Shown here piece after piece: positions 1-64,000 of a stretch of 64,000 nucleotides of DNA (position 1 is the first letter of the stretch; each line of letters opens with the position of its first letter). A program made the translations under genes and the position numbers. The stretch is from positions 1,465,189 through 1,529,188 of the forward strand of contig NZ_CP045851.1 of NCBI RefSeq assembly GCF_009650215.1, given 5' to 3'. Source of the DNA: Actinomarinicola tropica (GTDB lineage Bacteria > Actinomycetota > Acidimicrobiia > Acidimicrobiales > SKKL01). Below the pieces are notes generated by a model, which was not told the origin of the DNA, did no database searches, and was given only the letters and a program-made list of their open reading frames with translations.

Positions 1-764
1 CCGAGCGGGACGAGGTCCCGCACCACGGGCTCGACCTCATCGACCCCCACGAGGAGTTCACCGTCGCCGAGTTCCAGCGCCGCGTGCTCGCGGCGGTCGA
101 CGACATCGAGGCCCGTGGTCGACGGGCGCTCCTGGTGGGCGGCACGGGCCTCTACCTGCAGGCGGTGGTCGACGGGCTCGAGGTGCCGGGGCGCTACCCC
201 GACGTCCGCGCCGGGCTCGACGCCGAACCCGACACCGCGGCGCTCCACCGCCGGCTGTCGGAGCTCGACCCGCTGGCCGCCGCACGCATGGAGCCCACCA
301 ACCGCCGTCGGGTCCTACGGGCCCTCGAGGTCACCATCGGCGGCGGGCGACCGTTCTCGTCGTACGGCCCCGGCCTCGACGCCTACCCGCCCAGCCGCTT
401 CCGCCTCGTCGGGCTGCGCCTGCCCCGTCCGGTGCTCGACGAGCGGATCGCCGCCCGGTACGCGGCGCAGGTGGAGGCGGGGTTCGTCGAGGAGGTGCGG
501 CGGGTGTGGGAGGACCCGCGTGGCGTCTCGCGCAGCGCCGCCCAGGCGCTCGGGTACAAGGAGCTGGCCGACCACCTCGCCGGGCGCTGCACACTCGAGG
601 AGGCGCTCGAGCTGGCCGTGCGGCGCACCCGCCGGTTCGCCCGTCGCCAGGAGCGGTGGTTCCGCCGTGATCCTCGGATCACCTGGCTCGAGCCACCGCC
701 GCCCGACCACGATGCGCGGGCCGTGCTGGACGAGCTGCTCGCCATCTGGGACGAGCCCGGCTGA
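1..764 (+). CDS. miaA: tRNA dimethylallyltransferase MiaA (5' truncated by window edge)
   Basis: The frame is open from the first complete codon at position 3, so the gene starts before the window and only about 253 C-terminal residues are seen. MiaA transfers a dimethylallyl group to A37 of tRNAs that read codons starting with U. Visible family blocks are PHHGLDLIDP followed by FTVAEFQR, then LLVGGTGLYLQAVVDGL, the NRRRVLRALEV helix, and the C-terminal ALGYKEL and RRTRRFARRQERWFR blocks that bind tRNA. The P-loop lies outside the window. A GTG at 84 is an internal codon, not the start. dapF follows after 43 bp on the same strand, a common actinobacterial arrangement. Confidence 0.95.
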   Translation, partial: ERDEVPHHGLDLIDPHEEFTVAEFQRRVLAAVDDIEARGRRALLVGGTGLYLQAVVDGLEVPGRYPDVRAGLDAEPDTAALHRRLSELDPLAAARMEPTNRRRVLRALEVTIGGGRPFSSYGPGLDAYPPSRFRLVGLRLPRPVLDERIAARYAAQVEAGFVEEVRRVWEDPRGVSRSAAQALGYKELADHLAGRCTLEEALELAVRRTRRFARRQERWFRRDPRITWLEPPPPDHDARAVLDELLAIWDEPG

Positions 765-807
765 AACGGTGGTGGTTCGGCGATCGACCGGCGAGACTGG
801 CGGTCAC

Positions 808-1638
808 ATGCGCATCTCGAAGCTGCACGGCCTCCGCAACGACTTCCTCGTCCTCCTCGACGAGCACCAGGACGGTCCCCTCGACGTGGGTCCCGAGCTG
901 GCGCGCCGGCTCTGCGACCGGCGGTCCGGCCTCGGCGCCGACGGACTGATCCACGGGACCAGGCCCGACGCGGGGTCCGACGCCGACGTCGTGATGCACC
1001 TCTTCAACGCCGACGGCAGCCGGGCGGAGGTGAGCGGCAACGGCATCCGCTGCCTGGCCCAGGCCGTCGCCCGGTCGCGCGGCGCCGAGGGTCGTGTGGT
1101 CGTGGTGGCCGACAGCGGTCGTCGGGAGACCGTCGTACGGCCAGGGACCTCCCCGTCCGACGTCGTCGTCGAGGTCGACCTCGGACCTGTCGGGCCGGGA
1201 CCGGGTCTCGCCGCACCGCTGCCCCTCGCGGTGAAGGAGTCCGGCACCGCCGACCTCGGCAACCCCCACGTCGTCGCGTGGCTCGACCTCTCGCCCGGCG
1301 ATCTGCGCCAGGTCGACCTGGCGCAGATCGGCCCGGCAGTCGAGTCGTCGTACCCTGAGGGCATCAACCTCGAGCTCATCGTCCCCGGGCCCGACCCCGA
1401 CGTGCTCGTGCTCCGGGTCTGGGAGCGCGGCGTCGGGATCACCGAGGCCTGCGGCAGCGGTGCGTGCGCCGCCGCCGCCCTCGCCCACGGGTGGGGGCTC
1501 GTCGGTCCGAAGGTCCGGGTCGAGATGCCGGGCGGCGCGGTCGACGTCGAGCTCGTCGAGGGCCGCGCCGTGCTCCACGGGCCGTCGGTGCTCGTGGCCG
1601 AGATCGAGCTGAGGGAGGGGGCGGTCCTCGATGGCTGA
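808..1638 (+). CDS. dapF: Diaminopimelate epimerase DapF (first catalytic Cys is Ser)
   Basis: A protein of 276 residues, the usual DapF length. The enzyme converts LL- to meso-diaminopimelate in lysine and peptidoglycan synthesis, using two cysteines as acid/base pair. The second is present at Cys215 in EACGSGAC. In the first motif, NADGSRAEVSGNGIR, the expected Cys of CGNG is Ser76, with Cys82 six residues later. Gly-rich loops and the LGNPHVV block are intact and there is no sign of decay. The ATG at 808 follows miaA closely, and the 3' end overlaps hflX by 8 bp, so the two are probably translated together. The gene belongs functionally with dapC, dapD and dapE downstream. The family call is sure; full epimerase activity is not, because of Ser76. 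Confidence 0.9.
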   Translation: MRISKLHGLRNDFLVLLDEHQDGPLDVGPELARRLCDRRSGLGADGLIHGTRPDAGSDADVVMHLFNADGSRAEVSGNGIRCLAQAVARSRGAEGRVVVVADSGRRETVVRPGTSPSDVVVEVDLGPVGPGPGLAAPLPLAVKESGTADLGNPHVVAWLDLSPGDLRQVDLAQIGPAVESSYPEGINLELIVPGPDPDVLVLRVWERGVGITEACGSGACAAAALAHGWGLVGPKVRVEMPGGAVDVELVEGRAVLHGPSVLVAEIELREGAVLDG

Positions 1639-2980
1639 GCGCGAGGAGAAGCCCCGTCGATCCGACACCGCCGCCTCCGACCACCGTGGTGCGTTCGGCG
1701 AGTTCGGCGGCGAGCGCGGCGCGTTCATCGAGCGCACGTTCCGGGAGAAGATCATCCTCGTCGGCGTGGTGTCGCCGGGCCGCTCGGAGGAGGAGGTCGA
1801 GGCATCTCTCGACGAGCTCGCTCTGCTCGTCGACACTGCAGGCGCCGACGAGGTCGACCGCGTGCTCCAGCGTCGGGCCACGCCCGACCCCGCCACCTAC
1901 ATCGGCAAGGGCAAGGTCGAGGAGATCCGCGTGCTCGCCGAGGCCGCGGACGCCGACACGGTCGTGTTCGACGACGAGCTGACACCCGCGCAGCAGGGCA
2001 ACCTCGAACGGCTGCTCGGTCGGTCGGCCATCGACCGCACGGCCGTGATCCTCGACATCTTCGCCCAGAACGCCCACACGGTGGAGGGCAAGGCGCAGGT
2101 CCAACTCGCGCTCCTGCGGTACCGGCTCCCGCGCCTGCGGGGCAAGGGCAAGTCCCTGTCCCAGCAGTCCGGCGGCATCGGCGCCCGGCGGGGCCCCGGC
2201 GAGACCCAGCTCGAGGTCGACCGCCGTCGAGTGGCCCGGCTGATCCACAAGCTCGAGGCCGACCTGCGTGAGATCGGCCACCACCGCGACGTGCAGCGCA
2301 AGTCCCGCCGTCGGTCGCCGTACCAGCAGGTCGCGATCGTCGGCTACACCAACGCCGGCAAGTCCACCCTCCTCAACCGTCTCACCGATGCCGGGGTGCT
2401 CGTCGAGGACCGCCTCTTCGCCACCCTCGACGCCACGACCCGCCGCCTGCAGCTCCCCGGCGGCGAGACCGTGCTCGTCACCGACACCGTCGGCTTCGTC
2501 ACCAAGCTGCCCCACCAGCTGGTGGAGGCGTTCAAGTCGACCCTCGAGGTCGTCGCCGAGGCCGACCTCCTCGTCCACCTCGTCGACGCCTCCGGGCCCG
2601 AGGTCGCGGCGCACATGGACGCTGTGCGCTCGGTCCTCGGGGAGATCGGCGCAGGGGACGTTCCGGAGCTGCTCGCGTTCAACAAGGCCGACCTCACCGA
2701 CGAAGCCGGTCAGCTCGCCGCGAGCCACCCCGGGTCGGTGGCGCTCTCGGCCGCCTCCGGCGAGGGCGTCGACGAGCTGCTCGTCGCCATCGGCGATCGC
2801 CTGCGGGCCCTCACCCAGGTGGTCGAGCTCGTCGTCCCCTTCGACCGGGGCGACGTGCTCGCCGCCGTGCACCGCGAGGGAGAGGTCCTCGTCGAGACGA
2901 CGGGCGAGGACGGCATGCGCCTCCGCGCCCGCCTCGACGACGCCTCCTCGGCCCGCCTGGCCGAGTTCGTCGTCGGCTAG
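1631..2980 (+). CDS. hflX: GTPase HflX
   Basis: A 449-residue GTPase of the HflX family, known to bind the 50S subunit and split stalled or stress-inactivated ribosomes. The N-terminal HflX domain contains the Gly-rich loop QQSGGIGARRGPGETQLE followed by a long coiled coil. The G domain shows G1 (GYTNAGKST), G2 (FATLDATTR), G3 (DTVGF), G4 (NKAD) and G5 (SAASGEG). The ATG lies inside the end of dapF, an 8-bp overlap, so expression is probably coupled. It ends 26 bp before the aminotransferase gene. All motifs are intact and no oddity was seen. Confidence 0.96.
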   Translation: MAEREEKPRRSDTAASDHRGAFGEFGGERGAFIERTFREKIILVGVVSPGRSEEEVEASLDELALLVDTAGADEVDRVLQRRATPDPATYIGKGKVEEIRVLAEAADADTVVFDDELTPAQQGNLERLLGRSAIDRTAVILDIFAQNAHTVEGKAQVQLALLRYRLPRLRGKGKSLSQQSGGIGARRGPGETQLEVDRRRVARLIHKLEADLREIGHHRDVQRKSRRRSPYQQVAIVGYTNAGKSTLLNRLTDAGVLVEDRLFATLDATTRRLQLPGGETVLVTDTVGFVTKLPHQLVEAFKSTLEVVAEADLLVHLVDASGPEVAAHMDAVRSVLGEIGAGDVPELLAFNKADLTDEAGQLAASHPGSVALSAASGEGVDELLVAIGDRLRALTQVVELVVPFDRGDVLAAVHREGEVLVETTGEDGMRLRARLDDASSARLAEFVVG

Positions 2981-3006
2981 CTACTGGCCGCCGTCGGTGT
3001 GCTTGC

Positions 3007-4137
3007 ATGGCCGGCGTGAGCGCCTCCGGTTTCGTCCCCCCGCCGTACCCCTACGACCGCCTCGACGAGCTGAAGTCGGTGGCCGCGGCGCACGAGGGCG
3101 GCATGGTCGACCTGTCGGTCGGGACGCCGTGCGACCCGCCGCCGCCGGAGGTCGTCGCGGCCCTCGGTGGCTCGGGCGCCGAGCGGGGCTACCCGCCGTC
3201 GATCGGCAGCGCCGCCTACCGGGAGGCGGCGGCGGCGTGGGTCGAGCGTCGGCTGGGCGCCTCGGTGGCGCCGTCGCAGGTCGGGGCGTGCATCGGGACG
3301 AAGGAGCTGGTGGCGGGGATGCCGCACTGGCTCCGGTTGCGGGACCCGTCCCGCGACACCGTCCTGTATCCCGAGATCAGCTACCCGACCTACGAGATGG
3401 GGGCCGTGCTCGGTGGGTGCCGGGCGGTGCCGGTGGCGGTCGACGACGACTGGCGCATCGACCTGTCGTCGATCTCCGCGGAGGACGCGGGCCGTGCCCT
3501 CTGCCTGTGGGTGAACACGCCGGGGAACCCGGCCGGCGGTCTCGACGACCTCGACGCGGCAGCCGAGTGGGGGCGGGCGCACGGCGTGCCGGTCCTGTCC
3601 GACGAGTGCTACGCGGAGTTCACGTGGGACGGTCCGGCCCGCACCGTCCTGCGGAGCGGGAGCGAGGGCGTGCTGGCGGTGCACTCGTTGTCGAAGCGCT
3701 CCAACCTCGCCGGTGCCCGCGCTGGCTTCTACGCCGGCGACGCCGAGCTCGTCCACTACCTCCAGGAGCTCCGCAAGCACGCGGGCTTCATGTTGCCCGG
3801 TCCGGTGCAGGCCGCGGCCGTCGTGGCCTTCGGGGACGACGCTCACGTCGACGTCCAGCGGGAGCGCTACCGTCGCCGCCTCGAGTGGGGGGCGGAGCTG
3901 ATCGGTCGGCGGTACGGGATCGACGTCGCGCTGCCGGGTGGCGGCTTCTACCTGTGGATCCCGGCGCCGGGCGGTGACGCCTGGGGCTTCGCCTCCCGCC
4001 TCGCCGAGGATCTGGGCGTTCTCGTCAGCCCCGGCGAGTTCTACGGCCCCGCCGGGGCATCGCACGTGCGGCTCGCCGTGGTGCAGCCGGACGACCGCCT
4101 GGAGCTCGTCACCGAGCGCGCGCAGCGCGCGATGTGA
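3007..4137 (+). CDS. dapC: Succinyldiaminopimelate transaminase (DapC-type, class I/II aminotransferase)
   Basis: A 376-residue PLP-dependent fold-type I aminotransferase. Seen are the N-terminal block DLSVGTPCDPPP, the cofactor motif NTPGNPAGG, the DECYAEF block and the Schiff-base lysine in HSLSKRSNLAGARAGF, followed by the substrate Arg region VRLA. This pattern is that of actinobacterial N-succinyldiaminopimelate aminotransferase, the step between DapD and DapE. The presence of dapD and dapE 3.7 kb downstream and dapF upstream supports the role. The ATG at 3007 gives the expected N-terminus. A different amino-acid substrate cannot be excluded from sequence alone. Confidence 0.85.
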   Translation: MAGVSASGFVPPPYPYDRLDELKSVAAAHEGGMVDLSVGTPCDPPPPEVVAALGGSGAERGYPPSIGSAAYREAAAAWVERRLGASVAPSQVGACIGTKELVAGMPHWLRLRDPSRDTVLYPEISYPTYEMGAVLGGCRAVPVAVDDDWRIDLSSISAEDAGRALCLWVNTPGNPAGGLDDLDAAAEWGRAHGVPVLSDECYAEFTWDGPARTVLRSGSEGVLAVHSLSKRSNLAGARAGFYAGDAELVHYLQELRKHAGFMLPGPVQAAAVVAFGDDAHVDVQRERYRRRLEWGAELIGRRYGIDVALPGGGFYLWIPAPGGDAWGFASRLAEDLGVLVSPGEFYGPAGASHVRLAVVQPDDRLELVTERAQRAM

Positions 4138-4204
4138 CATCGGGCACCACGGAGCGTGAGAAGGAGGTAGCCTCGCGACAGGCTCCGTGAAGGGGAGGGT
4201 GCGG

Positions 4205-6529
4205 ATGGGCCGGCCCGAGCAGCTCGCGATGCGCACGGCGATCGCCTTCGCCGCCGCGGCTGCCGGCTGGATCCTGTTCTCCGACCTGGTCCTCGACCGG
4301 GTGGTGGGGATCCGCTTCGACGGCCGTACCGACGCCCTGAAGGGCCTGGCCTTCGTCTCGGTGGTCTCGGTCTTCCTCTACTGGCTGGTCCTCCGCAACA
4401 ACCGCACGGTCATCGGGTTGGCCGACCGCCTCGCCCACCAGGCGGCGATCGACGCCCGGCTGTTCCGGTCGAGCCCCGAGGCCATGTGGGTCTACGACGC
4501 CGACACGCTCGAGCTCGTCGAGGTCAACGACACCTTCGTCGCCGCGACCGGCTACAGCCGCGCCGATCTGCTGCGCATGCGGGTGCCCGATCTCACCCTG
4601 GAGTCGGAGCGTCCGGCCGTCGAGCGGATCGCCCGGACGTCGGGCCTGATCGGGGAACCGCAGGTGCTGCTCCAGGTCCTGAAGGACGGTGCGCACCGGT
4701 GGGTGGAGATCACCTCGCACGCCATCGACGTCGAGGGACGGCGCGCCCGGCTGGCCGTGGGTCGCGACGTCACCGAGCAGCGCCTCGCCGCCGAGGCGCT
4801 GCGGGCGAGCGAGCGGCGCCTGGCCGGCATCCTCGCCTCGATGCAGGAGATGGCGTTCTCCGTCGACATGCAGGAGCGACGCATCACCTACCTCAACGAG
4901 GTCGCCGCCGAGCTGCTCGGTCGCCCGACCGACGAGCTGCTCATGTCGCTCGCGGAGTTCGTCGACCTCGTCGTGCCCGAGGACCGCGAGCGCCTGCGTG
5001 CCACGCTCGGCGACGTCGTCGAGAAGGGGTGGGCCGAGACCGAGATCCGGTTGCGATCGGCCGCAGGCGGCACGCGCACCCTGCGCCTCAAGGGCACCGC
5101 CGTCGTCGCCGCGGACGGCACGATCACCCAGGTCGACGGCATCGCGACTGACCTGACGCACCGCCAGGAGCTCGAGGAGCTGGTGCACCACCAGCGGTCG
5201 TTCGACCAGCTGACGGGTCTGCCCGTGCGGCGGTCGTTCATCGAGGCGGTCGACGCTGCCGTGTCGGTCGGGCCGCACCTGGAGCCTCCGGCGATCCTGG
5301 CGATGTTCGACCTCGACCGCTTCGCCGACATCAACGAGGCTGCCGGTCACGACGCCGGCGACCACGTGCTGTGCCGCGTCGCCGAGCGGCTGCAGGCCCT
5401 GGTCGAGCCCGGGATGGTCGCGGCGCGCGTCGGCGGCGACGAGTTCGCCCTGTTCTGCCCGGCCGGGCTCACGAGCGCCCAGCAGCTCGGGGCCCGCCTC
5501 CGCTCCACGATCGAAGGGCTGGTGTCGCTCGACGGCTACGAGTTCTTCGTGAGCCTCGGGGTGGGCCTGGCCGTCGCCGAGCCGTCCAGCACCGCCGACG
5601 ACCTCCTCCGCAACGCCCACCTGGCGATGTCCGCGGCGAAGGCCCGCACCTCCGGCGTCGAGGTGTACTCGCCGTCGCACCACGTCCAGGCGGTCGACCG
5701 GGTGCGGGCCGAGGGCGATCTCCGCCGAGCCCTCAGCGAGGACCGCCTCCTCGCCGTGTACCAGCCGGAGGTCGACGTGCGAACCGGTCGGATGATCGGC
5801 GCCGAGGCCCTCATCCGCTGGGACCACCCGGAGCGTGGGCTGGTCGCGGCCGGCGAGTTCATCGCCGAGGCGGAGCGCAGCAACCTCATCATCGAGGTGG
5901 GCGACCTCATGCTGCGCCGGGCGCTCGAGCAGGCGGCCCACTGGCACGACGTCCACGGGCCGGCGGCCCCGATCGTCTGGGTCAACCTGTCGCGCCGCGA
6001 GCTCGACGATCCGGCGGTCGTCGACCGGGTCCGCCAGGCGATCGACGCGGCGGGCGTCCCGGTGCACCTGGTCGGCATCGAGGTGACCGAGACGGCGTTC
6101 GTCGACGAGGGCGGCACCGCCACCGAGTCGCTGGCGGGCTTGGCGGCGATGGGGGTGCGGCTGGCGCTCGACGACTTCGGCACCGGGTGGTCGTCGCTGA
6201 AGTCGCTGAAGTCGTTCCCGTTGTCGGTCGTGAAGATCGACAGCTCGTTCGTCGGCAACGTCGCCAGCGCCTCGCGCGACCGCAAGATCGTGCAGGCGAT
6301 CATCGGCATGGCCCACGGCATGTCGATGTCGACGATCGCCGAGGGCGTCGAGACCCACGAGCAGCTCGAGGCCCTCGCGGCGCTCGGCGCCGACCGCGCC
6401 CAGGGCTACCTGCTGGCCCGCCCCGAACCGGCGTCGGTGATCGACGACCTCCTCGACGCCGGCGGGGTCGTCGAGGTGATGCGTGACCGGCCGCGGCTGC
6501 CACGCATCGTGGGCGGGACTCAGATGTAG
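4205..6529 (+). CDS. Membrane PAS-PAS-GGDEF-EAL cyclic-di-GMP protein
   Basis: Two N-terminal membrane helices (about residues 10-28 and 45-65) precede two PAS sensor domains (about 80-195 and 200-320), a diguanylate cyclase-like GGDEF domain and an EAL phosphodiesterase domain. GGDEF is intact (RVGGDEFALF), and the EAL domain retains GAEALIRW, the EVTET block, DDFGTG and KID, so both activities are possible, though PDE output with a regulatory GGDEF is also common. The start is taken at ATG 4205, which has an AGGGGAGG ribosome site about 6 bp upstream; a GTG at 4187 in the same frame has its purine run too far away. The gene converges with the CoA-transferase, overlapping it by 10 bp. Confidence 0.92.
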   Translation: MGRPEQLAMRTAIAFAAAAAGWILFSDLVLDRVVGIRFDGRTDALKGLAFVSVVSVFLYWLVLRNNRTVIGLADRLAHQAAIDARLFRSSPEAMWVYDADTLELVEVNDTFVAATGYSRADLLRMRVPDLTLESERPAVERIARTSGLIGEPQVLLQVLKDGAHRWVEITSHAIDVEGRRARLAVGRDVTEQRLAAEALRASERRLAGILASMQEMAFSVDMQERRITYLNEVAAELLGRPTDELLMSLAEFVDLVVPEDRERLRATLGDVVEKGWAETEIRLRSAAGGTRTLRLKGTAVVAADGTITQVDGIATDLTHRQELEELVHHQRSFDQLTGLPVRRSFIEAVDAAVSVGPHLEPPAILAMFDLDRFADINEAAGHDAGDHVLCRVAERLQALVEPGMVAARVGGDEFALFCPAGLTSAQQLGARLRSTIEGLVSLDGYEFFVSLGVGLAVAEPSSTADDLLRNAHLAMSAAKARTSGVEVYSPSHHVQAVDRVRAEGDLRRALSEDRLLAVYQPEVDVRTGRMIGAEALIRWDHPERGLVAAGEFIAEAERSNLIIEVGDLMLRRALEQAAHWHDVHGPAAPIVWVNLSRRELDDPAVVDRVRQAIDAAGVPVHLVGIEVTETAFVDEGGTATESLAGLAAMGVRLALDDFGTGWSSLKSLKSFPLSVVKIDSSFVGNVASASRDRKIVQAIIGMAHGMSMSTIAEGVETHEQLEALAALGADRAQGYLLARPEPASVIDDLLDAGGVVEVMRDRPRLPRIVGGTQM

Positions 6530-7818
6530 CCGAGCTCCTTGGCGTCTCTCTCGAGCTCGTCCCGGAAGTCCGGGTGGGCGATGCGGATGAGCGCCCGGGT
6601 GCGCTCTCGGATCGACCGGCCGCGCAGCTCGGCCACGCCGAACTCGGTGACCACCTTGTCGACGGTGTTCTTCATCGTCGTGACGACCGAGCCGTTGGTG
6701 AGCTGGGGGCGGATCCGGGAGAAGGAGCCGTCGCTCGTCGTCGAGCGGAGCACGACGAAGCCCTGCCCGTTGTCGGCGTAGAGGGCACCACGGGCGAAGT
6801 CGGCCTGCCCGCCGGAGCCGGACCAGTAGCGACCGCCGATGGTCTCCGACGCGCACTGACCGAGGAAGTCGACCTCGGTCGTGGCGTTGATGGAGACGAA
6901 GTTTGGTTCGGTCGCGATCACACGGGGATCGTTCACGTAGTCGACCGGCAGCAGCTCCACGGCCGGGTTCTCGTGCAGGAAGTCGTAGAGGGCCCGGGTG
7001 CCGAGCGCGAAGGTCGTCACGTGCTTGCCCGGGCGACGACGCTTGCGGGTGCCCGTGAGCACGCCCGACAGGACGAGGTCGATGACGCCGTCGGAGAGCA
7101 GCTCGGTGTGGAGCCCGAGGTCCCGGTGGTCGGTGAGGCGGGCGAGGACGGCGTTCGGGATCGACCCGATCCCGACCTGGAGCGTGGTGCCGTCGGGGAT
7201 GCGCTCGGCGATGAGGTCCGCGATGCGCTCGTCGGTCTCGTTCGGCGCCGCCGGCTCCACCTCGACCAGCGGGTAGTCGGCCTCGACCCAGCCGACGGTC
7301 TGGGTCACGTGGACCGAGTTGCGGCCGAAGGTGCGGGGCATGGCCGGGTTGGCCTCGATGAAGAACGGGACCTGCCCGATGAAGCCGCTGACGTAGTCGG
7401 CGCTGACCCCGAGCGAGAAGTACCCGTGACGATCGGGCGGGGACGCCGCGGCGATCACGAGCTTCGGGCCCTGGAGGCGCCGCAGCAGCATCGGCACCTC
7501 CGAGAAGTTGCAGGGCACGAGGTCGATGTGACCGGCGTGGAAGCCGGGGCGCGACACGTGCGAGAGGAAGTAGGCGACGTACCCGAGCCGACCGGGGTGG
7601 GCGCCGTGCAGGTAGGGCCGGTCGTGCATGGCGTGCATCTGGTGGATGCGCACGTCGCGCAGCTGGTCCGCCCCGTCGACGATGGCGTCGACGACCGTGC
7701 GGGGCTCGCCGTTGGCGAGCGGCATGATCACCTGCGTGCCCGGCGGCAGGTGCTGCAGCACGGCCTCGGGCGACGGGGCGGCGGTGAGGTCGGCACGGCG
7801 GAACGTCGGGGAGCTCAC
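6520..7818 (-). CDS. Acetyl-CoA hydrolase / 4-hydroxybutyrate CoA-transferase family protein
   Basis: A 432-residue family I CoA-transferase. The likely catalytic glutamate lies in the HTELLSDG block, and the C-terminal region has the typical Gly-rich CoA-binding loop (GSGGQADFARGA) and GVAELRGRS ending. Such enzymes move CoA between acetyl-CoA and short carboxylates (4-hydroxybutyrate, butyrate, succinate) or hydrolyse acetyl-CoA; the substrate cannot be told from the sequence. It is divergent from dapD with only 38 bp between starts, and its 3' end overlaps the GGDEF-EAL gene by 10 bp. The start codon is ATG at 7818. Confidence 0.88.
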   Translation of the reverse strand: MSSPTFRRADLTAAPSPEAVLQHLPPGTQVIMPLANGEPRTVVDAIVDGADQLRDVRIHQMHAMHDRPYLHGAHPGRLGYVAYFLSHVSRPGFHAGHIDLVPCNFSEVPMLLRRLQGPKLVIAAASPPDRHGYFSLGVSADYVSGFIGQVPFFIEANPAMPRTFGRNSVHVTQTVGWVEADYPLVEVEPAAPNETDERIADLIAERIPDGTTLQVGIGSIPNAVLARLTDHRDLGLHTELLSDGVIDLVLSGVLTGTRKRRRPGKHVTTFALGTRALYDFLHENPAVELLPVDYVNDPRVIATEPNFVSINATTEVDFLGQCASETIGGRYWSGSGGQADFARGALYADNGQGFVVLRSTTSDGSFSRIRPQLTNGSVVTTMKNTVDKVVTEFGVAELRGRSIRERTRALIRIAHPDFRDELERDAKELGYI

Positions 7819-7856
7819 GACCGAAGTCGTACCACCTGAGCACTAGCCTCACCCGC

Positions 7857-8693
7857 ATGGCTGATCTGCGAGCGCGCATCGACGAGCTGTGGGAGACCCG
7901 GGACACCCTCGACGTGGACGACCCCGAGGTCGGGGCCACCGTCCGGGAGGCCGTGGCGCTGCTCGACTCCGGAGAGGCCCGGATCGCCGAGGTCGTGCCC
8001 GACGGCACGACGATGGGCGACGTCCGCGTCCACCAGTGGTTGAAGCACGCCATCCTGCTGCTCTTCAAGATCTCGAAGATGGACACGATCGAGCTCGGAC
8101 CCTTCGAGTTCGCCGACAAGATCCCGCTCAAGTCGGGCTACGAGGCCGCCGGCGTCCGCGTCGTCCCGGGGGCTTCGGCCCGGTGGGGCTCGTTCCTCGA
8201 CAACGGCGTCGTCATGATGCCGAGCTACGTCAACATCGGCGCACGCGTCGGCGCCGGTTCGATGGTCGACACCTGGGCCACGGTCGGGTCGTGCGCGCAG
8301 ATCGGCGCCAACGTCCACCTCTCCGGCGGCGTGGGCATCGGCGGCGTCCTCGAGCCGCCCCAGGCCGAGCCCGTCATCGTCGACGACGAGGCGTTCATCG
8401 GCAGTCGGTGCATGGTCACCGAGGGGGCGCGCGTGGGCCGTGGCGCGATGCTCGGCGCCGGGGTCGTGCTCAACCCGTCCATCCCGGTCATCGACGCCCA
8501 CACGGGTCTCGAGGTCTCCCGCGGCGTCGTGCCGCCCTGGTGTCTCGTCATCAACGCCACGCGTCCCCGCGAGTTCGACGGGGGCACGTTCGGGCTGCCG
8601 TGCGCCCTCATCATCAAGCGCTTCGAGGAGGGCGAGCGCCACGACAAGGCGGCGCTGAACTCGGTGCTGCGCGAGCACGGCGTCTCGGTCTAG
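7857..8693 (+). CDS. dapD: 2,3,4,5-tetrahydropyridine-2,6-dicarboxylate N-succinyltransferase DapD
   Basis: A 278-residue left-handed beta-helix acyltransferase that succinylates tetrahydrodipicolinate in the succinylase branch of lysine synthesis. The hexapeptide repeats are visible from about residue 100 (VNIGARVGAGSMVD, then CAQIGANVHLSGGVGIGG), including the GVLEPPQAEP loop and FIGSRCMVTEGA typical of DapD. The C-terminal block ends with IIKRFEEGERHDKAALN. It is followed after 6 bp by dapE, so the two form an operon; dapC and dapF sit upstream in the same window. Confidence 0.96.
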   Translation: MADLRARIDELWETRDTLDVDDPEVGATVREAVALLDSGEARIAEVVPDGTTMGDVRVHQWLKHAILLLFKISKMDTIELGPFEFADKIPLKSGYEAAGVRVVPGASARWGSFLDNGVVMMPSYVNIGARVGAGSMVDTWATVGSCAQIGANVHLSGGVGIGGVLEPPQAEPVIVDDEAFIGSRCMVTEGARVGRGAMLGAGVVLNPSIPVIDAHTGLEVSRGVVPPWCLVINATRPREFDGGTFGLPCALIIKRFEEGERHDKAALNSVLREHGVSV

Positions 8694-8699
8694 GCGCTC

Positions 8700-9761
8700 G
8701 TGACCGACCTCCTGCGGCTCACCGCCGAGCTGATCGACCTCCCGTCCCCGTCGTTCGAGGAGCAGGCGTTCGTCGAGATGCTCGAGGGTGAGCTGCGGTC
8801 GGTCCCGTGGCTCGACGTCGAGCGGGTGGGCGACAACCTCGTGGCCCGCACCCAGCTCGGGCGTGGCGTCCGGGTGATCCTCGCCGGCCACACCGACACC
8901 GTCCCGGCCAACGGGAACGCCACGGCTCGCATCGACGGCGACGTCTTGTGGGGCCTCGGCGCCTGCGACATGAAGAGCGGCCTCGCCGTCATGCTCGAGC
9001 TGGCCCGAACGGTGGACGAACCGGTCGTCGACGTCACCTACGTCTTCTACGCCCGGGAGGAGGTCGCGGCGGCGCACAACGGCCTCGCCGAGCTGTTCGA
9101 GCTGCGGCCCGACCTGCTCGTCGGTGACGTGGCGCTGCTCGGCGAGCCGACCTCGGCGGCGATCGAGGCCGGGTGCCAGGGCACGATGCGGTTCGTCGTC
9201 ACCCTGGTCGGCCAGCGCGCCCACACGGCGCGCGCCTGGAAGGGCGTCAACGCGATCCACCGCGTCGGCCGGGTGCTCGCCGCGCTCGAGCTCTACGAGC
9301 CGCGGCAGCCGGTCCTCGACGGGTGCCGGTTCCACGAGGGGCTCCAGGCCGTCGCCATCGAGGGTGGTGTGGCGGGCAACGTGGTGCCGGATCGGGCCAC
9401 GGTCACGATCAACCACCGCTTCGCCCCCGACCGCACGATCGAGGAGGCGGAGGCCCACGTCCGCGAGGTGCTCGCCGACCTGCTCGTCGACGGCGACACC
9501 GTCGAGGTCGTCGACGCCGCACCCGCGGCGGCGCCCGCCACCGGCCATCCGCTGGTGCAGCGGCTCATCGAGCGCCACGGCCTCGAGGTGCGCGCCAAGC
9601 TGGGCTGGACCGACGTGGCCCGCTTCTCGGCGGCGGGCATCCCGGCGGCCAACTTCGCACCGGGTGACCCGTCGCTGGCCCACGCGCCCGACGAGCGCGT
9701 GGAGCGGCGGGACCTCGAGGTGGTCGCCGCCGCTCTCCGCGATCTGCTGACGGTGGCCTGA
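8700..9761 (+). CDS. dapE: Succinyl-diaminopimelate desuccinylase DapE
   Basis: A 353-residue M20-family zinc amidase that removes succinate from N-succinyl-LL-diaminopimelate. Metal ligand blocks are seen in order: the His of LAGHTDTVPANG, the Asp of LGACDMKSG, the catalytic and ligand Glu pair of YAREEVAA, and the late Asp/His region (NFAPGDPSLAHAPDERV). The dimerisation domain includes RAHTARAWKGVNAI. The start is GTG at 8700, 6 bp after the dapD stop, so it is the second gene of the dapDE operon. It converges with the SDR gene, whose stop lies 3 bp beyond. Confidence 0.95.
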   Translation: MTDLLRLTAELIDLPSPSFEEQAFVEMLEGELRSVPWLDVERVGDNLVARTQLGRGVRVILAGHTDTVPANGNATARIDGDVLWGLGACDMKSGLAVMLELARTVDEPVVDVTYVFYAREEVAAAHNGLAELFELRPDLLVGDVALLGEPTSAAIEAGCQGTMRFVVTLVGQRAHTARAWKGVNAIHRVGRVLAALELYEPRQPVLDGCRFHEGLQAVAIEGGVAGNVVPDRATVTINHRFAPDRTIEEAEAHVREVLADLLVDGDTVEVVDAAPAAAPATGHPLVQRLIERHGLEVRAKLGWTDVARFSAAGIPAANFAPGDPSLAHAPDERVERRDLEVVAAALRDLLTVA

Positions 9762-9764
9762 GGC

Positions 9765-10589
9765 TCAGCCGCCCCGGCGCATCAGTCCGCCGCCGATGAT
9801 GCCGCCGCCGTCGCAGGTGATCGTCTCGCCGACCGTGTAGGCACCGGCCCGGGACGCGAGGAAGATCGACAGCCCGGCGATGTCCTCGGCGGAGCCGACG
9901 CGACCGCGCGGGTTGCCCTGGCCGACGGCGTCCCAGTCGGTGCCCTCGACGTCCCCGCCGCCACCGACGCCGGTCGACAGCATCCACGTGGGGAACGGCC
10001 CGGGGGCGATGGCGTTGGCGATGATGTTGCGGCGCACGAGGTGGGCGGCCATCTGGCGGGTGAGGTGGTGCACGGCGGCCTTCGACGCGCCGTAGGAGAA
10101 CGTGTCGAAGCCCGGTGTCTGGATGCCGTCGACCGAGCCGATGTTGATGACACGGGAGGGGTCCTCGGCGGTGGCGTTCACCTCGAGGAGCGGGAGCACC
10201 CGCTGGGTGAGGAAGAAGACGCCCTTGACGTTGGTGTCCATCACCTTGTCCCAGCCGACCTCGGGGAACTCGTCGAGCGGTGCGCCCCACGACGCGCCGG
10301 CGTTGTTCACGAGGATGTCGAGGCTGTCGGTGCGCTCCTTCAGCCGGCCGACGAGGGAGTCGATGCCCTCGAGGTTCGACAGGTCCGACGGCAGCGAGAT
10401 GCACTCGGCGTCGTACTGCTCCGACAGCCGCGCCGCCGTCGCGTCGCACTGCTCGGCCTTGCGGGAGCTGATGTAGACGGTGGCGCCGTTGGCGAGGAAC
10501 CCGGCGGCGATCATCTCGCCGATGCCGCGGGAACCGCCGGTGACCAGCGCGGTCTTGCCGTCGATCGAGAACAGGTCGTTGATCTTCAT
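9765..10589 (-). CDS. Short-chain dehydrogenase/reductase
   Basis: A 274-residue classical SDR with the NAD(P)-binding TGGSRGIG motif near residue 17, the NNAGA motif, a catalytic Ser in the NIGSVDG strand and YGASK (Tyr and Lys). The arginine after the second strand (SSRKAEQ) favours NADP(H). A small insert (GVGGGGDVEGTDW) follows the substrate loop, as in FabG/RhlG-like 3-oxoacyl reductases. The substrate is not predictable. It lies 37 bp downstream of purE on the same strand and may be cotranscribed, with no obvious functional link to purines. Confidence 0.88.
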   Translation of the reverse strand: MKINDLFSIDGKTALVTGGSRGIGEMIAAGFLANGATVYISSRKAEQCDATAARLSEQYDAECISLPSDLSNLEGIDSLVGRLKERTDSLDILVNNAGASWGAPLDEFPEVGWDKVMDTNVKGVFFLTQRVLPLLEVNATAEDPSRVINIGSVDGIQTPGFDTFSYGASKAAVHHLTRQMAAHLVRRNIIANAIAPGPFPTWMLSTGVGGGGDVEGTDWDAVGQGNPRGRVGSAEDIAGLSIFLASRAGAYTVGETITCDGGGIIGGGLMRRGG

Positions 10590-10626
10590 GGTCGTCCTGG
10601 GTCGGGGTCGGGGATGGGTGGGAGGT

Positions 10627-11124
10627 TCAGCCGCCGTCGGCCAGGCGCTGCTGGAGCGTGTGGTCCTTGGCGCGGGCGGTGTCGGCGAGGTCGGCCTGGA
10701 ACTGCACCATCCGCTCGCGCAGGGCGGGGTCGGAGGCGGCCAGGATGCGGACGGCGAGGAGGCCGGCGTTGCGGGCGCCGCCGATCGACACGGTGGCGAC
10801 AGGGACGCCGGCGGGCATCTGCACGATCGACAGCAGCGAGTCCATGCCGTCGAGGTGGGCGAGGGGCACCGGCACCCCGATGACGGGCAACGGCGTGACC
10901 GATGCGAGCATCCCCGGGAGGTGGGCGGCGCCGCCCGCGCCGGCGATGATCACCTCGACGCCGCGGCCGGCGGCCTCGTGGCCGAACGCGATCATGGCGT
11001 CGGGCGTCCGGTGGGCGGACACCACACGGACCTCGTGCGCCACGTCGAACTCACGGAGCGCCTCGACGGCACCTTGCATCGTCGGGTAGTCGGAATCGCT
11101 GCCCATCACCACGGCGACGCGCAT
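10627..11124 (-). CDS. purE: N5-carboxyaminoimidazole ribonucleotide mutase PurE
   Basis: A 165-residue class I PurE. It moves the carboxylate of N5-CAIR to C4 in de novo purine synthesis, following PurK. The signature N-terminus ([12 protein letters not shown]) and the SAHRTPD and [12 protein letters not shown] loops that bind the nucleotide are intact. Its ATG shares one base with the purK stop (TGATG at 11122-11126), so purK and purE are translationally coupled, purK first. Confidence 0.97.
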
Positions 11125-12311
11125 CAGTCGACCTCCGGCACGGGGTCGCCGAGGGCGGCGACGGCGGATCGGGCGCGCTGGCGCGCGTCGTCGAGCGAGT
11201 CGGCGAGGACGGTCACGTGGCCGAGCTTACGGCCGGGCCGTGGGCCCTTCCCGTAGAGGTGGACGTGCGCGCCGGGCACCGCGAGGGCGCCGGCGAGGTG
11301 CTGCACCGGATCGCGCCCGTCGGCGTGGCCGAGGACGTTCGCGGAGACCACCACCGGCGCGAGCTGCTGGGTGTCGCCGAGCGGTAGCCCGGCCACGGCA
11401 CGCAGGTGGTTCTCGAACTGCGAGGTCACCGCCCCCTCGATCGACCAGTGCCCCGAGTTGTGCGGGCGGGTCGCGACCTCGTTGATGGTCACCGCCTCAC
11501 CGTCGTGGAAGAGCTCGACGGCGATGAGCCCGACGGCGCCGGCGACCTCGGCGGCCTGCTCGGCGATGCGTCGGGCCTCCGCTGCCACGTCCTCGGGGAC
11601 GCGCGCCGGGGTGATCGTCTCCCGGCAGATGCCGTCGACCTGGACCGTCTCGGTCACGGGGTAGCTGCGCTCGGTGCCGTCGGGCGACCGCACGACCACG
11701 ACCGCCATCTCGCGGACGATCGACACGGCCTCCTCGACGATGACCTCGGCCAGACCTGCGTCGGTGGTGAGGTCGTGCAGCAGCTCGTCGAGCTGCGCCT
11801 CGTCGGCGAGCACCCACACGCCCCGCCCGTCGTAGCCGCCGCGTGCGGTCTTCACGACGACCGGCCAGCCGAGCTCACCGGCTGCTCGGCGGGCCTCGTC
11901 GACGTCGGTGGTGGTGCGGTGGCGGGGGAGGGGGAGGCCCGCCGCGGCGAAGCGGCGTCGCTGGTGGGCCTTGTCGGTGGCGAAGCGCAGCGCCTCGGCC
12001 GACGGGCGGGTCGCAGCCAGGCCGTCGCGCTCGATGGCCGCGAGGGCGTCGAGGTCGACCAGCTCGTGGTCGAAGGTGACCACGTCGACGCCGTCCGCGA
12101 AGCGGCGGAGGTCCTCGGGGTCGCCCGGATCGCCGAGGGCTTTGGCCGGGCTGACGAGGGCCGCGGCGTCGTCGACCGAGGCGGCGAGGACGCGCAGGTG
12201 GACGCCGAGCGCGATGGCCGCCTGGTGGGACATGCGGGCGAGCTGACCGCCACCGACCATCCCGATGGTGGGTGGGGTGGTCGCCTCGTCGGAGCGGGGT
12301 GCAGTGGACAT
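11124..12311 (-). CDS. purK: 5-(carboxyamino)imidazole ribonucleotide synthase PurK
   Basis: A 395-residue ATP-grasp enzyme that carboxylates AIR with bicarbonate and ATP. Seen are the N-terminal [11 protein letters not shown] loop, the ATP-grasp core with [15 protein letters not shown], the EEAVSIVRE strand, and the C-terminal ELFHDG and [14 protein letters not shown] blocks that carry the metal and ATP ligands. The start is ATG at 12311; upstream codons in frame have the composition of noncoding strand and lack PurK homology. It forms an operon with purE. Confidence 0.96.
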
Positions 12312-12413
12312 CGCCCCGCAGCGTCGCACACCTGGACGGGCCCCTCGTGCACGCCGGTCCGCGTGGCCGGGAGGAACCGTAAGCTCCGAGCGGCACCGAT
12401 GCGGAGGGACACG

Positions 12414-12878
12414 ATGACCGTCGAGACCGGCCAGGACGCCCCGGACTTCGAGCTCAAGGACCACGCCGGCGACGCGGTCACGCTGTCGTCGTTCCGCGGC
12501 CGCTCGGCCGTGGCGCTGGTGTTCTTCCCGTTCGCGTTCACCGGCGTCTGCGAGGGCGAGCTCTGCCACCTGCGTGACGACCACGCGGACTTCGACGCCG
12601 CGGGCGTGCAGGTGCTGGCCATCAGCTGCGATCCGCGCCCGGCGCTCGGTCGCTGGGCGGAGGAGATCGGCGTCCCGTACCCGCTGCTCTCGGACTTCTG
12701 GCCCCACGGCGAGGTGGCGCGCGCCTACGGCGTGTTCAACGAGGCGCTCGGCTGCGCCAACCGGGTCACGATCCTCGTCGACGCCGACGGCCTGGTGGTC
12801 GATCGCTTCGAGTCCGCCGGTCTCGGCGAGCCGAGAGACGCCGCGCGCTACCGCGCCGCGTTCGCCGCCCTGGGCTGA
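12414..12878 (+). CDS. Peroxiredoxin (AhpE/BCP-like)
   Basis: A 154-residue thioredoxin-fold peroxidase. The block FPFAFTGVCEGELC carries the peroxidatic Cys46, in the AhpE context (FTG-C-x-GEL). A second Cys at 51 makes a C-x4-C pair like that of PrxQ/BCP two-Cys enzymes; classical AhpE is a one-Cys enzyme. It should reduce hydrogen peroxide or organic peroxides with a thiol donor. ATG 12414 is chosen because GGAGGG sits 5 bp upstream; an in-frame ATG at 12399 is less well placed. It is divergent from purK. Confidence 0.9.
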   Translation: MTVETGQDAPDFELKDHAGDAVTLSSFRGRSAVALVFFPFAFTGVCEGELCHLRDDHADFDAAGVQVLAISCDPRPALGRWAEEIGVPYPLLSDFWPHGEVARAYGVFNEALGCANRVTILVDADGLVVDRFESAGLGEPRDAARYRAAFAALG

Positions 12879-12885
12879 GCGGGAC

Positions 12886-13515
12886 TCACGGCGACTCGAG
12901 CGTGAGCTCCTGGGTACTGCGGTCGCCGTTCGTGGCCAGCGCGGTCACGTAGTAGGTCTGGGCGTCGCCACCGCACGGCGCCGGGACCTCCATGGAGCCC
13001 TCGGGAGGACCCGTGTCGTAGACCCCGCCGGGCGTGTCGATGGCGACCTCGACCGAGACCGCTCCCTGGGTGGTCCACGAGAGGGTCAGGCTCCCGGGGC
13101 ACGTGAACTCGGACGCCTCGATCGACGTGACGGCGAGCGGCGTCGTGGCCGTGGTCGTCGTGGCCGGTGCGGTCGTCGTCGTGGTCGAGGGTGCCGTGGT
13201 GGTGGGGGCGGAGGAGGTCGTCGTGTCGTCGACCGCCGTCGTGGTGGAGCCCTCGACCGGGGAGCTGGTCGTCGTGGTCGGCTCAGGGTCGTCGTCGCCG
13301 TCGTCCGCCAGGAGCACCCAGGCCAGCGCACCGGCGACGAGCACGAGGAGCACCAGGAGGACCGGCAGGATCCACCCCGGTCCGCGGCGTGGCGGCTCGT
13401 CGTCCCCTGCGGCGACGGGCGGCATGACCGTGGTCGGCGGATCTCCGTCACCTGTGGCGGGCACGGCGATCGTCGGCTCGTCCCCGGCGCCCCACCCGCT
13501 CGGTCGGTCGGTCAC
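12886..13515 (-). CDS. Hypothetical single-pass membrane protein with Thr-rich linker
   Basis: A 209-residue protein, function unknown. It has a Pro/Gly-rich cytoplasmic N-terminus (about 1-46), one membrane helix (about 47-68, PVLLVLLVLVAGALAWVLL), an acidic patch, a linker of about 55 residues made almost wholly of Thr with Ala/Ser/Pro, and a C-terminal domain of about 80 residues with two cysteines that looks like a beta-sandwich (fibronectin-III or Ig-like strands). It is probably displayed outside the membrane. The start is GTG at 13515. The gene converges with the peroxiredoxin with a 7-bp gap and lies downstream of lexA in the same direction, separated by a strong hairpin. Confidence 0.75.
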   Translation of the reverse strand: MTDRPSGWGAGDEPTIAVPATGDGDPPTTVMPPVAAGDDEPPRRGPGWILPVLLVLLVLVAGALAWVLLADDGDDDPEPTTTTSSPVEGSTTTAVDDTTTSSAPTTTAPSTTTTTAPATTTTATTPLAVTSIEASEFTCPGSLTLSWTTQGAVSVEVAIDTPGGVYDTGPPEGSMEVPAPCGGDAQTYYVTALATNGDRSTQELTLESP

Positions 13516-13556
13516 GCCGGCACGCTACCGCGGCCACGGTGACGGGGGCGGGGCGA

Positions 13557-13598
13557 CGGTGCGAGGGGTGCCCACGGCCATAGGCGCCCCCCGCACCG
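13557..13598 (-). terminator. Terminator-like hairpin downstream of lexA
   Basis: A near-perfect inverted repeat, with arms 13557-13572 (CGGTGCG then AGGGGTGCC) and 13583-13598, and a 10-base loop. Two positions in each arm are mismatched. It starts 8 bp beyond the lexA stop on the minus strand. There is no clear T-run, as is common in very GC-rich genomes. Confidence 0.6.
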
Positions 13599-13605
13599 TG
13601 CGAGC

Positions 13606-14235
13606 TCAGAGCCTGCGCATCACCGTGACGACCCGTCCGAAGACGTGGACGTCGGTGGCGTCGAACTCCATCGGCTCGAGGGAGGGGTTGGCCGGCAGCA
13701 GCACGACCTTGCCGTCGCGGGTGGTCCAGGTCTTCACCGTGGCCTCTTCGCCGGGGATGCCGGCGATGACGATGTCGCCCTGGTCGGCGGTGCTCTGCAC
13801 CCGGGCGACGACGAAGTCGCCGTCGAGGATGCCGGCGTCGATCATCGAGTCGCCCCGGACCCGCAGCATGAACAGCTCGCCCTCGCCGCAGAGGTCGGTC
13901 GGGACGGGCACGACCTCCTCGATGTTCTCCTGGGCCAGCACGTCGGTGCCGGCGGCGACGTCGCCGACGAGCGGGACGTGGCGCGCCGAGCGGCGTTCGA
14001 CGTTCGGGCCCGAGGCCGCGTCCCACCGGACCTCGATGGCGCGGGGCTTGGTGGGGTCGCGCCGCAGGTAGCCGAGCTTCTGGAGCGTGGCGAGGTGGGA
14101 GTGCACCGTGGAGGGCGACGCCAGGCCCACGGCCTCGCCGATCTCGCGGACCGACGGGGGATACCCCCTGTCGCGCATGTGCGCCTCGATCGTCTCCAGC
14201 ACCTGGCGCTGTCGGTCGGTGAGCGTGTCGGTCAC
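13606..14235 (-). CDS. lexA: SOS response repressor LexA
   Basis: A 209-residue LexA. The winged helix-turn-helix is at about residues 1-65 (DRQRQVLETI, then REIGEAVGL and SPSTVHSHLATLQKLGYL). The latent S24 protease domain shows the Ala95-Gly96 cleavage bond (DVAAGTD), nucleophile Ser130 (RGDSMIDAG) and Lys168 (ATVKTW). RecA filaments on single-stranded DNA trigger self-cleavage and derepress the SOS regulon. The start is GTG at 14235, giving the canonical N-terminus MTDTLTDRQ. The intergenic region upstream holds five LexA-box-like palindromes, so autoregulation is strongly implied. Divergent partners are a small membrane protein and nrdR. Confidence 0.97.
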   Translation of the reverse strand: MTDTLTDRQRQVLETIEAHMRDRGYPPSVREIGEAVGLASPSTVHSHLATLQKLGYLRRDPTKPRAIEVRWDAASGPNVERRSARHVPLVGDVAAGTDVLAQENIEEVVPVPTDLCGEGELFMLRVRGDSMIDAGILDGDFVVARVQSTADQGDIVIAGIPGEEATVKTWTTRDGKVVLLPANPSLEPMEFDATDVHVFGRVVTVMRRL

Positions 14236-14296
14236 GGTTGTTCCCCTTCGAGGAGGCCCGGGCACGGGGCCGGACGAGGCCGGTGGTGGAGCGGAT

Positions 14297-14421
14297 CGAA
14301 CACCTGTTTGGGAAGGTACCACCGGACGCTGCCGGTGGCAAACACCTGTTCGATCTGCGCCTTGACGGCGAACGCACGTTCGTGCTTGTCTACGAACAGA
14401 CGTTCGTCGAACGGTCGTTCT
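14297..14421. promoter_or_regulatory. Cluster of five LexA (SOS) box-like palindromes
   Basis: Five copies matching the actinobacterial SOS-box pattern CGAAC-N4-GTTCG: 14297-14310 (CGAACACCTGTTTG), 14339-14352 (CAAACACCTGTTCG), 14369-14382 (CGAACGCACGTTCG, perfect), 14393-14406 (CGAACAGACGTTCG, perfect) and 14408-14421 (CGAACGGTCGTTCT). They fill the 268 bp between the lexA start and the divergent small membrane gene and could control both. The motif is established for mycobacteria and Corynebacterium; binding here is inferred. Confidence 0.88.
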
Positions 14422-14503
14422 ACCAGGTCGGTGCACACCGCCGGTGGACACCGGCGGGCGCCGCCCGCCGCTCGCTGTCACACCCCCCGGAGAAGATGCC
14501 CCC

Positions 14504-14773
14504 ATGGTCGCCATCGTCACCGACGCCCACCACGCCCCCGCCCCCTACCTCGCCGATCCGTACCCCACGGCCCGCGTGCCCGCGGGGGTCGCCTCCCGGC
14601 CCGCCGCAGGTGGGCAGCCCGCTGCGCCGGCCGTGCGCGCCGCGCTGGTGGTGGTCGCGATCGTCGCCGTGCTCCTCGCCGCCGTGGGCACCGCAGCGGT
14701 CGGCCGGGTGCTCGACGCCCAGCGGGGCGTGCCCGCCACCGCCGACGGCCCCGCCGTCGTCGTCGCCGACTGA
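14504..14773 (+). CDS. Small single-pass membrane protein, candidate SOS-induced cell-division inhibitor
   Basis: An 89-residue protein: a Pro/Ala-rich cytoplasmic N-terminus (about 1-46), one hydrophobic helix (about 47-66, ALVVVAIVAVLLAAVGTAAV) and a short tail of about 23 residues. No enzymatic motif and no LysM domain. ATG 14504 is preferred over ATG 14444 because GGAGAAG lies 8 bp upstream. It sits divergent to lexA behind SOS boxes and directly before nrdR, the position occupied by Rv2719c (ChiZ) in mycobacteria and divS in Corynebacterium, both SOS-induced division regulators with the same topology. The function is inferred from position and topology only. Confidence 0.72.
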   Translation: MVAIVTDAHHAPAPYLADPYPTARVPAGVASRPAAGGQPAAPAVRAALVVVAIVAVLLAAVGTAAVGRVLDAQRGVPATADGPAVVVAD

Positions 14774-14844
14774 GCTCCCCGGGGGTCGCCGCCCCGGTGG
14801 TTCCGACATGCGGCACCAGGGAGCTGGCGGGTAGCGTCCCCGCC

Positions 14845-15312
14845 GTGAGGTGCCCTGCCTGCGGAGGACTCGACGACAAGGTCGTGGACTCCCGCCAATC
14901 CGATGACGGTGGTTCGATCCGTCGTCGCCGGCAGTGCCTGGCGTGCAGCCGCCGCTACACCACCTTCGAGCGGCTCGAGGAGCTTCCTCTGGTGGTCGTC
15001 AAGCGCTCGGGCGACCGCGTGCCCTTCGACCCCGGCAAGGTGGCCGGCGGGGTCCACGCCGCCGCCAAGTACCGCCCGATCACCGACGAGCAGCTCCAGG
15101 CCCTCGCGACCGAGGTGGAGGAGTCACTGCGGTTGCGGGGACCCGAGGTGTCGAGCGAGGACGTCGGCCTGGCCGTGCTCGAGCGCCTGCGGGAGCTCGA
15201 TCAGGTCGCGTACCTGCGCTTCGCCAGCGTCTACAAGGGCTTCGACGATCCCGCCGACTTCGAGCGCGAGGTCGCGGTGCTCACCAAGAGCACCGAGCCC
15301 AAGCGCCGCTGA
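14845..15312 (+). CDS. nrdR: Transcriptional repressor NrdR
   Basis: A 155-residue ribonucleotide reductase regulator. The N-terminal zinc ribbon has its four Cys in two pairs (CPAC at 3-6 and CLAC at 31-34) separated by the DSR and RRRRQC block, followed by the ATP-cone (VVVKRSGDRVPFDPGKV and later VAYLRFASVYKGF). NrdR binds paired NrdR boxes when loaded with ATP/dATP and represses reductase genes. The start is GTG at 14845. Its probable target nrdJ lies 4.3 kb away and carries box-like palindromes at its promoter. Confidence 0.96.
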   Translation: MRCPACGGLDDKVVDSRQSDDGGSIRRRRQCLACSRRYTTFERLEELPLVVVKRSGDRVPFDPGKVAGGVHAAAKYRPITDEQLQALATEVEESLRLRGPEVSSEDVGLAVLERLRELDQVAYLRFASVYKGFDDPADFEREVAVLTKSTEPKRR

Positions 15313-15324
15313 CCGCCTCGCGGC

Positions 15325-16176
15325 TCAGGTCGCGGCGTGGCGCCGCAGGAAGTCGAGCTGCTGGTCCAGGCACCGTCGGGCGAGGGCGATGGGGAACGCG
15401 GTGAACCCGTGGATGCCCGCCGGGTAGAGCCCGGTCTCGACGTCGTTCCCGGCCAGTCGCCAGCGGCTCGCCATGAACGCCGAGTCGTCGACGAGGGGAT
15501 CCATCTCGCCGACGGTGAAGAGCGCGGGCGGCAGGCCGCGGAGGTCGGCGAACAGCGGCGAGATCTCCGGCCGTCGCCTCTCCTCGGCCGATCTGCCGGG
15601 CACGAAGGTCTCGTAGAACCACTGCATGATCGGGCCCGAGAGGATCAGGTTGCGCTCGCCCCAGTTCCGCTGGCTCGGGGTTCCCGAGAGGTCATAGGCG
15701 CCGAACACGAGGTTCGCCGCGGCGAACCGCCCCACCGTGCCCTCGTCGCGCAGGCGTAGCAGCGTGCTCGCCGCCAGGTGCGCGCCGGCGGACTCACCGC
15801 CGATGAGGAGGCGGTCGGTGCCCCACTCGCCGGGCGCGGCATCGATGAGCCAGCGGGCCGCGGCGGCGCAGTCGTCGGGTCCTGCGGGGTACGGGTGCTC
15901 GGGTGCGAGCCGGTAGTCGACGCTGACGACGGCCAGGCCGGCGTGGTCCGCGACGGCCTCCAGCAGGGCGTCCTGCTGGTCGGCGGCGCCGAGGACCCAG
16001 CCGCCGCCGTGGAGGTGGAGGTACACGCCCCGAGGCTCCTCGGGTGTGATGGTCCGCAGGGTGAGCGGGCCCGACGGCGTCTCGATCGTGCGGTCAACCG
16101 CTCGTTCGGAGCGGACGAGGGGCCCGGCCCAGCTGCGGCCCTCGGCTCGGGCCCGCCGGGTCTCCTCGGGTGGCAC
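15325..16176 (-). CDS. Alpha/beta hydrolase, hormone-sensitive lipase family (5' end apparently frameshifted)
   Basis: An esterase of family IV/HSL. The oxyanion motif HGGGW, the nucleophile elbow GESAG, the Asp of DPLVDD and the His of IHGFTAF are all present, so the catalytic part is whole. The listed start is GTG 16176 (TVPPEE), which leaves 283 residues and a short cap. In a different frame, ATG 16277 opens a typical HSL cap start (MLERVDVPPEEIEEAE, then NAAIE) that would read naturally into RELLAAAPPTH of the long frame if one base changed near 16205-16215. So the gene is either frameshifted, mis-sequenced there, or restarted at the GTG. It follows the RibD-like gene by 9 bp (from the ATG). 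Confidence 0.78.
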   Translation of the reverse strand: MPPEETRRARAEGRSWAGPLVRSERAVDRTIETPSGPLTLRTITPEEPRGVYLHLHGGGWVLGAADQQDALLEAVADHAGLAVVSVDYRLAPEHPYPAGPDDCAAAARWLIDAAPGEWGTDRLLIGGESAGAHLAASTLLRLRDEGTVGRFAAANLVFGAYDLSGTPSQRNWGERNLILSGPIMQWFYETFVPGRSAEERRRPEISPLFADLRGLPPALFTVGEMDPLVDDSAFMASRWRLAGNDVETGLYPAGIHGFTAFPIALARRCLDQQLDFLRRHAAT

Positions 16177-16286
16177 CGTGTGCGTGGGCGGTGCGGCAGC
16201 GAGGAGCTCTCGATCGCGGCGTTCACCGCCTCGGCCTCCTCGATCTCCTCCGGCGGGACGTCGACGCGCTCGAGCATGGCGGCACG

Positions 16287-17090
16287 CTAGGCGCGCTGCT
16301 GGCCTCCGTTGCGTGGATCGCGGTCGCGCACGTACCGGAGCATCAGCTCGCCGTCGTGCTCGAGGACGCGGGCGAGCCGCAGTCGGCGTGGCTCGGGTGT
16401 CGGCGACCCGACGGCGGATCGGGCGGCGTCGCCGGCGACGAGGAGAGGGGCGGACGTCGTGCACCACTCGTCGACGAGGTCGGCGGCGAGCAGCAGCCCG
16501 TTCAGGGTCGCGCCGCCCTCGCAGAGGACGATCCGTGCGCCGAGCTCCGACCCGAGGAGCGACACGGCCGTGCGGACGTCCACGCGCTCTTCGCCGGCGA
16601 CGAGGACGTCGGCGACCTGCTCGATCTCGGTGCGGCGCGCCTCCGTCGCGGCGTCGGCGACGAGGACCACCGGACGTCGGTCGGGGCCGGCGTCGGTGAA
16701 CATGGGCAGGTCGAGGGCGATGTCGCCGCGGTTGGACACGACGGCGAGTCGGGGGAGCGGGGCCTGGCCCCGCTCGGTGCGGCGAGCACGGCGGGCTGCA
16801 TCGCCCATCGGGGGCCGGTACCGCTCGGCGGTCACGGTGGCCGACCCCGCGAGGACGACGTCGGCGACGGCTCGCAGGGCGACGAAGACGGCGAAGTCGC
16901 CGTCCCCGCCGAGGGGGCCGGAGACGCCGTCGACGTAGGTCGCCCCGTCGACCGAGGTGACCATGTTGACCACGACCCACGGCTGCTCGGTGGTGCCAGG
17001 GCGGGCCTCGGCGGCGATGAGCGGGTCGATCGCGGCGGCGTCGAGGCCCAGGTCCGGCGGTGTGCCGTCGGTGGGCACCAGTCGCTGCAT
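16287..17090 (-). CDS. Pyrimidine reductase family protein (RibD C-terminal/DHFR-like)
   Basis: A 267-residue protein with the fold of the RibD reductase domain. Seen are WVVVNMVTSVDGA (substrate strand), DVVLAGSATVTAERYRPP, the nucleotide-binding LCEGGATLNGLLLAADLVDEW and the LAPLL-like strand SAPLLVAG. In RibD this domain reduces the riboflavin precursor with NADPH, but stand-alone paralogues of this kind in actinobacteria have no settled substrate. The start is ATG 17090. It is probably in one transcript with the esterase gene below it. Confidence 0.85.
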   Translation of the reverse strand: MQRLVPTDGTPPDLGLDAAAIDPLIAAEARPGTTEQPWVVVNMVTSVDGATYVDGVSGPLGGDGDFAVFVALRAVADVVLAGSATVTAERYRPPMGDAARRARRTERGQAPLPRLAVVSNRGDIALDLPMFTDAGPDRRPVVLVADAATEARRTEIEQVADVLVAGEERVDVRTAVSLLGSELGARIVLCEGGATLNGLLLAADLVDEWCTTSAPLLVAGDAARSAVGSPTPEPRRLRLARVLEHDGELMLRYVRDRDPRNGGQQRA

Positions 17091-17134
17091 GGCGCCGAGG
17101 CTACCGAGGCCGGGCGTCGCCTCGCCGGGCGGGC

Positions 17135-18373
17135 TCAGGCCTCCGGGGCGAAGTCCTCCCACGAGGGCCGGCCGTCGGGCGTCGAGGGGGCGGCCGCCGC
17201 GTCCCCCTCGCTCCGCCGACGACCCGCGATGACGGCGGCGAGCGCGGTCGTCAGCGGCACCGCCGCCACGAGCCCGATGCTCCCGACCAGCGTGCGGACG
17301 ACCTCGATGGCCACGACCTCCTGGCCGAGGATCTGGGTGGCGGGCCGGGTGGAGCGCGCGAAGAAGAGGAGCGTGGAGAGCGACGCGCCCACGTAGGCGA
17401 GCACGAGGGTGTTCACCGTGGCGGCGATGTGGTCCCGTCCGACCCGCAGCGCGCGCCGGTACAGCTCGGCCGCACCGAGGGCCGGGTTGGCGGCGCGGAT
17501 CTCGGCCACCGCCGCCACCTGGGTGACCGTCACGTCGTCGAGGACCCCGAGCGCGCCGATGATGATCCCGGCGAGCAGCACCCCGGCCGGGTCGAGGGCC
17601 TCGGCCGAGACCCGGAGCAGCTGGGCGTCGTCGCCGGACAGCCCGGTCAGGTGGGCGAGGTGCACGAAGGTGACCGCCAGCAGCGTGATGAGGAGGAGGC
17701 TCCCGAGGGTGCCGATCAGCGCCACGGTCGTCTCGAGGGTGACGCCGTGCGCGAGGTACAGCGCCACGAACGCGATCAGCGTGGCGGCCACCAGCGCGAC
17801 CGCGAGGGCGGGGCGTCCCCTGATGAGGGCGGGGAGGAGGAAGGCGAGGACGATGCCGACGCTGAGTCCGAGCCCTGCGAGGGCGCGGGCTCCCTGCCAC
17901 CTCCCGAGCGCGAGGACCGCCACGACGAAGAGCGCGGCGAGGGCGACGAGCGGGAGCGCTCGCTCGTGCTCCCAGTAGGTGTACGCCCACTCGTCGGGTG
18001 CCATCGGGTTGTGCTGCACGATCAGGCGGTCGCCCACCTCCAGCTCGGGGATGTGGGTGTCCCGGGCCGAGACCTGCATCGTGGCGACGTCGCCCTCCGC
18101 CTCGCCGCTCGCGATCCTGATCGTGACGAGGTCGCACTCCACGGGGGCGACGGCCTCCACGGTGTCGCAGCTGCCCGGCTCGATCGCTTGGATCACTGCG
18201 GTGGGGTAGCGGAGCCCCTCGGTGGAGAACCCGGGATCGGGGGCCGGCCCGCGCGGCCAGAGGACGAGCAGGCCCACCAGGGCGAGGATCCCGACCCCGG
18301 CGACGCCGTAGACGAGCCGCCGAGCGACCCGTCGCTCGGCCTCCGGGACGAGGTGCGCCGTGTGGTCGTGCAT
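17135..18373 (-). CDS. YibE/F family membrane protein
   Basis: A 412-residue membrane protein with a short His-containing N-terminus, one helix (about 20-40), an extracytoplasmic beta-rich segment (about 45-140), then at least seven further helices. Landmarks of the YibE/F family are GxLGVLDDVTVTQ (here GALGVLDDVTVTQ), VGRDHIAATVNTLVLAY and the repeated Leu-rich transmembrane segments. The family is common in Firmicutes and Actinobacteria and is regarded as a transporter-like protein without a proven substrate. The start is ATG 18373. It is divergent from YceI. Confidence 0.9.
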   Translation of the reverse strand: MHDHTAHLVPEAERRVARRLVYGVAGVGILALVGLLVLWPRGPAPDPGFSTEGLRYPTAVIQAIEPGSCDTVEAVAPVECDLVTIRIASGEAEGDVATMQVSARDTHIPELEVGDRLIVQHNPMAPDEWAYTYWEHERALPLVALAALFVVAVLALGRWQGARALAGLGLSVGIVLAFLLPALIRGRPALAVALVAATLIAFVALYLAHGVTLETTVALIGTLGSLLLITLLAVTFVHLAHLTGLSGDDAQLLRVSAEALDPAGVLLAGIIIGALGVLDDVTVTQVAAVAEIRAANPALGAAELYRRALRVGRDHIAATVNTLVLAYVGASLSTLLFFARSTRPATQILGQEVVAIEVVRTLVGSIGLVAAVPLTTALAAVIAGRRRSEGDAAAAPSTPDGRPSWEDFAPEA

Positions 18374-18448
18374 CGTCCCGGTGATAGCCGACCGCGGTGG
18401 TCGCGGCGGCGATGCCGCACCCGGGAATGCATGGGGGGCGTCCGTGGT

Positions 18449-18477
18449 TGGTAGAGATGACTGGTTCAATACTGAAC
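18449..18477 (+). promoter_or_regulatory. Promoter region with GTTCA-N4-TGAAC operator before YceI gene
   Basis: The palindrome GTTCAATACTGAAC (18464-18477) overlaps a plausible -10 (TACTGA, 18470-18475), 15-16 bp downstream of a -35-like TTGGTA (18449-18454). The gene starts at 18509. The shape resembles operators of MarR-type repressors, but no such regulator is encoded next to it, so the binding protein is unknown. Confidence 0.45.
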
Positions 18478-18508
18478 TACACGACCGCACCACCGAGGAG
18501 ACCCCACG

Positions 18509-19093
18509 ATGAGCACCAACGAGACCGTCATCCCCACCCGTGAGTTCGAGGGCGTCACCATCCCGACGCCTGGCACCTTCGAGATCGACCCCTCCCACTC
18601 CACCGTGCAGTTCGTCGCCCGGCACATGATGGTCTCGAAGGTGCGGGGCACCTTCGAGAGCTACTCGGGAACGATCGTCGTGGCCGAGGACCCGCTGGCG
18701 TCGAGCGTCGAGGTCGCGATCGACGTGTCCAGCATCACGACCCGTGACGAGGGTCGTGACACCCACCTGAAGAGCGCCGACTTCTTCGACGTCGAGACCT
18801 ACCCGTCGATCACCTTCCGCAGCAGCGGGGTGCGCCACACCGGGGGCACCTCCTTCGAGGTGGAGGGCGAGCTGACCGTGCGGGGCACGACCAAGCCGCT
18901 GACGCTCGAGGTCGAGCTCGAGGGCATCGGCAAGGACCCGTGGGGCAACGAGCGGATCGGCTTCTCCACCAAGGTCGAGCTCGACCGCGAGGAGTTCGGC
19001 CTCACCTGGAACCAGGCGCTCGAGACCGGTGGCGTCCTCGTCGGCAAGAAGATCACCGTCGACATCGACGTCGAGGCCACCCGCCAGGCCTGA
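18509..19093 (+). CDS. YceI family protein
   Basis: A 194-residue lipocalin-like beta-barrel of the YceI family, which binds isoprenoid or other lipidic molecules in characterised members. Family blocks are FEIDPSHSTVQFVARHMMVSKVRGTF, here from about residue 19, DTHLKSADFFDVETYPSITF and GELTVRGTTKPLTL. No signal peptide is visible, so it is probably cytoplasmic, as usual for actinobacterial members. The ATG is preceded by GGAG. A palindromic operator candidate lies at its promoter. Confidence 0.93.
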   Translation: MSTNETVIPTREFEGVTIPTPGTFEIDPSHSTVQFVARHMMVSKVRGTFESYSGTIVVAEDPLASSVEVAIDVSSITTRDEGRDTHLKSADFFDVETYPSITFRSSGVRHTGGTSFEVEGELTVRGTTKPLTLEVELEGIGKDPWGNERIGFSTKVELDREEFGLTWNQALETGGVLVGKKITVDIDVEATRQA

Positions 19094-19105
19094 GGCCCGT
19101 GATCC

Positions 19106-19175
19106 GGGGGACATCCTGTGGATGGCTGTGGAGAACCCGCTCGTCGTCCACCGGCAATTCACAGGATGTTCCCCC
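19106..19175. repeat. 15-bp inverted repeat downstream of YceI gene
   Basis: Arms GGGGGACATCCTGTG (19106-19120) and CACAGGATGTTCCCCC (19160-19175), complementary over 15 bp with one extra T in the second arm and a 39-base loop. The loop contains TGTGGAGAA (19127-19135), one mismatch from the complement of the DnaA box TTATCCACA. It could be the YceI terminator, a structured RNA or a protein-binding region. Confidence 0.6.
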
Positions 19176-19217
19176 TTACCTTCCACAGGCCACCTTCCGT
19201 ACTGTGTCCACCAGACG

Positions 19218-19357
19218 CCGGTGGCGGTGGGATGGACGGCACAGTGGTGCGCGTCACGACCTCGCTGGCGGGTTGGACGATGCCTTGGGGCGGACGACCG
19301 CGCACCCGACGGGGTGCGAGGTCGCCGGTTCGGACCTGTCCATCCCACCGCCTCCGG
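19218..19357. ncRNA. Candidate structured RNA element (long nested inverted repeat)
   Basis: Outer arms 19218-19237 and 19338-19357 are complementary over 20 bp with one mismatch, the inner 15 bp (GGCGGTGGGATGGAC / GTCCATCCCACCGCC) being perfect. Within the 100-base interior a second stem pairs CGACCTCG with CGAGGTCG, enclosing a third, GCACCC/GGGTGC around a GACG loop. This nesting suggests a folded RNA of about 140 nt rather than a simple terminator. It does not match the conserved cores of RNase P, tmRNA, SRP RNA or the cobalamin riboswitch. Strand and transcription are unknown. Confidence 0.4.
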
Positions 19358-19486
19358 TCCTGCCACGGCGACGGTCGGGGGGAGGGGTCCGGACGCGGTG
19401 CCCCGCCCTCCGGTCGGCGCACCCCCGTCCGCCTGGGCCGTTCGGCCCATTCGTCCCGGATCGACCCCACGACCCGTCCGGAGCCA

Positions 19487-19576
19487 TTGACACCGATGGA
19501 ATTACGGTGGTGTAATCATCCCCACATCTTGTGGGCATCGCCCGCGGGAGTGGGGGGAACACACCACATCTGGTGT
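19487..19576 (+). promoter_or_regulatory. nrdJ promoter with two NrdR-box-like palindromes
   Basis: -35 TTGACA (19487-19492) and -10 TGTAAT (19511-19516), 18 bp apart. Two related palindromes follow: around 19520-19536 (CCCCACATCTTGTGGG) and 19561-19576 (ACACCACATCTGGTGT, near-perfect). Their cores CACATCT are 42 bp apart, four helical turns, and the first covers the expected start of transcription. This fits repression by NrdR, whose gene is nearby. A GGCCGCCG/CGGCGGCC hairpin (19607-19629) lies in the leader. Confidence 0.65.
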
Positions 19577-19653
19577 CCGCCGCTGGGGCGGGCACATCGC
19601 TGAAGCGGCCGCCGTTCGACACGGCGGCCTCTACGTCCCGAGGAGCGCAACGC

Positions 19654-22452
<2,799 letters not shown>

Positions 22453-22463
22453 AACCCTTGGAT

Positions 22464-22646
22464 GTTGCATCAGATGCAACCGCGAATGTGCGGAAGCTGA
22501 CGGTAGCGACATCAGCGAGATAGGCGCTCTGACCAGGGCCGACGTGAACCGGGCCACCGGAGCGTCGGCCCTTGTCGTTCCCCGCCAACGGAAGTGCTGG
22601 CCTGGGTGTTCGCGATCTGATACAACGATGTTGCATCGTGTGCAAC
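22464..22646. promoter_or_regulatory. Two GTTGCA...TGCAAC palindromes upstream of the recombinase operon
   Basis: GTTGCATCAGATGCAAC (22464-22480, perfect 8-bp arms around one base) and GTTGCATCGTGTGCAAC (22630-22646, 6-bp arms). The second ends 17 bp before the recombinase GTG start, just before its ribosome site, and the first lies 11 bp after the nrdJ stop. They are probably operators for the island's own regulator or recombinase binding sites at the element's left end. Confidence 0.55.
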
Positions 22647-22663
22647 ACGCCTTAGGAGGGTCG

Positions 22664-23770
22664 GTGACACGTCGGGAACCAGGATCGGCGCAGCTGGTAC
22701 TCGCAGATGGCGTCGTCCACCTGGATGTCCCCGAAGCTGTCTGGCAGGCGATGTGCCTGGGCTGGTCTCAGCAACAGCAGAGCCGGATGCTACGGCCCGA
22801 GACGATCAGCCAGCGTCTGAGCGTCATCCGAAGGTTCCGCGAGTTCACGGGGAGCTATCCGTGGCAGTGGCACCCCGCCGATGTCGAAGAGTTCACCGTG
22901 GCGGCCGTAGCGGGTGGTGCCAAGGCGCACGCGACCATTCGCGGCTATCAGAACCACATCGCCCTGTTCTGCGAGTACCTGATCGATCGCCGCTACGAGT
23001 GGGTCGCCGTCTGCGAAGAGCGGTTCGGTGCAGCGCCCGCCCAGATCTGTCACGAGTGGAACACGGTCGACCATGTCCAGCAGCTCGAAGCGCAGCCAGC
23101 TCGCCGACCGCTTGACCTAGACGAGCTCGAGGCGTTGTTCGCTCACGCTGACGAGCGCGTCGAGCAGATTCAGCGCTCTGGGCGCAAGGGCGCTGTCGCC
23201 GCGCTTCGGAACGCCACGGCCTTCAAGGTGTCGTACGCCTGGGGCCTCCGGTTGCGCGAGATGACGCATCTTGATCTCGTCGACCGCCACCGCAACCCGA
23301 AGGTGCCAGGCTGGGGGCGCTACGGCGCCCTCCGTGTGCGCTTCGGGAAGTCGAGCCGCGGGAGCGCTCCTAAGCAGCGCACGGTGCTGACCGTGCCGGA
23401 GATGGACTGGGCGGTCGAGGCGTTGCAGCACTGGGTCGAGGTTGCCCGGCCGCTGTTGAAGCCGGGCCAGCATCCGGCGATCTTTGTCACCGAGCGACGC
23501 AGCCGGATGTCGGAGTGGAGCGCCGACGTCGCGTTCGCCGCGGTCCGCGAGCGGGCCGGCCTCGACAGCGCGATCACGCACCACTGCTTGCGGCACAGCT
23601 ACGTCACCCATCTGCTGGAGCACTACGGCTACCCAGAGCTCTTCGTCCAGCAACAGGTCGGCCATGCCTACGCCTCTACGACCGCCATCTACAGCGGTGT
23701 CAGCGACGAGTTCAAGAACCGAATCCTCGCCGACGCCATCGCTGCCAACCGACCGGAGGTCACTCGATGA
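22664..23770 (+). CDS. Tyrosine recombinase/integrase (TnpA-like, first gene of a recombinase trio)
   Basis: A 368-residue tyrosine recombinase with an N-terminal SAM-like core-binding domain (about 40-140) and a complete catalytic domain: Arg196 (WGLRLRE), Lys229 (RFGKSS), His307 and Arg310 (HHCLRHSYVTHLL), His334 (QQVGHAYAS) and Tyr343 (AIYSG). It should cut and rejoin DNA at the element's attachment sites. GTG 22664 is chosen because TTAGGAGGG lies just upstream. The stop overlaps the next start (ATGA). Base composition is lower in GC than the core genes. Length matches TnpA of the Tn554 family. Confidence 0.93.
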   Translation: MTRREPGSAQLVLADGVVHLDVPEAVWQAMCLGWSQQQQSRMLRPETISQRLSVIRRFREFTGSYPWQWHPADVEEFTVAAVAGGAKAHATIRGYQNHIALFCEYLIDRRYEWVAVCEERFGAAPAQICHEWNTVDHVQQLEAQPARRPLDLDELEALFAHADERVEQIQRSGRKGAVAALRNATAFKVSYAWGLRLREMTHLDLVDRHRNPKVPGWGRYGALRVRFGKSSRGSAPKQRTVLTVPEMDWAVEALQHWVEVARPLLKPGQHPAIFVTERRSRMSEWSADVAFAAVRERAGLDSAITHHCLRHSYVTHLLEHYGYPELFVQQQVGHAYASTTAIYSGVSDEFKNRILADAIAANRPEVTR

Positions 23771-24108
23771 CCCGCAAGATGCGCACCCGCTGGAACCTGC
23801 GGCGCGTGATGGCCGATCGGGGCATGTACCAGACCTCCGACATCGTCGGACCGCTCGCTGAGCGCGGCATCCACCTGTCCCGAGAGCAGGTCTACCGCCT
23901 CGTGACCGGGGAGCCGCAACGCCTGTCGATGGACACTCTCGCCGCGCTCTGCGACATCCTCGACTGCACACCCAACGACCTCATGGAGGTCGTCCTTGAG
24001 TCCCGTCAGGTCCGCAAGACGGGCACGGCCAACGCCGGCGGCGAGGGACCCGCCGTGAGCGATCTCCGTCCCGTTCGGGCACGCATCAAGCGTCCGCCAA
24101 AGTCATGA
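23767..24108 (+). CDS. Small HTH (XRE-type) protein of the recombinase trio
   Basis: A 113-residue protein with a Cro/C1-type helix-turn-helix at about residues 8-80: LRRVMADRGM, then LSREQVYRLVTGEPQRLSMD and LAALCDILDCTPNDL, the last block being typical of the XRE family. A basic tail (RARIKRPPKS) follows. It overlaps both neighbours by ATGA (with the recombinase at 23767 and the third gene at 24105), so all three are translated together. It may be the regulator of the operon or an accessory DNA-bending partner, as the small TnpC is for Tn554; which one is not known. Confidence 0.88.
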   Translation: MTRKMRTRWNLRRVMADRGMYQTSDIVGPLAERGIHLSREQVYRLVTGEPQRLSMDTLAALCDILDCTPNDLMEVVLESRQVRKTGTANAGGEGPAVSDLRPVRARIKRPPKS

Positions 24109-26267
24109 CCGACCTGACCGCAGTCGTCGATGCCGCATGTGCGGCCGCACCTGAGCTTGACCGACGCGTTATCGAGGACATCGTCGCCGCGGCGGCGCCG
24201 ATTACGCAGCAGCGCAACAAGTTGATTAGGTACCTCGCCGACGTCACAGCGTTCACCAGCGGCGCGAGTGACGTGCCGCCTGTCGTCGCTCGCGTCCTCA
24301 CCGACATGGCCGGGGCCGGCGCACCGGTGACACCGCCGGCATGTGACGGGTGCGGACGCGTGGTGCGGCTCGTCTACAAGCGGGGAAGCGGCCGGGTCTG
24401 CAAAGCATGTGGGCAGTCGCAGTACTCGGAGACGTGCAGCGAATGTGGACAGGACCGGCGCGTCTCGATCCGCAACCCCGACGGGACCGCTGTGTGCAAC
24501 TCCTGCCGACTCCGTCAGCGGACCGAGCACTGTGCCTCATGCGGACGCGACCGACCGGTATCCCGGCGCACCCCTGATGGCGGCGCGCTCTGTCAGAGCT
24601 GCTACCAGCGCCCAGAGCGCGAGTGTGCGTCCTGTGGTCGCGTCGCTCCCGTGAAGTCCAACAAGACCGGCGAACCGCTGTGCGGTACCTGCTACCGCGC
24701 TCCGGCGGCGCTCTGCGCGAAGTGCGGCGAGCACCGCGCCCTTGCTGCGCGCGACGTCATCGACCTCGGCAATGTCTGCACGCGTTGCTGGCGGCCTGCG
24801 ACCAGAACCTGCAGCGTCTGTGGCGACACGAAGCCGTGTCGTGTCTCCGAGAGCGACGGCAAGCCGTACTGCGGTGTCTGTGCGCCACGACCGCTGGTCA
24901 CCTGCGCTCGATGTGGGCGCGATCGACCGGTCCAGGCACACACCGACATCGGCCCGGTCTGCAACGGCTGCTATGACCACGTCGTCGCCCGGCCTTGCGC
25001 CGCCTGCGGCGAGCTAACACGCATCTACGCCGACGGGCGGTGCCACCGCTGCGTACTCACCGCCAGACTCGACACTGCGTTTGGCCAGCGGCCGGAGCTC
25101 ACCTCCGTGCGAGACGCGCTGCTCGAGGGTCGATCAGCTGCAGCGACGCTGCGTTGGTTCGATCACGGAGCCGGCGGACAACTTCTACGCAGGGTCGCCA
25201 GTGGCGAGGTCGAGCTCAGCCACGAGGCGCTCGACCAGTTCGGTCGTGGCCATCGGCATGTCGACCACGTGCGCCAGCTGCTCGTCGCCGTCGGTGCGCT
25301 CCCTGATCGAGGTGAGCTGGCCGCTCGCCTCTCTGTCTGGCTCGACAGCTTCACAGCGACCCTCCCACCCTCGCACGCGCGTGTGGTGCGACCGTTCGCC
25401 GAATGGCGGATCCTTCGGCGAGTCCGACGACAGGACGCACGCGATCGGCTGACGGACGCCGGTGCGAAGTGGGCGAGGCAGCGCATACGAACAGCCGCGA
25501 ACCTTCTCGCATGGCTGGACCTGCGCGACCTTGAGCTCGAATCGCTAGCACAGCGCGACCTCGACGCGTGGCTCGCCGCCGGGCCCACCACGCGCTACTG
25601 CATACGTGACTTCCTCCGTTGGGCACACGAGCGCAACGAAGCGCCGAAGCTCACCGTTCCGCTCCGACAGGCACTCACCGCTACCGCCGCCGTCGACGAT
25701 GCCGACAGATGGGCGCTTGTCGACGACCTACTTCACAACGAGGACATCCCGCTTGACCTACGTATCGCCGGACTTCTCGTCCTCGTCTACGGCCAGCACC
25801 TCAGTCGCGTCGCCACGATTCGGCTCGACGACATCGAGCACGGACCGCCGACCACGGTGAAGTTCGGCAGCTCGCCCGTCGCTCTCCTCGAACCACTCGA
25901 TGACCTTGTCCGCCGTCAGGTTGAGACTCCCCGAGGACACGCAGGTGCAGCGGTCGAGAACCCGTGGCTCTTCCCAGGTGGCCACGCCGGCGAGAACGTG
26001 ACCCCGGAGCAGCTCCGCAAGCGCCTCGAAGCCGCAATCGGCATCCGCGCCCGACCCTCACGGAACACCGCTCTTCTCCACCTCGCCCGGGAGATTCCCG
26101 TTCCGGTGCTCGCCGACCTACTCGGACTTCACTTCAACACCGCTGTCGACTGGGTCCAACTCGCACGCGGTGACTGGTCGGGGTACGTCGCGAGCCGAGA
26201 GGCCTCGGCCCGTCGCGCCCCCGCAGCCAGCCGACCGAGTTCTGCGGGACCACCCTTTGGATCGTGA
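24105..26267 (+). CDS. Recombinase-like protein with eight tandem zinc modules, catalytically dead
   Basis: A 720-residue protein. Residues 80-316 contain sixteen CxxC pairs at a regular spacing: modules begin at Cys80, 111, 143, 174, 204, 236, 267 and 298, each about 31 residues with two CxxC knuckles, so eight zinc fingers. Residues about 405-515 resemble a SAM-like core-binding domain and about 530-690 a tyrosine-recombinase catalytic fold, but the first catalytic Arg aligns with His565 (GQHLSRVATIRL), the HxxR His is lost (RPSRN), the second His position is Leu675 and the Tyr position is Trp683 (TAVDW). It is therefore probably a DNA-binding or targeting partner. Position and size recall TnpB of Tn554, without clear identity. 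Confidence 0.85.
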   Translation: MTDLTAVVDAACAAAPELDRRVIEDIVAAAAPITQQRNKLIRYLADVTAFTSGASDVPPVVARVLTDMAGAGAPVTPPACDGCGRVVRLVYKRGSGRVCKACGQSQYSETCSECGQDRRVSIRNPDGTAVCNSCRLRQRTEHCASCGRDRPVSRRTPDGGALCQSCYQRPERECASCGRVAPVKSNKTGEPLCGTCYRAPAALCAKCGEHRALAARDVIDLGNVCTRCWRPATRTCSVCGDTKPCRVSESDGKPYCGVCAPRPLVTCARCGRDRPVQAHTDIGPVCNGCYDHVVARPCAACGELTRIYADGRCHRCVLTARLDTAFGQRPELTSVRDALLEGRSAAATLRWFDHGAGGQLLRRVASGEVELSHEALDQFGRGHRHVDHVRQLLVAVGALPDRGELAARLSVWLDSFTATLPPSHARVVRPFAEWRILRRVRRQDARDRLTDAGAKWARQRIRTAANLLAWLDLRDLELESLAQRDLDAWLAAGPTTRYCIRDFLRWAHERNEAPKLTVPLRQALTATAAVDDADRWALVDDLLHNEDIPLDLRIAGLLVLVYGQHLSRVATIRLDDIEHGPPTTVKFGSSPVALLEPLDDLVRRQVETPRGHAGAAVENPWLFPGGHAGENVTPEQLRKRLEAAIGIRARPSRNTALLHLAREIPVPVLADLLGLHFNTAVDWVQLARGDWSGYVASREASARRAPAASRPSSAGPPFGS

Positions 26268-26273
26268 AATCAC

Positions 26274-26975
26274 ATGCGTGTCACTCATCCTGCCTATGCT
26301 CCACACATGGCTCGACGTCACGCCCCCACCAGTTCCGTCGCGCGCCCGTACGACGAGGGCCTGACTGTCGATGCCCTCGGCGGAGTCCCGTTCGGCACTG
26401 TTCTCGCCGACCCGCCGTGGCGCTTTCAGAACCGCACCGGCAAAGTGGCGCCCGAGCATCGGCGCCTGTCCCGCTACGACACGATGAGCCTCGACGACAT
26501 CTGCAGTCTGCCCGTGGCGAACGTGATGGCCGAACAGTCGCACTGCTACCTGTGGGTGCCTAACGCACTGGTCGCCGAAGGACTCCAGGTGCTTGAAGCG
26601 TGGGGGTTCACGTACAAGTCGATGGTCGTGTGGGCCAAGCGCCGCAAGGATGGCGGCCCCGACGGCCGCGGCGTCGGGTTCTACTTCCGGAACGTGACTG
26701 AGCCGATCCTGTTCGGGGTGCGCGGCAAGCTGCGGACGCTCGCGCCGGCCCGCCGGCAGGTCAACATGATCGAGACACAGAAGCGGGAGCACTCCCGAAA
26801 GCCCGACGAGCAGTACGGAATAATCGAGGCCTGTTCGCCGGGCCCATACCTGGAGCTGTTCGCCCGGTACCCGCAGGAGGGGTGGACGGCGTGGGGCAAC
26901 GAGGCTGACCCAGAGGTCGTCCCTCGAGGCCGTCAGTACCCCACGTACGGCGGGCTGGCTGCTGTCGCCAACTAG
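26274..26975 (+). CDS. MT-A70 family adenine-N6 DNA methyltransferase
   Basis: A protein of 233 residues (222 if ATG 26307 is the start; neither ATG has a good ribosome site). The catalytic DPPW is at residues 46-49 in TVLADPPWRFQNRTG, followed by the MT-A70 blocks LPVANVMAEQSHCYLWV, GFTYKSMVVWAKRR and the C-terminal KPDEQYGIIEACSPGPYLELFAR, here split by positions 175-210. It methylates adenine N6 in DNA; phage and restriction-modification versions are known. The convergent BglII-like endonuclease gene ends 3 bp away, so this is most likely the protective methylase of a type II system. Confidence 0.88.
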   Translation: MRVTHPAYAPHMARRHAPTSSVARPYDEGLTVDALGGVPFGTVLADPPWRFQNRTGKVAPEHRRLSRYDTMSLDDICSLPVANVMAEQSHCYLWVPNALVAEGLQVLEAWGFTYKSMVVWAKRRKDGGPDGRGVGFYFRNVTEPILFGVRGKLRTLAPARRQVNMIETQKREHSRKPDEQYGIIEACSPGPYLELFARYPQEGWTAWGNEADPEVVPRGRQYPTYGGLAAVAN

Positions 26976-26978
26976 GCG

Positions 26979-27878
26979 TCATTTCACCGGCGGGATCTTT
27001 GCTTTGGCCGCCTCGCGCAAGGTCCTCACGTCGCGCTGCGCCTCCCGGTGGTCGCTGTAGTGGTCTCTCCAGTTGTCCAGCCGCTCTTTGGCGGCGGCCA
27101 GCTCTTGGCTCACCTCAACGACCAGCTCGATGCCGGTCACGCGCTCGGGCTCGATGCCGACGAGCAACAGGGGGCACTCACCACCGCCTCCCAGGTTGAC
27201 CCGCGGTACGAGCTTGTCCCAGTGCGTCGACGACTGCCCGTACTTCAACCCGCCGTCCTTGGAGCGGATGACCGGGCCGATCAACTCCTGTAGCCGCGGG
27301 CCGCGGGTGACGATGACGCCAGCGGCGATGGCGCCTTCTCTGTGGAGCGCAGAGAAGTTGTTGAGGTCACGGTCGTAGAACGGGTCCTTGTTGTTCCACT
27401 CCATCTCGACGGCAACACCGGGGAGGTGGTCATCGAGATGGCCGAGTCCGAACATGTCGATCTCGTGGCCACGGGTCCGTGCGACCTCCTCGAGGTTGTC
27501 GTCGAACCCGAGTCGCTTGCTGATCGTGATGTTCTGCTTCCCCCACACCTGGACCCCCGTGTCGCGCCGATCTCGTAGGGACTGGTCGAAGCGGGCAACG
27601 AACTTCGTGCGGCCTCCGCCACCGGCACGAAGCTCGTCAAGGCTGATCGTGAACTGGTCGAGGCTGGCAATGAGGTCGTTGAGGCGACTGGAGTAGGCAC
27701 CCTGGAGGATGATGTCGGCGTGTCGCGTGACGCCGTAGGTGTAGCCGTCTGGAAGGCCCTCGATGATCGGCTGCCCGACGGCACCGGGCAGGTCCTCGTC
27801 GGCTGTGACCTCTGCTGCGGCGTCGTCGTCTGGCACGGCCGCCAAGCTACGCGCCCGATTGCGGGGCTGCGTGGACAT
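26979..27878 (-). CDS. BglII-family type II restriction endonuclease
   Basis: A protein of about 299 residues from ATG 27878. The middle block GVAVEMEWNNKDPF followed by YDRDLNNFSALHREGAIAAG is typical of the BglII restriction endonuclease family. Candidate active-site residues are Asp149, Glu158 and Glu160, whose spacing fits D-x8-E-x-(E/Q) of BglII. The protein should cut unmethylated DNA at a short palindrome of unknown sequence. The gene is convergent with the MT-A70 methylase (3-bp gap). The exact start is uncertain because no ribosome site is clear; the first 35 residues are low-complexity. Confidence 0.78.
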   Translation of the reverse strand: MSTQPRNRARSLAAVPDDDAAAEVTADEDLPGAVGQPIIEGLPDGYTYGVTRHADIILQGAYSSRLNDLIASLDQFTISLDELRAGGGGRTKFVARFDQSLRDRRDTGVQVWGKQNITISKRLGFDDNLEEVARTRGHEIDMFGLGHLDDHLPGVAVEMEWNNKDPFYDRDLNNFSALHREGAIAAGVIVTRGPRLQELIGPVIRSKDGGLKYGQSSTHWDKLVPRVNLGGGGECPLLLVGIEPERVTGIELVVEVSQELAAAKERLDNWRDHYSDHREAQRDVRTLREAAKAKIPPVK

Positions 27879-27958
27879 CCCGAGAGCGAAGTGACGGTCT
27901 GCGACGGGTCTGTGGAGGTTGGCTTCGCCGGTGATGAACCCACGAGCACTACGACTCC

Positions 27959-27977
27959 GGCCAGCGGAATGCTGGCC
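27959..27977 (-). terminator. Hairpin downstream of the 132-residue island gene
   Basis: GGCCAGC (27959-27965), a 5-base loop, then GCTGGCC (27971-27977), 13 bp beyond the stop of the gene at 27991-28389 on the minus strand. Short stem, no T-run. Confidence 0.35.
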
Positions 27978-27990
27978 TTGTCCTGGTGGA

Positions 27991-28389
27991 CTAGAGGAGC
28001 CGGATCGCCTCTGCGATCTTGGCGTCGACCTCGTTTCCGCTTGCGGTGCCAGGCAGCCGGAAGGTGTGCGGGTGATCACCCGGTCCCCGTGAGACCACGA
28101 CCCGAACCTCACTGCCCCGCTCATCGTGGATCACATGCACATGCGGGTAGGTCGTCGTGATGTTCCCGTCTGGGCCGATCATCACATGGATGGTTCCGTC
28201 CTCGCTGCTGTACTTCGAGTACCAGCCGCCCTTTCGAGACGGCGCGGGGTACCTGGCGAGGCGCTCCGCCTGTGCCTGCTTGATGAACTTCCTCGTGATT
28301 AGAGGGTTCATCGCCGTCCCGTTCCGAACCGAACGGGCCATGCCTTTGAGGTTGTCGCCCAGGCTGGGTTGCGGCCCCAAGAATCCCAT
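27991..28389 (-). CDS. Hypothetical protein (132 aa), island
   Basis: Function unknown. The start is ATG 28389, with AAGGAGAG about 5 bp upstream; an ATG at 28404 is in frame but less well placed. Residues about 15-60 are basic (RRxxKFIKQAQAERLARYP-like), and the C-terminal half is beta-rich with a His-containing core (TYPHVHVIHDERG, then DHPHTFRLPG) and ends in a short helix. The HVHVIH/HPH pattern could bind a metal, but no known family was recognised. It lies upstream of the restriction endonuclease on the same strand. Confidence 0.6.
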   Translation of the reverse strand: MGFLGPQPSLGDNLKGMARSVRNGTAMNPLITRKFIKQAQAERLARYPAPSRKGGWYSKYSSEDGTIHVMIGPDGNITTTYPHVHVIHDERGSEVRVVVSRGPGDHPHTFRLPGTASGNEVDAKIAEAIRLL

Positions 28390-28563
28390 TGCACTCTCCT
28401 TCATGTCCGCCCGGATCGCGCGGTGCGGAACGTTCTAGCGCTTCGGTACCTCGTACGGACGACCGCATTGGCCATGTCGGTGCGGCTCTCACGAGATGGT
28501 CGACCAGCAAGCGGTCACCTCCAGCACCGCTGAGGCGGTGCGAAGCCCGCCATCTGAGCTATG

Positions 28564-28836
28564 TCAGCCGAATTGCGATTGCGCCACTCCAGCAGCGATC
28601 TGCGCGTCGATCACCGCATGAGCGAGAGCCCGCTCGCCGTGGTCGAGGTCGGCGAACTGACGCCGGCCTGTGACTGCCGCGAGAACGTGCGGCAGATTCG
28701 CAACCTCCCGATCAACGTTCATGCCCAGACGAGCCCAGTAGTTCAGCTGCTCGGCAGGCGTGCGGTCCGAATGCGCCGCCGACTGCGCCTGCCGAAGCAG
28801 CCCCGATCCCATCGGAATGAGTTCCGTCGGTTCCAT
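28564..28836 (-). CDS. ParD-like antitoxin family protein
   Basis: A 90-residue protein starting at ATG 28836 with GGGAGGT 4 bp upstream. The segment LLRQAQSAAHSDRTPAEQLNYWARLGMNVD matches the pattern of ParD-like antitoxins of type II systems (ribbon-helix-helix followed by QxxxWxRxG), here split over residues 13-42. The C-terminal half is a helical tail (ADLDHGERALAHAVIDAQI). No typical ParE or other toxin gene is adjacent, so it may be an orphan, or its partner is one of the small unrecognised genes nearby. Confidence 0.65.
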   Translation of the reverse strand: MEPTELIPMGSGLLRQAQSAAHSDRTPAEQLNYWARLGMNVDREVANLPHVLAAVTGRRQFADLDHGERALAHAVIDAQIAAGVAQSQFG

Positions 28837-28954
28837 CGCTACCTCCCAGGTGAGGCTGGACGGTACCAACTGGCACCGACACCACCCGCATGGTTGGGGC
28901 GAGCGCGCACTGGTGCCGGCAACGAGACTCGCCACGCAGCAGCGCCCACGCAGC

Positions 28955-29152
28955 TCATCGGCGGGGCCACACGGGGCCGACGGTGGCGAGACCGATGGCG
29001 AGAAGAGTCCACACTTCGGCCACGCGGAGGAGCTCTGCTCGATCCAGCTGCGAGGGTGGGTCCGTGTCGCTGATGGCGTCCAGTCCATGCCTCAACGCGA
29101 GTCGCATCGCTTCCTCTGCCGTGACGACTCCGTTCTCGTTCACAACGGACAT
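28955..29152 (-). CDS. Hypothetical small protein (65 aa)
   Basis: Function unknown. The start is ATG 29152 with GAGGGGTG 5-10 bp upstream. It has an acidic N-terminal half with a helix (VTAEEAMRLALRHGLDAI) and a C-terminal hydrophobic stretch (VAEVWTLLAIGLATVGPVW) that could be one membrane helix. It lies 118 bp upstream of the ParD-like gene on the same strand, and 80 bp from the divergent HTH gene, so it could be part of the same small module. A chance reading frame cannot be excluded. Confidence 0.45.
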   Translation of the reverse strand: MSVVNENGVVTAEEAMRLALRHGLDAISDTDPPSQLDRAELLRVAEVWTLLAIGLATVGPVWPRR

Positions 29153-29232
29153 GCCGACACCCCCTCGGTGATCCCAGAAACGCTACCAGTAGGCTGTCGA
29201 CCAGTAGGCGGTCAGCCGACGATCTTTCGTTT

Positions 29233-29478
29233 GTGGGTCGGGTTGCAGGTGGTGACAGAGCCGTAGCGGCCGACTTCGGTCGGCGAGTCAGGGCTGAGCG
29301 CAAGAGGATTGGCCTGTCCCAGGAAGGCCTTGCCGCTAGAGCTGGCATCCATCGGACCTTCGTTGGTCGGGTTGAGCGAGGCGAGGCGAACGTCACCCTG
29401 ACGACGATCGTCCGGCTGGCCGATGTGTTCGGCGTTGATCCCGGCGCCCTCGTGGCCGGCTTCCGGGGTACGAAGTAG
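29233..29478 (+). CDS. XRE-family HTH regulator (restriction controller-like)
   Basis: An 81-residue protein, almost entirely one helix-turn-helix domain: FGRRVRAERKRIGLSQEGLA, then ARAGIHRTFVGRVERGE and NVTLTTIVRLADVFGVDPG. Small XRE proteins of this size are found as controller proteins of restriction systems and as regulators of mobile elements; the MT-A70/BglII pair is 1.4 kb away. The GTG start at 29233 has no obvious ribosome site, so a leaderless start is possible. A hairpin follows the stop. Confidence 0.82.
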   Translation: MGRVAGGDRAVAADFGRRVRAERKRIGLSQEGLAARAGIHRTFVGRVERGEANVTLTTIVRLADVFGVDPGALVAGFRGTK

Positions 29479-29496
29479 TGCCGGCTCTGTTGACAC

Positions 29497-29521
29497 CGGG
29501 ATCGACCAGTCCTCGATCCCG
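29497..29521 (+). terminator. Hairpin after the XRE regulator gene
   Basis: CGGGATCGA (29497-29505) and TCGATCCCG (29513-29521) form a perfect 9-bp stem with a 7-base loop, 18 bp after the HTH gene stop. No T-run follows. Confidence 0.5.
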
Positions 29522-29639
29522 AGCCGAGCAACGACTACCGATTGGCCCTGGTCATGGAATTGACCGGCCGTTCGCCTCTACCTCATCGCGGCCGGAACGC
29601 CAAGGTGCACGGCGGCCTCTCGGGCTCAGCTGCACGGGC

Positions 29640-30419
29640 TTAGATCTCCAGCTCATCGTTGCCTTGAGTGGGCTGGATCTCCGCTGCGGGGAGACTCCTA
29701 GCGAGGTCCGGCTGCAGGTAGATCACCGAATCCGGCAGATGGTTGTGCCCGAGGGACTCGACGCGGCAGGCCTGACCGCCGAACGCGACATCGGCAGCTC
29801 GCCGGCGGTGGTAGTGCCCGTGAACCCACAAGCCCGGGCGGGCCACCTCTGCGATCCGGGCGAGGACAGCGCGGTGCAGGTCGCCTGGCTCCCAGCCCGC
29901 GAGGTAGCCGAGGTCGACTCCCGCAGGGCAGTCGTGCGAGACGACCACGTCGACCGGGCCGGCTGCGATTGCGGCCTCGAAGCCGGCGCGGCTGAGGACC
30001 TCGGTTGGGAACCAGTCGATGCCCGGCACCCGCCCGTCGGCGTCGATCGACGGTGCTCCTCCGAGCGCCATGATCCGTCGTCCTGCCCACTCGATGATTG
30101 TGCCGTCGGGGATGAACCGGATGTGGTCGCTGATGTGCACGAGACCGTCGCTGCCGGGTTCGTGCCGCAGCAGGATGTCGTGGTCTTCGTGGTTACCCCT
30201 GAGGAACCACAGGGTCGAGCCGGCGCGATCCAGTTCCTTGTCGAGCTCGGCGAGGAAGTGGCGGCCCGAAGCAAAGCGGGGCCAGTACCCGAAGTCCCCG
30301 AGCTGCAGCATGTGGTACACCCCGTCAGCGGCGGCACGCTGCACGACCCGCTGTGTCCAGGCGAGGGCGCAGTGGCTGTCGCCGACGAGAGCGATCTTCT
30401 GGGCGTCGAGGACGGGCAT
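29640..30419 (-). CDS. Metallophosphoesterase (calcineurin-like)
   Basis: A 259-residue phosphoesterase. The five metal-binding blocks are present in order: VGDSH (Asp14, His16), LGDFG (Asp42), RGNHED (Asn76, His77), SHDCP and the C-terminal HGHYH. The start is ATG 30419 with GGAAGGTGG about 5 bp upstream. Such proteins hydrolyse phosphomonoesters or cyclic nucleotides/oligonucleotides, and the substrate cannot be predicted. It sits among genes of the accessory island and might belong to a defence or nucleotide-signalling function, but nothing direct shows it. Confidence 0.85.
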   Translation of the reverse strand: MPVLDAQKIALVGDSHCALAWTQRVVQRAAADGVYHMLQLGDFGYWPRFASGRHFLAELDKELDRAGSTLWFLRGNHEDHDILLRHEPGSDGLVHISDHIRFIPDGTIIEWAGRRIMALGGAPSIDADGRVPGIDWFPTEVLSRAGFEAAIAAGPVDVVVSHDCPAGVDLGYLAGWEPGDLHRAVLARIAEVARPGLWVHGHYHRRRAADVAFGGQACRVESLGHNHLPDSVIYLQPDLARSLPAAEIQPTQGNDELEI

Positions 30420-30478
30420 GGATCCACCTTCCCGGACTCTGGGACACCGCCTGCGGACATTCTGCGGGTGAGCCGGTA

Positions 30479-30850
30479 CTACGGCCCGGCGGGTGCTTCG
30501 TCGTCGTACTCGCTCGGGCAGTAGTTCCACCACATCATGGCGATCCCGCTGACGTCTCGCTCGGGCAGGCGCCGCTTCTGAACCATCGCATTCCCGAGGG
30601 TCTCTGCCTGGCCGGCGGGGATGCTGTAGTCCTGAACCCAGAACGGCTCGATCGTGCTGGGGTCGTCCACTGCGGCAGGGCCGTGGGCTTCGAGGAGGAT
30701 CAGGTCCCACAGGGCCTGGACCGCCTTTCTCGGGCCTTCGCGTCCTTTGCGGGCCAGCTGGCAGAGCTGGGCCAACTCTTCCTCGGTGAGGCGGCGCATC
30801 CGGTAGCGGTCCTGGGGCGGCAGAGGTGGTCGGTCAGGCCTTCGTTCCAT
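30479..30850 (-). CDS. Hypothetical protein (123 aa)
   Basis: Function unknown. The chosen start is ATG 30850; an upstream in-frame start gives 145 residues and an internal ATG at 30799 (MRRLTEEEL) gives about 106. The central part is helical (RRLTEEELAQLCQLARKG, then RKAVQALWDLILLEAHG) and the C-terminal part is Trp/Tyr-rich (PFWVQDYSIP, MMWWNYCPSEYDDE). It lies 59 bp upstream of the metallophosphoesterase on the same strand and could be cotranscribed with it. Confidence 0.55.
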   Translation of the reverse strand: MERRPDRPPLPPQDRYRMRRLTEEELAQLCQLARKGREGPRKAVQALWDLILLEAHGPAAVDDPSTIEPFWVQDYSIPAGQAETLGNAMVQKRRLPERDVSGIAMMWWNYCPSEYDDEAPAGP

Positions 30851-30967
30851 GCCTGCATCGTGCGCGGCCTCTGTGACACCGAGCAAGGCGTCGCCGACGG
30901 CGGGAGCCCGACTCACGTGGCCCCGCTACCAACCACCCCGGCAGGAGCGCGGCAGGCTTGCATCGCG

Positions 30968-31195
30968 TCAGGAGCCGCCTCCCGCTCGCGTTGAGTCCGG
31001 TGGCGCCGGGGTTGCGAGCTCGACCATCGCCACGAGCGCCTCGAGGGCGTCGCTCCGGGTGTAGCCGCCGTTCACCCAGAAGCCCACGATGTGACCGGTG
31101 TAGGCAACCTGAACCGTGAGCCACTGCACGGGTTCCCACGTGCGGGCGACATCTCGGCCCGGGTTGATCGGATGGAACGTCGGTCGCATCTCCAT
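30968..31195 (-). CDS. Hypothetical small protein (75 aa)
   Basis: Function unknown. A short protein with a compact beta-like core (WEPVQWLTVQVAYTGHIVGF, then WVNGGYTRSDALEALVAMV) that resembles a small alpha/beta domain, followed by a Pro/Gly tail. Start ATG 31195 or the ATG two codons later, the second having a GGAG just ahead. It is the first gene of a minus-strand run (30968-31195, 30479-30850, 29640-30419). Confidence 0.5.
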   Translation of the reverse strand: MEMRPTFHPINPGRDVARTWEPVQWLTVQVAYTGHIVGFWVNGGYTRSDALEALVAMVELATPAPPDSTRAGGGS

Positions 31196-31334
31196 CCCAT
31201 CATTCTGCTGGGGGACTGCGGCACCGATCGCGCTCGTTCCGGGTCGTATGGCGGGCCCGGGCGGTGAACTTCATCAAGCGCTGTCGGCAGTTGAACGAGG
31301 TTTCACAAGATCCGCTAAACCGCCGGCAGCTTCG

Positions 31335-31361
31335 TTGAACTTTCGGGTCGGACGTTAGAAT
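31335..31361 (+). promoter_or_regulatory. Promoter candidate for the zincin gene
   Basis: TTGAAC (31335-31340) and TAGAAT (31356-31361), 15 bp apart, 36 bp before the ATG at 31398. Slightly short spacing. GTTGAAC also occurs about 50 bp upstream as a direct repeat. Confidence 0.45.
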
Positions 31362-31397
31362 TGCACCGGTGTAGTTCGAGGAGAGCGGTGAGGCGCT

Positions 31398-32465
31398 ATG
31401 GGACTGCCTGATGACATCGAGTTGGCGGCATCTGGGTCCGGTCGTGTGCCCATCGAGGTCGACTGCGGCCGCCTCGATCCTTCTGCTGCTGCCCGTGTCC
31501 GGGACTGGGCGACGCAGATGTGGGCTGCCACGAGCGGGCCACTCCTCGAGGAGACTGGCCACGAGGTGCCGTCGATTCGTGTCCTGGTCGCCGAGGATGT
31601 CTGGGCAGCAGCTCGGCGCGAAGCTGCGGCACTCGGTCTCGGGCCTGATCGCCGGGAGGGACCCGAGCGAGTCGGCGGTGTCGTCGCCGGCAAGTGCTTG
31701 AGGTCCGACGATGATCGCCACGCCACCGTCGTTGTGCCGGAGACCATCATGGCTGGCAACGACGGGATCGCTCAGTGCCACGCTGCCGCGATCCTCGCAC
31801 ACGAACTGTGCCACGCCGTCTACGCCGTTCGGAGACGACATGCGATGGGCGCAACTGAGGACGTCTGGCTGCCCTGGGATGTTGCCGGGATGATCTCGGT
31901 GGTTGCGGCGGAGGAGTACCGAGTCGACCGGTTGGCGTTGATCCTCACACAAGCTCTGCTCAACCCCACCGACGTGAATGGCACAAGCATTCCGCTCGCC
32001 TCCGTGTTCGGGAGCCTGTACTTCGAAGGGCTCAGCAACGCGCTCCATGAGGTCAGCCCAGGACTCGATGAGTCGGTGTGGAGCTACCGGACAAGGGCGA
32101 TGGATCTCGACGCCCTGAGGCAGCGGCTGACCCGAGTGACAGAGGGCATCGCGAACTACATCGCTCACGTTGAGGCGTACTTCGAAGACAAGGACCCAGC
32201 TATGACGCTCATCGAGGGTCGAGCGGTCGACCTACTGGAACCGTTCTGGGCGCCTTGGATCGATCATCTCCGAAGCGCTCCGCTGCTTCCAGGACCAAAC
32301 GAGTGGGCGGCCGACCGCGCGGCTCTCTGGGGGATCGGAAGCACAGGCATCCAGGAGGCGTGGCGAAGGCTAGGCATCACGACCCGCCCCGAAGGTGGGG
32401 GCTTCTACATGGCCGTTGATGACCCCGCGCGCGCTCATCCCGGCGAGCGGCGACGCCGGTCCTAG
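31398..32465 (+). CDS. Zincin-type metallopeptidase-like protein (HExxH)
   Basis: A 355-residue protein with the zinc motif HELCH (His135, Glu136, His139) in AAILAHELCHAVYAV and a downstream EEYRVDRLA block (Glu172/173) that fits the third ligand of gluzincins such as ImmA/IrrE peptidases. No signal peptide. The C-terminal 120 residues are mostly helical and unrecognised. ImmA-type peptidases usually cleave a partner XRE repressor; HTH proteins are encoded 2 kb and 7 kb upstream in the island, but none is adjacent. A promoter candidate and GTGAGG ribosome site support the ATG at 31398. Confidence 0.75.
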   Translation: MGLPDDIELAASGSGRVPIEVDCGRLDPSAAARVRDWATQMWAATSGPLLEETGHEVPSIRVLVAEDVWAAARREAAALGLGPDRREGPERVGGVVAGKCLRSDDDRHATVVVPETIMAGNDGIAQCHAAAILAHELCHAVYAVRRRHAMGATEDVWLPWDVAGMISVVAAEEYRVDRLALILTQALLNPTDVNGTSIPLASVFGSLYFEGLSNALHEVSPGLDESVWSYRTRAMDLDALRQRLTRVTEGIANYIAHVEAYFEDKDPAMTLIEGRAVDLLEPFWAPWIDHLRSAPLLPGPNEWAADRAALWGIGSTGIQEAWRRLGITTRPEGGGFYMAVDDPARAHPGERRRRS

Positions 32466-32534
32466 CCGCCATGCGACGGGCCGGGCCCTGGTCGCTTCAC
32501 ACCTGACGGCGCACGCCGCGGGGAAGGGTCGGAT

Positions 32535-32560
32535 GCCAGGTCCCGCAGGCGGGACCTGGC
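32535..32560. terminator. Hairpin downstream of the zincin gene
   Basis: GCCAGGTCCC (32535-32544) and GGGACCTGGC (32551-32560) form a perfect 10-bp stem around GCAGGC, 70 bp after the zincin stop. Likely terminator. Confidence 0.5.
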
Positions 32561-32633
32561 AGGACCACCTGCTCGATTGCGGCCGAACTCGTGAGGTTCG
32601 AGTACGTGCCTACTCCCACCATGTGAACGGACA

Positions 32634-32670
32634 CGCAGTGTCACTCGGGATGCGCCCGAGTGACACTGCG
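32634..32670. repeat. Perfect 16-bp inverted repeat with 5-base loop
   Basis: CGCAGTGTCACTCGGG (32634-32649), loop ATGCG, CCCGAGTGACACTGCG (32655-32670). It lies 49 bp upstream of the SUKH-like gene and 74 bp after another hairpin. It can be a terminator, a recombination or transposon end, or a regulatory hairpin. Confidence 0.6.
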
Positions 32671-32724
32671 TTCCGACACGAATGTCCAGATTCCCGACGG
32701 CGCGTTCCATTGGGGGGTGTGGGA

Positions 32725-33303
32725 GTGGCTCTCGCCGATGCACTCGACCGATTCGCGGCTGTCTGGGACAGCCACGGCGTCGTCGCGACGGCACACCTCG
32801 CCGCAGCCGCGTCACCATCGGAGGTTCGGGACATCGTCGGGTCGCTCGGCTATGAGGTAGCCGACGAGGTGGTCACGTGGTTCTCGTGGCGTGGTGGGGT
32901 CGCTCACGTGAACCGTAGGGTCGGACCGGCGTTCGAGCCGGTCGGTGCGCACGAGACGCTCCCTGTGCGCACGATGAACTTGGAGCTCTTCAACAGCCTG
33001 CGTGACGAGGGCGATCTGCCTCCGGAGGCTGTGTGGCGGCCGTCGTGGGTGCCGGTGGTGCACTTCCTCCACGGCGGGTATCTCGCGGCGGACCTCGCAG
33101 CCGGTGACCCGACGACCGCGACGGTGTGGCGCCATGACGACGTGACGCCTTTGCCGTACCAAGTGGCCCCGTCCCTCGAGACGATGGTCGACGGCTGGAT
33201 CGAACTGATCGCCGGAGGGTTCTGGCTTCCCCAACCGGAGAACTCCGCCTGGGGCCTTGGACGGTACCCACTTCCCGAGCACCTCGCCGGGCTCAGCGCC
33301 TAG
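32725..33303 (+). CDS. SUKH (SMI1/KNR4)-like protein
   Basis: A protein of 192 residues from GTG 32725 (GTG 32719 is also in frame, but the GGGGGG ribosome site suits 32725). The pattern ADALDRFAAVWDSHG, then WVPVVHFLHGGYLAADLAAG and SLETMVDGWIELIAGGFW follows the SMI1/KNR4 superfamily: an acidic/aromatic core strand with a Gly-rich turn and a final helix of the type LxxMxxxWIxLI. Such proteins are often immunity proteins against nuclease toxins, but no toxin is adjacent, so the role here is unknown. Confidence 0.65.
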   Translation: MALADALDRFAAVWDSHGVVATAHLAAAASPSEVRDIVGSLGYEVADEVVTWFSWRGGVAHVNRRVGPAFEPVGAHETLPVRTMNLELFNSLRDEGDLPPEAVWRPSWVPVVHFLHGGYLAADLAAGDPTTATVWRHDDVTPLPYQVAPSLETMVDGWIELIAGGFWLPQPENSAWGLGRYPLPEHLAGLSA

Positions 33304-33368
33304 CGGTCTTTGTCTTTACGGGGAGGCAGGGGCCCACATTCCCCGGCCGCCCGCTGAGCTCGTGGTCC

Positions 33369-33713
33369 ATGGCAGGGTCGTGTCGTACGAGGAGCGCGCC
33401 GCCTACGAGGACACCGGACCTGGCGGCATCCGCAGCTCGAGGCGTCCTTCGACGACCGTTCGGGACGGCGAGCGACCTGGCCCGGGTCGCCCAGGGCTTC
33501 ATGGACCTGGGCGAGCTGGCGCTTCCTCTCTTCTCCGGTGGCGCGGTCTTCGACTGCCAGCCCGACATCTGGACGATCGTGGGAGACGGCCTGTACGTGA
33601 TGACCGTCTGGCCATCGGGAGAGCTCGGGTTGCCGCTCGGTGAGCTGGTAGAGGACGACACGGTGTTCGGCGAGCGGTCGACCGTCGACGCGCTGCGTAC
33701 GAACTCTTCCTGA
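33369..33713 (+). CDS. Hypothetical protein, possibly a frameshifted remnant
   Basis: From about residue 35 the 114-residue frame looks coding (DLARVAQGFMDLGELALPLF, then PDIWTIVGDGLYVMTVWPSG), with normal third-position GC. Before that the reading looks artificial, and good coding appears in another frame at about 33360-33460 (VVHGRVVSYEERAAYEDTGP). This suggests a single gene of about 125 residues interrupted by a frameshift near 33430-33475, or a gene with an unidentified start. No known family recognised. It marks the right end of the accessory island. Confidence 0.4.
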   Translation: MAGSCRTRSAPPTRTPDLAASAARGVLRRPFGTASDLARVAQGFMDLGELALPLFSGGAVFDCQPDIWTIVGDGLYVMTVWPSGELGLPLGELVEDDTVFGERSTVDALRTNSS

Positions 33714-33831
33714 GGCCGCCGCCACCTCATGAGGGGCGGCCGCCGGCCGACGTGAGAGAGGTCCACGACCGTTGGATCGACCGCCTCGCCCGTGTCGCAG
33801 GTCGTCCCCGCCCCGATCGGAAGTCGAGGCT

Positions 33832-35847
33832 GTGCGCCCCTCTCCCCACCGTCGCCGGCTCGTCGGCCTGCTCGCTGTCCCCGTGCTCCTGGCCGTCGCC
33901 GTTCCCGCCGCAAGCGCCGCGCCGGACCCCGCCTTCACGCCCGAACGGTTCGCAACCGCGAACCAGCCGTTCTCGATCGATGCCGGCGACATGGACGGAG
34001 ATGGGCGACTCGACCTCGTCGTCGGGCACATCAGCGCCGACGCCGTCACCATCTTCTTCGCCAACAGCACCGGCGGCTACGACCGCACCGACGTCGCGAT
34101 GCCCGCCGGGGCCCGCTCCGACGCCGTCGCGGTCGGCGACGTCGACGGCGACGGCGACCTCGACGTGGTCGCCACCGATCGTTCGGTGACGCCCGGGCTC
34201 TCCGTGCTCCGCAACGACGGCAGCGGCACCTTCTCCGTCGAGTCCAACGCAGGACGGCAGATCAGCGACGTCGGGCTGGTCGACATCGACGCAGACGGCG
34301 ATCTCGACGTCGTCGCCTCCTCGTTCAACCTCGCCGAGGTGATGGTGCTCGTCAACGACGGCGCAGGGACGTTCACGACGACCGTGGTCGCCTCCGGGCT
34401 CAACGGACCCTACGGGATCACCGCAGCGGACCTCGATGCCGACGGCCACATCGACGTCGCGGTGGCGGATCGCTACTCGGAGACCGTCGAGCTGCTCTTC
34501 GGCGACGGCACCGGAGCGTTCCCGGCACGAGCGTCGGTCGCCGCCGGAGGCGGGACGAACGACGTGGCGGCGGTCGACCTCGACGGCGACGGCGACGTCG
34601 ACCTGGCGACCGCCGACTTCTCCGGCAACTCCGTCTCGGTGCTCACGAACGACGGCGCGGGGACCTTCGCCGACGCATCGTCCATCCCAGTCGGGATGCA
34701 ACCATGGAGCATGGACGCCGCCGACCTCGACGGCGACGGCGACGTCGACCTCGTCACGGCGAACCGCTCGTCGAGCAACGTCACGGTCCTCCTCGGCGAC
34801 GGCGAGGGGAGCTTCACGAGGATCGACGTCGGCACCGGCGCGGGCACCGGGCCCAACGGCATCCTGGCTGCAGATCTCGACGGCGACGGCGACGTCGACG
34901 TGGCGACCGCAAACCCGTACGGCAACGACGTGACCGTCCTGTGGGGACAGAGCCTCCCGGTGGTGGACGCCGGTGCCGCCGTCGTCGGTGAAGCCGGGCA
35001 GGGCGCCTCGCTCGACGGAACCGTCACCGACCCCGACGGGGATCCCGTGACCGTGACGTGGACCTGGAGTCCCGGACCGGACGTCGCGAGCGGGGCGTCG
35101 TGCACGTTCGCCGATGCGTCAACGGTGGACACGACGATCACCTGCACCCACCCCGGCACCTACACGGTGACGCTCACCGCCGACGACGGTCTGCGCGGGC
35201 CGGCGACGGACAGCGCGACGCTCACGGTGCAGCCTGCCGACACCGACGACGACGGGCTGCCCGATGCGACCGACAACTGCCCAGGTGTCGCGAACCCGGA
35301 CCAGTCCGACCGCGACGGTGACCTCGTCGGTGACGCGTGCGACGAGCCCTACGACACGATCGTCGAGCCGTCGCCCGGCGTGACCGTGACCGTCCACGGC
35401 ATCCCCGCCACCGACGCCGTGACCGTCGGCGTCGACCTGCTGGCCGACCCGCCGGCGCTACCCGACGGCCTCGAGGCTCTCAGCCAGGCCTACGACGTGA
35501 CCGTCGCCGGCGGCGGCTTCTCCCGGGTGACGGTGTGCCTCACGGTCGGACCGGACGTCGTCGGGCGGGACGGCGTCGGCGTCTTCCACCACGACGGGGC
35601 CGGATGGACCGACGTGACCGTCGGCGGGCCGACCCAGGGTGAGGTCTGTGGCACGACCACGCACCTGTCACCCTTCGTCGTCGCCGCTCCCGTCGTCGCC
35701 CAGGTGCCCGACGATCCGACGCCGACGGCTGGCGGCATCCTCCCTCGCACGGGCTCGGAGCCAGCGCCCGTCGCCGCGATCGCTCTGGTCCTCGTGGTCC
35801 TCGGCGTCGCCTCCCTGGCGGTCGGGCGACGGCTCGACGAGACCTGA
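33832..35847 (+). CDS. Cell-surface FG-GAP repeat protein with LPRTG sortase anchor
   Basis: A 671-residue exported protein from GTG 33832. A signal peptide (about 1-30, RRRLVGLLAVPVLLAVAVPAASA) is followed by about seven VCBS/FG-GAP repeats (about 45-370), each with a calcium-binding DxDGDGxxD loop, forming a beta-propeller; a PKD-like domain (about 375-465); a thrombospondin type 3-like segment with DTDDDGLPDATDNCPG and DRDGDLVGDACD; another domain with two Cys; and a C-terminal LPRTG motif, hydrophobic helix and RR tail, the sortase anchoring signal. Probably a wall-anchored adhesin or carbohydrate-binding protein. Confidence 0.88.
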   Translation: MRPSPHRRRLVGLLAVPVLLAVAVPAASAAPDPAFTPERFATANQPFSIDAGDMDGDGRLDLVVGHISADAVTIFFANSTGGYDRTDVAMPAGARSDAVAVGDVDGDGDLDVVATDRSVTPGLSVLRNDGSGTFSVESNAGRQISDVGLVDIDADGDLDVVASSFNLAEVMVLVNDGAGTFTTTVVASGLNGPYGITAADLDADGHIDVAVADRYSETVELLFGDGTGAFPARASVAAGGGTNDVAAVDLDGDGDVDLATADFSGNSVSVLTNDGAGTFADASSIPVGMQPWSMDAADLDGDGDVDLVTANRSSSNVTVLLGDGEGSFTRIDVGTGAGTGPNGILAADLDGDGDVDVATANPYGNDVTVLWGQSLPVVDAGAAVVGEAGQGASLDGTVTDPDGDPVTVTWTWSPGPDVASGASCTFADASTVDTTITCTHPGTYTVTLTADDGLRGPATDSATLTVQPADTDDDGLPDATDNCPGVANPDQSDRDGDLVGDACDEPYDTIVEPSPGVTVTVHGIPATDAVTVGVDLLADPPALPDGLEALSQAYDVTVAGGGFSRVTVCLTVGPDVVGRDGVGVFHHDGAGWTDVTVGGPTQGEVCGTTTHLSPFVVAAPVVAQVPDDPTPTAGGILPRTGSEPAPVAAIALVLVVLGVASLAVGRRLDET

Positions 35848-35882
35848 GAGCCGGTCGACGCGGGCGTCGGGCTCGAGAGACG

Positions 35883-35905
35883 CAGTCGCCGGTCGTCGGC
35901 GACTG
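35883..35905. terminator. Hairpin between convergent genes
   Basis: CAGTCGCCG (35883-35891) and CGGCGACTG (35897-35905), perfect 9-bp stem with a 5-base loop, between the stops of the FG-GAP gene and the minus-strand gene at 35910. Confidence 0.55.
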
Positions 35906-35909
35906 TCCC

Positions 35910-36224
35910 TCAGCCCGCCGCGCGGGAGAGGAGCCAGGAGCGGCTGCGCTCCCACCACCGTTGCAGCACCCCGCGGTCCGTCGGCGCAGCGGTCGGTTCG
36001 GCCACGGTCGGGCTCACCACGTCGCCGAGTGCGCCGGCGAGCAGGCCGATGAGCTGCGGCGCGGCCTCGACCGGCACCCGCGTGGCGGCGAGGCACACGT
36101 TGCCCTGCCAGTGGCTGATGACGAACTGTCGACCCTCGGGGTGCCAGGTGGCGCGCAGGTAGGCATCACCGCCCCGCGCGTCCTCGACGAAGACCCGCTG
36201 CCCGGTCGCCCACACGTTCCCCAC
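35910..36224 (-). CDS. Conserved-looking hypothetical protein (about 104 aa)
   Basis: Function unknown. A compact domain: WATGQRVFVEDARGGDAYLR, then ATWHPEGRQFVISHWQGNVC and ATRVPVEAAPQLIGLLAGAL, that is, beta-strands followed by a helix, with a Trp-rich tail (RWWERSRSWL). It looks like the small actinobacterial proteins of this pattern but was not matched to a named family. The start is uncertain: GTG 36224 is listed, TTG 36236 is the next possibility; neither has a clear ribosome site. It is divergent from the AhpD-like gene. Confidence 0.6.
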   Translation of the reverse strand: MGNVWATGQRVFVEDARGGDAYLRATWHPEGRQFVISHWQGNVCLAATRVPVEAAPQLIGLLAGALGDVVSPTVAEPTAAPTDRGVLQRWWERSRSWLLSRAAG

Positions 36225-36317
36225 GGAGGCATCCAACCACCGGGCACGGCGCCGTGTCGAGAGTCGGGTGGGAGAGGGGCACGGGACAGCCGCAGGGATC
36301 TGGTGGATGATGCGCGG

Positions 36318-36956
36318 ATGCAGACGACCCCGGAGCGCGCTGAAGGTACGGATCCCGACGAGGGCCACCGTCGACCGGCGGGGTTCCTGTCCGCCCCGCG
36401 CCTGTCGGCGGCCGCTCAGGAGATGTTCGACGGCGACGTGGCCGGCGAGGGCTACGTGATGGAGCTCACGCGCGTGTGGGCCCACGACCCGGCCCTCCAG
36501 CCCCGCCTCGGGGACCTCCTCGGCGGAGCCACCGAGACCGCAGGGCTCAGCCTCCGCCAGCGAGCGGTCCTCGTGACCGCCACGGCCTCGACGATCCGCG
36601 ACCCCTACTGCGGGCTGGCGTGGGGTCGTCGACTGGCGGATGAGACCTCGGCCGACGTCGCAGCCGGGTTGCTGCGGGGCGACGATGCGGCGCTCGACCC
36701 CGCCGACCAGGCGCTGGCCCGGTGGGCGCGCCGTGCGGCGGGACGACCGCACGAGACGACGGCGGCCGACGTCGACGACCTGCGGCAGGCCGGGTTCGAC
36801 GACGCGCAGATCCTGGGCATCACCGTCTACGTCGCAGGACGGATCGCGTTCTCCACCGTGAACGCCGCCCTTGGAGCCCGCCCGGACCCCGAGCTGCTCG
36901 CCGCCGCGCCACCGCAGGTGCGCGACGCCGTCGCGGCCTACACCGCCGCGCCCTGA
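36318..36956 (+). CDS. Carboxymuconolactone decarboxylase/AhpD-like family protein
   Basis: A 212-residue all-helical protein with the pattern of peroxidase-related AhpD-like proteins: FDGDVAGEGYVMELTRVWAH, SLRQRAVLVTATASTIRDPYCGLAWG, then a second helical half with DVDDLRQAGFDDAQILGITVY. True AhpD has ExxCxxCxxxH; here only one Cys is present (DPYCGLAWG), so thiol-disulfide chemistry of AhpD type is unlikely. The start is ATG 36318. Function unknown beyond the fold. Confidence 0.82.
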   Translation: MQTTPERAEGTDPDEGHRRPAGFLSAPRLSAAAQEMFDGDVAGEGYVMELTRVWAHDPALQPRLGDLLGGATETAGLSLRQRAVLVTATASTIRDPYCGLAWGRRLADETSADVAAGLLRGDDAALDPADQALARWARRAAGRPHETTAADVDDLRQAGFDDAQILGITVYVAGRIAFSTVNAALGARPDPELLAAAPPQVRDAVAAYTAAP

Positions 36957-36978
36957 GGGGGTCGCAGGCCGCCAGCGG

Positions 36979-38478
36979 TCAGGCGCGGGCCCCGAGGAGC
37001 GACTCCCAGAGCTGGCGCTCCTCCTCGAACGGGCCGTGCTGCACGCCGCTGTCCCGGTCGAAGACCATCGTCGAGCGCGTCGTGGTGTCGTACCCGGGCC
37101 AGGCGCCGATCCCCTCGTGGCTCGGGTCGCCGTGGCGGGCGAAGGCGATCCAGGCGTCCATCAGCTGCCCCGACAGGCGGTCGGCGTCAGGTCCCGATCC
37201 GCTCATGCGGTCGTCACCGGTGCGGCCGATCGACCCGAACACGAACGGGATCTCGATGCCGTGGCAGGCGCCGAGGGTCCCGCCTCGAGCGGGGGACTCC
37301 CAGTCGAACTGGTAGTCGAACGTGGCCGGCTGGTGCGCGCATGCGGCCTCGGCCATGCGCAGCGCCGGCATGCGGAAGCGTGACGCCGTGGCCACGGCAT
37401 CGGCGATGTCGTGGTTCGTCGCGCCCAGACCACGAGCGGCGCGAGACGACCGATAGACCTCGACGGCCTCCGCGGCCCGGTCGGCAGCCGCACGGGGGAG
37501 GCTGGCCGCGACCTGCTGGATCAGCGCGCTGTCGTCGATCGGGGGACGGTCGGCGGCGACGTAGAGCTTCTGCTCGTCGCGCGCCGTGCCGATCATCAGC
37601 GGGACATCGGCGACGAGGCCGTCACGGATCGCCGCGAGCGGCTTGGCCGGCAGGGTGTCGCCGTCGATGATGGGCGAGAGCGCACCGCGCGCCCCCTGTG
37701 CCTGGAGCAGCTCGGGAACCGGGACGGACCGCAGAGCAGCCGGGTCCGCGTCGGGCACGCCGATCCGGTCGAGGAAGGCCGTGGCGACCGTGGCCGCGTG
37801 GTCGGGGCCACCGAGGCGGTTGGCGGTGCCACTCTGGGCGATCGCCTTGGCGAACAGGCCGCGTGCGGCGGGCATCGCGAGGAGGGTCGAGACCGCGACC
37901 CCGCCGGCGCTCTGCCCGAAGATCGTGACGTTGTCCGGATCGCCACCGAAGCGCTCGATGTTGTCGCGGACCCACTGGAGGGCGGCGATCTGGTCGAGCT
38001 GGCCGACGTTGGTGGCCGCGCCCCAGCGCTCGCCGCCGTGCCCGCCGAGGTACAGGTAGCCCAGGGCGCCGAGCCGGTAGTTGATCGTGACGACGACGAC
38101 GTCGCCGCGTGCGGCGAGGGGTCCGCCGTCGTAGTGGCGCTGGGTCCCCGAGCCGTGGCTGAAGCCGCCACCGTGGATCCAGAACAGCACGGGGCGTCGG
38201 GCGCCGTCGCACCCGGGCGTGAACACGTTGAGGAAGAGGCAGTCCTCGCTCTCGGGGCCCTGGGCGCGGAACGTCGAGGGGACGAACGGGTCCTGCGGCG
38301 CAGCGGCGCCCGGCGCGGTCGTCTCGACGACGCCGCGCCACGGCGCGAGCGGTGCCGGTGCGAGCCAGCGGCGTTCGCCGGCAGGGGACAGGGCGTAGGG
38401 CACTCCGAGGAAGGCGTGGTCGTGGTCTCGCCGCCATCCCCTGATCGTTCCCAGGGTCGTCTCCACATCGGTGTGCAT
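36979..38478 (-). CDS. Type B carboxylesterase
   Basis: A 499-residue carboxylesterase. Seen are the N-terminal FLGVPYA block, SEDCLFLNVFTPG, oxyanion HGGGFSHGSG, nucleophile motif FGQSAGG, the acid in the central region and the catalytic His in GACHGIEIPFVFG. Without a signal peptide it is cytoplasmic. The substrate is unknown; p-nitrobenzyl-type esters are hydrolysed by related enzymes. The start is ATG 38478. A paralogue lies at 41927-43453. Confidence 0.92.
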   Translation of the reverse strand: MHTDVETTLGTIRGWRRDHDHAFLGVPYALSPAGERRWLAPAPLAPWRGVVETTAPGAAAPQDPFVPSTFRAQGPESEDCLFLNVFTPGCDGARRPVLFWIHGGGFSHGSGTQRHYDGGPLAARGDVVVVTINYRLGALGYLYLGGHGGERWGAATNVGQLDQIAALQWVRDNIERFGGDPDNVTIFGQSAGGVAVSTLLAMPAARGLFAKAIAQSGTANRLGGPDHAATVATAFLDRIGVPDADPAALRSVPVPELLQAQGARGALSPIIDGDTLPAKPLAAIRDGLVADVPLMIGTARDEQKLYVAADRPPIDDSALIQQVAASLPRAAADRAAEAVEVYRSSRAARGLGATNHDIADAVATASRFRMPALRMAEAACAHQPATFDYQFDWESPARGGTLGACHGIEIPFVFGSIGRTGDDRMSGSGPDADRLSGQLMDAWIAFARHGDPSHEGIGAWPGYDTTTRSTMVFDRDSGVQHGPFEEERQLWESLLGARA

Positions 38479-38533
38479 GCGGGGACGGTACCCCGGCACG
38501 CGCGCTGGGGTCCGGGACGTGGGCCCGAGCGCG

Positions 38534-39286
38534 TCAGCCGATCGACTGCTCGGGGTCGCCGGTGATGTCGGCGTCGAGGTCCTCCGCCCGCTCGCCGAGG
38601 AGCGACCGGTAGAGGACCGCACCGATCACCGCACCGACGATCGGCGCCAGCCAGAACAGCCAGAGCTGGGCGATGTGGTCCCCGCCGGCGAACAGCGCCG
38701 GGCCGGTCGAGCGTGCCGGGTTCACCGAGGTGTTCGTGACCGGGATCGAGATGAGGTGGATGAGCGTGAGCGCGAGTCCGATCGCGACCGGTGCGGTCCC
38801 GTTCGGCGCGCCGCGCCGGGTCGCGCCCATGATGACGACGAGGAACATCGCGGTCATCACGACCTCGGTGACCAGCGCGGCGAGCAGGCTGTAGCCGCCG
38901 GGAGACAGGTCGTCGAAGCCGTTCGAGGCGAAGCCGTCGCTCAGTTCGAAGCCGTCGACGCCGGTGGCGATGACCGCGAGCACGGCGGCGGCGGCGATCG
39001 CCCCGAGGACCTGCGCGAGGACGTAGCCGACGGCGTCGGCGGCGGGGAAGCGCCGACCGGCGACGAGGCCGAGCGTCACGGCCGGGTTGAAGTGGCCCCC
39101 GGACACGTGGCCGAGCGCGTAGGCACCGGTGAGCACGGTGAGACCGAACGCGAGGCTGACACCGACGAGGCCGATCCCGAGGCTCGTGTCGGGCATGAAC
39201 CCGGCGGCCAGGACCGCCGACCCGCACCCGCCCAGCACCAGCCAGAACGTCCCGAGCGCCTCGGCGCCCAGCTTGCGAGGATCCAT
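38534..39286 (-). CDS. Aquaporin (AqpZ-like MIP channel)
   Basis: A 250-residue protein with six membrane helices and both NPA boxes: GGHFNPAVT (first half) and [10 protein letters not shown] (second half). The selectivity Arg follows the second NPA and His is in LIHLISIPV, the combination of water-selective AqpZ channels. ATG 39286 gives [14 protein letters not shown], the typical AqpZ N-terminus. It lies 55 bp upstream-side of the esterase gene on the same strand. Confidence 0.93.
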
Positions 39287-39385
39287 GGCGTTCCTCCCGC
39301 CTCTGTGACCGACGTCACTCGGGTGGAACTCTACGCCTCTCACCGACGGCGTCCAGGACCTCTGCGAGGATCAGTCGCCCCCGGA

Positions 39386-39880
39386 TCAGTGGGCGTGGGC
39401 GGGCGCGTGCGGGTGGCTGTGCACGTGGTCGTGGGGGTGGTCGTGGGGGTGCTCGTGGTCGCAGGCCGCGTGGTGGGCGGCGTCCATGCGGTCCCACTCG
39501 TCCTCGTCGAAGGCGAACATGGCGCCGGCGAAGAGCTCCATCTCCTCCTCCTCGATGTGGGCGGCGAGCGCGAAGTACATCCGCCGGTCGAACGAGCCGT
39601 CGACGAGGGCGGCCCGCACCACCCGGTGCTCCTCCTCGAGCCGGTCGTTCGCCTCCAGGGACAGGTCGCCCGTCCCGATGAGCTCGGGGTAGAGGCCGGT
39701 CTCCTCCTTCACCACGTGCTCGTCGAGCAGGTGGAGGAGCTGGTCCCGGGTGGCGAGCCTGGCAGGATCGGCAGGGTCGGCGGCCTCGGCGACCACCCAG
39801 GCCATGTCCAGGATCCGTTCGTGGTCGGCGGTGAGCTCGGCGATCGGTCCGAACTGCCGGCATCCGCAGTGGTCACACAT
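39386..39880 (-). CDS. Hemerythrin-domain protein with His-rich tail
   Basis: A 164-residue protein. It starts with a CxxCxC motif (MCDHCGCRQF), then a four-helix hemerythrin-like domain with His/Glu ligands (TADHERILD, LLDEHVVKEE, LEEEHRVVRA, LAAHIEEEE). The last 27 residues are a His/Asp-rich tail beginning DHEHPHDHPHDH, a metal-buffering type sequence. It could bind a di-iron centre for oxygen or metal sensing and handling. The start is ATG 39880. Confidence 0.88.
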   Translation of the reverse strand: MCDHCGCRQFGPIAELTADHERILDMAWVVAEAADPADPARLATRDQLLHLLDEHVVKEETGLYPELIGTGDLSLEANDRLEEEHRVVRAALVDGSFDRRMYFALAAHIEEEEMELFAGAMFAFDEDEWDRMDAAHHAACDHEHPHDHPHDHVHSHPHAPAHAH

Positions 39881-39972
39881 GACAGCATTCCTCTAGTCGG
39901 GGCTAGAAGAAGGCTGCCGCTTCGTCGAGGGTGCGACCAGGGCCGTTGGTCCCGAACCACCCGGAACCGTCT

Positions 39973-41151
39973 CTAGGTGCGGCTCTGGGCGAGCTGCGCG
40001 TACGCGCGTGCCACCGGTCGTGGGTGCCGCTCGGCGTCGAAGAGGCCGACCTCGGTCACCTCGCCGACCGGTCGGGCGAGCATCGTGTGCCAGTCGTACT
40101 GGTCGCCGCGGCTGTACCAGCAGATGCCGTCGGCGGGCAGGCCGTCGGCCCGCATGCCGTCGAGCGCGTCGACGAGTCCGTCGAGCCACCGCGGTCCGTC
40201 GTCCACGTCCAGGCCGAGGTTGGACGTCTCCGAGACCCAGAAGCGCCGGCCGTAGCGGGCGAACCAGCGGCGGGCCTCGGCGTCGTAGGCCGCCAGGCGC
40301 TCCTCGATCGACAGCGGCTCGGCCCGCTCGCCGTGCACGGTGACGCTCACCGGGTACATGTCGTGTCCGGCGAGGACGCGCTCGATGCCCACCGGGTGCG
40401 CGGCGATCCGGTCCAGGACCGACGCCGGCACGTGCTCGGCGATGTCGGCCACCGACGGGGCGGGCTCGACACCGAAGTGCAGGTCCCACACGAGCTGCTC
40501 GAGCTCTCGGGCCTCCTGCGCCGTCGCCTCGTCATCGGCCGTCGCGGCGACGTGGCAGCCGAACGCCTCGGCGCCGACCCACCATCCGTCGCGGTCGGCG
40601 TCGATGCGGGCGATCGCCTCCACGTTGGCGAGCGTGCAGTGGGCGAGCGCGAGCAGGTGGTCGGCGCGCGATGCCCGACGGTCGTTCCAGATGCCCCACC
40701 GGCCCGAGCACTGGGCGGTGATCGACGGCTCGTTCACCGGGGTGAAGAACCGGGGCTCCCGGTAGCGGGCGAGGAACGCGTCGACGTAGCGGGCGAACCC
40801 GTCGATCCACGCCGGGTCGCAGAACCCCGGGTAGTGGTCGGGGAGGCCGAAGTGGCAGAGGTCGACGATCGGTTCGAGCCCGTGGCGCTCGCAGGCGGCG
40901 AGGGCCCGGTCCCAGAGGGTCCAGTCGTACACGCCCGGTTCCGGCTCGGTGAGCCGCCACGGCATCCCGTAGCGCCACCACCGGACACCGAGGCCGGCCA
41001 CGTCGGAGAGGTCGGCGTCCTGCCGCGCGAGGTGTCCGCTGGCGGCCAGCTCGTCGACACGCACCTCGCGCCCGTCGTGCCACACGAGTGGATCCGACGC
41101 CTCCTCCCCGCACGCGACGAGGAACGACGGCAGGCCGCCCGGTCGGTTCAC
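39973..41151 (-). CDS. Family 1 glycosyl hydrolase-like protein
   Basis: A 392-residue TIM-barrel protein with features of GH1 beta-glucosidases: the N-terminal RWWRYGMPW and DRALAACERHGLEPIVDLCH, acid/base Glu in FTPVNEPS and nucleophile Glu in FWVSETSN, and the C-terminal WYSRGDQYDWHTM. It is shorter and more divergent than classical beta-glucosidases, as in a family found in many soil bacteria. GTG 41151 overlaps the nth stop (41148-41151) by four bases, so it is translationally coupled to nth. Confidence 0.85.
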   Translation of the reverse strand: MNRPGGLPSFLVACGEEASDPLVWHDGREVRVDELAASGHLARQDADLSDVAGLGVRWWRYGMPWRLTEPEPGVYDWTLWDRALAACERHGLEPIVDLCHFGLPDHYPGFCDPAWIDGFARYVDAFLARYREPRFFTPVNEPSITAQCSGRWGIWNDRRASRADHLLALAHCTLANVEAIARIDADRDGWWVGAEAFGCHVAATADDEATAQEARELEQLVWDLHFGVEPAPSVADIAEHVPASVLDRIAAHPVGIERVLAGHDMYPVSVTVHGERAEPLSIEERLAAYDAEARRWFARYGRRFWVSETSNLGLDVDDGPRWLDGLVDALDGMRADGLPADGICWYSRGDQYDWHTMLARPVGEVTEVGLFDAERHPRPVARAYAQLAQSRT

Positions 41152-41840
41152 CGTGTGGCGGGGCGGCTGCGACGGGCGCCGGGGGAGGGGAGGCGCTTCG
41201 TCGACTCCTCGGCCACGCGCTTCTTCACGGCCGCGAACGAGCAGATGGGACAGGCCATCCAGTCGTGGCGCCGGGCGGGGCAGTGCTCGCGGCCGAAGTA
41301 GATGATCTGGAGGTGGCGGCGGTTCCAGGTCTCGACGGGGAACGCCGCCTTGAGGTCCCGCTCGGTGCGCTCGACCGAGCTGCCGTCGGAGAGCCCCCAG
41401 CGCCACGCCAGGCGGTGGATGTGCGTGTCGACGGGGAACGCCGGCACGTCGAAGGCCTGCGCCATCACGACGCTCGCCGTCTTGTGCCCGACGCCGGCGA
41501 GCGACTCGAGAAGCTCCCAGTCGGGGAGCACCTCGCCCCCGGCCTCGAGGAGCTGGGTGGCGGCGAGCCAGAGGTTCTTCGCCTTCGTCGGCGCCAGGCC
41601 GACCTCTCGTATCGTCTCGAGGATCTTCTCGGGACCGAGCTCGACCATCTGCTCGGGCGTCGACGCCAGCGCGAACAGCGCGGGCGTCACCTCGTTCACC
41701 TTCTTGTCGGTGGTCTGCGCCGACAGCGCGACGGCGACGAGGAGCGTGTAGGGGTCGGTGTGGTCGAGGGGGATGGGGGGATCGGGGTACAGGTCGTCGA
41801 GGATCTCTCCGATCCGTTCGACCTTCTCGGCGCGGCGCAT
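41148..41840 (-). CDS. nth: Endonuclease III (Nth), atypical iron-sulfur motif
   Basis: A DNA glycosylase/AP lyase for oxidised pyrimidines, 230 residues from ATG 41840. The helix-hairpin-helix (LAGVGHKTASVV) with catalytic Lys120 and Asp138 (FPVDTHIHR) is intact. The [4Fe-4S] region departs from C-x6-C-x2-C-x5-C: here Cys187, then Cys197 and Cys200 (HCPARRHDWMACPICSF) with His192 between and no fourth Cys. A His ligand or a labile cluster is possible. It is the first gene of an operon with the GH1-like gene, with which it overlaps by 4 bp. Confidence 0.92.
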   Translation of the reverse strand: MRRAEKVERIGEILDDLYPDPPIPLDHTDPYTLLVAVALSAQTTDKKVNEVTPALFALASTPEQMVELGPEKILETIREVGLAPTKAKNLWLAATQLLEAGGEVLPDWELLESLAGVGHKTASVVMAQAFDVPAFPVDTHIHRLAWRWGLSDGSSVERTERDLKAAFPVETWNRRHLQIIYFGREHCPARRHDWMACPICSFAAVKKRVAEESTKRLPSPGARRSRPATR

Positions 41841-41926
41841 CGCCGCCGACCGTAGCGGGGCGCGTGCTTGCCCTCGGTCGACAGATGGGTGACACTTCGT
41901 CACCACGAACCGAGGGGGGATGGCGG

Positions 41927-43453
41927 ATGACGAGGTCCGAAGCTGTCGCGACCGCGCACGGGACGGTGCGCGGCGCGGAGCACGAGGGGATCCGGGTGTT
42001 CAAGGGCATCCGGTACGGCGCGTCGACCGAGGGAGCGAACCGCTTCCGACCGCCGCAACCGCCGCCGACGTGGACCGGCGAGCTCGACGCGCTGGCCTAC
42101 GGCGACTCCGCGCCGCAGACCTTCACGCGCCTCGCCCTCGGGGGCACCAAGGGCAACCGCCCGCCGCTCGGCGAGGACTGCCTCCGGCTCAACGTCTGGA
42201 CCCCTGGCTGCGACGACGCCCGGCGGCCCGTCATGGTGTGGCTGCACGGCGGTGGCTTCGAGGCGGGAACGGGCTCGATGCTGCTCTACGACGGCACGAA
42301 CGTCGCCCGTCGAGGCGACGTCGTGGTCGTCACCATCAACCACCGGCTCAACGTCTTCGGCCACTGCTACCTCGACGACGTCGGCGGGGACGACCTCGCC
42401 GGCTCCGCCAACGTCGGCTTCCTCGACGTCGTCGCCGCCCTGGAGTGGGTCGCGGAGAACGTCGCCGGCTTCGGCGGCGATCCCGGCAACGTCACGATCT
42501 ACGGGCAGTCCGGCGGGGGCCGGAAGGTGAGCATCGCCATGGCCGCGCCGGCGGCGCAGGGGCTGTTCCACCGGGGGATCGTCCAGAGCGGGTCGCACCT
42601 GCGCCTGCACGACCCCGACCGCGCCGCCGGGCTCACGGGTCGCCTGTTCGACGAGCTGGGTCTACGTGCCGGAGATGTGCGCGCCCTCCAGGAGGTCTCG
42701 ACCGATCGGCTCGTGGATGCCCAGGCCACGGTGCGCGGCCGGTTCTCGCCGACGCTCGACGGTGTCGTCTTCGACCGCCACCCCTGGGATCCCGACGCCC
42801 CGTCGCTGTCCGCCCACATCCCGCTGATGGTCGGGACCTGCCGCACCGAGCTGTCGAACCAGGTCGGCACCATGGACCCGACCACGTTCGACATCACCGA
42901 CGACGACCTCGCCGAGCGGCTCGCCCGCTACGTCCCGGCCGACGACGTCGCCGAGCTGGTCGACGTGGTCCGGCGCACGAACCCGGGGGCGAGCGCGCCG
43001 GAGGTGTTCTTCACGCTCGTCACCGCACGGGGATACTGGCTCGACAGCGTCCTGCAGACCGAGCGCAAGGCGGAGCAGGGCGCGGCGCCCGTCTACTCCT
43101 ACCGGCTCATGTGGCGCACCCCGGTGGAGGGCGGGCGGCGGATCACCCCGCACTCGCTCGACCTGCCGTTCGTGTTCGACAACGTCGCCGTGGCCCCCGA
43201 CATGGTGGGCGACCCGACCGAGGAGACCGCGGCGCTGGCCCACGCGATGAGCGAGTCGTGGATCGCCTTCGCCCACACCGGTGACCCGAACAACGGCGCC
43301 GTGCCGCCGTGGGCCCCCTACGACCTCGACCGGCGCACCGTCATGCACTTCGACGTGCCGCCCGCAGTCGTCGACGACCCGCACCGCGACGAGCGCCTGG
43401 CCATGAGTCGCTACGAGACGCAGCAGGCCGCCGGCCGCGCGCTGCACCGATGA
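41927..43453 (+). CDS. Type B carboxylesterase (second copy)
   Basis: A 508-residue enzyme. It has FKGIRYG, GEDCLRLNVWTPG, oxyanion HGGGFEAGTG, nucleophile motif YGQSGGG (usual GxSxG), and His in HSLDLPFVFDN. It starts at ATG 41927 after a GGGGGG purine run. Its stop overlaps an ATG of the next gene (ATGA at 43450-43453). It is only distantly similar to the esterase at 36979-38478, so probably of different specificity. The substrate is unknown. Confidence 0.92.
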   Translation: MTRSEAVATAHGTVRGAEHEGIRVFKGIRYGASTEGANRFRPPQPPPTWTGELDALAYGDSAPQTFTRLALGGTKGNRPPLGEDCLRLNVWTPGCDDARRPVMVWLHGGGFEAGTGSMLLYDGTNVARRGDVVVVTINHRLNVFGHCYLDDVGGDDLAGSANVGFLDVVAALEWVAENVAGFGGDPGNVTIYGQSGGGRKVSIAMAAPAAQGLFHRGIVQSGSHLRLHDPDRAAGLTGRLFDELGLRAGDVRALQEVSTDRLVDAQATVRGRFSPTLDGVVFDRHPWDPDAPSLSAHIPLMVGTCRTELSNQVGTMDPTTFDITDDDLAERLARYVPADDVAELVDVVRRTNPGASAPEVFFTLVTARGYWLDSVLQTERKAEQGAAPVYSYRLMWRTPVEGGRRITPHSLDLPFVFDNVAVAPDMVGDPTEETAALAHAMSESWIAFAHTGDPNNGAVPPWAPYDLDRRTVMHFDVPPAVVDDPHRDERLAMSRYETQQAAGRALHR

Positions 43454-43473
43454 ACGACCCCGGAGGAGCACCG

Positions 43474-44262
43474 ATGGAGTCGATCGAGGAGACCGTGACC
43501 GAGGGGGTCGTGCGTCGACGCTTCGACCTGGAGGTCGAGGGCCGCCAGGTGCCCGGCATCCGTTGGGCACCCGAGGGTGCCGAGCCGACGGCGACGATCC
43601 TGGTCGGGCACGGCGGGTTCCAGAGCAAGGAGGCGCCCAACATCGTCGAGATGGCGGCGCAGCTCGCCCACGAGTGCGGCTACGCGACCATCGCCCTCGA
43701 CGCGCCGGGCCACGGGGAGCGCCGCACCGAGGAGCAGATCCGGCAGCAGGAGGAGGTCCTGCGCCGGCTGCGCGAAGGTGGCGTCGACGAGGAGATGCGG
43801 CGGGGCCGCGAGCGCGTGGTCGACGAGGGCACCCGGACGGGGTCCGACGACAGCGGGCCGGCCCGCCCGCCCCGGATGGTGCGCGAGTGGCGCGCGCTGC
43901 TCGACGCCCTCGAGGGGTCAGACCCCGCCACCGGACCCTACGGCTACTGGGGCGTCTCGATGGGCGCTCGCTACGGCATCCCGCTCGTCGCGATCGAGCC
44001 GCGCATCCGCTGCGCCGTCCTCGGGCTCTTCGGACTCGGCCCCGACCCCGCGTTCCGGGCGACCGTCGAGTCGATCACCATCCCGCTGCTCTTCCTCTTC
44101 CAGTACGACGACGAGCTGATGACGCCGGAGTCGGGCCTGGCGCTGTGGGCCGCGTTCGGCTCCGAGGAGAAGACGATGCACATCAACCCCGGCCCCCACG
44201 TCGGCATCCCGGTCTTCGAGCGCGACGCCTCGGCCGCGTTCTACCGCCGCCACCTGGGTTAG
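43474..44262 (+). CDS. Alpha/beta hydrolase family protein
   Basis: A protein of 262 residues. Motifs: VGHGGFQSKE (oxyanion His-Gly), GYATIALDAPGHGER, nucleophile GVSMGARYG (GxSxG), Asp in FQYDDELMTPE and His in GPHVGIP. ATG 43474 is chosen because GGAGGAG lies 7 bp upstream; ATG 43450 overlaps the preceding esterase stop as ATGA and is also possible. It likely forms an operon with the type B esterase; the two may act on the same class of esters, but nothing shows the substrate. Confidence 0.85.
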   Translation: MESIEETVTEGVVRRRFDLEVEGRQVPGIRWAPEGAEPTATILVGHGGFQSKEAPNIVEMAAQLAHECGYATIALDAPGHGERRTEEQIRQQEEVLRRLREGGVDEEMRRGRERVVDEGTRTGSDDSGPARPPRMVREWRALLDALEGSDPATGPYGYWGVSMGARYGIPLVAIEPRIRCAVLGLFGLGPDPAFRATVESITIPLLFLFQYDDELMTPESGLALWAAFGSEEKTMHINPGPHVGIPVFERDASAAFYRRHLG

Positions 44263-44267
44263 CGGAC

Positions 44268-44304
44268 GGGTGGGGTCGACGGCCGCAGCCGTCCGACCCC
44301 ACCC
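44268..44304. terminator. Bidirectional terminator hairpin
   Basis: Complementary arms GGGTGGGGTC (44268-44277) and GACCCCACCC (44295-44304), with GGC/GCC pairs further in (44281-44283 and 44288-44290), between the convergent alpha/beta hydrolase and acyl-CoA dehydrogenase genes. Confidence 0.65.
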
Positions 44305-44317
44305 TCACGCCGTGGGA

Positions 44318-45655
44318 TCAGCCGTTCTTCGGCAGCTCGTTGAACGGCAGCTTCGACAGGTCGCCCGGCTCCTTCGGGAGCCCGAGGGCGCGCTCACCGA
44401 CGATGTTGCGCTGGATCTGGTCGGTGCCGCCGTAGATCGGCAGCGCCTGCGCACCGAGGGCCTGAGCGGTGGCGGCGACGGCACGCGCCCCACCGGGCAG
44501 CTCGGCCATGGCGTCGCGCGTCTCGTCGTCGTAGTCGTGGAGCATGCCGCGCGGGCCGAGCAGCTGCATGCCGAGGTCGCGGTTCAGGCGGATGATGTCG
44601 GCCATCAGCAGCTTGGAGAAGTTGGCCACGCCCGGGATGTCGCCACCCTGGGACCGGACGGCCTTGTGGCGCTCGGTGGTGAGGCGGGTGATCGTGCCCA
44701 GGATGTGGGCCTGGGCGAGGCGCTGGCGGATCACTGGGTCGTCGAGCTTGCCGAGGTCGCGGGCGAGGTCGATGTAGAGCTGCGCGGGGGAGGCGGACCG
44801 CTCGGCCTTCTCCTCGGCCGCCTTCTCCTTGGTGGCGGTGACCGAGCGCTTCGGCGGTGCGAAGTCGCCGGCGCGCTTGTCGAGGTCGCCGACCACGCTG
44901 CCCGCACGGGCGAGCCGACCGCCGGCGGCAGTCCCAGCCCGAGCGCCCATGCCCGAGCGCTCGTGGAGCAGCGTCGTGTTCGTCGCCGCCCAGCCGTTGT
45001 TGACCTCTCCGATGCGGTTCGCGTCCGGCACGACGGCACCGTCGAGGAACACCTCGTTGAACATCGCGTGGCCGGTCATCTCCTTGAGCGGCCGGATCTC
45101 GATGCCGGGCTGGAGCATCTCGATGGCGAACCAGGTGATGCCCTGGTGCTTCGGGGCCTCCGGGTTGGTCCGGGCGATGAGCATGCCCATGTCGGCGTAC
45201 TGGCCGCCCGAGGTCCACACCTTCTGGCCCGTCACGTGCCACTCCTCGCCGTCGCGGATGGCGCGGGTGTTGAGGCCGGCGAGGTCGGAGCCGGCGCCCG
45301 GCTCGCTGAAGAGCTGGCAGTAGTGCACCTTGCCGGTGACCGCCGGCGGGATCAGCCGGTCGATCTGCTCCTGGGTGGCGTGGGTCGCGATCGTCGGCGA
45401 CGCCATGCTGATCGACATGCCCTGCGGGGCGCCGAGGGCGCCGAAGCGGGCGATGGTGCTGGCGACCAGGAGCGCGTCGCCGCGGGTGAGGCCGCGGCCG
45501 TAGGCGTTCTCCGGGAGCATCGGGGCGGCCCAGCCGGCCATCCCCAGGCGTTCCCACCACTCACCGACCGTGAGGTCGGGATCCCAGTTCTCCTCGAGCC
45601 AGGTGGTGAGCTCGTCGACCAGGTCGGTGCCTGGTCGGGCTTCGGTCGCGGTCAT
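44318..45655 (-). CDS. Acyl-CoA dehydrogenase
   Basis: A 445-residue flavoprotein. FAD-binding and catalytic blocks are visible: LFSEPGAGSDLAGLNTRA, WHVTGQKVWTSGG, ITWFAIEM, then TTERHKAVRSQGG and IYGGTDQIQRNIVGERALGLP at the C-terminus. An extra charged segment (about residues 265-305, KRSVTATKEKAAEEKAERS) interrupts the third domain, as in a subset of actinobacterial FadE proteins. It probably oxidises acyl-CoA or a related thioester in fatty-acid or steroid breakdown. The start is ATG 45655. Confidence 0.93.
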   Translation of the reverse strand: MTATEARPGTDLVDELTTWLEENWDPDLTVGEWWERLGMAGWAAPMLPENAYGRGLTRGDALLVASTIARFGALGAPQGMSISMASPTIATHATQEQIDRLIPPAVTGKVHYCQLFSEPGAGSDLAGLNTRAIRDGEEWHVTGQKVWTSGGQYADMGMLIARTNPEAPKHQGITWFAIEMLQPGIEIRPLKEMTGHAMFNEVFLDGAVVPDANRIGEVNNGWAATNTTLLHERSGMGARAGTAAGGRLARAGSVVGDLDKRAGDFAPPKRSVTATKEKAAEEKAERSASPAQLYIDLARDLGKLDDPVIRQRLAQAHILGTITRLTTERHKAVRSQGGDIPGVANFSKLLMADIIRLNRDLGMQLLGPRGMLHDYDDETRDAMAELPGGARAVAATAQALGAQALPIYGGTDQIQRNIVGERALGLPKEPGDLSKLPFNELPKNG

Positions 45656-45791
45656 GGTCGTCCCCCTCGTCGACGGCGGCGCGGGGCTCGCGGACGCCGA
45701 CGGCCGACGAGCGGCGGCTGACGATGCTCCCCCCACAGGAACGCCGAGTATCCCCGACCGTGGGCCGACCCATCAAACCCGCACGACGCGT

Positions 45792-46637
45792 TCAGCGATC
45801 GCCGAGGAAGCCGGCGGGCGTGACGGGCAGGTCGCGCTTGTGGCCGGTGCGGCGGTACCACCCGAGGATGGTCGCCTCGTCCTCGGCGCTGATCTCGGCG
45901 CCTTCGAGGTAGTCGTCGACCGCGTCGTAGCTGACGCCGAGCGCGACCTCGTCCGCGAGCAGCGGCCGGTCGGACTCGAGGTCGGCCGTCGGGACCTTCT
46001 CCACCAGCTCCGTCGGCGCGCCCAGGTGGCGCGCCACCTCGCGCACCCGGCGCTTGGGGAGGCCGAAGAGCGGCGTGACGTCGGCGGCACCGTCGCCGAA
46101 CTTGGTGAAGAAGCCGACGAGGGCCTCGGCCGAGTGGTCGGTGCCGACGACGAGCGAGCCGCGGACGCCGGCGACGGCGTACTGCACGACCATGCGGGCG
46201 CGGGCCTTCACGTTGCCCTTGTGGTACTCGTCGGTGGCGTCGTCGGCCGCCAACCCCGCGGCGAGGACCGACGACCACAGCGCGTCCACTCCCGGAGCGA
46301 TGTCGACCTCCAACGCCTCGTCGGGAGCGATGAACTCCAGCGCCATCTCGGCGTGGTGCGCGTCGGCCTGGGTGCCGTAGGGGAGGCGGACGGCGACGAA
46401 GCGGGCCTCGTGCCCCTGCTCACGGCTCCGCTCGCACGCCAGCTGGCTCAGACGTCCGGCCGTCGTCGAGTCGACCCCACCGCTGATGCCGAGCACCAAC
46501 CCGTTGGCGCCGCTCTCCCGCAGGTAGCGGGTGAGGAACTCGATGCGCCGGTCGCACTCCGCGGCGGCGTCGAAGTGCGCGGGGTCGATGACCTCGAGGG
46601 CGGAGATGATCTCGGACTGCTGCTGGCGGTCGGTCAT
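45792..46637 (-). CDS. nadE: Ammonia-dependent NAD+ synthetase NadE
   Basis: A 281-residue NadE that amidates nicotinate adenine dinucleotide with ammonia. Seen are the PP-loop VLGISGGVDSTTAGR, the RLPYGTQADA block, KGNVKARARM, VGTDHSAEALVGFFTKFGDGAAD, here split over residues 170-192, and the terminal GHKRDLPVTP. No glutaminase domain, so ammonia is the donor. Its ATG overlaps the stop of the upstream membrane-protein gene (ATGA at 46634-46637), so it is translated after it. Confidence 0.95.
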   Translation of the reverse strand: MTDRQQQSEIISALEVIDPAHFDAAAECDRRIEFLTRYLRESGANGLVLGISGGVDSTTAGRLSQLACERSREQGHEARFVAVRLPYGTQADAHHAEMALEFIAPDEALEVDIAPGVDALWSSVLAAGLAADDATDEYHKGNVKARARMVVQYAVAGVRGSLVVGTDHSAEALVGFFTKFGDGAADVTPLFGLPKRRVREVARHLGAPTELVEKVPTADLESDRPLLADEVALGVSYDAVDDYLEGAEISAEDEATILGWYRRTGHKRDLPVTPAGFLGDR

Positions 46638-47632
46638 CTCCACACGGTAGGAGCGGCGGCCGCGACGTCGCGTGAACTCCCCGTGAACCGCGACGCGAGC
46701 GGTCCGCGAGCGGCGAGGCCGCCGGCCCAGGCGAGGAGCCCGAGCGCGATGAGCAGCTCGCGGTACTCCGCCGGGGACCACGGGCGGATGAGATCGGGAC
46801 CGACCACGACGAGCGAGAGCTGGCACCAGGCGGTGACCGCGAGGGTCGTCCACGCCCACCGTCGGCTGGCCCCGCCCCAGCTGACGAGCACCGCCACGAC
46901 CGCCCAGGCCGTGACGTGGTGGACGAGGTTGCCCGTGCGGGCGTAGGTGAAGCCGACGGCCAGCGCGCCGAAGGTGGCGGCCAGGCGCCCCGGGGCGAGG
47001 GCCGCGAAGGGACCGAGCGACCTCGGCGCCCAGCGAGCGAGGTGCGGCACCACGACGAGGGCGACGCACCCCGCGAGGTAGAAGGCGCTCTGGAACCGGT
47101 CGGTCGACAGGTTGTGCAGGTTCGCCTCGCCCTGCGAGCTGGCGGAGAAGGCGTCGGGTGTCCCGTAGCCCAGAAGCCGCTGCAACCAGCTGACCTCCTC
47201 GCCGGCCATCACGAACAGGACCGGCGCGGTGGCCCACAGGGCCAGGCGGAGCGGGAGCGACGCGCGACGTGCGGCGACGAGGACCAGCGCGCAGGCGGAG
47301 GCGGCAGCGAGCGCCGTCGCCCACTCGACGACCTGGTCCTCACGTGCGGGGGAGTCGAACCACCGGATGCCGAGGACGTGCGGGACGGCCGCGACCGTCG
47401 CTGCGCCGGCGAGCACCGCCAGCTCGACCCGGGTGGCCCCTCCGCCGTCGGAGGGCGGCGACGACGTGGATCGGGTGCCGACCACGATCGCGAGGACGAG
47501 CGCGCCGAGCGCCAGCGTCGCGCCCGTCGTGGGGACGGTGACCCGCCAGGGCGAGGAGCCGAAGAGCGCCTCGCCTCGTCCCGTCGCGAGAGCGACGACG
47601 AGCGCACCGATCCCGCCGACGAGCGCGGCCAT
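46634..47632 (-). CDS. Hypothetical polytopic membrane protein (EEVSWLQR family)
   Basis: A membrane protein of 332-345 residues (ATG 47632, or GTG 47671 in the same frame) with about nine hydrophobic segments. A conserved-looking motif, GEEVSWLQRLLGYGTPDAF followed by QGEANLHNL, is typical of a widespread uncharacterised family. No enzymatic role is known. It overlaps nadE by 4 bp, which suggests the two are made together; no functional link to NAD is known. Confidence 0.75.
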   Translation of the reverse strand: MAALVGGIGALVVALATGRGEALFGSSPWRVTVPTTGATLALGALVLAIVVGTRSTSSPPSDGGGATRVELAVLAGAATVAAVPHVLGIRWFDSPAREDQVVEWATALAAASACALVLVAARRASLPLRLALWATAPVLFVMAGEEVSWLQRLLGYGTPDAFSASSQGEANLHNLSTDRFQSAFYLAGCVALVVVPHLARWAPRSLGPFAALAPGRLAATFGALAVGFTYARTGNLVHHVTAWAVVAVLVSWGGASRRWAWTTLAVTAWCQLSLVVVGPDLIRPWSPAEYRELLIALGLLAWAGGLAARGPLASRFTGSSRDVAAAAPTVWR

Positions 47633-47719
47633 GGACGCCCGCTGAACCCGCTCTGAACGCCCCGCGACCACGGGGCGACGCTACACACCGCGCCGACGTC
47701 GCCCGTCGACCCCTCCGGG

Positions 47720-50593
47720 TCACGCCTCCAGTGTGGCGGCGGGCGGTGCGGCTGTGTCGTCGGCCTCGGTGTCACCGCGACGCGCTCGCAGGACGAGCTT
47801 GCGCAGCTCCTCGGCCCACAGCACGCTCGAGGCCACGGCGATACACACGCCCCACTGCGTCAGGTCGAGGCTGGTGAGGTCGAAGAGTCGCTGCAGGACG
47901 CCGACGTGGGTGACGGCCACCTGCAGGGCGAGGACGCCGGCGAGCGCGGTCCAGAGCCACCGGTTCCGGAAGGTCTGGCGGTGGAAGACCGACAGCCGCT
48001 CGCTCCGCACGTTCAGGATGTTGAAGAACTGGAAGAGCACGAACGTGTTGAAGCCCATCGTGCCGGCGACGCTCGCCACGCCAGCGCGCGGATCCTCACC
48101 GGGTGCCAGCTCGAGCACCGCCAGCGTGCCGACCGCCATGATCGCGGCGGCGAAGCCGACGGCGATCCACCGCTCCCGGGTGAGGATGCGCTCGTCGAGC
48201 GGGCGTGGGGACCGATCCATGATCTCCGCGTCGCCGCGGTCGAGGCCGAGCGCCATCGCCGGCGGGCCGTCCATGATCACGTTGACCCAGAGGATCGCGA
48301 TGGCGGTGAACGGCTTGCCCGAGGCGATGCCGAGCACCGCGGCGGCGAGGAAGACGGTCGCGAAGCCGAGGGTCGTGCTCAGCTGGAACCGCACGAACTT
48401 GACGATGTTGTCGTAGATCGTGCGCCCGCGGCGGACCGCCTCGACGATGGTGGCGAAGTTGTCGTCGGCGAGCACCATCGTCGCCGCGTCCTTCGTCACC
48501 TCGGTGCCGGTGATGCCCATGGCGATGCCCATGTCGGCCTGGCGGAGCGCCGGTGCGTCGTTGACGCCGTCGCCCGTCATGGCGACGACGTGTCCTCGAC
48601 CCTGGAGCACCGTCACCAGCCGCATCTTGTGGCTGGGCGACACCCGGGCGAACACGTCGATGTCGTCGATCCGCTCGGCCAGCTCCTCGTCCGACATGGC
48701 GTCGAGGTCGCGGCCGGTCACCGCGACGACGTCGCCCTCGCGCCCGAGGCCGAGGGTGGATCCGATCGACGCCGCGGTCACCGCGTGGTCGCCGGTGATC
48801 ATCTTGACCTCGATGCCGGCGGAGCGCGCCTCGGCGATGGCGGCGGTCGCCTCGGGGCGGGCGGGGTCGACGATGCCGACGAGGGCTCCGAAGGTGATGT
48901 CGCGCACGAGGTCCATCGGGTCGCCCTCGTCGGCCTCGCGCCACTCGTCGGGCGGGATGTCGCGCCAGCCCACGGCGAGCACGCGCATGCCGCCGGCGGC
49001 CAGGCGCTCGTTGTGCTCGTGCACCCGGTCCTCGACCTCCGCCACGTCGAGCAGCTCGCCGCCCGGCCCGGCGACGCAGCGCGCACGCTCGAGCAGCGCA
49101 TCGGGCGCCCCCTTCACGAACATCCGGACCTCGACGGCATCGTCGTCGTGGCGGGGGTCGTGGGCCGGGGGCCGGTGGAACGTGGCCATGAGCTTGTGCG
49201 CGGAGTCGAAGGGGACCTCGGCGACGCGTGGCCAGTCGCGGCGCGCCTCGTCCACGTCGCACCCACCCTTGCCCGCCAGCGTGACGAGGGCGCCCTCGGT
49301 CGGGTCGCCGACGAGCTCCCAGTGCCCGTCGTCGGCGGGCCGGACGGTCGCGTCGTTGCAGAGCGCCATCGGCAGCAGCACGTCCTCGAACCAGGGAGCG
49401 GGATCGCCGTCGGCCTCCCGGTGGACGGAGCCGTCGGGCCCGTAGCCCGTGCCCTCGACGGTCATGCGCTCGCCGCCGACGATGAGCTCGACGGCGGTCA
49501 TCTGGTTGAGGGTCAACGTGCCCGTCTTGTCGCTGCAGATGACGCTGGTGCACCCGAGCGTCTCGACGCTGGCCAGCCGCTTGACGATGGCGTTGCGCTG
49601 CGCCATCTGCGAGACACCGATGGCGAGCGTGACCGCCGTGACGGCGGGCAGCCCCTCGGGGATCGACGCCACCGCGAGCGCGACCGCGGTCAGCATCAGG
49701 TCGGTGAGGCTCTGCCCACGAAGGAGCCCGATCGCGACGACGAGGGCGACGATGACGCCGGCGAGCCGGGCCAGGCTGTGGGCGAGGCCGTCGAGCTGGC
49801 GCTGCAGCGGCGTCTTCTCCGCCGTCGCCGACCCGAGCATCCCGGCGATCCGCCCGATCTCGGTCCGCATCCCGGTGGCCGTGACCACGAGCTCGGCGCG
49901 ACCACGCGTGACCGTGGTGTGCATGAAGGCCATGCCGTCCCGGTCGCCGAGCCCGGCGTCGGGGTCGTCCACCGGGGCGGTGTCCTTGGTGGCCGGCACG
50001 CTCTCGCCGGTGAGCGCCGACTCCTCGATCTCGAGCTGGACGGCGGTGAGCAGGCGACCGTCGGCCGGCACCCGGTCGCCGGCCTCCAGCGCCACGATGT
50101 CGCCGGGGACGAGCTCCTCGGCGCGCACGGTGCGCCACTCGCCGTCACGGCGCGTGCGCACCTCGATGACGAGCATCTTGCGCAGGGCGTCGAGCGAGGC
50201 GGCGGCGCGGTTCTCCTGCACGAAGCCGATGACGGCGTTGAGCACGACGACGACGAGGACGACGATCGGCGTCTTCAGCTCGCCCGAGACCACGAAGCTG
50301 ATCACCGCCGCCGCGAGCAGGATGAGGATGAGCAGGTCCCGGAACTGGGCCACGAGCCGCCGCCACGCGGGGACCGGTGGCTCCTCGTCGAGCTCGTTCG
50401 GCCCGTGCTCGGCCCGGCGTCGCTCGACCTCGGCGGAGGAGAGGCCCTCGGAGCGATGCACGTCGAGGAGGTCGAGGACGTCCTCGCCGGGCATCTGGTG
50501 GTAGGCGACGGCGTCGTCGGTCGCGGGGGTCGTCGTCACAGGGACCTCGGTGGTGGGAGACGTAGGGGTTGTGCTGCCCTCGGTCTCTCCCAT
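47720..50593 (-). CDS. Cation-translocating P-type ATPase (Ca2+-ATPase/SERCA-like)
   Basis: A 957-residue P2-type ATPase. Cytoplasmic N-terminus, ten membrane segments, TGES loop in SALTGES, phosphorylation site CSDKTGTLTLNQM, and hinge GDGVNDAPAL. Transport site residues: IPEGLPAV in the fourth membrane segment and NVIMDGPPAMAL in the sixth, as in Ca2+/Mn2+ pumps. Start ATG 50593 (a TTG three codons upstream is less likely). The N-terminus is Thr-rich and disordered. Calcium export is the most probable role, though related bacterial pumps may move other cations. Confidence 0.92.
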   Translation of the reverse strand: MGETEGSTTPTSPTTEVPVTTTPATDDAVAYHQMPGEDVLDLLDVHRSEGLSSAEVERRRAEHGPNELDEEPPVPAWRRLVAQFRDLLILILLAAAVISFVVSGELKTPIVVLVVVVLNAVIGFVQENRAAASLDALRKMLVIEVRTRRDGEWRTVRAEELVPGDIVALEAGDRVPADGRLLTAVQLEIEESALTGESVPATKDTAPVDDPDAGLGDRDGMAFMHTTVTRGRAELVVTATGMRTEIGRIAGMLGSATAEKTPLQRQLDGLAHSLARLAGVIVALVVAIGLLRGQSLTDLMLTAVALAVASIPEGLPAVTAVTLAIGVSQMAQRNAIVKRLASVETLGCTSVICSDKTGTLTLNQMTAVELIVGGERMTVEGTGYGPDGSVHREADGDPAPWFEDVLLPMALCNDATVRPADDGHWELVGDPTEGALVTLAGKGGCDVDEARRDWPRVAEVPFDSAHKLMATFHRPPAHDPRHDDDAVEVRMFVKGAPDALLERARCVAGPGGELLDVAEVEDRVHEHNERLAAGGMRVLAVGWRDIPPDEWREADEGDPMDLVRDITFGALVGIVDPARPEATAAIAEARSAGIEVKMITGDHAVTAASIGSTLGLGREGDVVAVTGRDLDAMSDEELAERIDDIDVFARVSPSHKMRLVTVLQGRGHVVAMTGDGVNDAPALRQADMGIAMGITGTEVTKDAATMVLADDNFATIVEAVRRGRTIYDNIVKFVRFQLSTTLGFATVFLAAAVLGIASGKPFTAIAILWVNVIMDGPPAMALGLDRGDAEIMDRSPRPLDERILTRERWIAVGFAAAIMAVGTLAVLELAPGEDPRAGVASVAGTMGFNTFVLFQFFNILNVRSERLSVFHRQTFRNRWLWTALAGVLALQVAVTHVGVLQRLFDLTSLDLTQWGVCIAVASSVLWAEELRKLVLRARRGDTEADDTAAPPAATLEA

Positions 50594-50751
50594 CCACACC
50601 AAGGTGGACCGTGCCCCGAGCCGTTCGGCCGTGGTGACGAGGCGACGATGCCGGGCGAGCCGGCGGCGGGATACTCCCCTCTGGTGCGCGCAGCGTAGCG
50701 CAGGGCGATCCCGCGGACGCGACGGGCGGGTCCGGCGGCAGACTGGCTCCG

Positions 50752-51204
50752 ATGGGTCCCGACCCGGCAGCGCCCTCGTCGTCCCGACCGGCCCGCGCCC
50801 TGTGGTTCGCCGGTGGCTGGGTCGCGGTGGGGCTCGGCGGCCTGGGCGCCGTGCTGCCGGGCCTGCCGACCACCGGGTTCTTCATCCTGGCCGCCAGCTG
50901 CTTCGCGCGGAGCAGCCCCCGGTTCGAGCGCTGGGTGCTCGACCTGCCGACCGTCGGACCGCTCGTCCGAGACCACCGCGCCGGCTTGGGCATGCCGCGC
51001 CGGGCCAAGGTCCTCGCCGTCTCGATGATCGTCGCCATGTCGGCCGTGAGCGCTGTCGTGGCCCTGGAGAGTGCCGTCGCACGCGCCGCGCTCGGGGCCG
51101 TGGCGGGGGTGGGCGTGTGGTACGTGCTCGTCCGGGTGCCGACGCGCGAGGTGGTGCTGGGGCGGCAGGCGGCCGCCGGTGCCGACGGGGAGGAGTGGAC
51201 TTGA
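50752..51204 (+). CDS. YbaN/DUF454 family inner-membrane protein
   Basis: A 150-residue protein with three to four membrane helices. The family block GWVAVGLGGLGAVLPGLPTT, then GFFILAASCFARSSPRFERW is present and conserved. The function of DUF454 proteins is not known. It is divergent from the Ca-type ATPase and 65 bp before the PASTA protein gene. Confidence 0.88.
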   Translation: MGPDPAAPSSSRPARALWFAGGWVAVGLGGLGAVLPGLPTTGFFILAASCFARSSPRFERWVLDLPTVGPLVRDHRAGLGMPRRAKVLAVSMIVAMSAVSAVVALESAVARAALGAVAGVGVWYVLVRVPTREVVLGRQAAAGADGEEWT

Positions 51205-51269
51205 CGCCCCCGGGGAACAGGGGTTGGGTAGCAGGCTTCGGATCCCGACCGACGAGCGAACGGCAGCAC

Positions 51270-52226
51270 ATGGCTCCCCCGGAGCGCGACGCACCCATCT
51301 ACGACGAGGAGTACCTCCCGCCGCCGTCGCACCCGCTGCGCCTCCTCGTGGCGCTCGGTGCGCTCGCCGCGGCGACCGTCGCGTGCCTGGTGTGGTTCAC
51401 GGGCACGGCCGGCCTGGCCGGTAGCACCGCCACCGAGGACCTCGCGGCCGTCCCCGAGGTCATCGGGTTGTCCGAGGCCGAGGCCAGCACGGCGATCGAC
51501 GACGCCGGCTTCGTGATCCGGGTCGTTCCGCTGCGCAACGTCGACGTCCCCGCGGGCGAGGTCTTCCGCCAGAGCCCGCCGGCGGGCACGAAGGCCCCCG
51601 TGGGGTCCCCGGTCGAGCTCGTGGTGAGCGCGGGCGACGAGTTCGTCCTCGTGCCCCAGCTCTACGGCTCCCTCGAGTCCGACCTGGCCCAGACGCTCTT
51701 CTTCCGCGGTCTCGGACTCGGCGAGGTCACCTACCGCCAGGACCCGACCACCCAGCCCGGTGAGGTGCTCGAGCAGGATCCCCTGCCCGGCACCGAGGTG
51801 GCCGCCGGCACCGTCGTGAACGTCGTGGTGTCGGAGGGACCCCCCGACGTCCTCGTGCCCGACGTCGACGGGCTCTCGCAGGCCGAAGCCGTCCAGATCC
51901 TCGCCTCCGCCGGCTTCAACGCCGCGCCGGTGCAGCGCTACTCGTCCTACGTGCCGGTCGGCGACGTCATCTCGACCGAGCCCCGCGCCGGACGGGAGGC
52001 GCCGTACGGCTCCACCATCACGGTGTACGTCTCGCGGGGTCGGGCGCCGGCGCCGCCGACCACCCGGCCGCCGACGACCACCCCGCCGACGACCGAGGGC
52101 GAGACGCCGCCGACGACGCGGCCGCCGACCACCCAGCCGCCGACCACGCAGCCGCCGACCACGCAGCCGCCGCCTCCTCCTCCGGACGGCGGTGGCGACG
52201 CCGCCGAGCCCGGCACCGAGGGCTGA
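51270..52226 (+). CDS. PASTA-domain membrane protein
   Basis: A 318-residue protein: cytoplasmic N-terminus of about 23 residues, one membrane helix (about 24-50), three PASTA domains (about 58-125, 126-193, 194-262, each beginning with a VPxVxG-type strand) and a Pro/Thr-rich tail built of PPTTQ repeats. PASTA domains bind muropeptides and are usually part of PknB-type kinases or penicillin-binding proteins; here no kinase or transpeptidase domain is attached. It may sense or scaffold at the cell wall. The start is ATG 51270. Confidence 0.87.
   Translation: MAPPERDAPIYDEEYLPPPSHPLRLLVALGALAAATVACLVWFTGTAGLAGSTATEDLAAVPEVIGLSEAEASTAIDDAGFVIRVVPLRNVDVPAGEVFRQSPPAGTKAPVGSPVELVVSAGDEFVLVPQLYGSLESDLAQTLFFRGLGLGEVTYRQDPTTQPGEVLEQDPLPGTEVAAGTVVNVVVSEGPPDVLVPDVDGLSQAEAVQILASAGFNAAPVQRYSSYVPVGDVISTEPRAGREAPYGSTITVYVSRGRAPAPPTTRPPTTTPPTTEGETPPTTRPPTTQPPTTQPPTTQPPPPPPDGGGDAAEPGTEG
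52053..52172 (+). repeat. Tandem repeats encoding PPTTQ/PPTTRP tail
   Basis: Units close to CCGCCGACCACGCAG are repeated in the 3' part of the PASTA gene, perfect in the last copies. The repeat number could vary between strains through slippage. Confidence 0.6.
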
Positions 52227-52280
52227 CCCGCCCCGGGATCGCGGCCACGACCTGACCTCGATGTGGGTCACGATGGGCCC

Positions 52281-53273
52281 ATGAGCGATCCCACCTCCCG
52301 GATCCTGCAGCTCCTCTCTCTGCTCCAGACCTACCGGTTCTGGCCGGGCACCGAGCTGTCGGACCGCTTGGGGATCAGCTCACGGACGCTGCGGCGCGAC
52401 ATCGACCGGCTCCGCGTCCTCGGCTACCCGGTGGACGCCACACCGGGGGCGGCCGGCGGGTACCGCCTCGCCGCCGGCTCCCACATGCCGCCGCTGCTGC
52501 TCGACGACGACGAGGCGGTGGCCATCGCCGTCGGTCTGCGGGCCGCGGCCGGTGCGTCGATCGACGGGATCGAGGAGATCTCGGTGCGGGCCCTGGCCAA
52601 GCTCGAGCAGGTGCTCCCGGACCGCCTGCGCCGACGGGTCCGCACCGTCCACGCCAACATCGTGCCCATGCGGTGGGACGGCGGCCCGGGGCCGACGGTC
52701 GTGCCGGAGGCGCTCGCCCTCCTCTCGCAGGCCTGCCGCGACCACGAGGAGGCCCGGTTCGACTACCGACGCCGCGACGGCGAGGAGTCGAGCCGTCTGG
52801 TGCAGCCCCACCACCTCGTGAGCGCCGGGCGCCGCTGGTACCTCGTCGCGTGGGACGTGCGCCGCGACGACTGGCGGACCTTCCGCCTCGATCGCGTCGT
52901 CGAGCCCCGCCTGGCGGGCGCCCGCTTCACGCCACGGTCTGTGCCGGGCGGCGGCCCGGCCGAGTTCGTGGCGCGATCGATCGCCGACATGCCCGTCGCC
53001 CACCACGTCGTCGTCCGCGCCACCTGCACCGCGGAGGAGGTCGCGTCGCTCCTGCGGTGGGTCGACGCCGACGTCGAGGACCTCGGGGCGACGTGCCGCG
53101 TCGCGCTCCGGGGTGAGGAACCGGCGTGGCTCGCGATGGTGATCGCCGGGTTGGCGACCGCCGTCGACGTCGAGCTCGAGGAGGATCTGTCGGGTGCGGT
53201 CGGGCCGTGCCTGGCGGCGGTGGGCAGGCGCCTGTCGCGTGCTACGCCCGGGCCTTCTCGTGGTGGCGGATGA
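52281..53273 (+). CDS. WYL-domain transcriptional regulator
   Basis: A 330-residue protein with an N-terminal DeoR-like winged helix (RILQLLSLLQTYRFW, then LGISSRTLRRDIDRLRVLGY) and a WYL domain with PHHLVSAGRRWYLVAWD and TFRLDRV, ending in a C-terminal helical extension. WYL domains bind nucleotides or single-stranded nucleic acid and regulate DNA-damage or defence genes. The start is ATG 52281. It overlaps the convergent chorismate mutase gene by 32 bp. Confidence 0.92.
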   Translation: MSDPTSRILQLLSLLQTYRFWPGTELSDRLGISSRTLRRDIDRLRVLGYPVDATPGAAGGYRLAAGSHMPPLLLDDDEAVAIAVGLRAAAGASIDGIEEISVRALAKLEQVLPDRLRRRVRTVHANIVPMRWDGGPGPTVVPEALALLSQACRDHEEARFDYRRRDGEESSRLVQPHHLVSAGRRWYLVAWDVRRDDWRTFRLDRVVEPRLAGARFTPRSVPGGGPAEFVARSIADMPVAHHVVVRATCTAEEVASLLRWVDADVEDLGATCRVALRGEEPAWLAMVIAGLATAVDVELEEDLSGAVGPCLAAVGRRLSRATPGPSRGGG

Positions 53274-53556
53274 CCTCGGAGATGATGAACCGCAGGAAGG
53301 CCTCGCCGAACTCGGGATCGAGGTCGGCGTCGTGGGCGAGCGCACGGAGCCGGGCGATCTGTTGAGCCTCGCGCCCGGGGTCGGCCGGGGGCAGGTCGTG
53401 GGTGGCCTTGTACTCGCCGACCTTGCGGGTGATCTTGAAGCGCTCCGCGAGCAGGTGGATGATCGCCGCGTCGATGTTGTCGATGCTGGCCCGGTAGGCG
53501 TCGAGCGTCTCGTCGTGGTCGATGGGCTCGGTGGGACCGGTGGGCTCGGCGGACAT
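53242..53556 (-). CDS. Chorismate mutase (AroQ-type)
   Basis: A 104-residue all-helical protein matching AroQ: LDAYRASIDNIDAAIIHLLAER and FKITRKVGEYK, with Arg/Lys ligands, followed by GREAQQIARL and a C-terminal helix. It rearranges chorismate to prephenate for Tyr/Phe synthesis. Start ATG 53556, preceded by no longer homologous sequence. It overlaps the WYL regulator by 32 bp at the 3' ends. Confidence 0.9.
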   Translation of the reverse strand: MSAEPTGPTEPIDHDETLDAYRASIDNIDAAIIHLLAERFKITRKVGEYKATHDLPPADPGREAQQIARLRALAHDADLDPEFGEAFLRFIISEVIRHHEKARA

Positions 53557-53663
53557 GGGTCCACACGGTAGGCGATGCCGGCTGGCGTCGGACCTCCCAG
53601 GTGCCGGTACGGTCGGAGCGAGCGCCGGGGGTCGGCGCACCGCGAACCAGGGGGGAGACGACG

Positions 53664-55340
53664 ATGGCGCAGCCGCGCGATCTGGTGCAGGAGCTGACGG
53701 GCCCGGGTGGGCCCTTCGAGATCCGCGAGGCGGTCGTGCGGGGCATCCCGACCCGCGTCTACGGGTTCGGCCCGCGCACCCTCGTCGACACCCTGCGGCA
53801 TTCGCGGCAGTACGGCGACCGCACCTTCGTCGTCTACGAGGACGATGCGTGGACCTACGCCGAGCACTTCGACGTCGTCGCCAAGCTCGCCGATCGCTTC
53901 GTCCACGACATGGGCGTGGAGAAGGGCACGCGCGTCGCCATCGCGATGCGCAACTTCCCCGAGTGGATCGCCACCTTCTGGGCCACCGCGGCGGCCGGTG
54001 GCATCGTCGTCCCGCTCAACGCCTGGTGGACCGGGGCCGAGCTCGAGTACGCGCTGGCGGACTCCGGCGCCACGGTGCTCGTCGCCGACGCCGAGCGAGC
54101 CGAGCGGCTGGGTCCCCACCTCGACGGCACGGCGGTGGCCCACCGGATCGTGGCTCGTGGCGCGGTGGACGGCTGGCTGGACGTCGAGGAGGTCGTCGGC
54201 GCGAGCTCGGCGACCGAGCTGCCCGACGTCGCCATCGACCCCGAGGACGATGCCACGATCTTCTACACCTCGGGCACGACCGGTGTGCCGAAGGGCGCGG
54301 TGGGGACGCACCGCAACATCTGCACGATCACGGCGAACGCCGAGCTGACGGCGGCGCGGGGAGCAGCCGCGGCTGGCCGCGACCTCCCTCCCCACACCGA
54401 GCGCCCCCAGCAGGGACGGCTGCTCTCGGTCCCGCTCTTCCACGTCACCGGGTGCCACGCCACGATGGTCGGCTCCACCTGGGCGGGCTCGAAGCTGGTG
54501 ATGATGTACCGCTGGAACCCGGAGCGCGCGCTGGAGCTCATCGAGCGCGAGCGCCTGACGAGCTTCGGCGGGGTCCCGAGCATGGTGTGGGAGGTGCTCG
54601 AGTCACCCAAGTTCGGTGACCACGACCTCTCGAGCGTGCAGTCGATCGGCTACGGCGGCGCTCCGGCACCGCCCGAGCTCGTCCGCCGCATCACCGAGCA
54701 CTTCGAGCTCGCGGCACCCGGCAACGGGTACGGCCTCACCGAGACGTCCTCGGTCGCCGTCGCGAACGGCGGCGCGGACTACGTGCGCAAGCCCCACAGC
54801 ATCGGCCGCCCGCTCCCCGTGGTCGACGTGCGGATCGTCGACCCGGCAGGCGACGACGTGCCGCTCGGCGAGGTCGGCGAGCTGCTCATCAAGGGCCCGA
54901 ACGTCGTGCGGGGCTACTGGAACAAGCCGGAGGAGACGGCCCGCACGTTCGTCGACGGCTGGCTCCACACCGGCGACCTGGCGACGCTCGACGAGGAGGG
55001 CTTCGTCACGATCGCCGACCGGGCGAAGGACGTCGTCATCCGTGGGGGCGAGAACGTGTACTGCGCCGAGGTCGAGGGCGCCCTCTACGAGCACCCCGCC
55101 GTCACCGAGGCGTGCGTGCTCGGGGTGCCGCACCGTGTGCTCGGCGAGGAGGTCGGCGCGGTCATCGTGCTCCGGCCGGGCGCCGCGGCGACCGCCGAGG
55201 ACCTGCAGGCCCACGTGAAGGAGCGACTGGCCGGCTTCAAGGTGCCCACCCACGTGTGGTTCCGCGACGAACCGCTGCCGCGCAACCCCGCGGGCAAGGT
55301 GCTGAAGCGCGAGCTGCGCGACGAACTCACCGCGAGCTGA
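53664..55340 (+). CDS. Acyl-CoA synthetase (AMP-forming, long-chain-fatty-acid-type)
   Basis: A 558-residue ANL-superfamily adenylating enzyme. Motifs: P-loop FYTSGTTGVPKGAV, GYGLTETSSV, the acyl-binding region, and the C-terminal TGDLATLDEEGFVTIADRAK hinge with the catalytic Lys in NPAGKVLKREL. It forms acyl-CoA from a carboxylic acid, ATP and CoA; the acid is unknown. ATG 53664 follows GGGGGAG. It is the last core gene before the second accessory region. Confidence 0.92.
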   Translation: MAQPRDLVQELTGPGGPFEIREAVVRGIPTRVYGFGPRTLVDTLRHSRQYGDRTFVVYEDDAWTYAEHFDVVAKLADRFVHDMGVEKGTRVAIAMRNFPEWIATFWATAAAGGIVVPLNAWWTGAELEYALADSGATVLVADAERAERLGPHLDGTAVAHRIVARGAVDGWLDVEEVVGASSATELPDVAIDPEDDATIFYTSGTTGVPKGAVGTHRNICTITANAELTAARGAAAAGRDLPPHTERPQQGRLLSVPLFHVTGCHATMVGSTWAGSKLVMMYRWNPERALELIERERLTSFGGVPSMVWEVLESPKFGDHDLSSVQSIGYGGAPAPPELVRRITEHFELAAPGNGYGLTETSSVAVANGGADYVRKPHSIGRPLPVVDVRIVDPAGDDVPLGEVGELLIKGPNVVRGYWNKPEETARTFVDGWLHTGDLATLDEEGFVTIADRAKDVVIRGGENVYCAEVEGALYEHPAVTEACVLGVPHRVLGEEVGAVIVLRPGAAATAEDLQAHVKERLAGFKVPTHVWFRDEPLPRNPAGKVLKRELRDELTAS

Positions 55341-55965
55341 GCTCGGCAGGGAGCAGGGACCAGAGGTCGAACCGCGTCCGCAGAGGGGGGCGTCACCCGT
55401 GTCCCGGAGCCGGCGGTAGGTAATGGTGGCGAACCGGCGTCGGCACTGTCGTTATGTGGCAGTCGCTGCTCGAATACGGGGCGTGCTTTGGTGCTTTCCT
55501 GGTCCGGAACCGGTGGCCACAAGCACCCGCGAGCCGGCAGTCGCTGGCGCCTCGGCAGTGAACATCAGCTCGTCAACCAAGGCGCGTTTCGTGGGGTACG
55601 TGCAGACCTGGGAACCCGAGGGCGCTCGGAATGGGTCGTGCGGTTCACGCTTCCGCCCAACCGCTGGTGACGGCACTCGCCGCCACGAGCGGGATCGGGC
55701 AAGTCAGTGGGCGTCGTCGTCCCGGGTTGCCTCGAGGTGGGCGGTCATGGCGACGACTCCGGATCGATCGGTGTCGGGCGGAGGACGCGCTTGTCGTACT
55801 TGAGGCTCTTCATGAGCTCGTCCCGTCCGTTGCCGCCATGCGAGCACGGCGAGGGCCGAGGCACCCGCCGCTGCAGCGACGGCACCCGGCGACCCGGTGC
55901 GGCTGTGCCATGCCGGGGCTACCGCTTCCCGATGCGGTTCACGCGCTCGTCGTACTCCTCAGAGG
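55341..55965. other. Gene-poor stretch with only short degenerate frames
   Basis: About 625 bp without a convincing gene. The base pattern loses the strict third-position GC of its neighbours. On the minus strand two tiny frames look like remnants: 22 codons from ATG about 55812 (MKSLKYDKRVLRPTP) and the end of a protein reading VELTSEEYDERVNRIGKR before a stop near 55922, reminiscent of a SHOCT-like C-terminus. Their meaning is uncertain; this stretch is the left border of the metal-resistance region. Confidence 0.5.
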
Positions 55966-55968
55966 TGA

Positions 55969-56262
55969 GTTCCACCCCCCACACACTGCACATCGCGGTT
56001 CTGCGGACCGATCACCGAACGCACCGGGGAACTCGCCGCCCGCTACGCCGACCGCGCCGCGTTCATCCACGTCGAGATCTGGGAGCAATTCGACGACCGC
56101 ACGTTCAACGACGCCGTCGCCGAGTGGCTCGTCACCGACGGCGGCGGGAACGAACCGTGGGTCTTCCTCATCGACAGCAACGGCACCATCGTCGACCGGT
56201 GCGACAACGTCCTCGACGAAGCCGCATTGGTCGACCACCTCGAGGGACTGCCCGCCGGCTGA
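55969..56262 (+). pseudogene. Truncated thioredoxin-family protein fragment
   Basis: In one frame, after an in-frame TGA at 55966, the sequence reads HCTSRFCGPITERTGELA, then RAAFIHVEIWEQFDDRTF, EPWVFLIDSNGTIVDR and ends at TGA 56260. That is the C-terminal two thirds of a thioredoxin-like domain with a C-x4-C motif, but the start is missing: no start codon and no homologous N-terminus precede it. A 5' deletion, or a gene read through a frameshift upstream, would explain it. It precedes the ZIP/P-ATPase operon, which is on the opposite strand. Confidence 0.6.
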
Positions 56263-56296
56263 GCGTCGAGGCGCTCAGGTTCGGGATCGGTGTGGA

Positions 56297-57016
56297 TCAG
56301 CCACGCAGCAGTGCGGAGGTGAAGACGAACAGCGTGAAGCCGGCGATCAACGCGAGCGTCGAGCGGCGGTTGTCGGAGGTGGTCTCGTGGGCCTCGTGGA
56401 TGATGTCCTCGAACGCGGCGACGGTGTACAGGCCGGCTGCGGCGGTGAGGGCGCTGTACTGCCACGATTCGGGGCGGGTGCGCAGGACGAGGAAGCCGAT
56501 CACTGCGGCAACGACGGCGGGGACGATGAACGCGGCGGTGAGCCAGAGCCGGGTGGGCCGGGGGGTGTCGTTGGCTCGGAACGTGGACAGGGATGCGAAG
56601 CCTTCGGGGATGTTGGCCATGATCTGGCCGATCGCCAGGGTGATGCCGAGGTCGGCGGACACGGCGGTGCCGGCGCCGATGAGCAGGCCGTCGCCGAACA
56701 GGTCGGTGGCTGCGGCAAGGTAGATCATCCATACACGTCCGGAGCCTTCGGTGCGCTTCTCGATCGAGAGCTGTGCGGCCAGGTAGCCGAGGCCGCCGAT
56801 GGCGAAGGCGATGCCGACGGTCCAGCGGGACACGGTCTCGAGTGCTTCGGGGAGGACTTCGATGGCCGCGATGGCGATGACGATGCCGGCGGCGGCGTGC
56901 AACGACCAGTTCAGCCACTTCTTGGAGCTGGGTGCGAGCTCGGCGATGAGGCCACCGGCGGCCACGCCGACGCCCGGGAGCAGGGCCAGCAGGAGCACGG
57001 TCGACAGCTCAGGCAC
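56297..57016 (-). CDS. ZIP-family metal transporter
   Basis: A 239-residue protein with eight membrane helices. ZIP family signatures are present in helix 2-3 (HAAAGIVIAIAAIEVLPEAL), helix 4 (DLFGDGLLIG) and helix 5 (GQIMANIPEGFA, where the usual His of HNxPEG is Ala). It moves divalent metal (Zn, Fe, Cd or similar), probably into the cytoplasm. It is the last gene of the regulator/ATPase/lspA operon, overlapping lspA by 8 bp. Confidence 0.88.
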   Translation of the reverse strand: MPELSTVLLLALLPGVGVAAGGLIAELAPSSKKWLNWSLHAAAGIVIAIAAIEVLPEALETVSRWTVGIAFAIGGLGYLAAQLSIEKRTEGSGRVWMIYLAAATDLFGDGLLIGAGTAVSADLGITLAIGQIMANIPEGFASLSTFRANDTPRPTRLWLTAAFIVPAVVAAVIGFLVLRTRPESWQYSALTAAAGLYTVAAFEDIIHEAHETTSDNRRSTLALIAGFTLFVFTSALLRG

Positions 57017-57479
57017 GTTCCGCCTCCTCCGCCGGTTCGTCCGGGCGTGACGGCTTCTCTCGCAGGGTGGCGACCAGGGTGAGGGTGATGCCGATGGTTA
57101 GGGCGACGTCGGCGAGGTTGAAGACCGGCCACCAGCCCAGGTCGACCAAGTCGACGACGCTTCCGCCGACGAGGCGGTCGGCGAGGTTGGCGGCACCGCC
57201 GCCGACGAGCAGTCCGGCGCCGACCGGTCCGCCGAAGTCGCCGCGCCACGCTCCGACGGCAATCGCCGCGACGACGAGGCCGGTGAGTGCGGCGACGACC
57301 GCGAAGGGCTGGTCGGCGCCGATGCCGAAGGCGACGCCGGAGTTCTCGGTCGCTCGCACGGTGATGACGCCGAGGTCGACAGGGTCGGTCAGCCACCGCA
57401 CCGCCGCCGTCTTCACGGCCAGATCGGCTGCGATCGTCACGGCAGCAACGAGGACCAGGCGGCGGTGCACCGAGCTCAT
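57009..57479 (-). CDS. lspA: Signal peptidase II (LspA, lipoprotein signal peptidase)
   Basis: A 156-residue protein with four membrane helices. Catalytic Asp pair: ANLADRLVGGSVVDLVDLG and WPVFNLADVALT; ENSGVAFGIG precedes them. It removes signal peptides from prolipoproteins. Here it is inside a metal operon, between the P-type ATPase and the ZIP gene, and overlaps the ATPase stop as ATGA. Such accessory lspA copies are known in Pb/Cd resistance operons (for example pbrC of Cupriavidus), so this is probably a second copy, not the housekeeping one. Confidence 0.9.
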   Translation of the reverse strand: MSSVHRRLVLVAAVTIAADLAVKTAAVRWLTDPVDLGVITVRATENSGVAFGIGADQPFAVVAALTGLVVAAIAVGAWRGDFGGPVGAGLLVGGGAANLADRLVGGSVVDLVDLGWWPVFNLADVALTIGITLTLVATLREKPSRPDEPAEEAERA

Positions 57480-59410
57480 CGGGCCATGCGGGTGCCGTTG
57501 AGGATGACGGCGAGCTCGGACAGCTCGTGGGCGAGGACGGCGACGGGCAGGGCGATGATCCCGAACAACGCGGTGGGGACCAGGATCGCAAGGATCACCA
57601 GGGACAGGGCGAGGTTCTGGGTCACGATGCGACGGGTGCGCCAGCCGGTCCGGATGGCGGTGGTGAGCTTGGCGAGGTCATCGGCCATGAGGGCGACGTC
57701 TGCGGTCTCGAGGGCGATGTCGCTGCCAGCCGTTCCCATTGCGATCCCCACGGAGGCGGCGGCGAGGGGTGGGGCGTCGTTGATCCCGTCGCCGAGCATG
57801 GCGACGTGGTCGTAGCGTTCGACCAGGTCTCGGATGCGTGCGGCCTTGTCCTCGGGGCTGAGACCGGCGCCGATATCGTCGATACCCGCCTCGGCGGCGA
57901 TCGCGGCGGCGGTGCGCGGGTTGTCGCCGGTGAGCATGACGATGTGCTCGATCCCGAGGCGGCGGAGCTCGGCGATGGCCGCGGTGGCCTGGGGGCGGAG
58001 GGTGTCGGCGACGCCGAGCACGCCGAGCGGGCCGTCGGGTCCGGCGAGCACGACGGTGGTGTTCCCGGCCGCCTCCAACCGTTCGATGAGTTCGTTGATG
58101 CCGCTGAGGTCGTGGCCCTGGCCGGTCAGGTAGGAGGGGCTGCCGATCGTCACGTCGATGCCGCCGACGGTGGCGTGGACGCCGCCGCCGACGGCGGCGG
58201 TGAAGCTGTCCGGATCAGGCACCGAAATGCCTCGGCGGTCGGCGGCGGTGACGATGGCCCGGGCGATGGGGTGCTCGGAGCGCCGCTCGGCTGCCGCGGC
58301 CAGGGCGAGGAGCTCGTTGTCGGGGAAGGTGCCGGTCGGGTGCAGCTCGGTCAGCTCCGGCTTGCCTCGGGTCAGGGTGCCGGTCTTGTCGAGGGCGACG
58401 GCTCGGAGACGGCCAAGCTCCTCGAGGTACACGCCGCCCTTGATCAGCACGCCGGAGCGGCTGGATCTGCCCATGGCGGCGACGTAGGTGACCGGGATGG
58501 AGATGACGAGGGCGCAGGGGGCGGCGGCGACGAGCACGGTCGCCGCTCGCAGCGCCCAGTCACCCCAGTCGCCGGTAAGGGCACCACCGGCGACCAGGAT
58601 CAGTGCGCCGGCGGCCAGCACCGCGGGCGAGTACACGCCGGTGAAGCGCTCCATGAACTGCTGGCCCTGCCCCTTGCTCTCCTGGGCTTCGGTGACCAGC
58701 TCCACCACGCGGGCAAGCGTGTTCGTCGCCGACGTGGCCGTGGCTTCCACCACCAGCGCGCCGTGGCCGTTGGCGGTTCCGGCGAACACCTTGTCGCCGA
58801 CGACCTTGTCGACCGGGATGGACTCACCCGTCACCGCCGCCTCGTCGACCGCAGAGGTGCCTTCGATTACCACGCCGTCGGTGGCGACGTTCTGGCCCGG
58901 GCGGACGAGGAACCGATCGCCGACCGCCACTTCGTCGACATCCACTTCACGCTCGGTGCCGTGAGCGTCGACGACGGTCACCCGTCGGGGTGCGAGATCC
59001 AACAGTTTGGCGATGGCGTCGCGTGTGCGGTCCTCGGTGAACTCCTCGAGGGACTCCGAGATCGAGTACAGGAACGCCAGTGCGGCAGCTTCCGACCACG
59101 CACCGAGGGCACCGGCGACGACGGCGGCGACCGTCATCAGCAGCTCGATGCCGATCTCCCGCTCGGTGACCAGCTCCTCGATCGCCTCGGCCGCGAAGAA
59201 CCGGGCACCGACCACTGCGGCGACCATGAACAGCACCGTCGACACTGCACCCGGCGCACCGAGCGGTCCAGCCAGGTAGCCGACGACGATCAGCAGACCG
59301 CTGGCCGCCGACCACCGCACCTCCCGAGAGCGCCACAGCGCCGGCAGCAACGCGTCAGCGCCAGAAGGCACCTCTCCGGGCGCCAGATCGTCGGCGAGAT
59401 CACCGGCCAT
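57476..59410 (-). CDS. Heavy-metal P1B-type ATPase (Cd/Pb/Zn/Co-like)
   Basis: A 644-residue P1B ATPase with no N-terminal metal-binding domain. Motifs: TGES (residues 194-197), membrane metal site APC (Ala297-Pro298-Cys299) in VAAAPCALVIS instead of CPC or SPC, phosphorylation site DKTGT (Asp341), HP motif in RRSEHPIARA, and GDGINDAP. The C-terminal membrane segment reads AHELSELAVILNG, recalling the HEGxT of P1B-4 pumps. With a CmtR-like Cd/Pb sensor it probably exports Cd, Pb, Zn or Co. It overlaps the regulator by 11 bp and lspA by 4. Confidence 0.9.
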   Translation of the reverse strand: MAGDLADDLAPGEVPSGADALLPALWRSREVRWSAASGLLIVVGYLAGPLGAPGAVSTVLFMVAAVVGARFFAAEAIEELVTEREIGIELLMTVAAVVAGALGAWSEAAALAFLYSISESLEEFTEDRTRDAIAKLLDLAPRRVTVVDAHGTEREVDVDEVAVGDRFLVRPGQNVATDGVVIEGTSAVDEAAVTGESIPVDKVVGDKVFAGTANGHGALVVEATATSATNTLARVVELVTEAQESKGQGQQFMERFTGVYSPAVLAAGALILVAGGALTGDWGDWALRAATVLVAAAPCALVISIPVTYVAAMGRSSRSGVLIKGGVYLEELGRLRAVALDKTGTLTRGKPELTELHPTGTFPDNELLALAAAAERRSEHPIARAIVTAADRRGISVPDPDSFTAAVGGGVHATVGGIDVTIGSPSYLTGQGHDLSGINELIERLEAAGNTTVVLAGPDGPLGVLGVADTLRPQATAAIAELRRLGIEHIVMLTGDNPRTAAAIAAEAGIDDIGAGLSPEDKAARIRDLVERYDHVAMLGDGINDAPPLAAASVGIAMGTAGSDIALETADVALMADDLAKLTTAIRTGWRTRRIVTQNLALSLVILAILVPTALFGIIALPVAVLAHELSELAVILNGTRMAR

Positions 59411-59747
59411 TGGTCGCTCCCGTCCGGTAGTTGTCGCACAAGGCCACCTGCTGGCCGACATCAGCGAGGAGCTGTTCGGCCTGGCGAAGGAGGTCGACGA
59501 CGGCTGGCGTGGCGAGCCGGTAGCGCACCGCCCGGCCTTCGGGGCGGTCGGCGACCAGCCCGCACTCCTTCAAGCACGCCAGGTGCCCCGACACGTTCGA
59601 CTGCGAACAACCCAGGGCCTCGACCAGATCCACCACCCGGCGGTCGCCGGCAAGGAGCTCGGTCAGGATCGCCAACCGGGTCGGGTCACCGAACCCTCGG
59701 AAGAGCTGCGCTGCAACCGCCACATCGGACCTCTGAGCAACCGTCAT
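59400..59747 (-). CDS. ArsR/SmtB-family metal sensor, CmtR-like
   Basis: A 115-residue repressor. The winged helix spans about 14-80, with SQSNVSGHLACLKECGLV as recognition helix. Cys58 and Cys62 and a C-terminal Cys104 (ALCDNYR) correspond to Cys57, Cys61 and Cys102 of mycobacterial CmtR, which senses Cd and Pb; Cys47 is extra. Metal binding should release DNA. The first gene of the ATPase operon, with a promoter and palindromic operator just upstream. Confidence 0.92.
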   Translation of the reverse strand: MTVAQRSDVAVAAQLFRGFGDPTRLAILTELLAGDRRVVDLVEALGCSQSNVSGHLACLKECGLVADRPEGRAVRYRLATPAVVDLLRQAEQLLADVGQQVALCDNYRTGATNGR

Positions 59748-59761
59748 AGCATCCCCTTATC

Positions 59762-59804
59762 CATCGGCAAGCGCCGATGATAGCTTCTGATACCGATTTA
59801 TCAA
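59762..59804 (-). promoter_or_regulatory. Promoter and operator of the CmtR-like/ATPase operon
   Basis: Read on the minus strand: -35 TTGATA (59804-59799), 16 bp, -10 TATCAT (59782-59777). The palindrome CATCGGC-N4-GCCGATG (59762-59779) lies over and just after the -10, the right place for an ArsR-family operator. The divergent methyltransferase gene starts at 59824. Confidence 0.75.
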
Positions 59805-59823
59805 AGAGAGCGGAGGTCACGTC

Positions 59824-60420
59824 ATGCCAGTGATGTCGAGGGTCGAGGCTGCGTTCTGTCGCAGTGCACCGTGGCGAGCGTTCACCGGACGGGTCGTCGT
59901 GCCGTGGGTGCTGCGGGGTGAGGAGCTCGCCGGTGAGGTGCTCGAGATCGGCTCAGGGGCCGGAGCGAACGCCTCGGTGATCGCCGAGACACAGCCGCAG
60001 ACCAGGGTCACGGCCACCGACCTCGACCCGGCGATGGTCACGGCCGCGCGAGCACGGCTTGCGAGGTACGGGGAGCGCGCCACGGTCGCCGAAGCCGACA
60101 GCACACGGCTGCCCTTCGACGCCGACCACTTCGACGCCGCCGTGAGTCTCCTCATGCTGCACCACGTCATCGACTGGGAAGCGGCCATCCGCGAGATGGC
60201 CCGAGTCGTGCGTCCCGGTGGACGAGTCGTCGGCTACGACCTCATCGCAACTCCGGGCGCGCGCCTGCTCCACCTCGCCGACCGCTCACCCCATCGACTC
60301 CTCAGCCGTGGCGAACTGCGCGACCAACTCATCGCCAGCGGGTTCGACGACGTCGACGTAACTCCAACGCTCGGCGGCCTCGCCGCACGCTTCCACGCCA
60401 CGGTGGGGGACGCCCTGTGA
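59824..60420 (+). CDS. Class I SAM-dependent methyltransferase
   Basis: A 198-residue Rossmann methyltransferase. Motif [14 protein letters not shown], motif [22 protein letters not shown], and [11 protein letters not shown] at the beta5 strand. The substrate is unknown; small proteins of this kind methylate metabolites or metal(loid)s, and the location beside the metal operon is suggestive but not proof. RBS CGGAGG precedes the ATG at 59824. A short frame (GTG 60417) follows in overlap. Confidence 0.85.
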
Positions 60421-60794
60421 TCCCGGAGCGGGCCGCACCTGTCAACGCCCGCTACGGCTTCTGCGCTGTCTACGACGCCGCATGACTCTGCTTGCCGGGT
60501 CCTTCTCGACCGCTGACGACGACCACCCGACTTCGCGTGGAACGCCTGTCTTGATCGTGCTACGGAGCCAGTTGGAGACCACTCCATCGCTGCTGTCCCC
60601 TACCGCTCCTGCATATCGGCGCGAGCACCGCCCCGGATGTGCCGGTTCTGGCGACGGCCGATTGCCGTCCCCGAAGGTCGTCCCCTACCCGCAGGCGTCG
60701 TCGAGGATCCGACGGTTGTCGATAGGGGACTCGATGCCGAACAGGGCTCCGGTCGCTGAGGAACACTGCGCCGCGTGCCCTTGTTGTCCTCGAC
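60421..60794 (+). other. Intergenic stretch with a short remnant frame
   Basis: A 22-codon frame from GTG 60417 to TGA 60485 ([20 protein letters not shown]) overlaps the methyltransferase stop and looks like the start of a lost gene. Nothing else convincing is seen up to the NTF2-like gene at 60795. Confidence 0.4.
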
Positions 60795-61178
60795 ATGCCC
60801 AGCTTGGAAGAGAACAAGCAGAACGTGATCACCTTCTACGATCTGATGTTCAACCGGAACAGGCCCGCCGAGGCAATTGAGCAGTTCGTTGGGGCCGCTT
60901 ATCGCCAGCACAACCCCCATGTCGGCGACGGCAAGCAGGCGTTCATCGAGTACTTCGAACGGATGGCCGATGAGTACCCCGCCAAGAAGGTCGAGTTCGT
61001 TCGCGCGGTTGCCGAAGGTGACCTCGTCGTGCTGCATTGCAGACAGACGTGGCCCGGCGATGAGGTCTACGCCGGCATCGACATCTTCCGTCTCGATCTC
61101 GACGGAAAAATCGTCGAACACTGGGACGTACTCCAACTCGTTCCCGAGAGCTCACAGAACGACAACGGGATGTTCTGA
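60795..61178 (+). CDS. NTF2-like (SnoaL) family protein
   Basis: A 127-residue small cone-shaped barrel protein: [35 protein letters not shown], then [20 protein letters not shown] and [11 protein letters not shown]. Conserved catalytic-type residues of SnoaL cyclases are partly retained (QHNPH, EHWD), but family members also bind ligands without catalysis. Role unknown. Composition is less GC-rich than neighbours, which suggests recent arrival. Confidence 0.85.
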
Positions 61179-61316
61179 CGTCAGCAGCACCCGTCCCGAA
61201 GGTGCCTGCCCGGTGATGGCGAGTGCATCGACGTGCCCCGAAGGGTCGTTCTTCACCGCGCAGTATCCGTCGTGCGACGCGCGTCCACGGCAGTATCCGG
61301 CGCTCGGGTGGGCATT

Positions 61317-61739
61317 TCAGGGTTCGATCGCAGCGGCGCGCGTCGCGGGCGGAGGCTGGAGGATGGCGCAGTAGCCGTCGCAGTCGGCGGGGTCCTGGTC
61401 GGCCGCACGATCAGCCAGCCGGTTGAGCAGCAAGCGGGTCTCTTCGAGCTCGCTGATTCGCTGGTCGACCTCGGTGAGGTGTTGGTGGATCAGGTCGGTG
61501 ATGTGTCCGCACGGCGGGTGGCCGTTGTCGGAGATCTGGAGTACCTGTCGGATCTCGGCGAGGGTGAACCCGGCGGTCTGGGCGTGGCGGATGAAGTCCA
61601 GCCGTTCCAGCGTGTCCGAGTCGTAGTCGCGGTACCCGGAGCGGGTGCGGGCGGGGTCGGGGAGGAGTCCCTTCACTTCCCAGAAGCGGATGGTCTTGGC
61701 GGTGACGCCGCTGTAAGCGGCGAGTTCTCCGATGCGCAT
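61317..61739 (-). CDS. MerR-family metal-responsive regulator
   Basis: A 140-residue MerR protein. N-terminal winged helix MRIGELAAYSGVTAKTIRFW, then GYRDY and the long coiled coil. Cys77 (HPPCGHI) and Cys120/Cys124 (ADCDGYCAIL) sit where MerR and ZntR/PbrR-like proteins bind metal. It is divergent from the thioredoxin-like gene, with an operator and a long-spacer promoter between them. Confidence 0.92.
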   Translation of the reverse strand: MRIGELAAYSGVTAKTIRFWEVKGLLPDPARTRSGYRDYDSDTLERLDFIRHAQTAGFTLAEIRQVLQISDNGHPPCGHITDLIHQHLTEVDQRISELEETRLLLNRLADRAADQDPADCDGYCAILQPPPATRAAAIEP

Positions 61740-61750
61740 GCGCGAGCCTC

Positions 61751-61782
61751 TTGACCTTCCATCGTGGTGGAAGGTTTACGGT
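61751..61782 (+). promoter_or_regulatory. MerR-type promoter with palindromic operator
   Basis: -35 TTGACC (61751-61756) and -10 TACGGT (61777-61782) are 20 bp apart, the long spacer typical of MerR-activated promoters. The palindrome CCTTCCA-N6-TGGAAGG (61755-61774) fills the spacer. The first gene of the operon starts at 61824, the regulator at 61739. Confidence 0.85.
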
Positions 61783-61823
61783 AGCTCCCAGATCGCAGCT
61801 GTCTCTCACCCAGAAGGAACGCC

Positions 61824-62117
61824 ATGAAGCTGGAACTTCTGTACTTCGATGATTGCCCGAACTGGAAGGTCGCAGCAGAACGCCTTGACGAGGTCGCAGG
61901 CGCTCGTGGCGTGACGGTGAAGCGCCGCCTCGTGACGACCGAGGAGGAGGCCGAGGCAGCCAGGTTCCGGGGCTCGCCGACGATTCTGGTCGACGGCGAG
62001 GATCCGTTCGCCGCAGGGGACGAACCGTTCGGTCTGGCGTGTCGCGTGTACCAGACCCCCGGTGGCCCGGCCGGCTCCCCGACCCCCGATCAGATCGAGG
62101 CGGCCCTGGATGGGTGA
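61824..62117 (+). CDS. Thioredoxin-like family protein of the MerR operon
   Basis: A 97-residue protein with a thioredoxin-like fold: LLYFDDCPNW (single Cys at the CxxC position), followed by TEEEAEAARFRGSPTILVDG and DPFAAGDEPFGLACRVY. Small proteins of this pattern are found beside mer and other metal genes in actinobacteria. It may bind or reduce a metal ion. Start ATG 61824. It overlaps the next gene by 8 bp. Confidence 0.85.
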   Translation: MKLELLYFDDCPNWKVAAERLDEVAGARGVTVKRRLVTTEEEAEAARFRGSPTILVDGEDPFAAGDEPFGLACRVYQTPGGPAGSPTPDQIEAALDG

Positions 62118-62358
62118 CCGCAAGCTGCTACCGGTTGCCGTCGCCAGCGCCATTGTGTGCTGCGGCGCGATGGCGCTGATCGTCGGGCTCGTCGGGGGTG
62201 TTGCGTGGACCGCGATCGGTCGGGTCACGGTGCTCTCGGTCGCGGGTCTGGGCCTCGTGGTGGCGATCGCGTGGTCGCTCGACCGCCGCCGGCACCGTCC
62301 CGATCGCACCTGCAAATCCGAAGAGGGACCGGCGCACCGAGATCGAGCGGTGCGATGA
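62110..62358 (+). CDS. Small membrane protein with Cys-Cys pair (MerF/MerT-like candidate)
   Basis: An 82-residue protein with two membrane helices. A vicinal Cys17-Cys18 lies in the first helix (ASAIVCCGAMALIVG), the place of the mercury-binding pair of MerF and MerT, and another Cys follows the second helix in a basic tail (RPDRTCKSEE). Location between the thioredoxin-like gene and the MerA-like gene under a MerR promoter supports a mercury or metal uptake role. Overlaps with both neighbours (8 bp and ATGA) suggest coupled translation. Confidence 0.72.
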   Translation: MGDRKLLPVAVASAIVCCGAMALIVGLVGGVAWTAIGRVTVLSVAGLGLVVAIAWSLDRRRHRPDRTCKSEEGPAHRDRAVR

Positions 62359-63707
62359 CCGACACCTACGACCTGATCGTCATCGGCGCGGGCATGGGCG
62401 GCGTCGCCGCCGCGAACAAGTGCGCCTCGCAAGGGTGGAAGGTCGCCATCGTCGACGAACTCCCCTACGGGGGCACCTGCGCGCTGCGGGGCTGTGACCC
62501 CAAGAAGATCCTGCGCCGCGGCGCCGAGATCATCGACAGCGCTCGCCTCATGACCGGCAAGGGCATCGACACCAACGGCATGCACATCAACTGGACCGAC
62601 CTGATGAAGTACAAACGCGGCTTCACCGACCCGGTCCCCGCCAACATGGAAGCCGAGCTCACCCGCAACGGAGTCGAGACGCTGCACGGCACCGCGCGCT
62701 TCGAGGACCAGAACAGACTCTCCGTCGACGACCTGGCCTACGAGTCGGCCCACTTCCTGATCGCCACCGGCGCCCGCCCCCGACCCCTGGACTTACCCGG
62801 CCACGAGCACCTGATCGACAGCACCGCCTTCCTCGAACTCGAAGACCTCCCCCGCCGCGTGCTGTTCGTCGGCGGCGGGTTCGTCTCCTTCGAGTTCGCC
62901 CACATCGCCGCCCGGGCCGGCGCCCGACCGGTGATCATCGACCGCGGTGCCCGCCCGCTCAAGGGGTTCGACCCCGACCTGGTCGACCTCCTCGTGGCTC
63001 GAAGCTCTGATGCCGGCATCGAAGTACGCACGGAAACGACCATCACCGCCATCGACCAGGTCGGCTCCGGCTACCACGTCGCCCTCGAGACCGCCGGCAA
63101 CCGGGCCGAGATCGAGGTCGATCTCGTCGTCCATGGCGCCGGGCGCATCCCCCAGCTGTCCAAGCTCGCGCTCGACGCCGCCAACGTCGCCCACGACACC
63201 GAAGGCGTGACCGTCGCCGGGCACCTCCAGAGCACCACCAACCCGGCCGTCTACGCCGCCGGCGACGCCGCCGACACCCCCGGCGTCCCACTGACACCGG
63301 TGGCAGTGTTCGAGGGCAAGGTCGCCGCCTCCAACATGCTCAAGGGAACCACCACGACCCCGGACTACGCCGGCGTGCCCACGGCTGTGTTCACCATCCC
63401 CGAACTCGTCCGCGTCGGGCTCCTCGAAGACGAAGCAACAGCAGCCGGCATCGACGTCGATGTCCGCTACAACGACACCAGCGGCTGGTACTCCAACTAC
63501 CGGATCGGTGAGACGACCGCCGCCACCAAGATCCTCGTCGACACCAGCAACGACACGATCGTCGGTGCTCACATGCTCGGGCCCGAGTACGGCGAGCTGA
63601 TCAACGTCTTCAGCCTCGCCATCAAACTCGGCCTCACCACCCGCCAGCTGAAGTCGATGACAGCCGCCTACCCCACCGTCGGGTCAGACCTCGGCTCGAT
63701 GCTCTGA
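62355..63707 (+). CDS. MerA-like FAD-dependent pyridine nucleotide-disulfide oxidoreductase
   Basis: A 450-residue two-dinucleotide-binding flavoprotein. N-terminal FAD motif VIGAGMGGVAAA, redox pair Cys42-Cys47 (GGTCALRGCDPKK), NAD(P) motif VLFVGGGFVSFEFA and the FAD motif TNPAVYAAGDAADT. The C-terminal HPTxxE of glutathione reductases is changed to YPTVGSD, as in mercuric reductases, where Tyr replaces His. The NmerA domain and the C-terminal Cys pair of MerA are absent. A role in reducing Hg(II) or a low-molecular disulfide is likely; which one is open. Confidence 0.85.
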   Translation: MTDTYDLIVIGAGMGGVAAANKCASQGWKVAIVDELPYGGTCALRGCDPKKILRRGAEIIDSARLMTGKGIDTNGMHINWTDLMKYKRGFTDPVPANMEAELTRNGVETLHGTARFEDQNRLSVDDLAYESAHFLIATGARPRPLDLPGHEHLIDSTAFLELEDLPRRVLFVGGGFVSFEFAHIAARAGARPVIIDRGARPLKGFDPDLVDLLVARSSDAGIEVRTETTITAIDQVGSGYHVALETAGNRAEIEVDLVVHGAGRIPQLSKLALDAANVAHDTEGVTVAGHLQSTTNPAVYAAGDAADTPGVPLTPVAVFEGKVAASNMLKGTTTTPDYAGVPTAVFTIPELVRVGLLEDEATAAGIDVDVRYNDTSGWYSNYRIGETTAATKILVDTSNDTIVGAHMLGPEYGELINVFSLAIKLGLTTRQLKSMTAAYPTVGSDLGSML

Positions 63708-63783
63708 CCGGCGCCACACCCGGTTCACCGGACGGGCCCGGGTCACGTCTCGGCCCGCGTCCGTCTCGCCCGACCTCTTGACC

Positions 63784-64000
63784 GTGCTCACACTTCTTCG
63801 CACCAACGGCGAGTTCCGACGCCTCTTCATGGCCCATTCAGTATCCCGGGCCGGCGACGCGTTCAACACCGTCGCGCTCGTCGTCCTCGTATTCGACCTG
63901 ACCGGAACCGGCCTCGGTGTCGCCGGGGCGGTGATGTTCGAGGTGCTGCCCGTCCTTCTGCTGGGTCCCGTCGCCGGGCTCGCTGCCGACCGTCTGCCCC
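63784..64000 (+). CDS. MFS transporter, N-terminal part (cut by window end)
   Basis: The first 72 residues of a major facilitator: VLTLLRTNGEFRRLFMAHSV, then AGDAFNTVALVVLVFDLTG and a second helix with GPVAGLAADRLP, the A-motif region. It resembles the MFS_3/DHA3 efflux family. The start is GTG 63784 or TTG 63778. It lies 76 bp after the MerA-like gene and might be part of the same operon. Confidence 0.7.
   Translation, partial: MLTLLRTNGEFRRLFMAHSVSRAGDAFNTVALVVLVFDLTGTGLGVAGAVMFEVLPVLLLGPVAGLAADRLP

Follow-up and report, generated by a model that had tools for sequence, protein, structure and literature searches.

A coupled operon of a tyrosine recombinase, a small DNA-binding protein and a catalytically dead, zinc-module recombinase-like protein as the probable recombination module of an actinobacterial mobile-element family

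The window, i.e. the whole stretch of 64,000 nucleotides that was analysed, lies within a 3.7-Mb actinobacterial chromosome and contains, downstream of a class II ribonucleotide reductase gene of the nrdJ type, three consecutive genes designated INT, HTH and ZNF (Table 1). The layout given for them in an earlier note on this DNA was confirmed, both in the three gene sizes and in the two ATGA overlaps, which join INT to HTH at 23767-23770 and HTH to ZNF at 24105-24108.

Table 1 Features of the trio locus and of the DNA next to it (positions in the window)
Feature	Position	Strand	Evidence
Class II ribonucleotide reductase (nrdJ type), with the integration target at its 3' end	19531-22452	+	Same-genus upstream gene order; trio downstream in relatives
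Left end/attL region with palindrome GTTGCATCAGATGCAAC	22453-22480	+	Palindrome at 22465-22479; Streptomyces filled versus empty sites
Second, similar palindrome TTGCATCGTGTGCAA before INT; probable operator or promoter-proximal site	22631-22645	+	Repeat-pair statistics
INT, catalytically intact tyrosine recombinase, 368 aa	22664-23770	+	PF00589, E 3e-19; invariant catalytic residues
HTH, small Cro/C1-type DNA-binding protein, 113 aa	23767-24108	+	PF13443, E 3e-18
ZNF, zinc-module protein with catalytically dead tyrosine-recombinase fold, 720 aa	24105-26267	+	Motifs, AlphaFold, PDB matches, dN/dS
Zinc array of ZNF, residues 80-316, 16 CxxC	24342-25052	+	CxxC motifs; DZR Pfam match
Tyrosine-recombinase-like fold of ZNF, about residues 404-704, Trp683 at the nucleophile position	25314-26216	+	Alignment, model, profile
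Probable cargo: MT-A70/type II DNA methyltransferase	26274-26975	+	PF05063, E 1e-27; PADLOC MTase_II, E 5e-100
Probable cargo: BglII-type restriction endonuclease	26979-28124	-	PF09195, E 1e-23
Probable cargo: C-protein-like regulator of a restriction-modification system	29233-29478	+	PADLOC Control_protein, E 2e-15

INT had been taken for an active tyrosine recombinase, and its predicted catalytic set is indeed complete (R196, K229, H307, R310, H334 and Y343) and invariant across the 11 homologues aligned. Two similar palindromes precede the gene, the first of them starting 13 bases beyond position 22452, where the nrdJ stop codon ends. A 16-mer common to the left-end and pre-INT regions, with at least 13 matches, was detected in 14 of 64 loci as compared to 5 of 192 shuffles, a signal that is modest in many of the 64. 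The palindrome sequence depends on the clade (TTGCATC..GATGCAA or TCAACTT..AAGTTGA), and the spacing is typically 116-133 bases, with 166 in the window. The window's palindrome and pre-INT region yielded no promoter matching the sigma-70 consensus. Such paired palindromes would fit a binding site for HTH or INT at both places.

ZNF, present as a single copy in the window's genome, consists of an N-terminal helical part, the 16 CxxC motifs and a C-terminal domain. The steps between CxxC motifs alternate between 19-21 and 11-12 residues, yielding eight C-x2-C-x16-18-C-x2-C modules of about 31 residues each, and hence both the motif count and the step lengths agree with the eight regularly spaced modules originally described; the modules are predicted to bind zinc. 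In homologues the number of CxxC motifs is mostly even (6, 12, 14, 16 or 18), corresponding to three, or about six to ten, modules. As for the C-terminal domain, the Pfam scan of ZNF gave no integrase match of its own, PF00589 was matched by 3 of 13 aligned ZNF homologues, and a profile comparison of ZNF with INT was not significant. The ZNF family profile nevertheless finds Cre in the PDB by sequence alone (E 9e-4). An AlphaFold model obtained with a 48-sequence alignment reached a mean pLDDT of 87.2, and the 50 PDB matches listed for it were all tyrosine recombinases (probability 1.00), among them Cre, XerH, XerA, lambda integrase and the integron and Tn1549 integrases. The tyrosine-recombinase fold that the earlier note had recognised in ZNF is therefore borne out by model and profile alike.

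The companion claim, that this fold had lost every catalytic position, needs one correction. The nucleophile position is occupied by Trp in 46 of the 48 homologues and by Tyr in none, the first arginine is retained in only 3 of 48 and most homologues have lost the His of HxxR, but the second catalytic arginine (Arg653 of RPSRN) has been kept in 46 of 48. Homologues with all catalytic residues were looked for among the 48 and none was found. ZNF cannot be expected to cleave DNA, though the fold, its core-binding part and one arginine remain. Pairwise dN/dS values were 0.14-0.36 for ZNF, which ruled it out as a pseudogene, and 0.05-0.16 for INT; ZNF thus evolves faster, and at the sequence level purifying selection is evident on both genes. 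Between the zinc array and the recombinase fold, no consistent excess of change was found in the array.

ZNF was detected in 16 of 297 genomes evenly drawn from the phylum, the window's included, with a patchy distribution, and several of these genomes have INT, HTH and ZNF in the same order. A search of genome contigs with the single ZNF protein produced no matches. A first alignment (A1) being too diverse, an INT alignment (A2) was used for scanning and returned 585 relatives. Among the best 80 of these, whose loci were examined, HTH comes directly after INT in all 80 and ZNF is next in 75; at two loci (L128 and L129) the C-terminal domain of ZNF is apparently missing. ZNF is matched by 243 plasmid records, the hosts named being actinobacteria, and by no phage record, and its copies are mostly annotated as hypothetical protein, some as site-specific integrase. 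As far as sequence comparison goes, the trio is the conserved movement module of a widespread actinobacterial mobile-element family. At two loci, two copies of the element lie in tandem (L138, 1-5435, and L172, 1-6063).

Evidence for movement came from several hosts. Two plasmids of one Rhodococcus strain have only a 6.0-kb block in common, with unrelated DNA on either side; the block comprises the trio together with an additional recombinase and a fourth gene, and ends at the C-terminus of the latter. Mycobacterial copies have different left flanks and nearly identical cores. The trio is located downstream of nrdJ in 11 loci, namely the window, L130, the Acidimicrobiaceae and uncultured actinobacterium MAGs L150 and L151, and seven Streptomyces loci, in all seven of which the nrdJ stop codon is immediately followed by GGCGGAATTGCRTCGGATGCAACAYYCG or a sequence close to it. 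For comparison, thirty further Streptomyces nrdJ ends were collected, and in those read this left-end sequence was not found after nrdJ, with the exception of one degenerate scar, GCGGAACCGCGTGGGATGCCACGTCCGACGTAG, at a locus without the trio (L222) that represents a decayed element. Where a downstream marker was found, it usually lay 0.75-1.0 kb past nrdJ in the absence of the element, compared to 5.6-10.3 kb in its presence.

The opposite junction could also be defined in relatives. In L169 and L166 the host sequence restarts at the base equivalent to the first one after the nrdJ stop codon, and GTGCYCTCCGCCAGTA, or a variant with two mismatches, stands at the right end in six loci (L158, L163, L166, L167, L169 and L179), the common core of L163, L166 and L167 ending at this motif. 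The right-end TCCGCC and the left-end GGCGGA stand in inverted orientation, as the core arms of a recombinase would. In four of the Streptomyces loci at nrdJ (L158, L163, L166 and L167) a fourth gene lies between the trio and the right end, immediately before the latter. Across nrdJ and the trio, L150 and L151 show 96% identity; they diverge from the end of ZNF on, and therefore the cargo starts there. Other long-array elements were located at the 3' ends of NlpC/P60 genes (L156, L164, L174, L176 and L181).

The comparison of flanks in related genomes thus uncovered defined ends, junctions and empty target sites in relatives, with copies at many sites, as foreseen by the proposal that the trio belongs to a mobile element; occurrence of the trio only as fixed, non-mobile genes was not what we found. 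These sequence data support the trio as the core of a mobile, site-specific element family. A resident system of plasmid or chromosome maintenance through dimer resolution, passively carried along, would agree with the trio being common on plasmids and with paired palindromes that resemble resolution sites. The existence of empty as well as filled sites, of copies nearly identical between species and of independent insertions after nrdJ makes this explanation extremely improbable, however.

For the window's own copy, the integration target is the 3' end of nrdJ. The upstream gene order of the nrdJ region is preserved in a same-genus genome, and a codon-usage gene finder lost most host-like genes between nrdJ and approximately 33.8 kb. 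The first genes after ZNF encode the MT-A70 methyltransferase and the BglII-type endonuclease, with the C-protein-like regulator further on, which together likely constitute a restriction-modification system carried as cargo; no relaxase was found among the window cargo genes scanned. A repeat of the nrdJ end or of the palindrome marking the right end was not found in the window, and same-genus and family synteny revealed neither the right end nor an empty site; the same-genus contig reaches 491 bp past nrdJ, and that stretch has no match to the window. The window copy itself may still be mobile. Some minor features were also observed. In the same-genus locus (L092, genome G297, 1-4500), an additional stretch of about 1.1 kb, perhaps an intein, interrupts the nrdJ match, and soon after the nrdJ stop codon a reading frame resembling an insertion sequence begins. 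In the window, a frame at 31398-32465 contains a metallopeptidase-like HELCH motif and has no Pfam match, and 32722-33300 gave a weak SUKH (SMI1_KNR4) match, possibly an immunity protein.

A different target was found for the elements with short arrays. The three-module loci form one monophyletic clade in the INT tree (support 1.0), most of them are preceded by CACACCTCTTGCA, and the clade is inserted at CACACACCTCTTGCA, with MobF relaxase genes about 110 bp downstream. A count over 79 genomes from a single related genus gave 28 occurrences of ACACACCTCTTGCAYT and 0 of the reversed control; INT follows 4 of the 28 and is absent after the other 24. Those of the INT-free motifs that were checked lie 106-120 bp ahead of the start of a MobF relaxase gene (in L245, TrwC with E 3e-79), and for this reason the target motif of the short-array clade is probably part of the oriT. 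A filled site (L187) and an empty one (L253) showed 99.5% identity over 1524 bp ending at the junction, and the right junction of L145 matches the empty L245: the target restarts at 12320 in L145, with the sequence that in L245 lies 27 bases past the motif start. The L145 element is 4.5 kb long, starts with GAAGATCGCC and ends with CCTCTGCCAATA, the relaxase lying beyond its right end. The terminal AATA (AGTA in Streptomyces) is constant across different targets. Variable attL bases were considered as coupling sequences and discarded, given that the junctions show target sequence instead. In L140, L141, L143 and L146 the element is conserved together with a long right flank, and at the CACACACC motif most of the left flanks are different; this pattern is not fully explained, recombination of plasmid regions at the oriT spot being possible.

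The number of zinc modules and the target class covary, but they do so through one deep split, which makes the covariation a lead rather than a test; it is suggestive of ZNF taking part in targeting. An extended version, in which the expandable array of the dead recombinase would be an evolvable target selector, with three modules for the MobF plasmid transfer origin and six to ten for the nrdJ or NlpC/P60 3' ends, is put forward with considerable reserve, and we would sooner bet against it. CxxC zinc modules often mediate protein contacts and the short-array clade adjoins MobF relaxase genes, so that the array might bind a protein (INT, the relaxase or a replication factor) instead of DNA. 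A relaxase partner cannot be general, however, because the long-array elements sit at nrdJ or NlpC/P60 3' ends, and we consider protein binding improbable.

From sequence comparison of its conservation, mobility, junctions in relatives, catalytic status, fold and purifying selection, we read the trio as most probably the left-end recombination module of a site-specific integrative element, with INT as the catalyst, HTH as a binding protein and ZNF as a non-catalytic DNA-binding subunit. INT would cut and join DNA at the element ends and at the fixed target by tyrosine-recombinase chemistry. HTH would probably bind the two palindromes, at the left end and at the INT promoter, thereby coupling expression to excision and integration. 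ZNF, with its recombinase domain and zinc array, may act as an architectural or target-recognition subunit, helping to recognise the target or to hold the recombination complex. The cargo would follow the module, that of the window being apparently the BglII-type restriction-modification system. Alternatively, ZNF could control directionality or regulation in the manner of an excisionase or a repressor, leaving INT alone to pick the target. The presence of one palindrome at the left end and another at the INT promoter does suggest regulation, and ZNF evolves faster than INT, but a recombinase fold with a conserved core-binding part plus a large zinc array exceeds what known excisionases need and HTH is the simpler candidate regulator; a regulatory ZNF is accordingly, in our judgement, unlikely though worth keeping in mind.

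No description of the trio was found in the open full-text literature, which is what our search covered. The family is apparently unnamed and falls under neither the SE nor the GInt definition, although these two are its nearest working parallels, combining like it a catalytic tyrosine recombinase, a dead partner of the same fold and a small DNA binder. SEs, reported only from Gammaproteobacteria, have an intA-tfp-intB-srap operon with two catalytic tyrosine recombinases, and Tfp has the recombinase fold without the catalytic motif and has been proposed to bind DNA without processing it (PMC10214605), to which the role of ZNF as a DNA-binding subunit is best likened. Shared with SEs are the left-end operon, a catalytic recombinase, a dead recombinase-fold protein, a small protein, site specificity and cargo placed behind the operon. 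In contrast to the two catalytic recombinases of SEs, the trio has one catalytic and one dead, and the window gene directly upstream of INT is nrdJ, not a second recombinase, so that the SE gene set is incomplete here. SEs also leave a variable 6-bp footprint by the right end, whereas in the trio elements AATA/AGTA is constant at different targets, and the zinc array of the trio family has no mention in the SE paper (PMC10214605).

GInts carry ginABCD, encoding three tyrosine-recombinase-like proteins, of which GinC has no catalytic residues, and a small HLH-like protein (PMC5385486). They resemble the trio elements in the coupled operon, the dead recombinase-like protein, the succession of operon, cargo and short right end, and a cargo that begins at the stop codon closing the operon (the ZNF end in L150/L151, the fourth gene in Rhodococcus). 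They differ in having three recombinase-like proteins as opposed to two, and the trio is set apart by its Actinomycetota host, its zinc array and its Cro/C1 HTH. Dead recombinase partners such as Tfp and GinC are known from Proteobacteria, and the actinobacterial family would be a system in which to test the job of this partner directly, as its members form a widespread natural series, with zinc-module numbers from about 3 to 10 and three classes of target, and come with defined ends as well as empty sites. The family would further provide restriction-modification and degradation cargo with another means of delivery in Streptomyces, Rhodococcus and mycobacteria, and would be an example of elements that settle where conjugative plasmids probably have their transfer origin.

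The parallel with Tn554 drawn in the earlier note proved to be a weak analogy. Tn554 possesses two catalytic recombinases (TnpA and TnpB) plus TnpC, and Tn554-like elements exist in actinobacteria (PMC3414803); they share with the trio the coupled genes and the nature of site-specific tyrosine-recombinase elements, but the trio has only one catalytic recombinase and its small partner is a PF13443 HTH. Moreover, two plasmids listed with the Famint36/41 Tn554-like pair by Van Houdt et al. lack an intact trio, one having no ZNF match and the other a broken ZNF remnant only. Despite the coupled operon of recombinase-like genes with a small protein, and the existence of actinobacterial relatives of Tn554, a Tn554-type transposon variant is thus a very unlikely description of the trio, given its single catalytic recombinase, its Cro/C1 HTH partner and these two plasmids. 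RIT elements also consist of three overlapping genes, all of them encoding tyrosine recombinases with a possible catalytic motif (PMC3414803), unlike the trio, which does not have three catalytic recombinases. Streptococcal IMEs integrate in the oriT of ICEs and encode their own relaxase (PMC7563843); the short-array clade likewise probably targets the transfer-origin region of a conjugative element, but there the relaxase belongs to the target locus and not to the trio element. The Gamma-mobile-trio (GmtX/Y/Z) is similar in being a trio with recombinase-like proteins and cargo, and its models gave no match above the cut-off, NCBIfam GmtZ scoring against INT far below it (E 0.16). Two further candidates were set aside as relatives, TnRErm46, which uses an IS481 transposase, and PAISt, with a single tyrosine recombinase, intSt, and a putative Xis gene beside it. 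Finally, in two loci (L057, 1-13200, and L058, 1-14300) a Tn554-like recombinase pair adjoins the trio block and is accompanied by DUF6262, TniQ and TnsA-like proteins and by arsenic/metal cargo.
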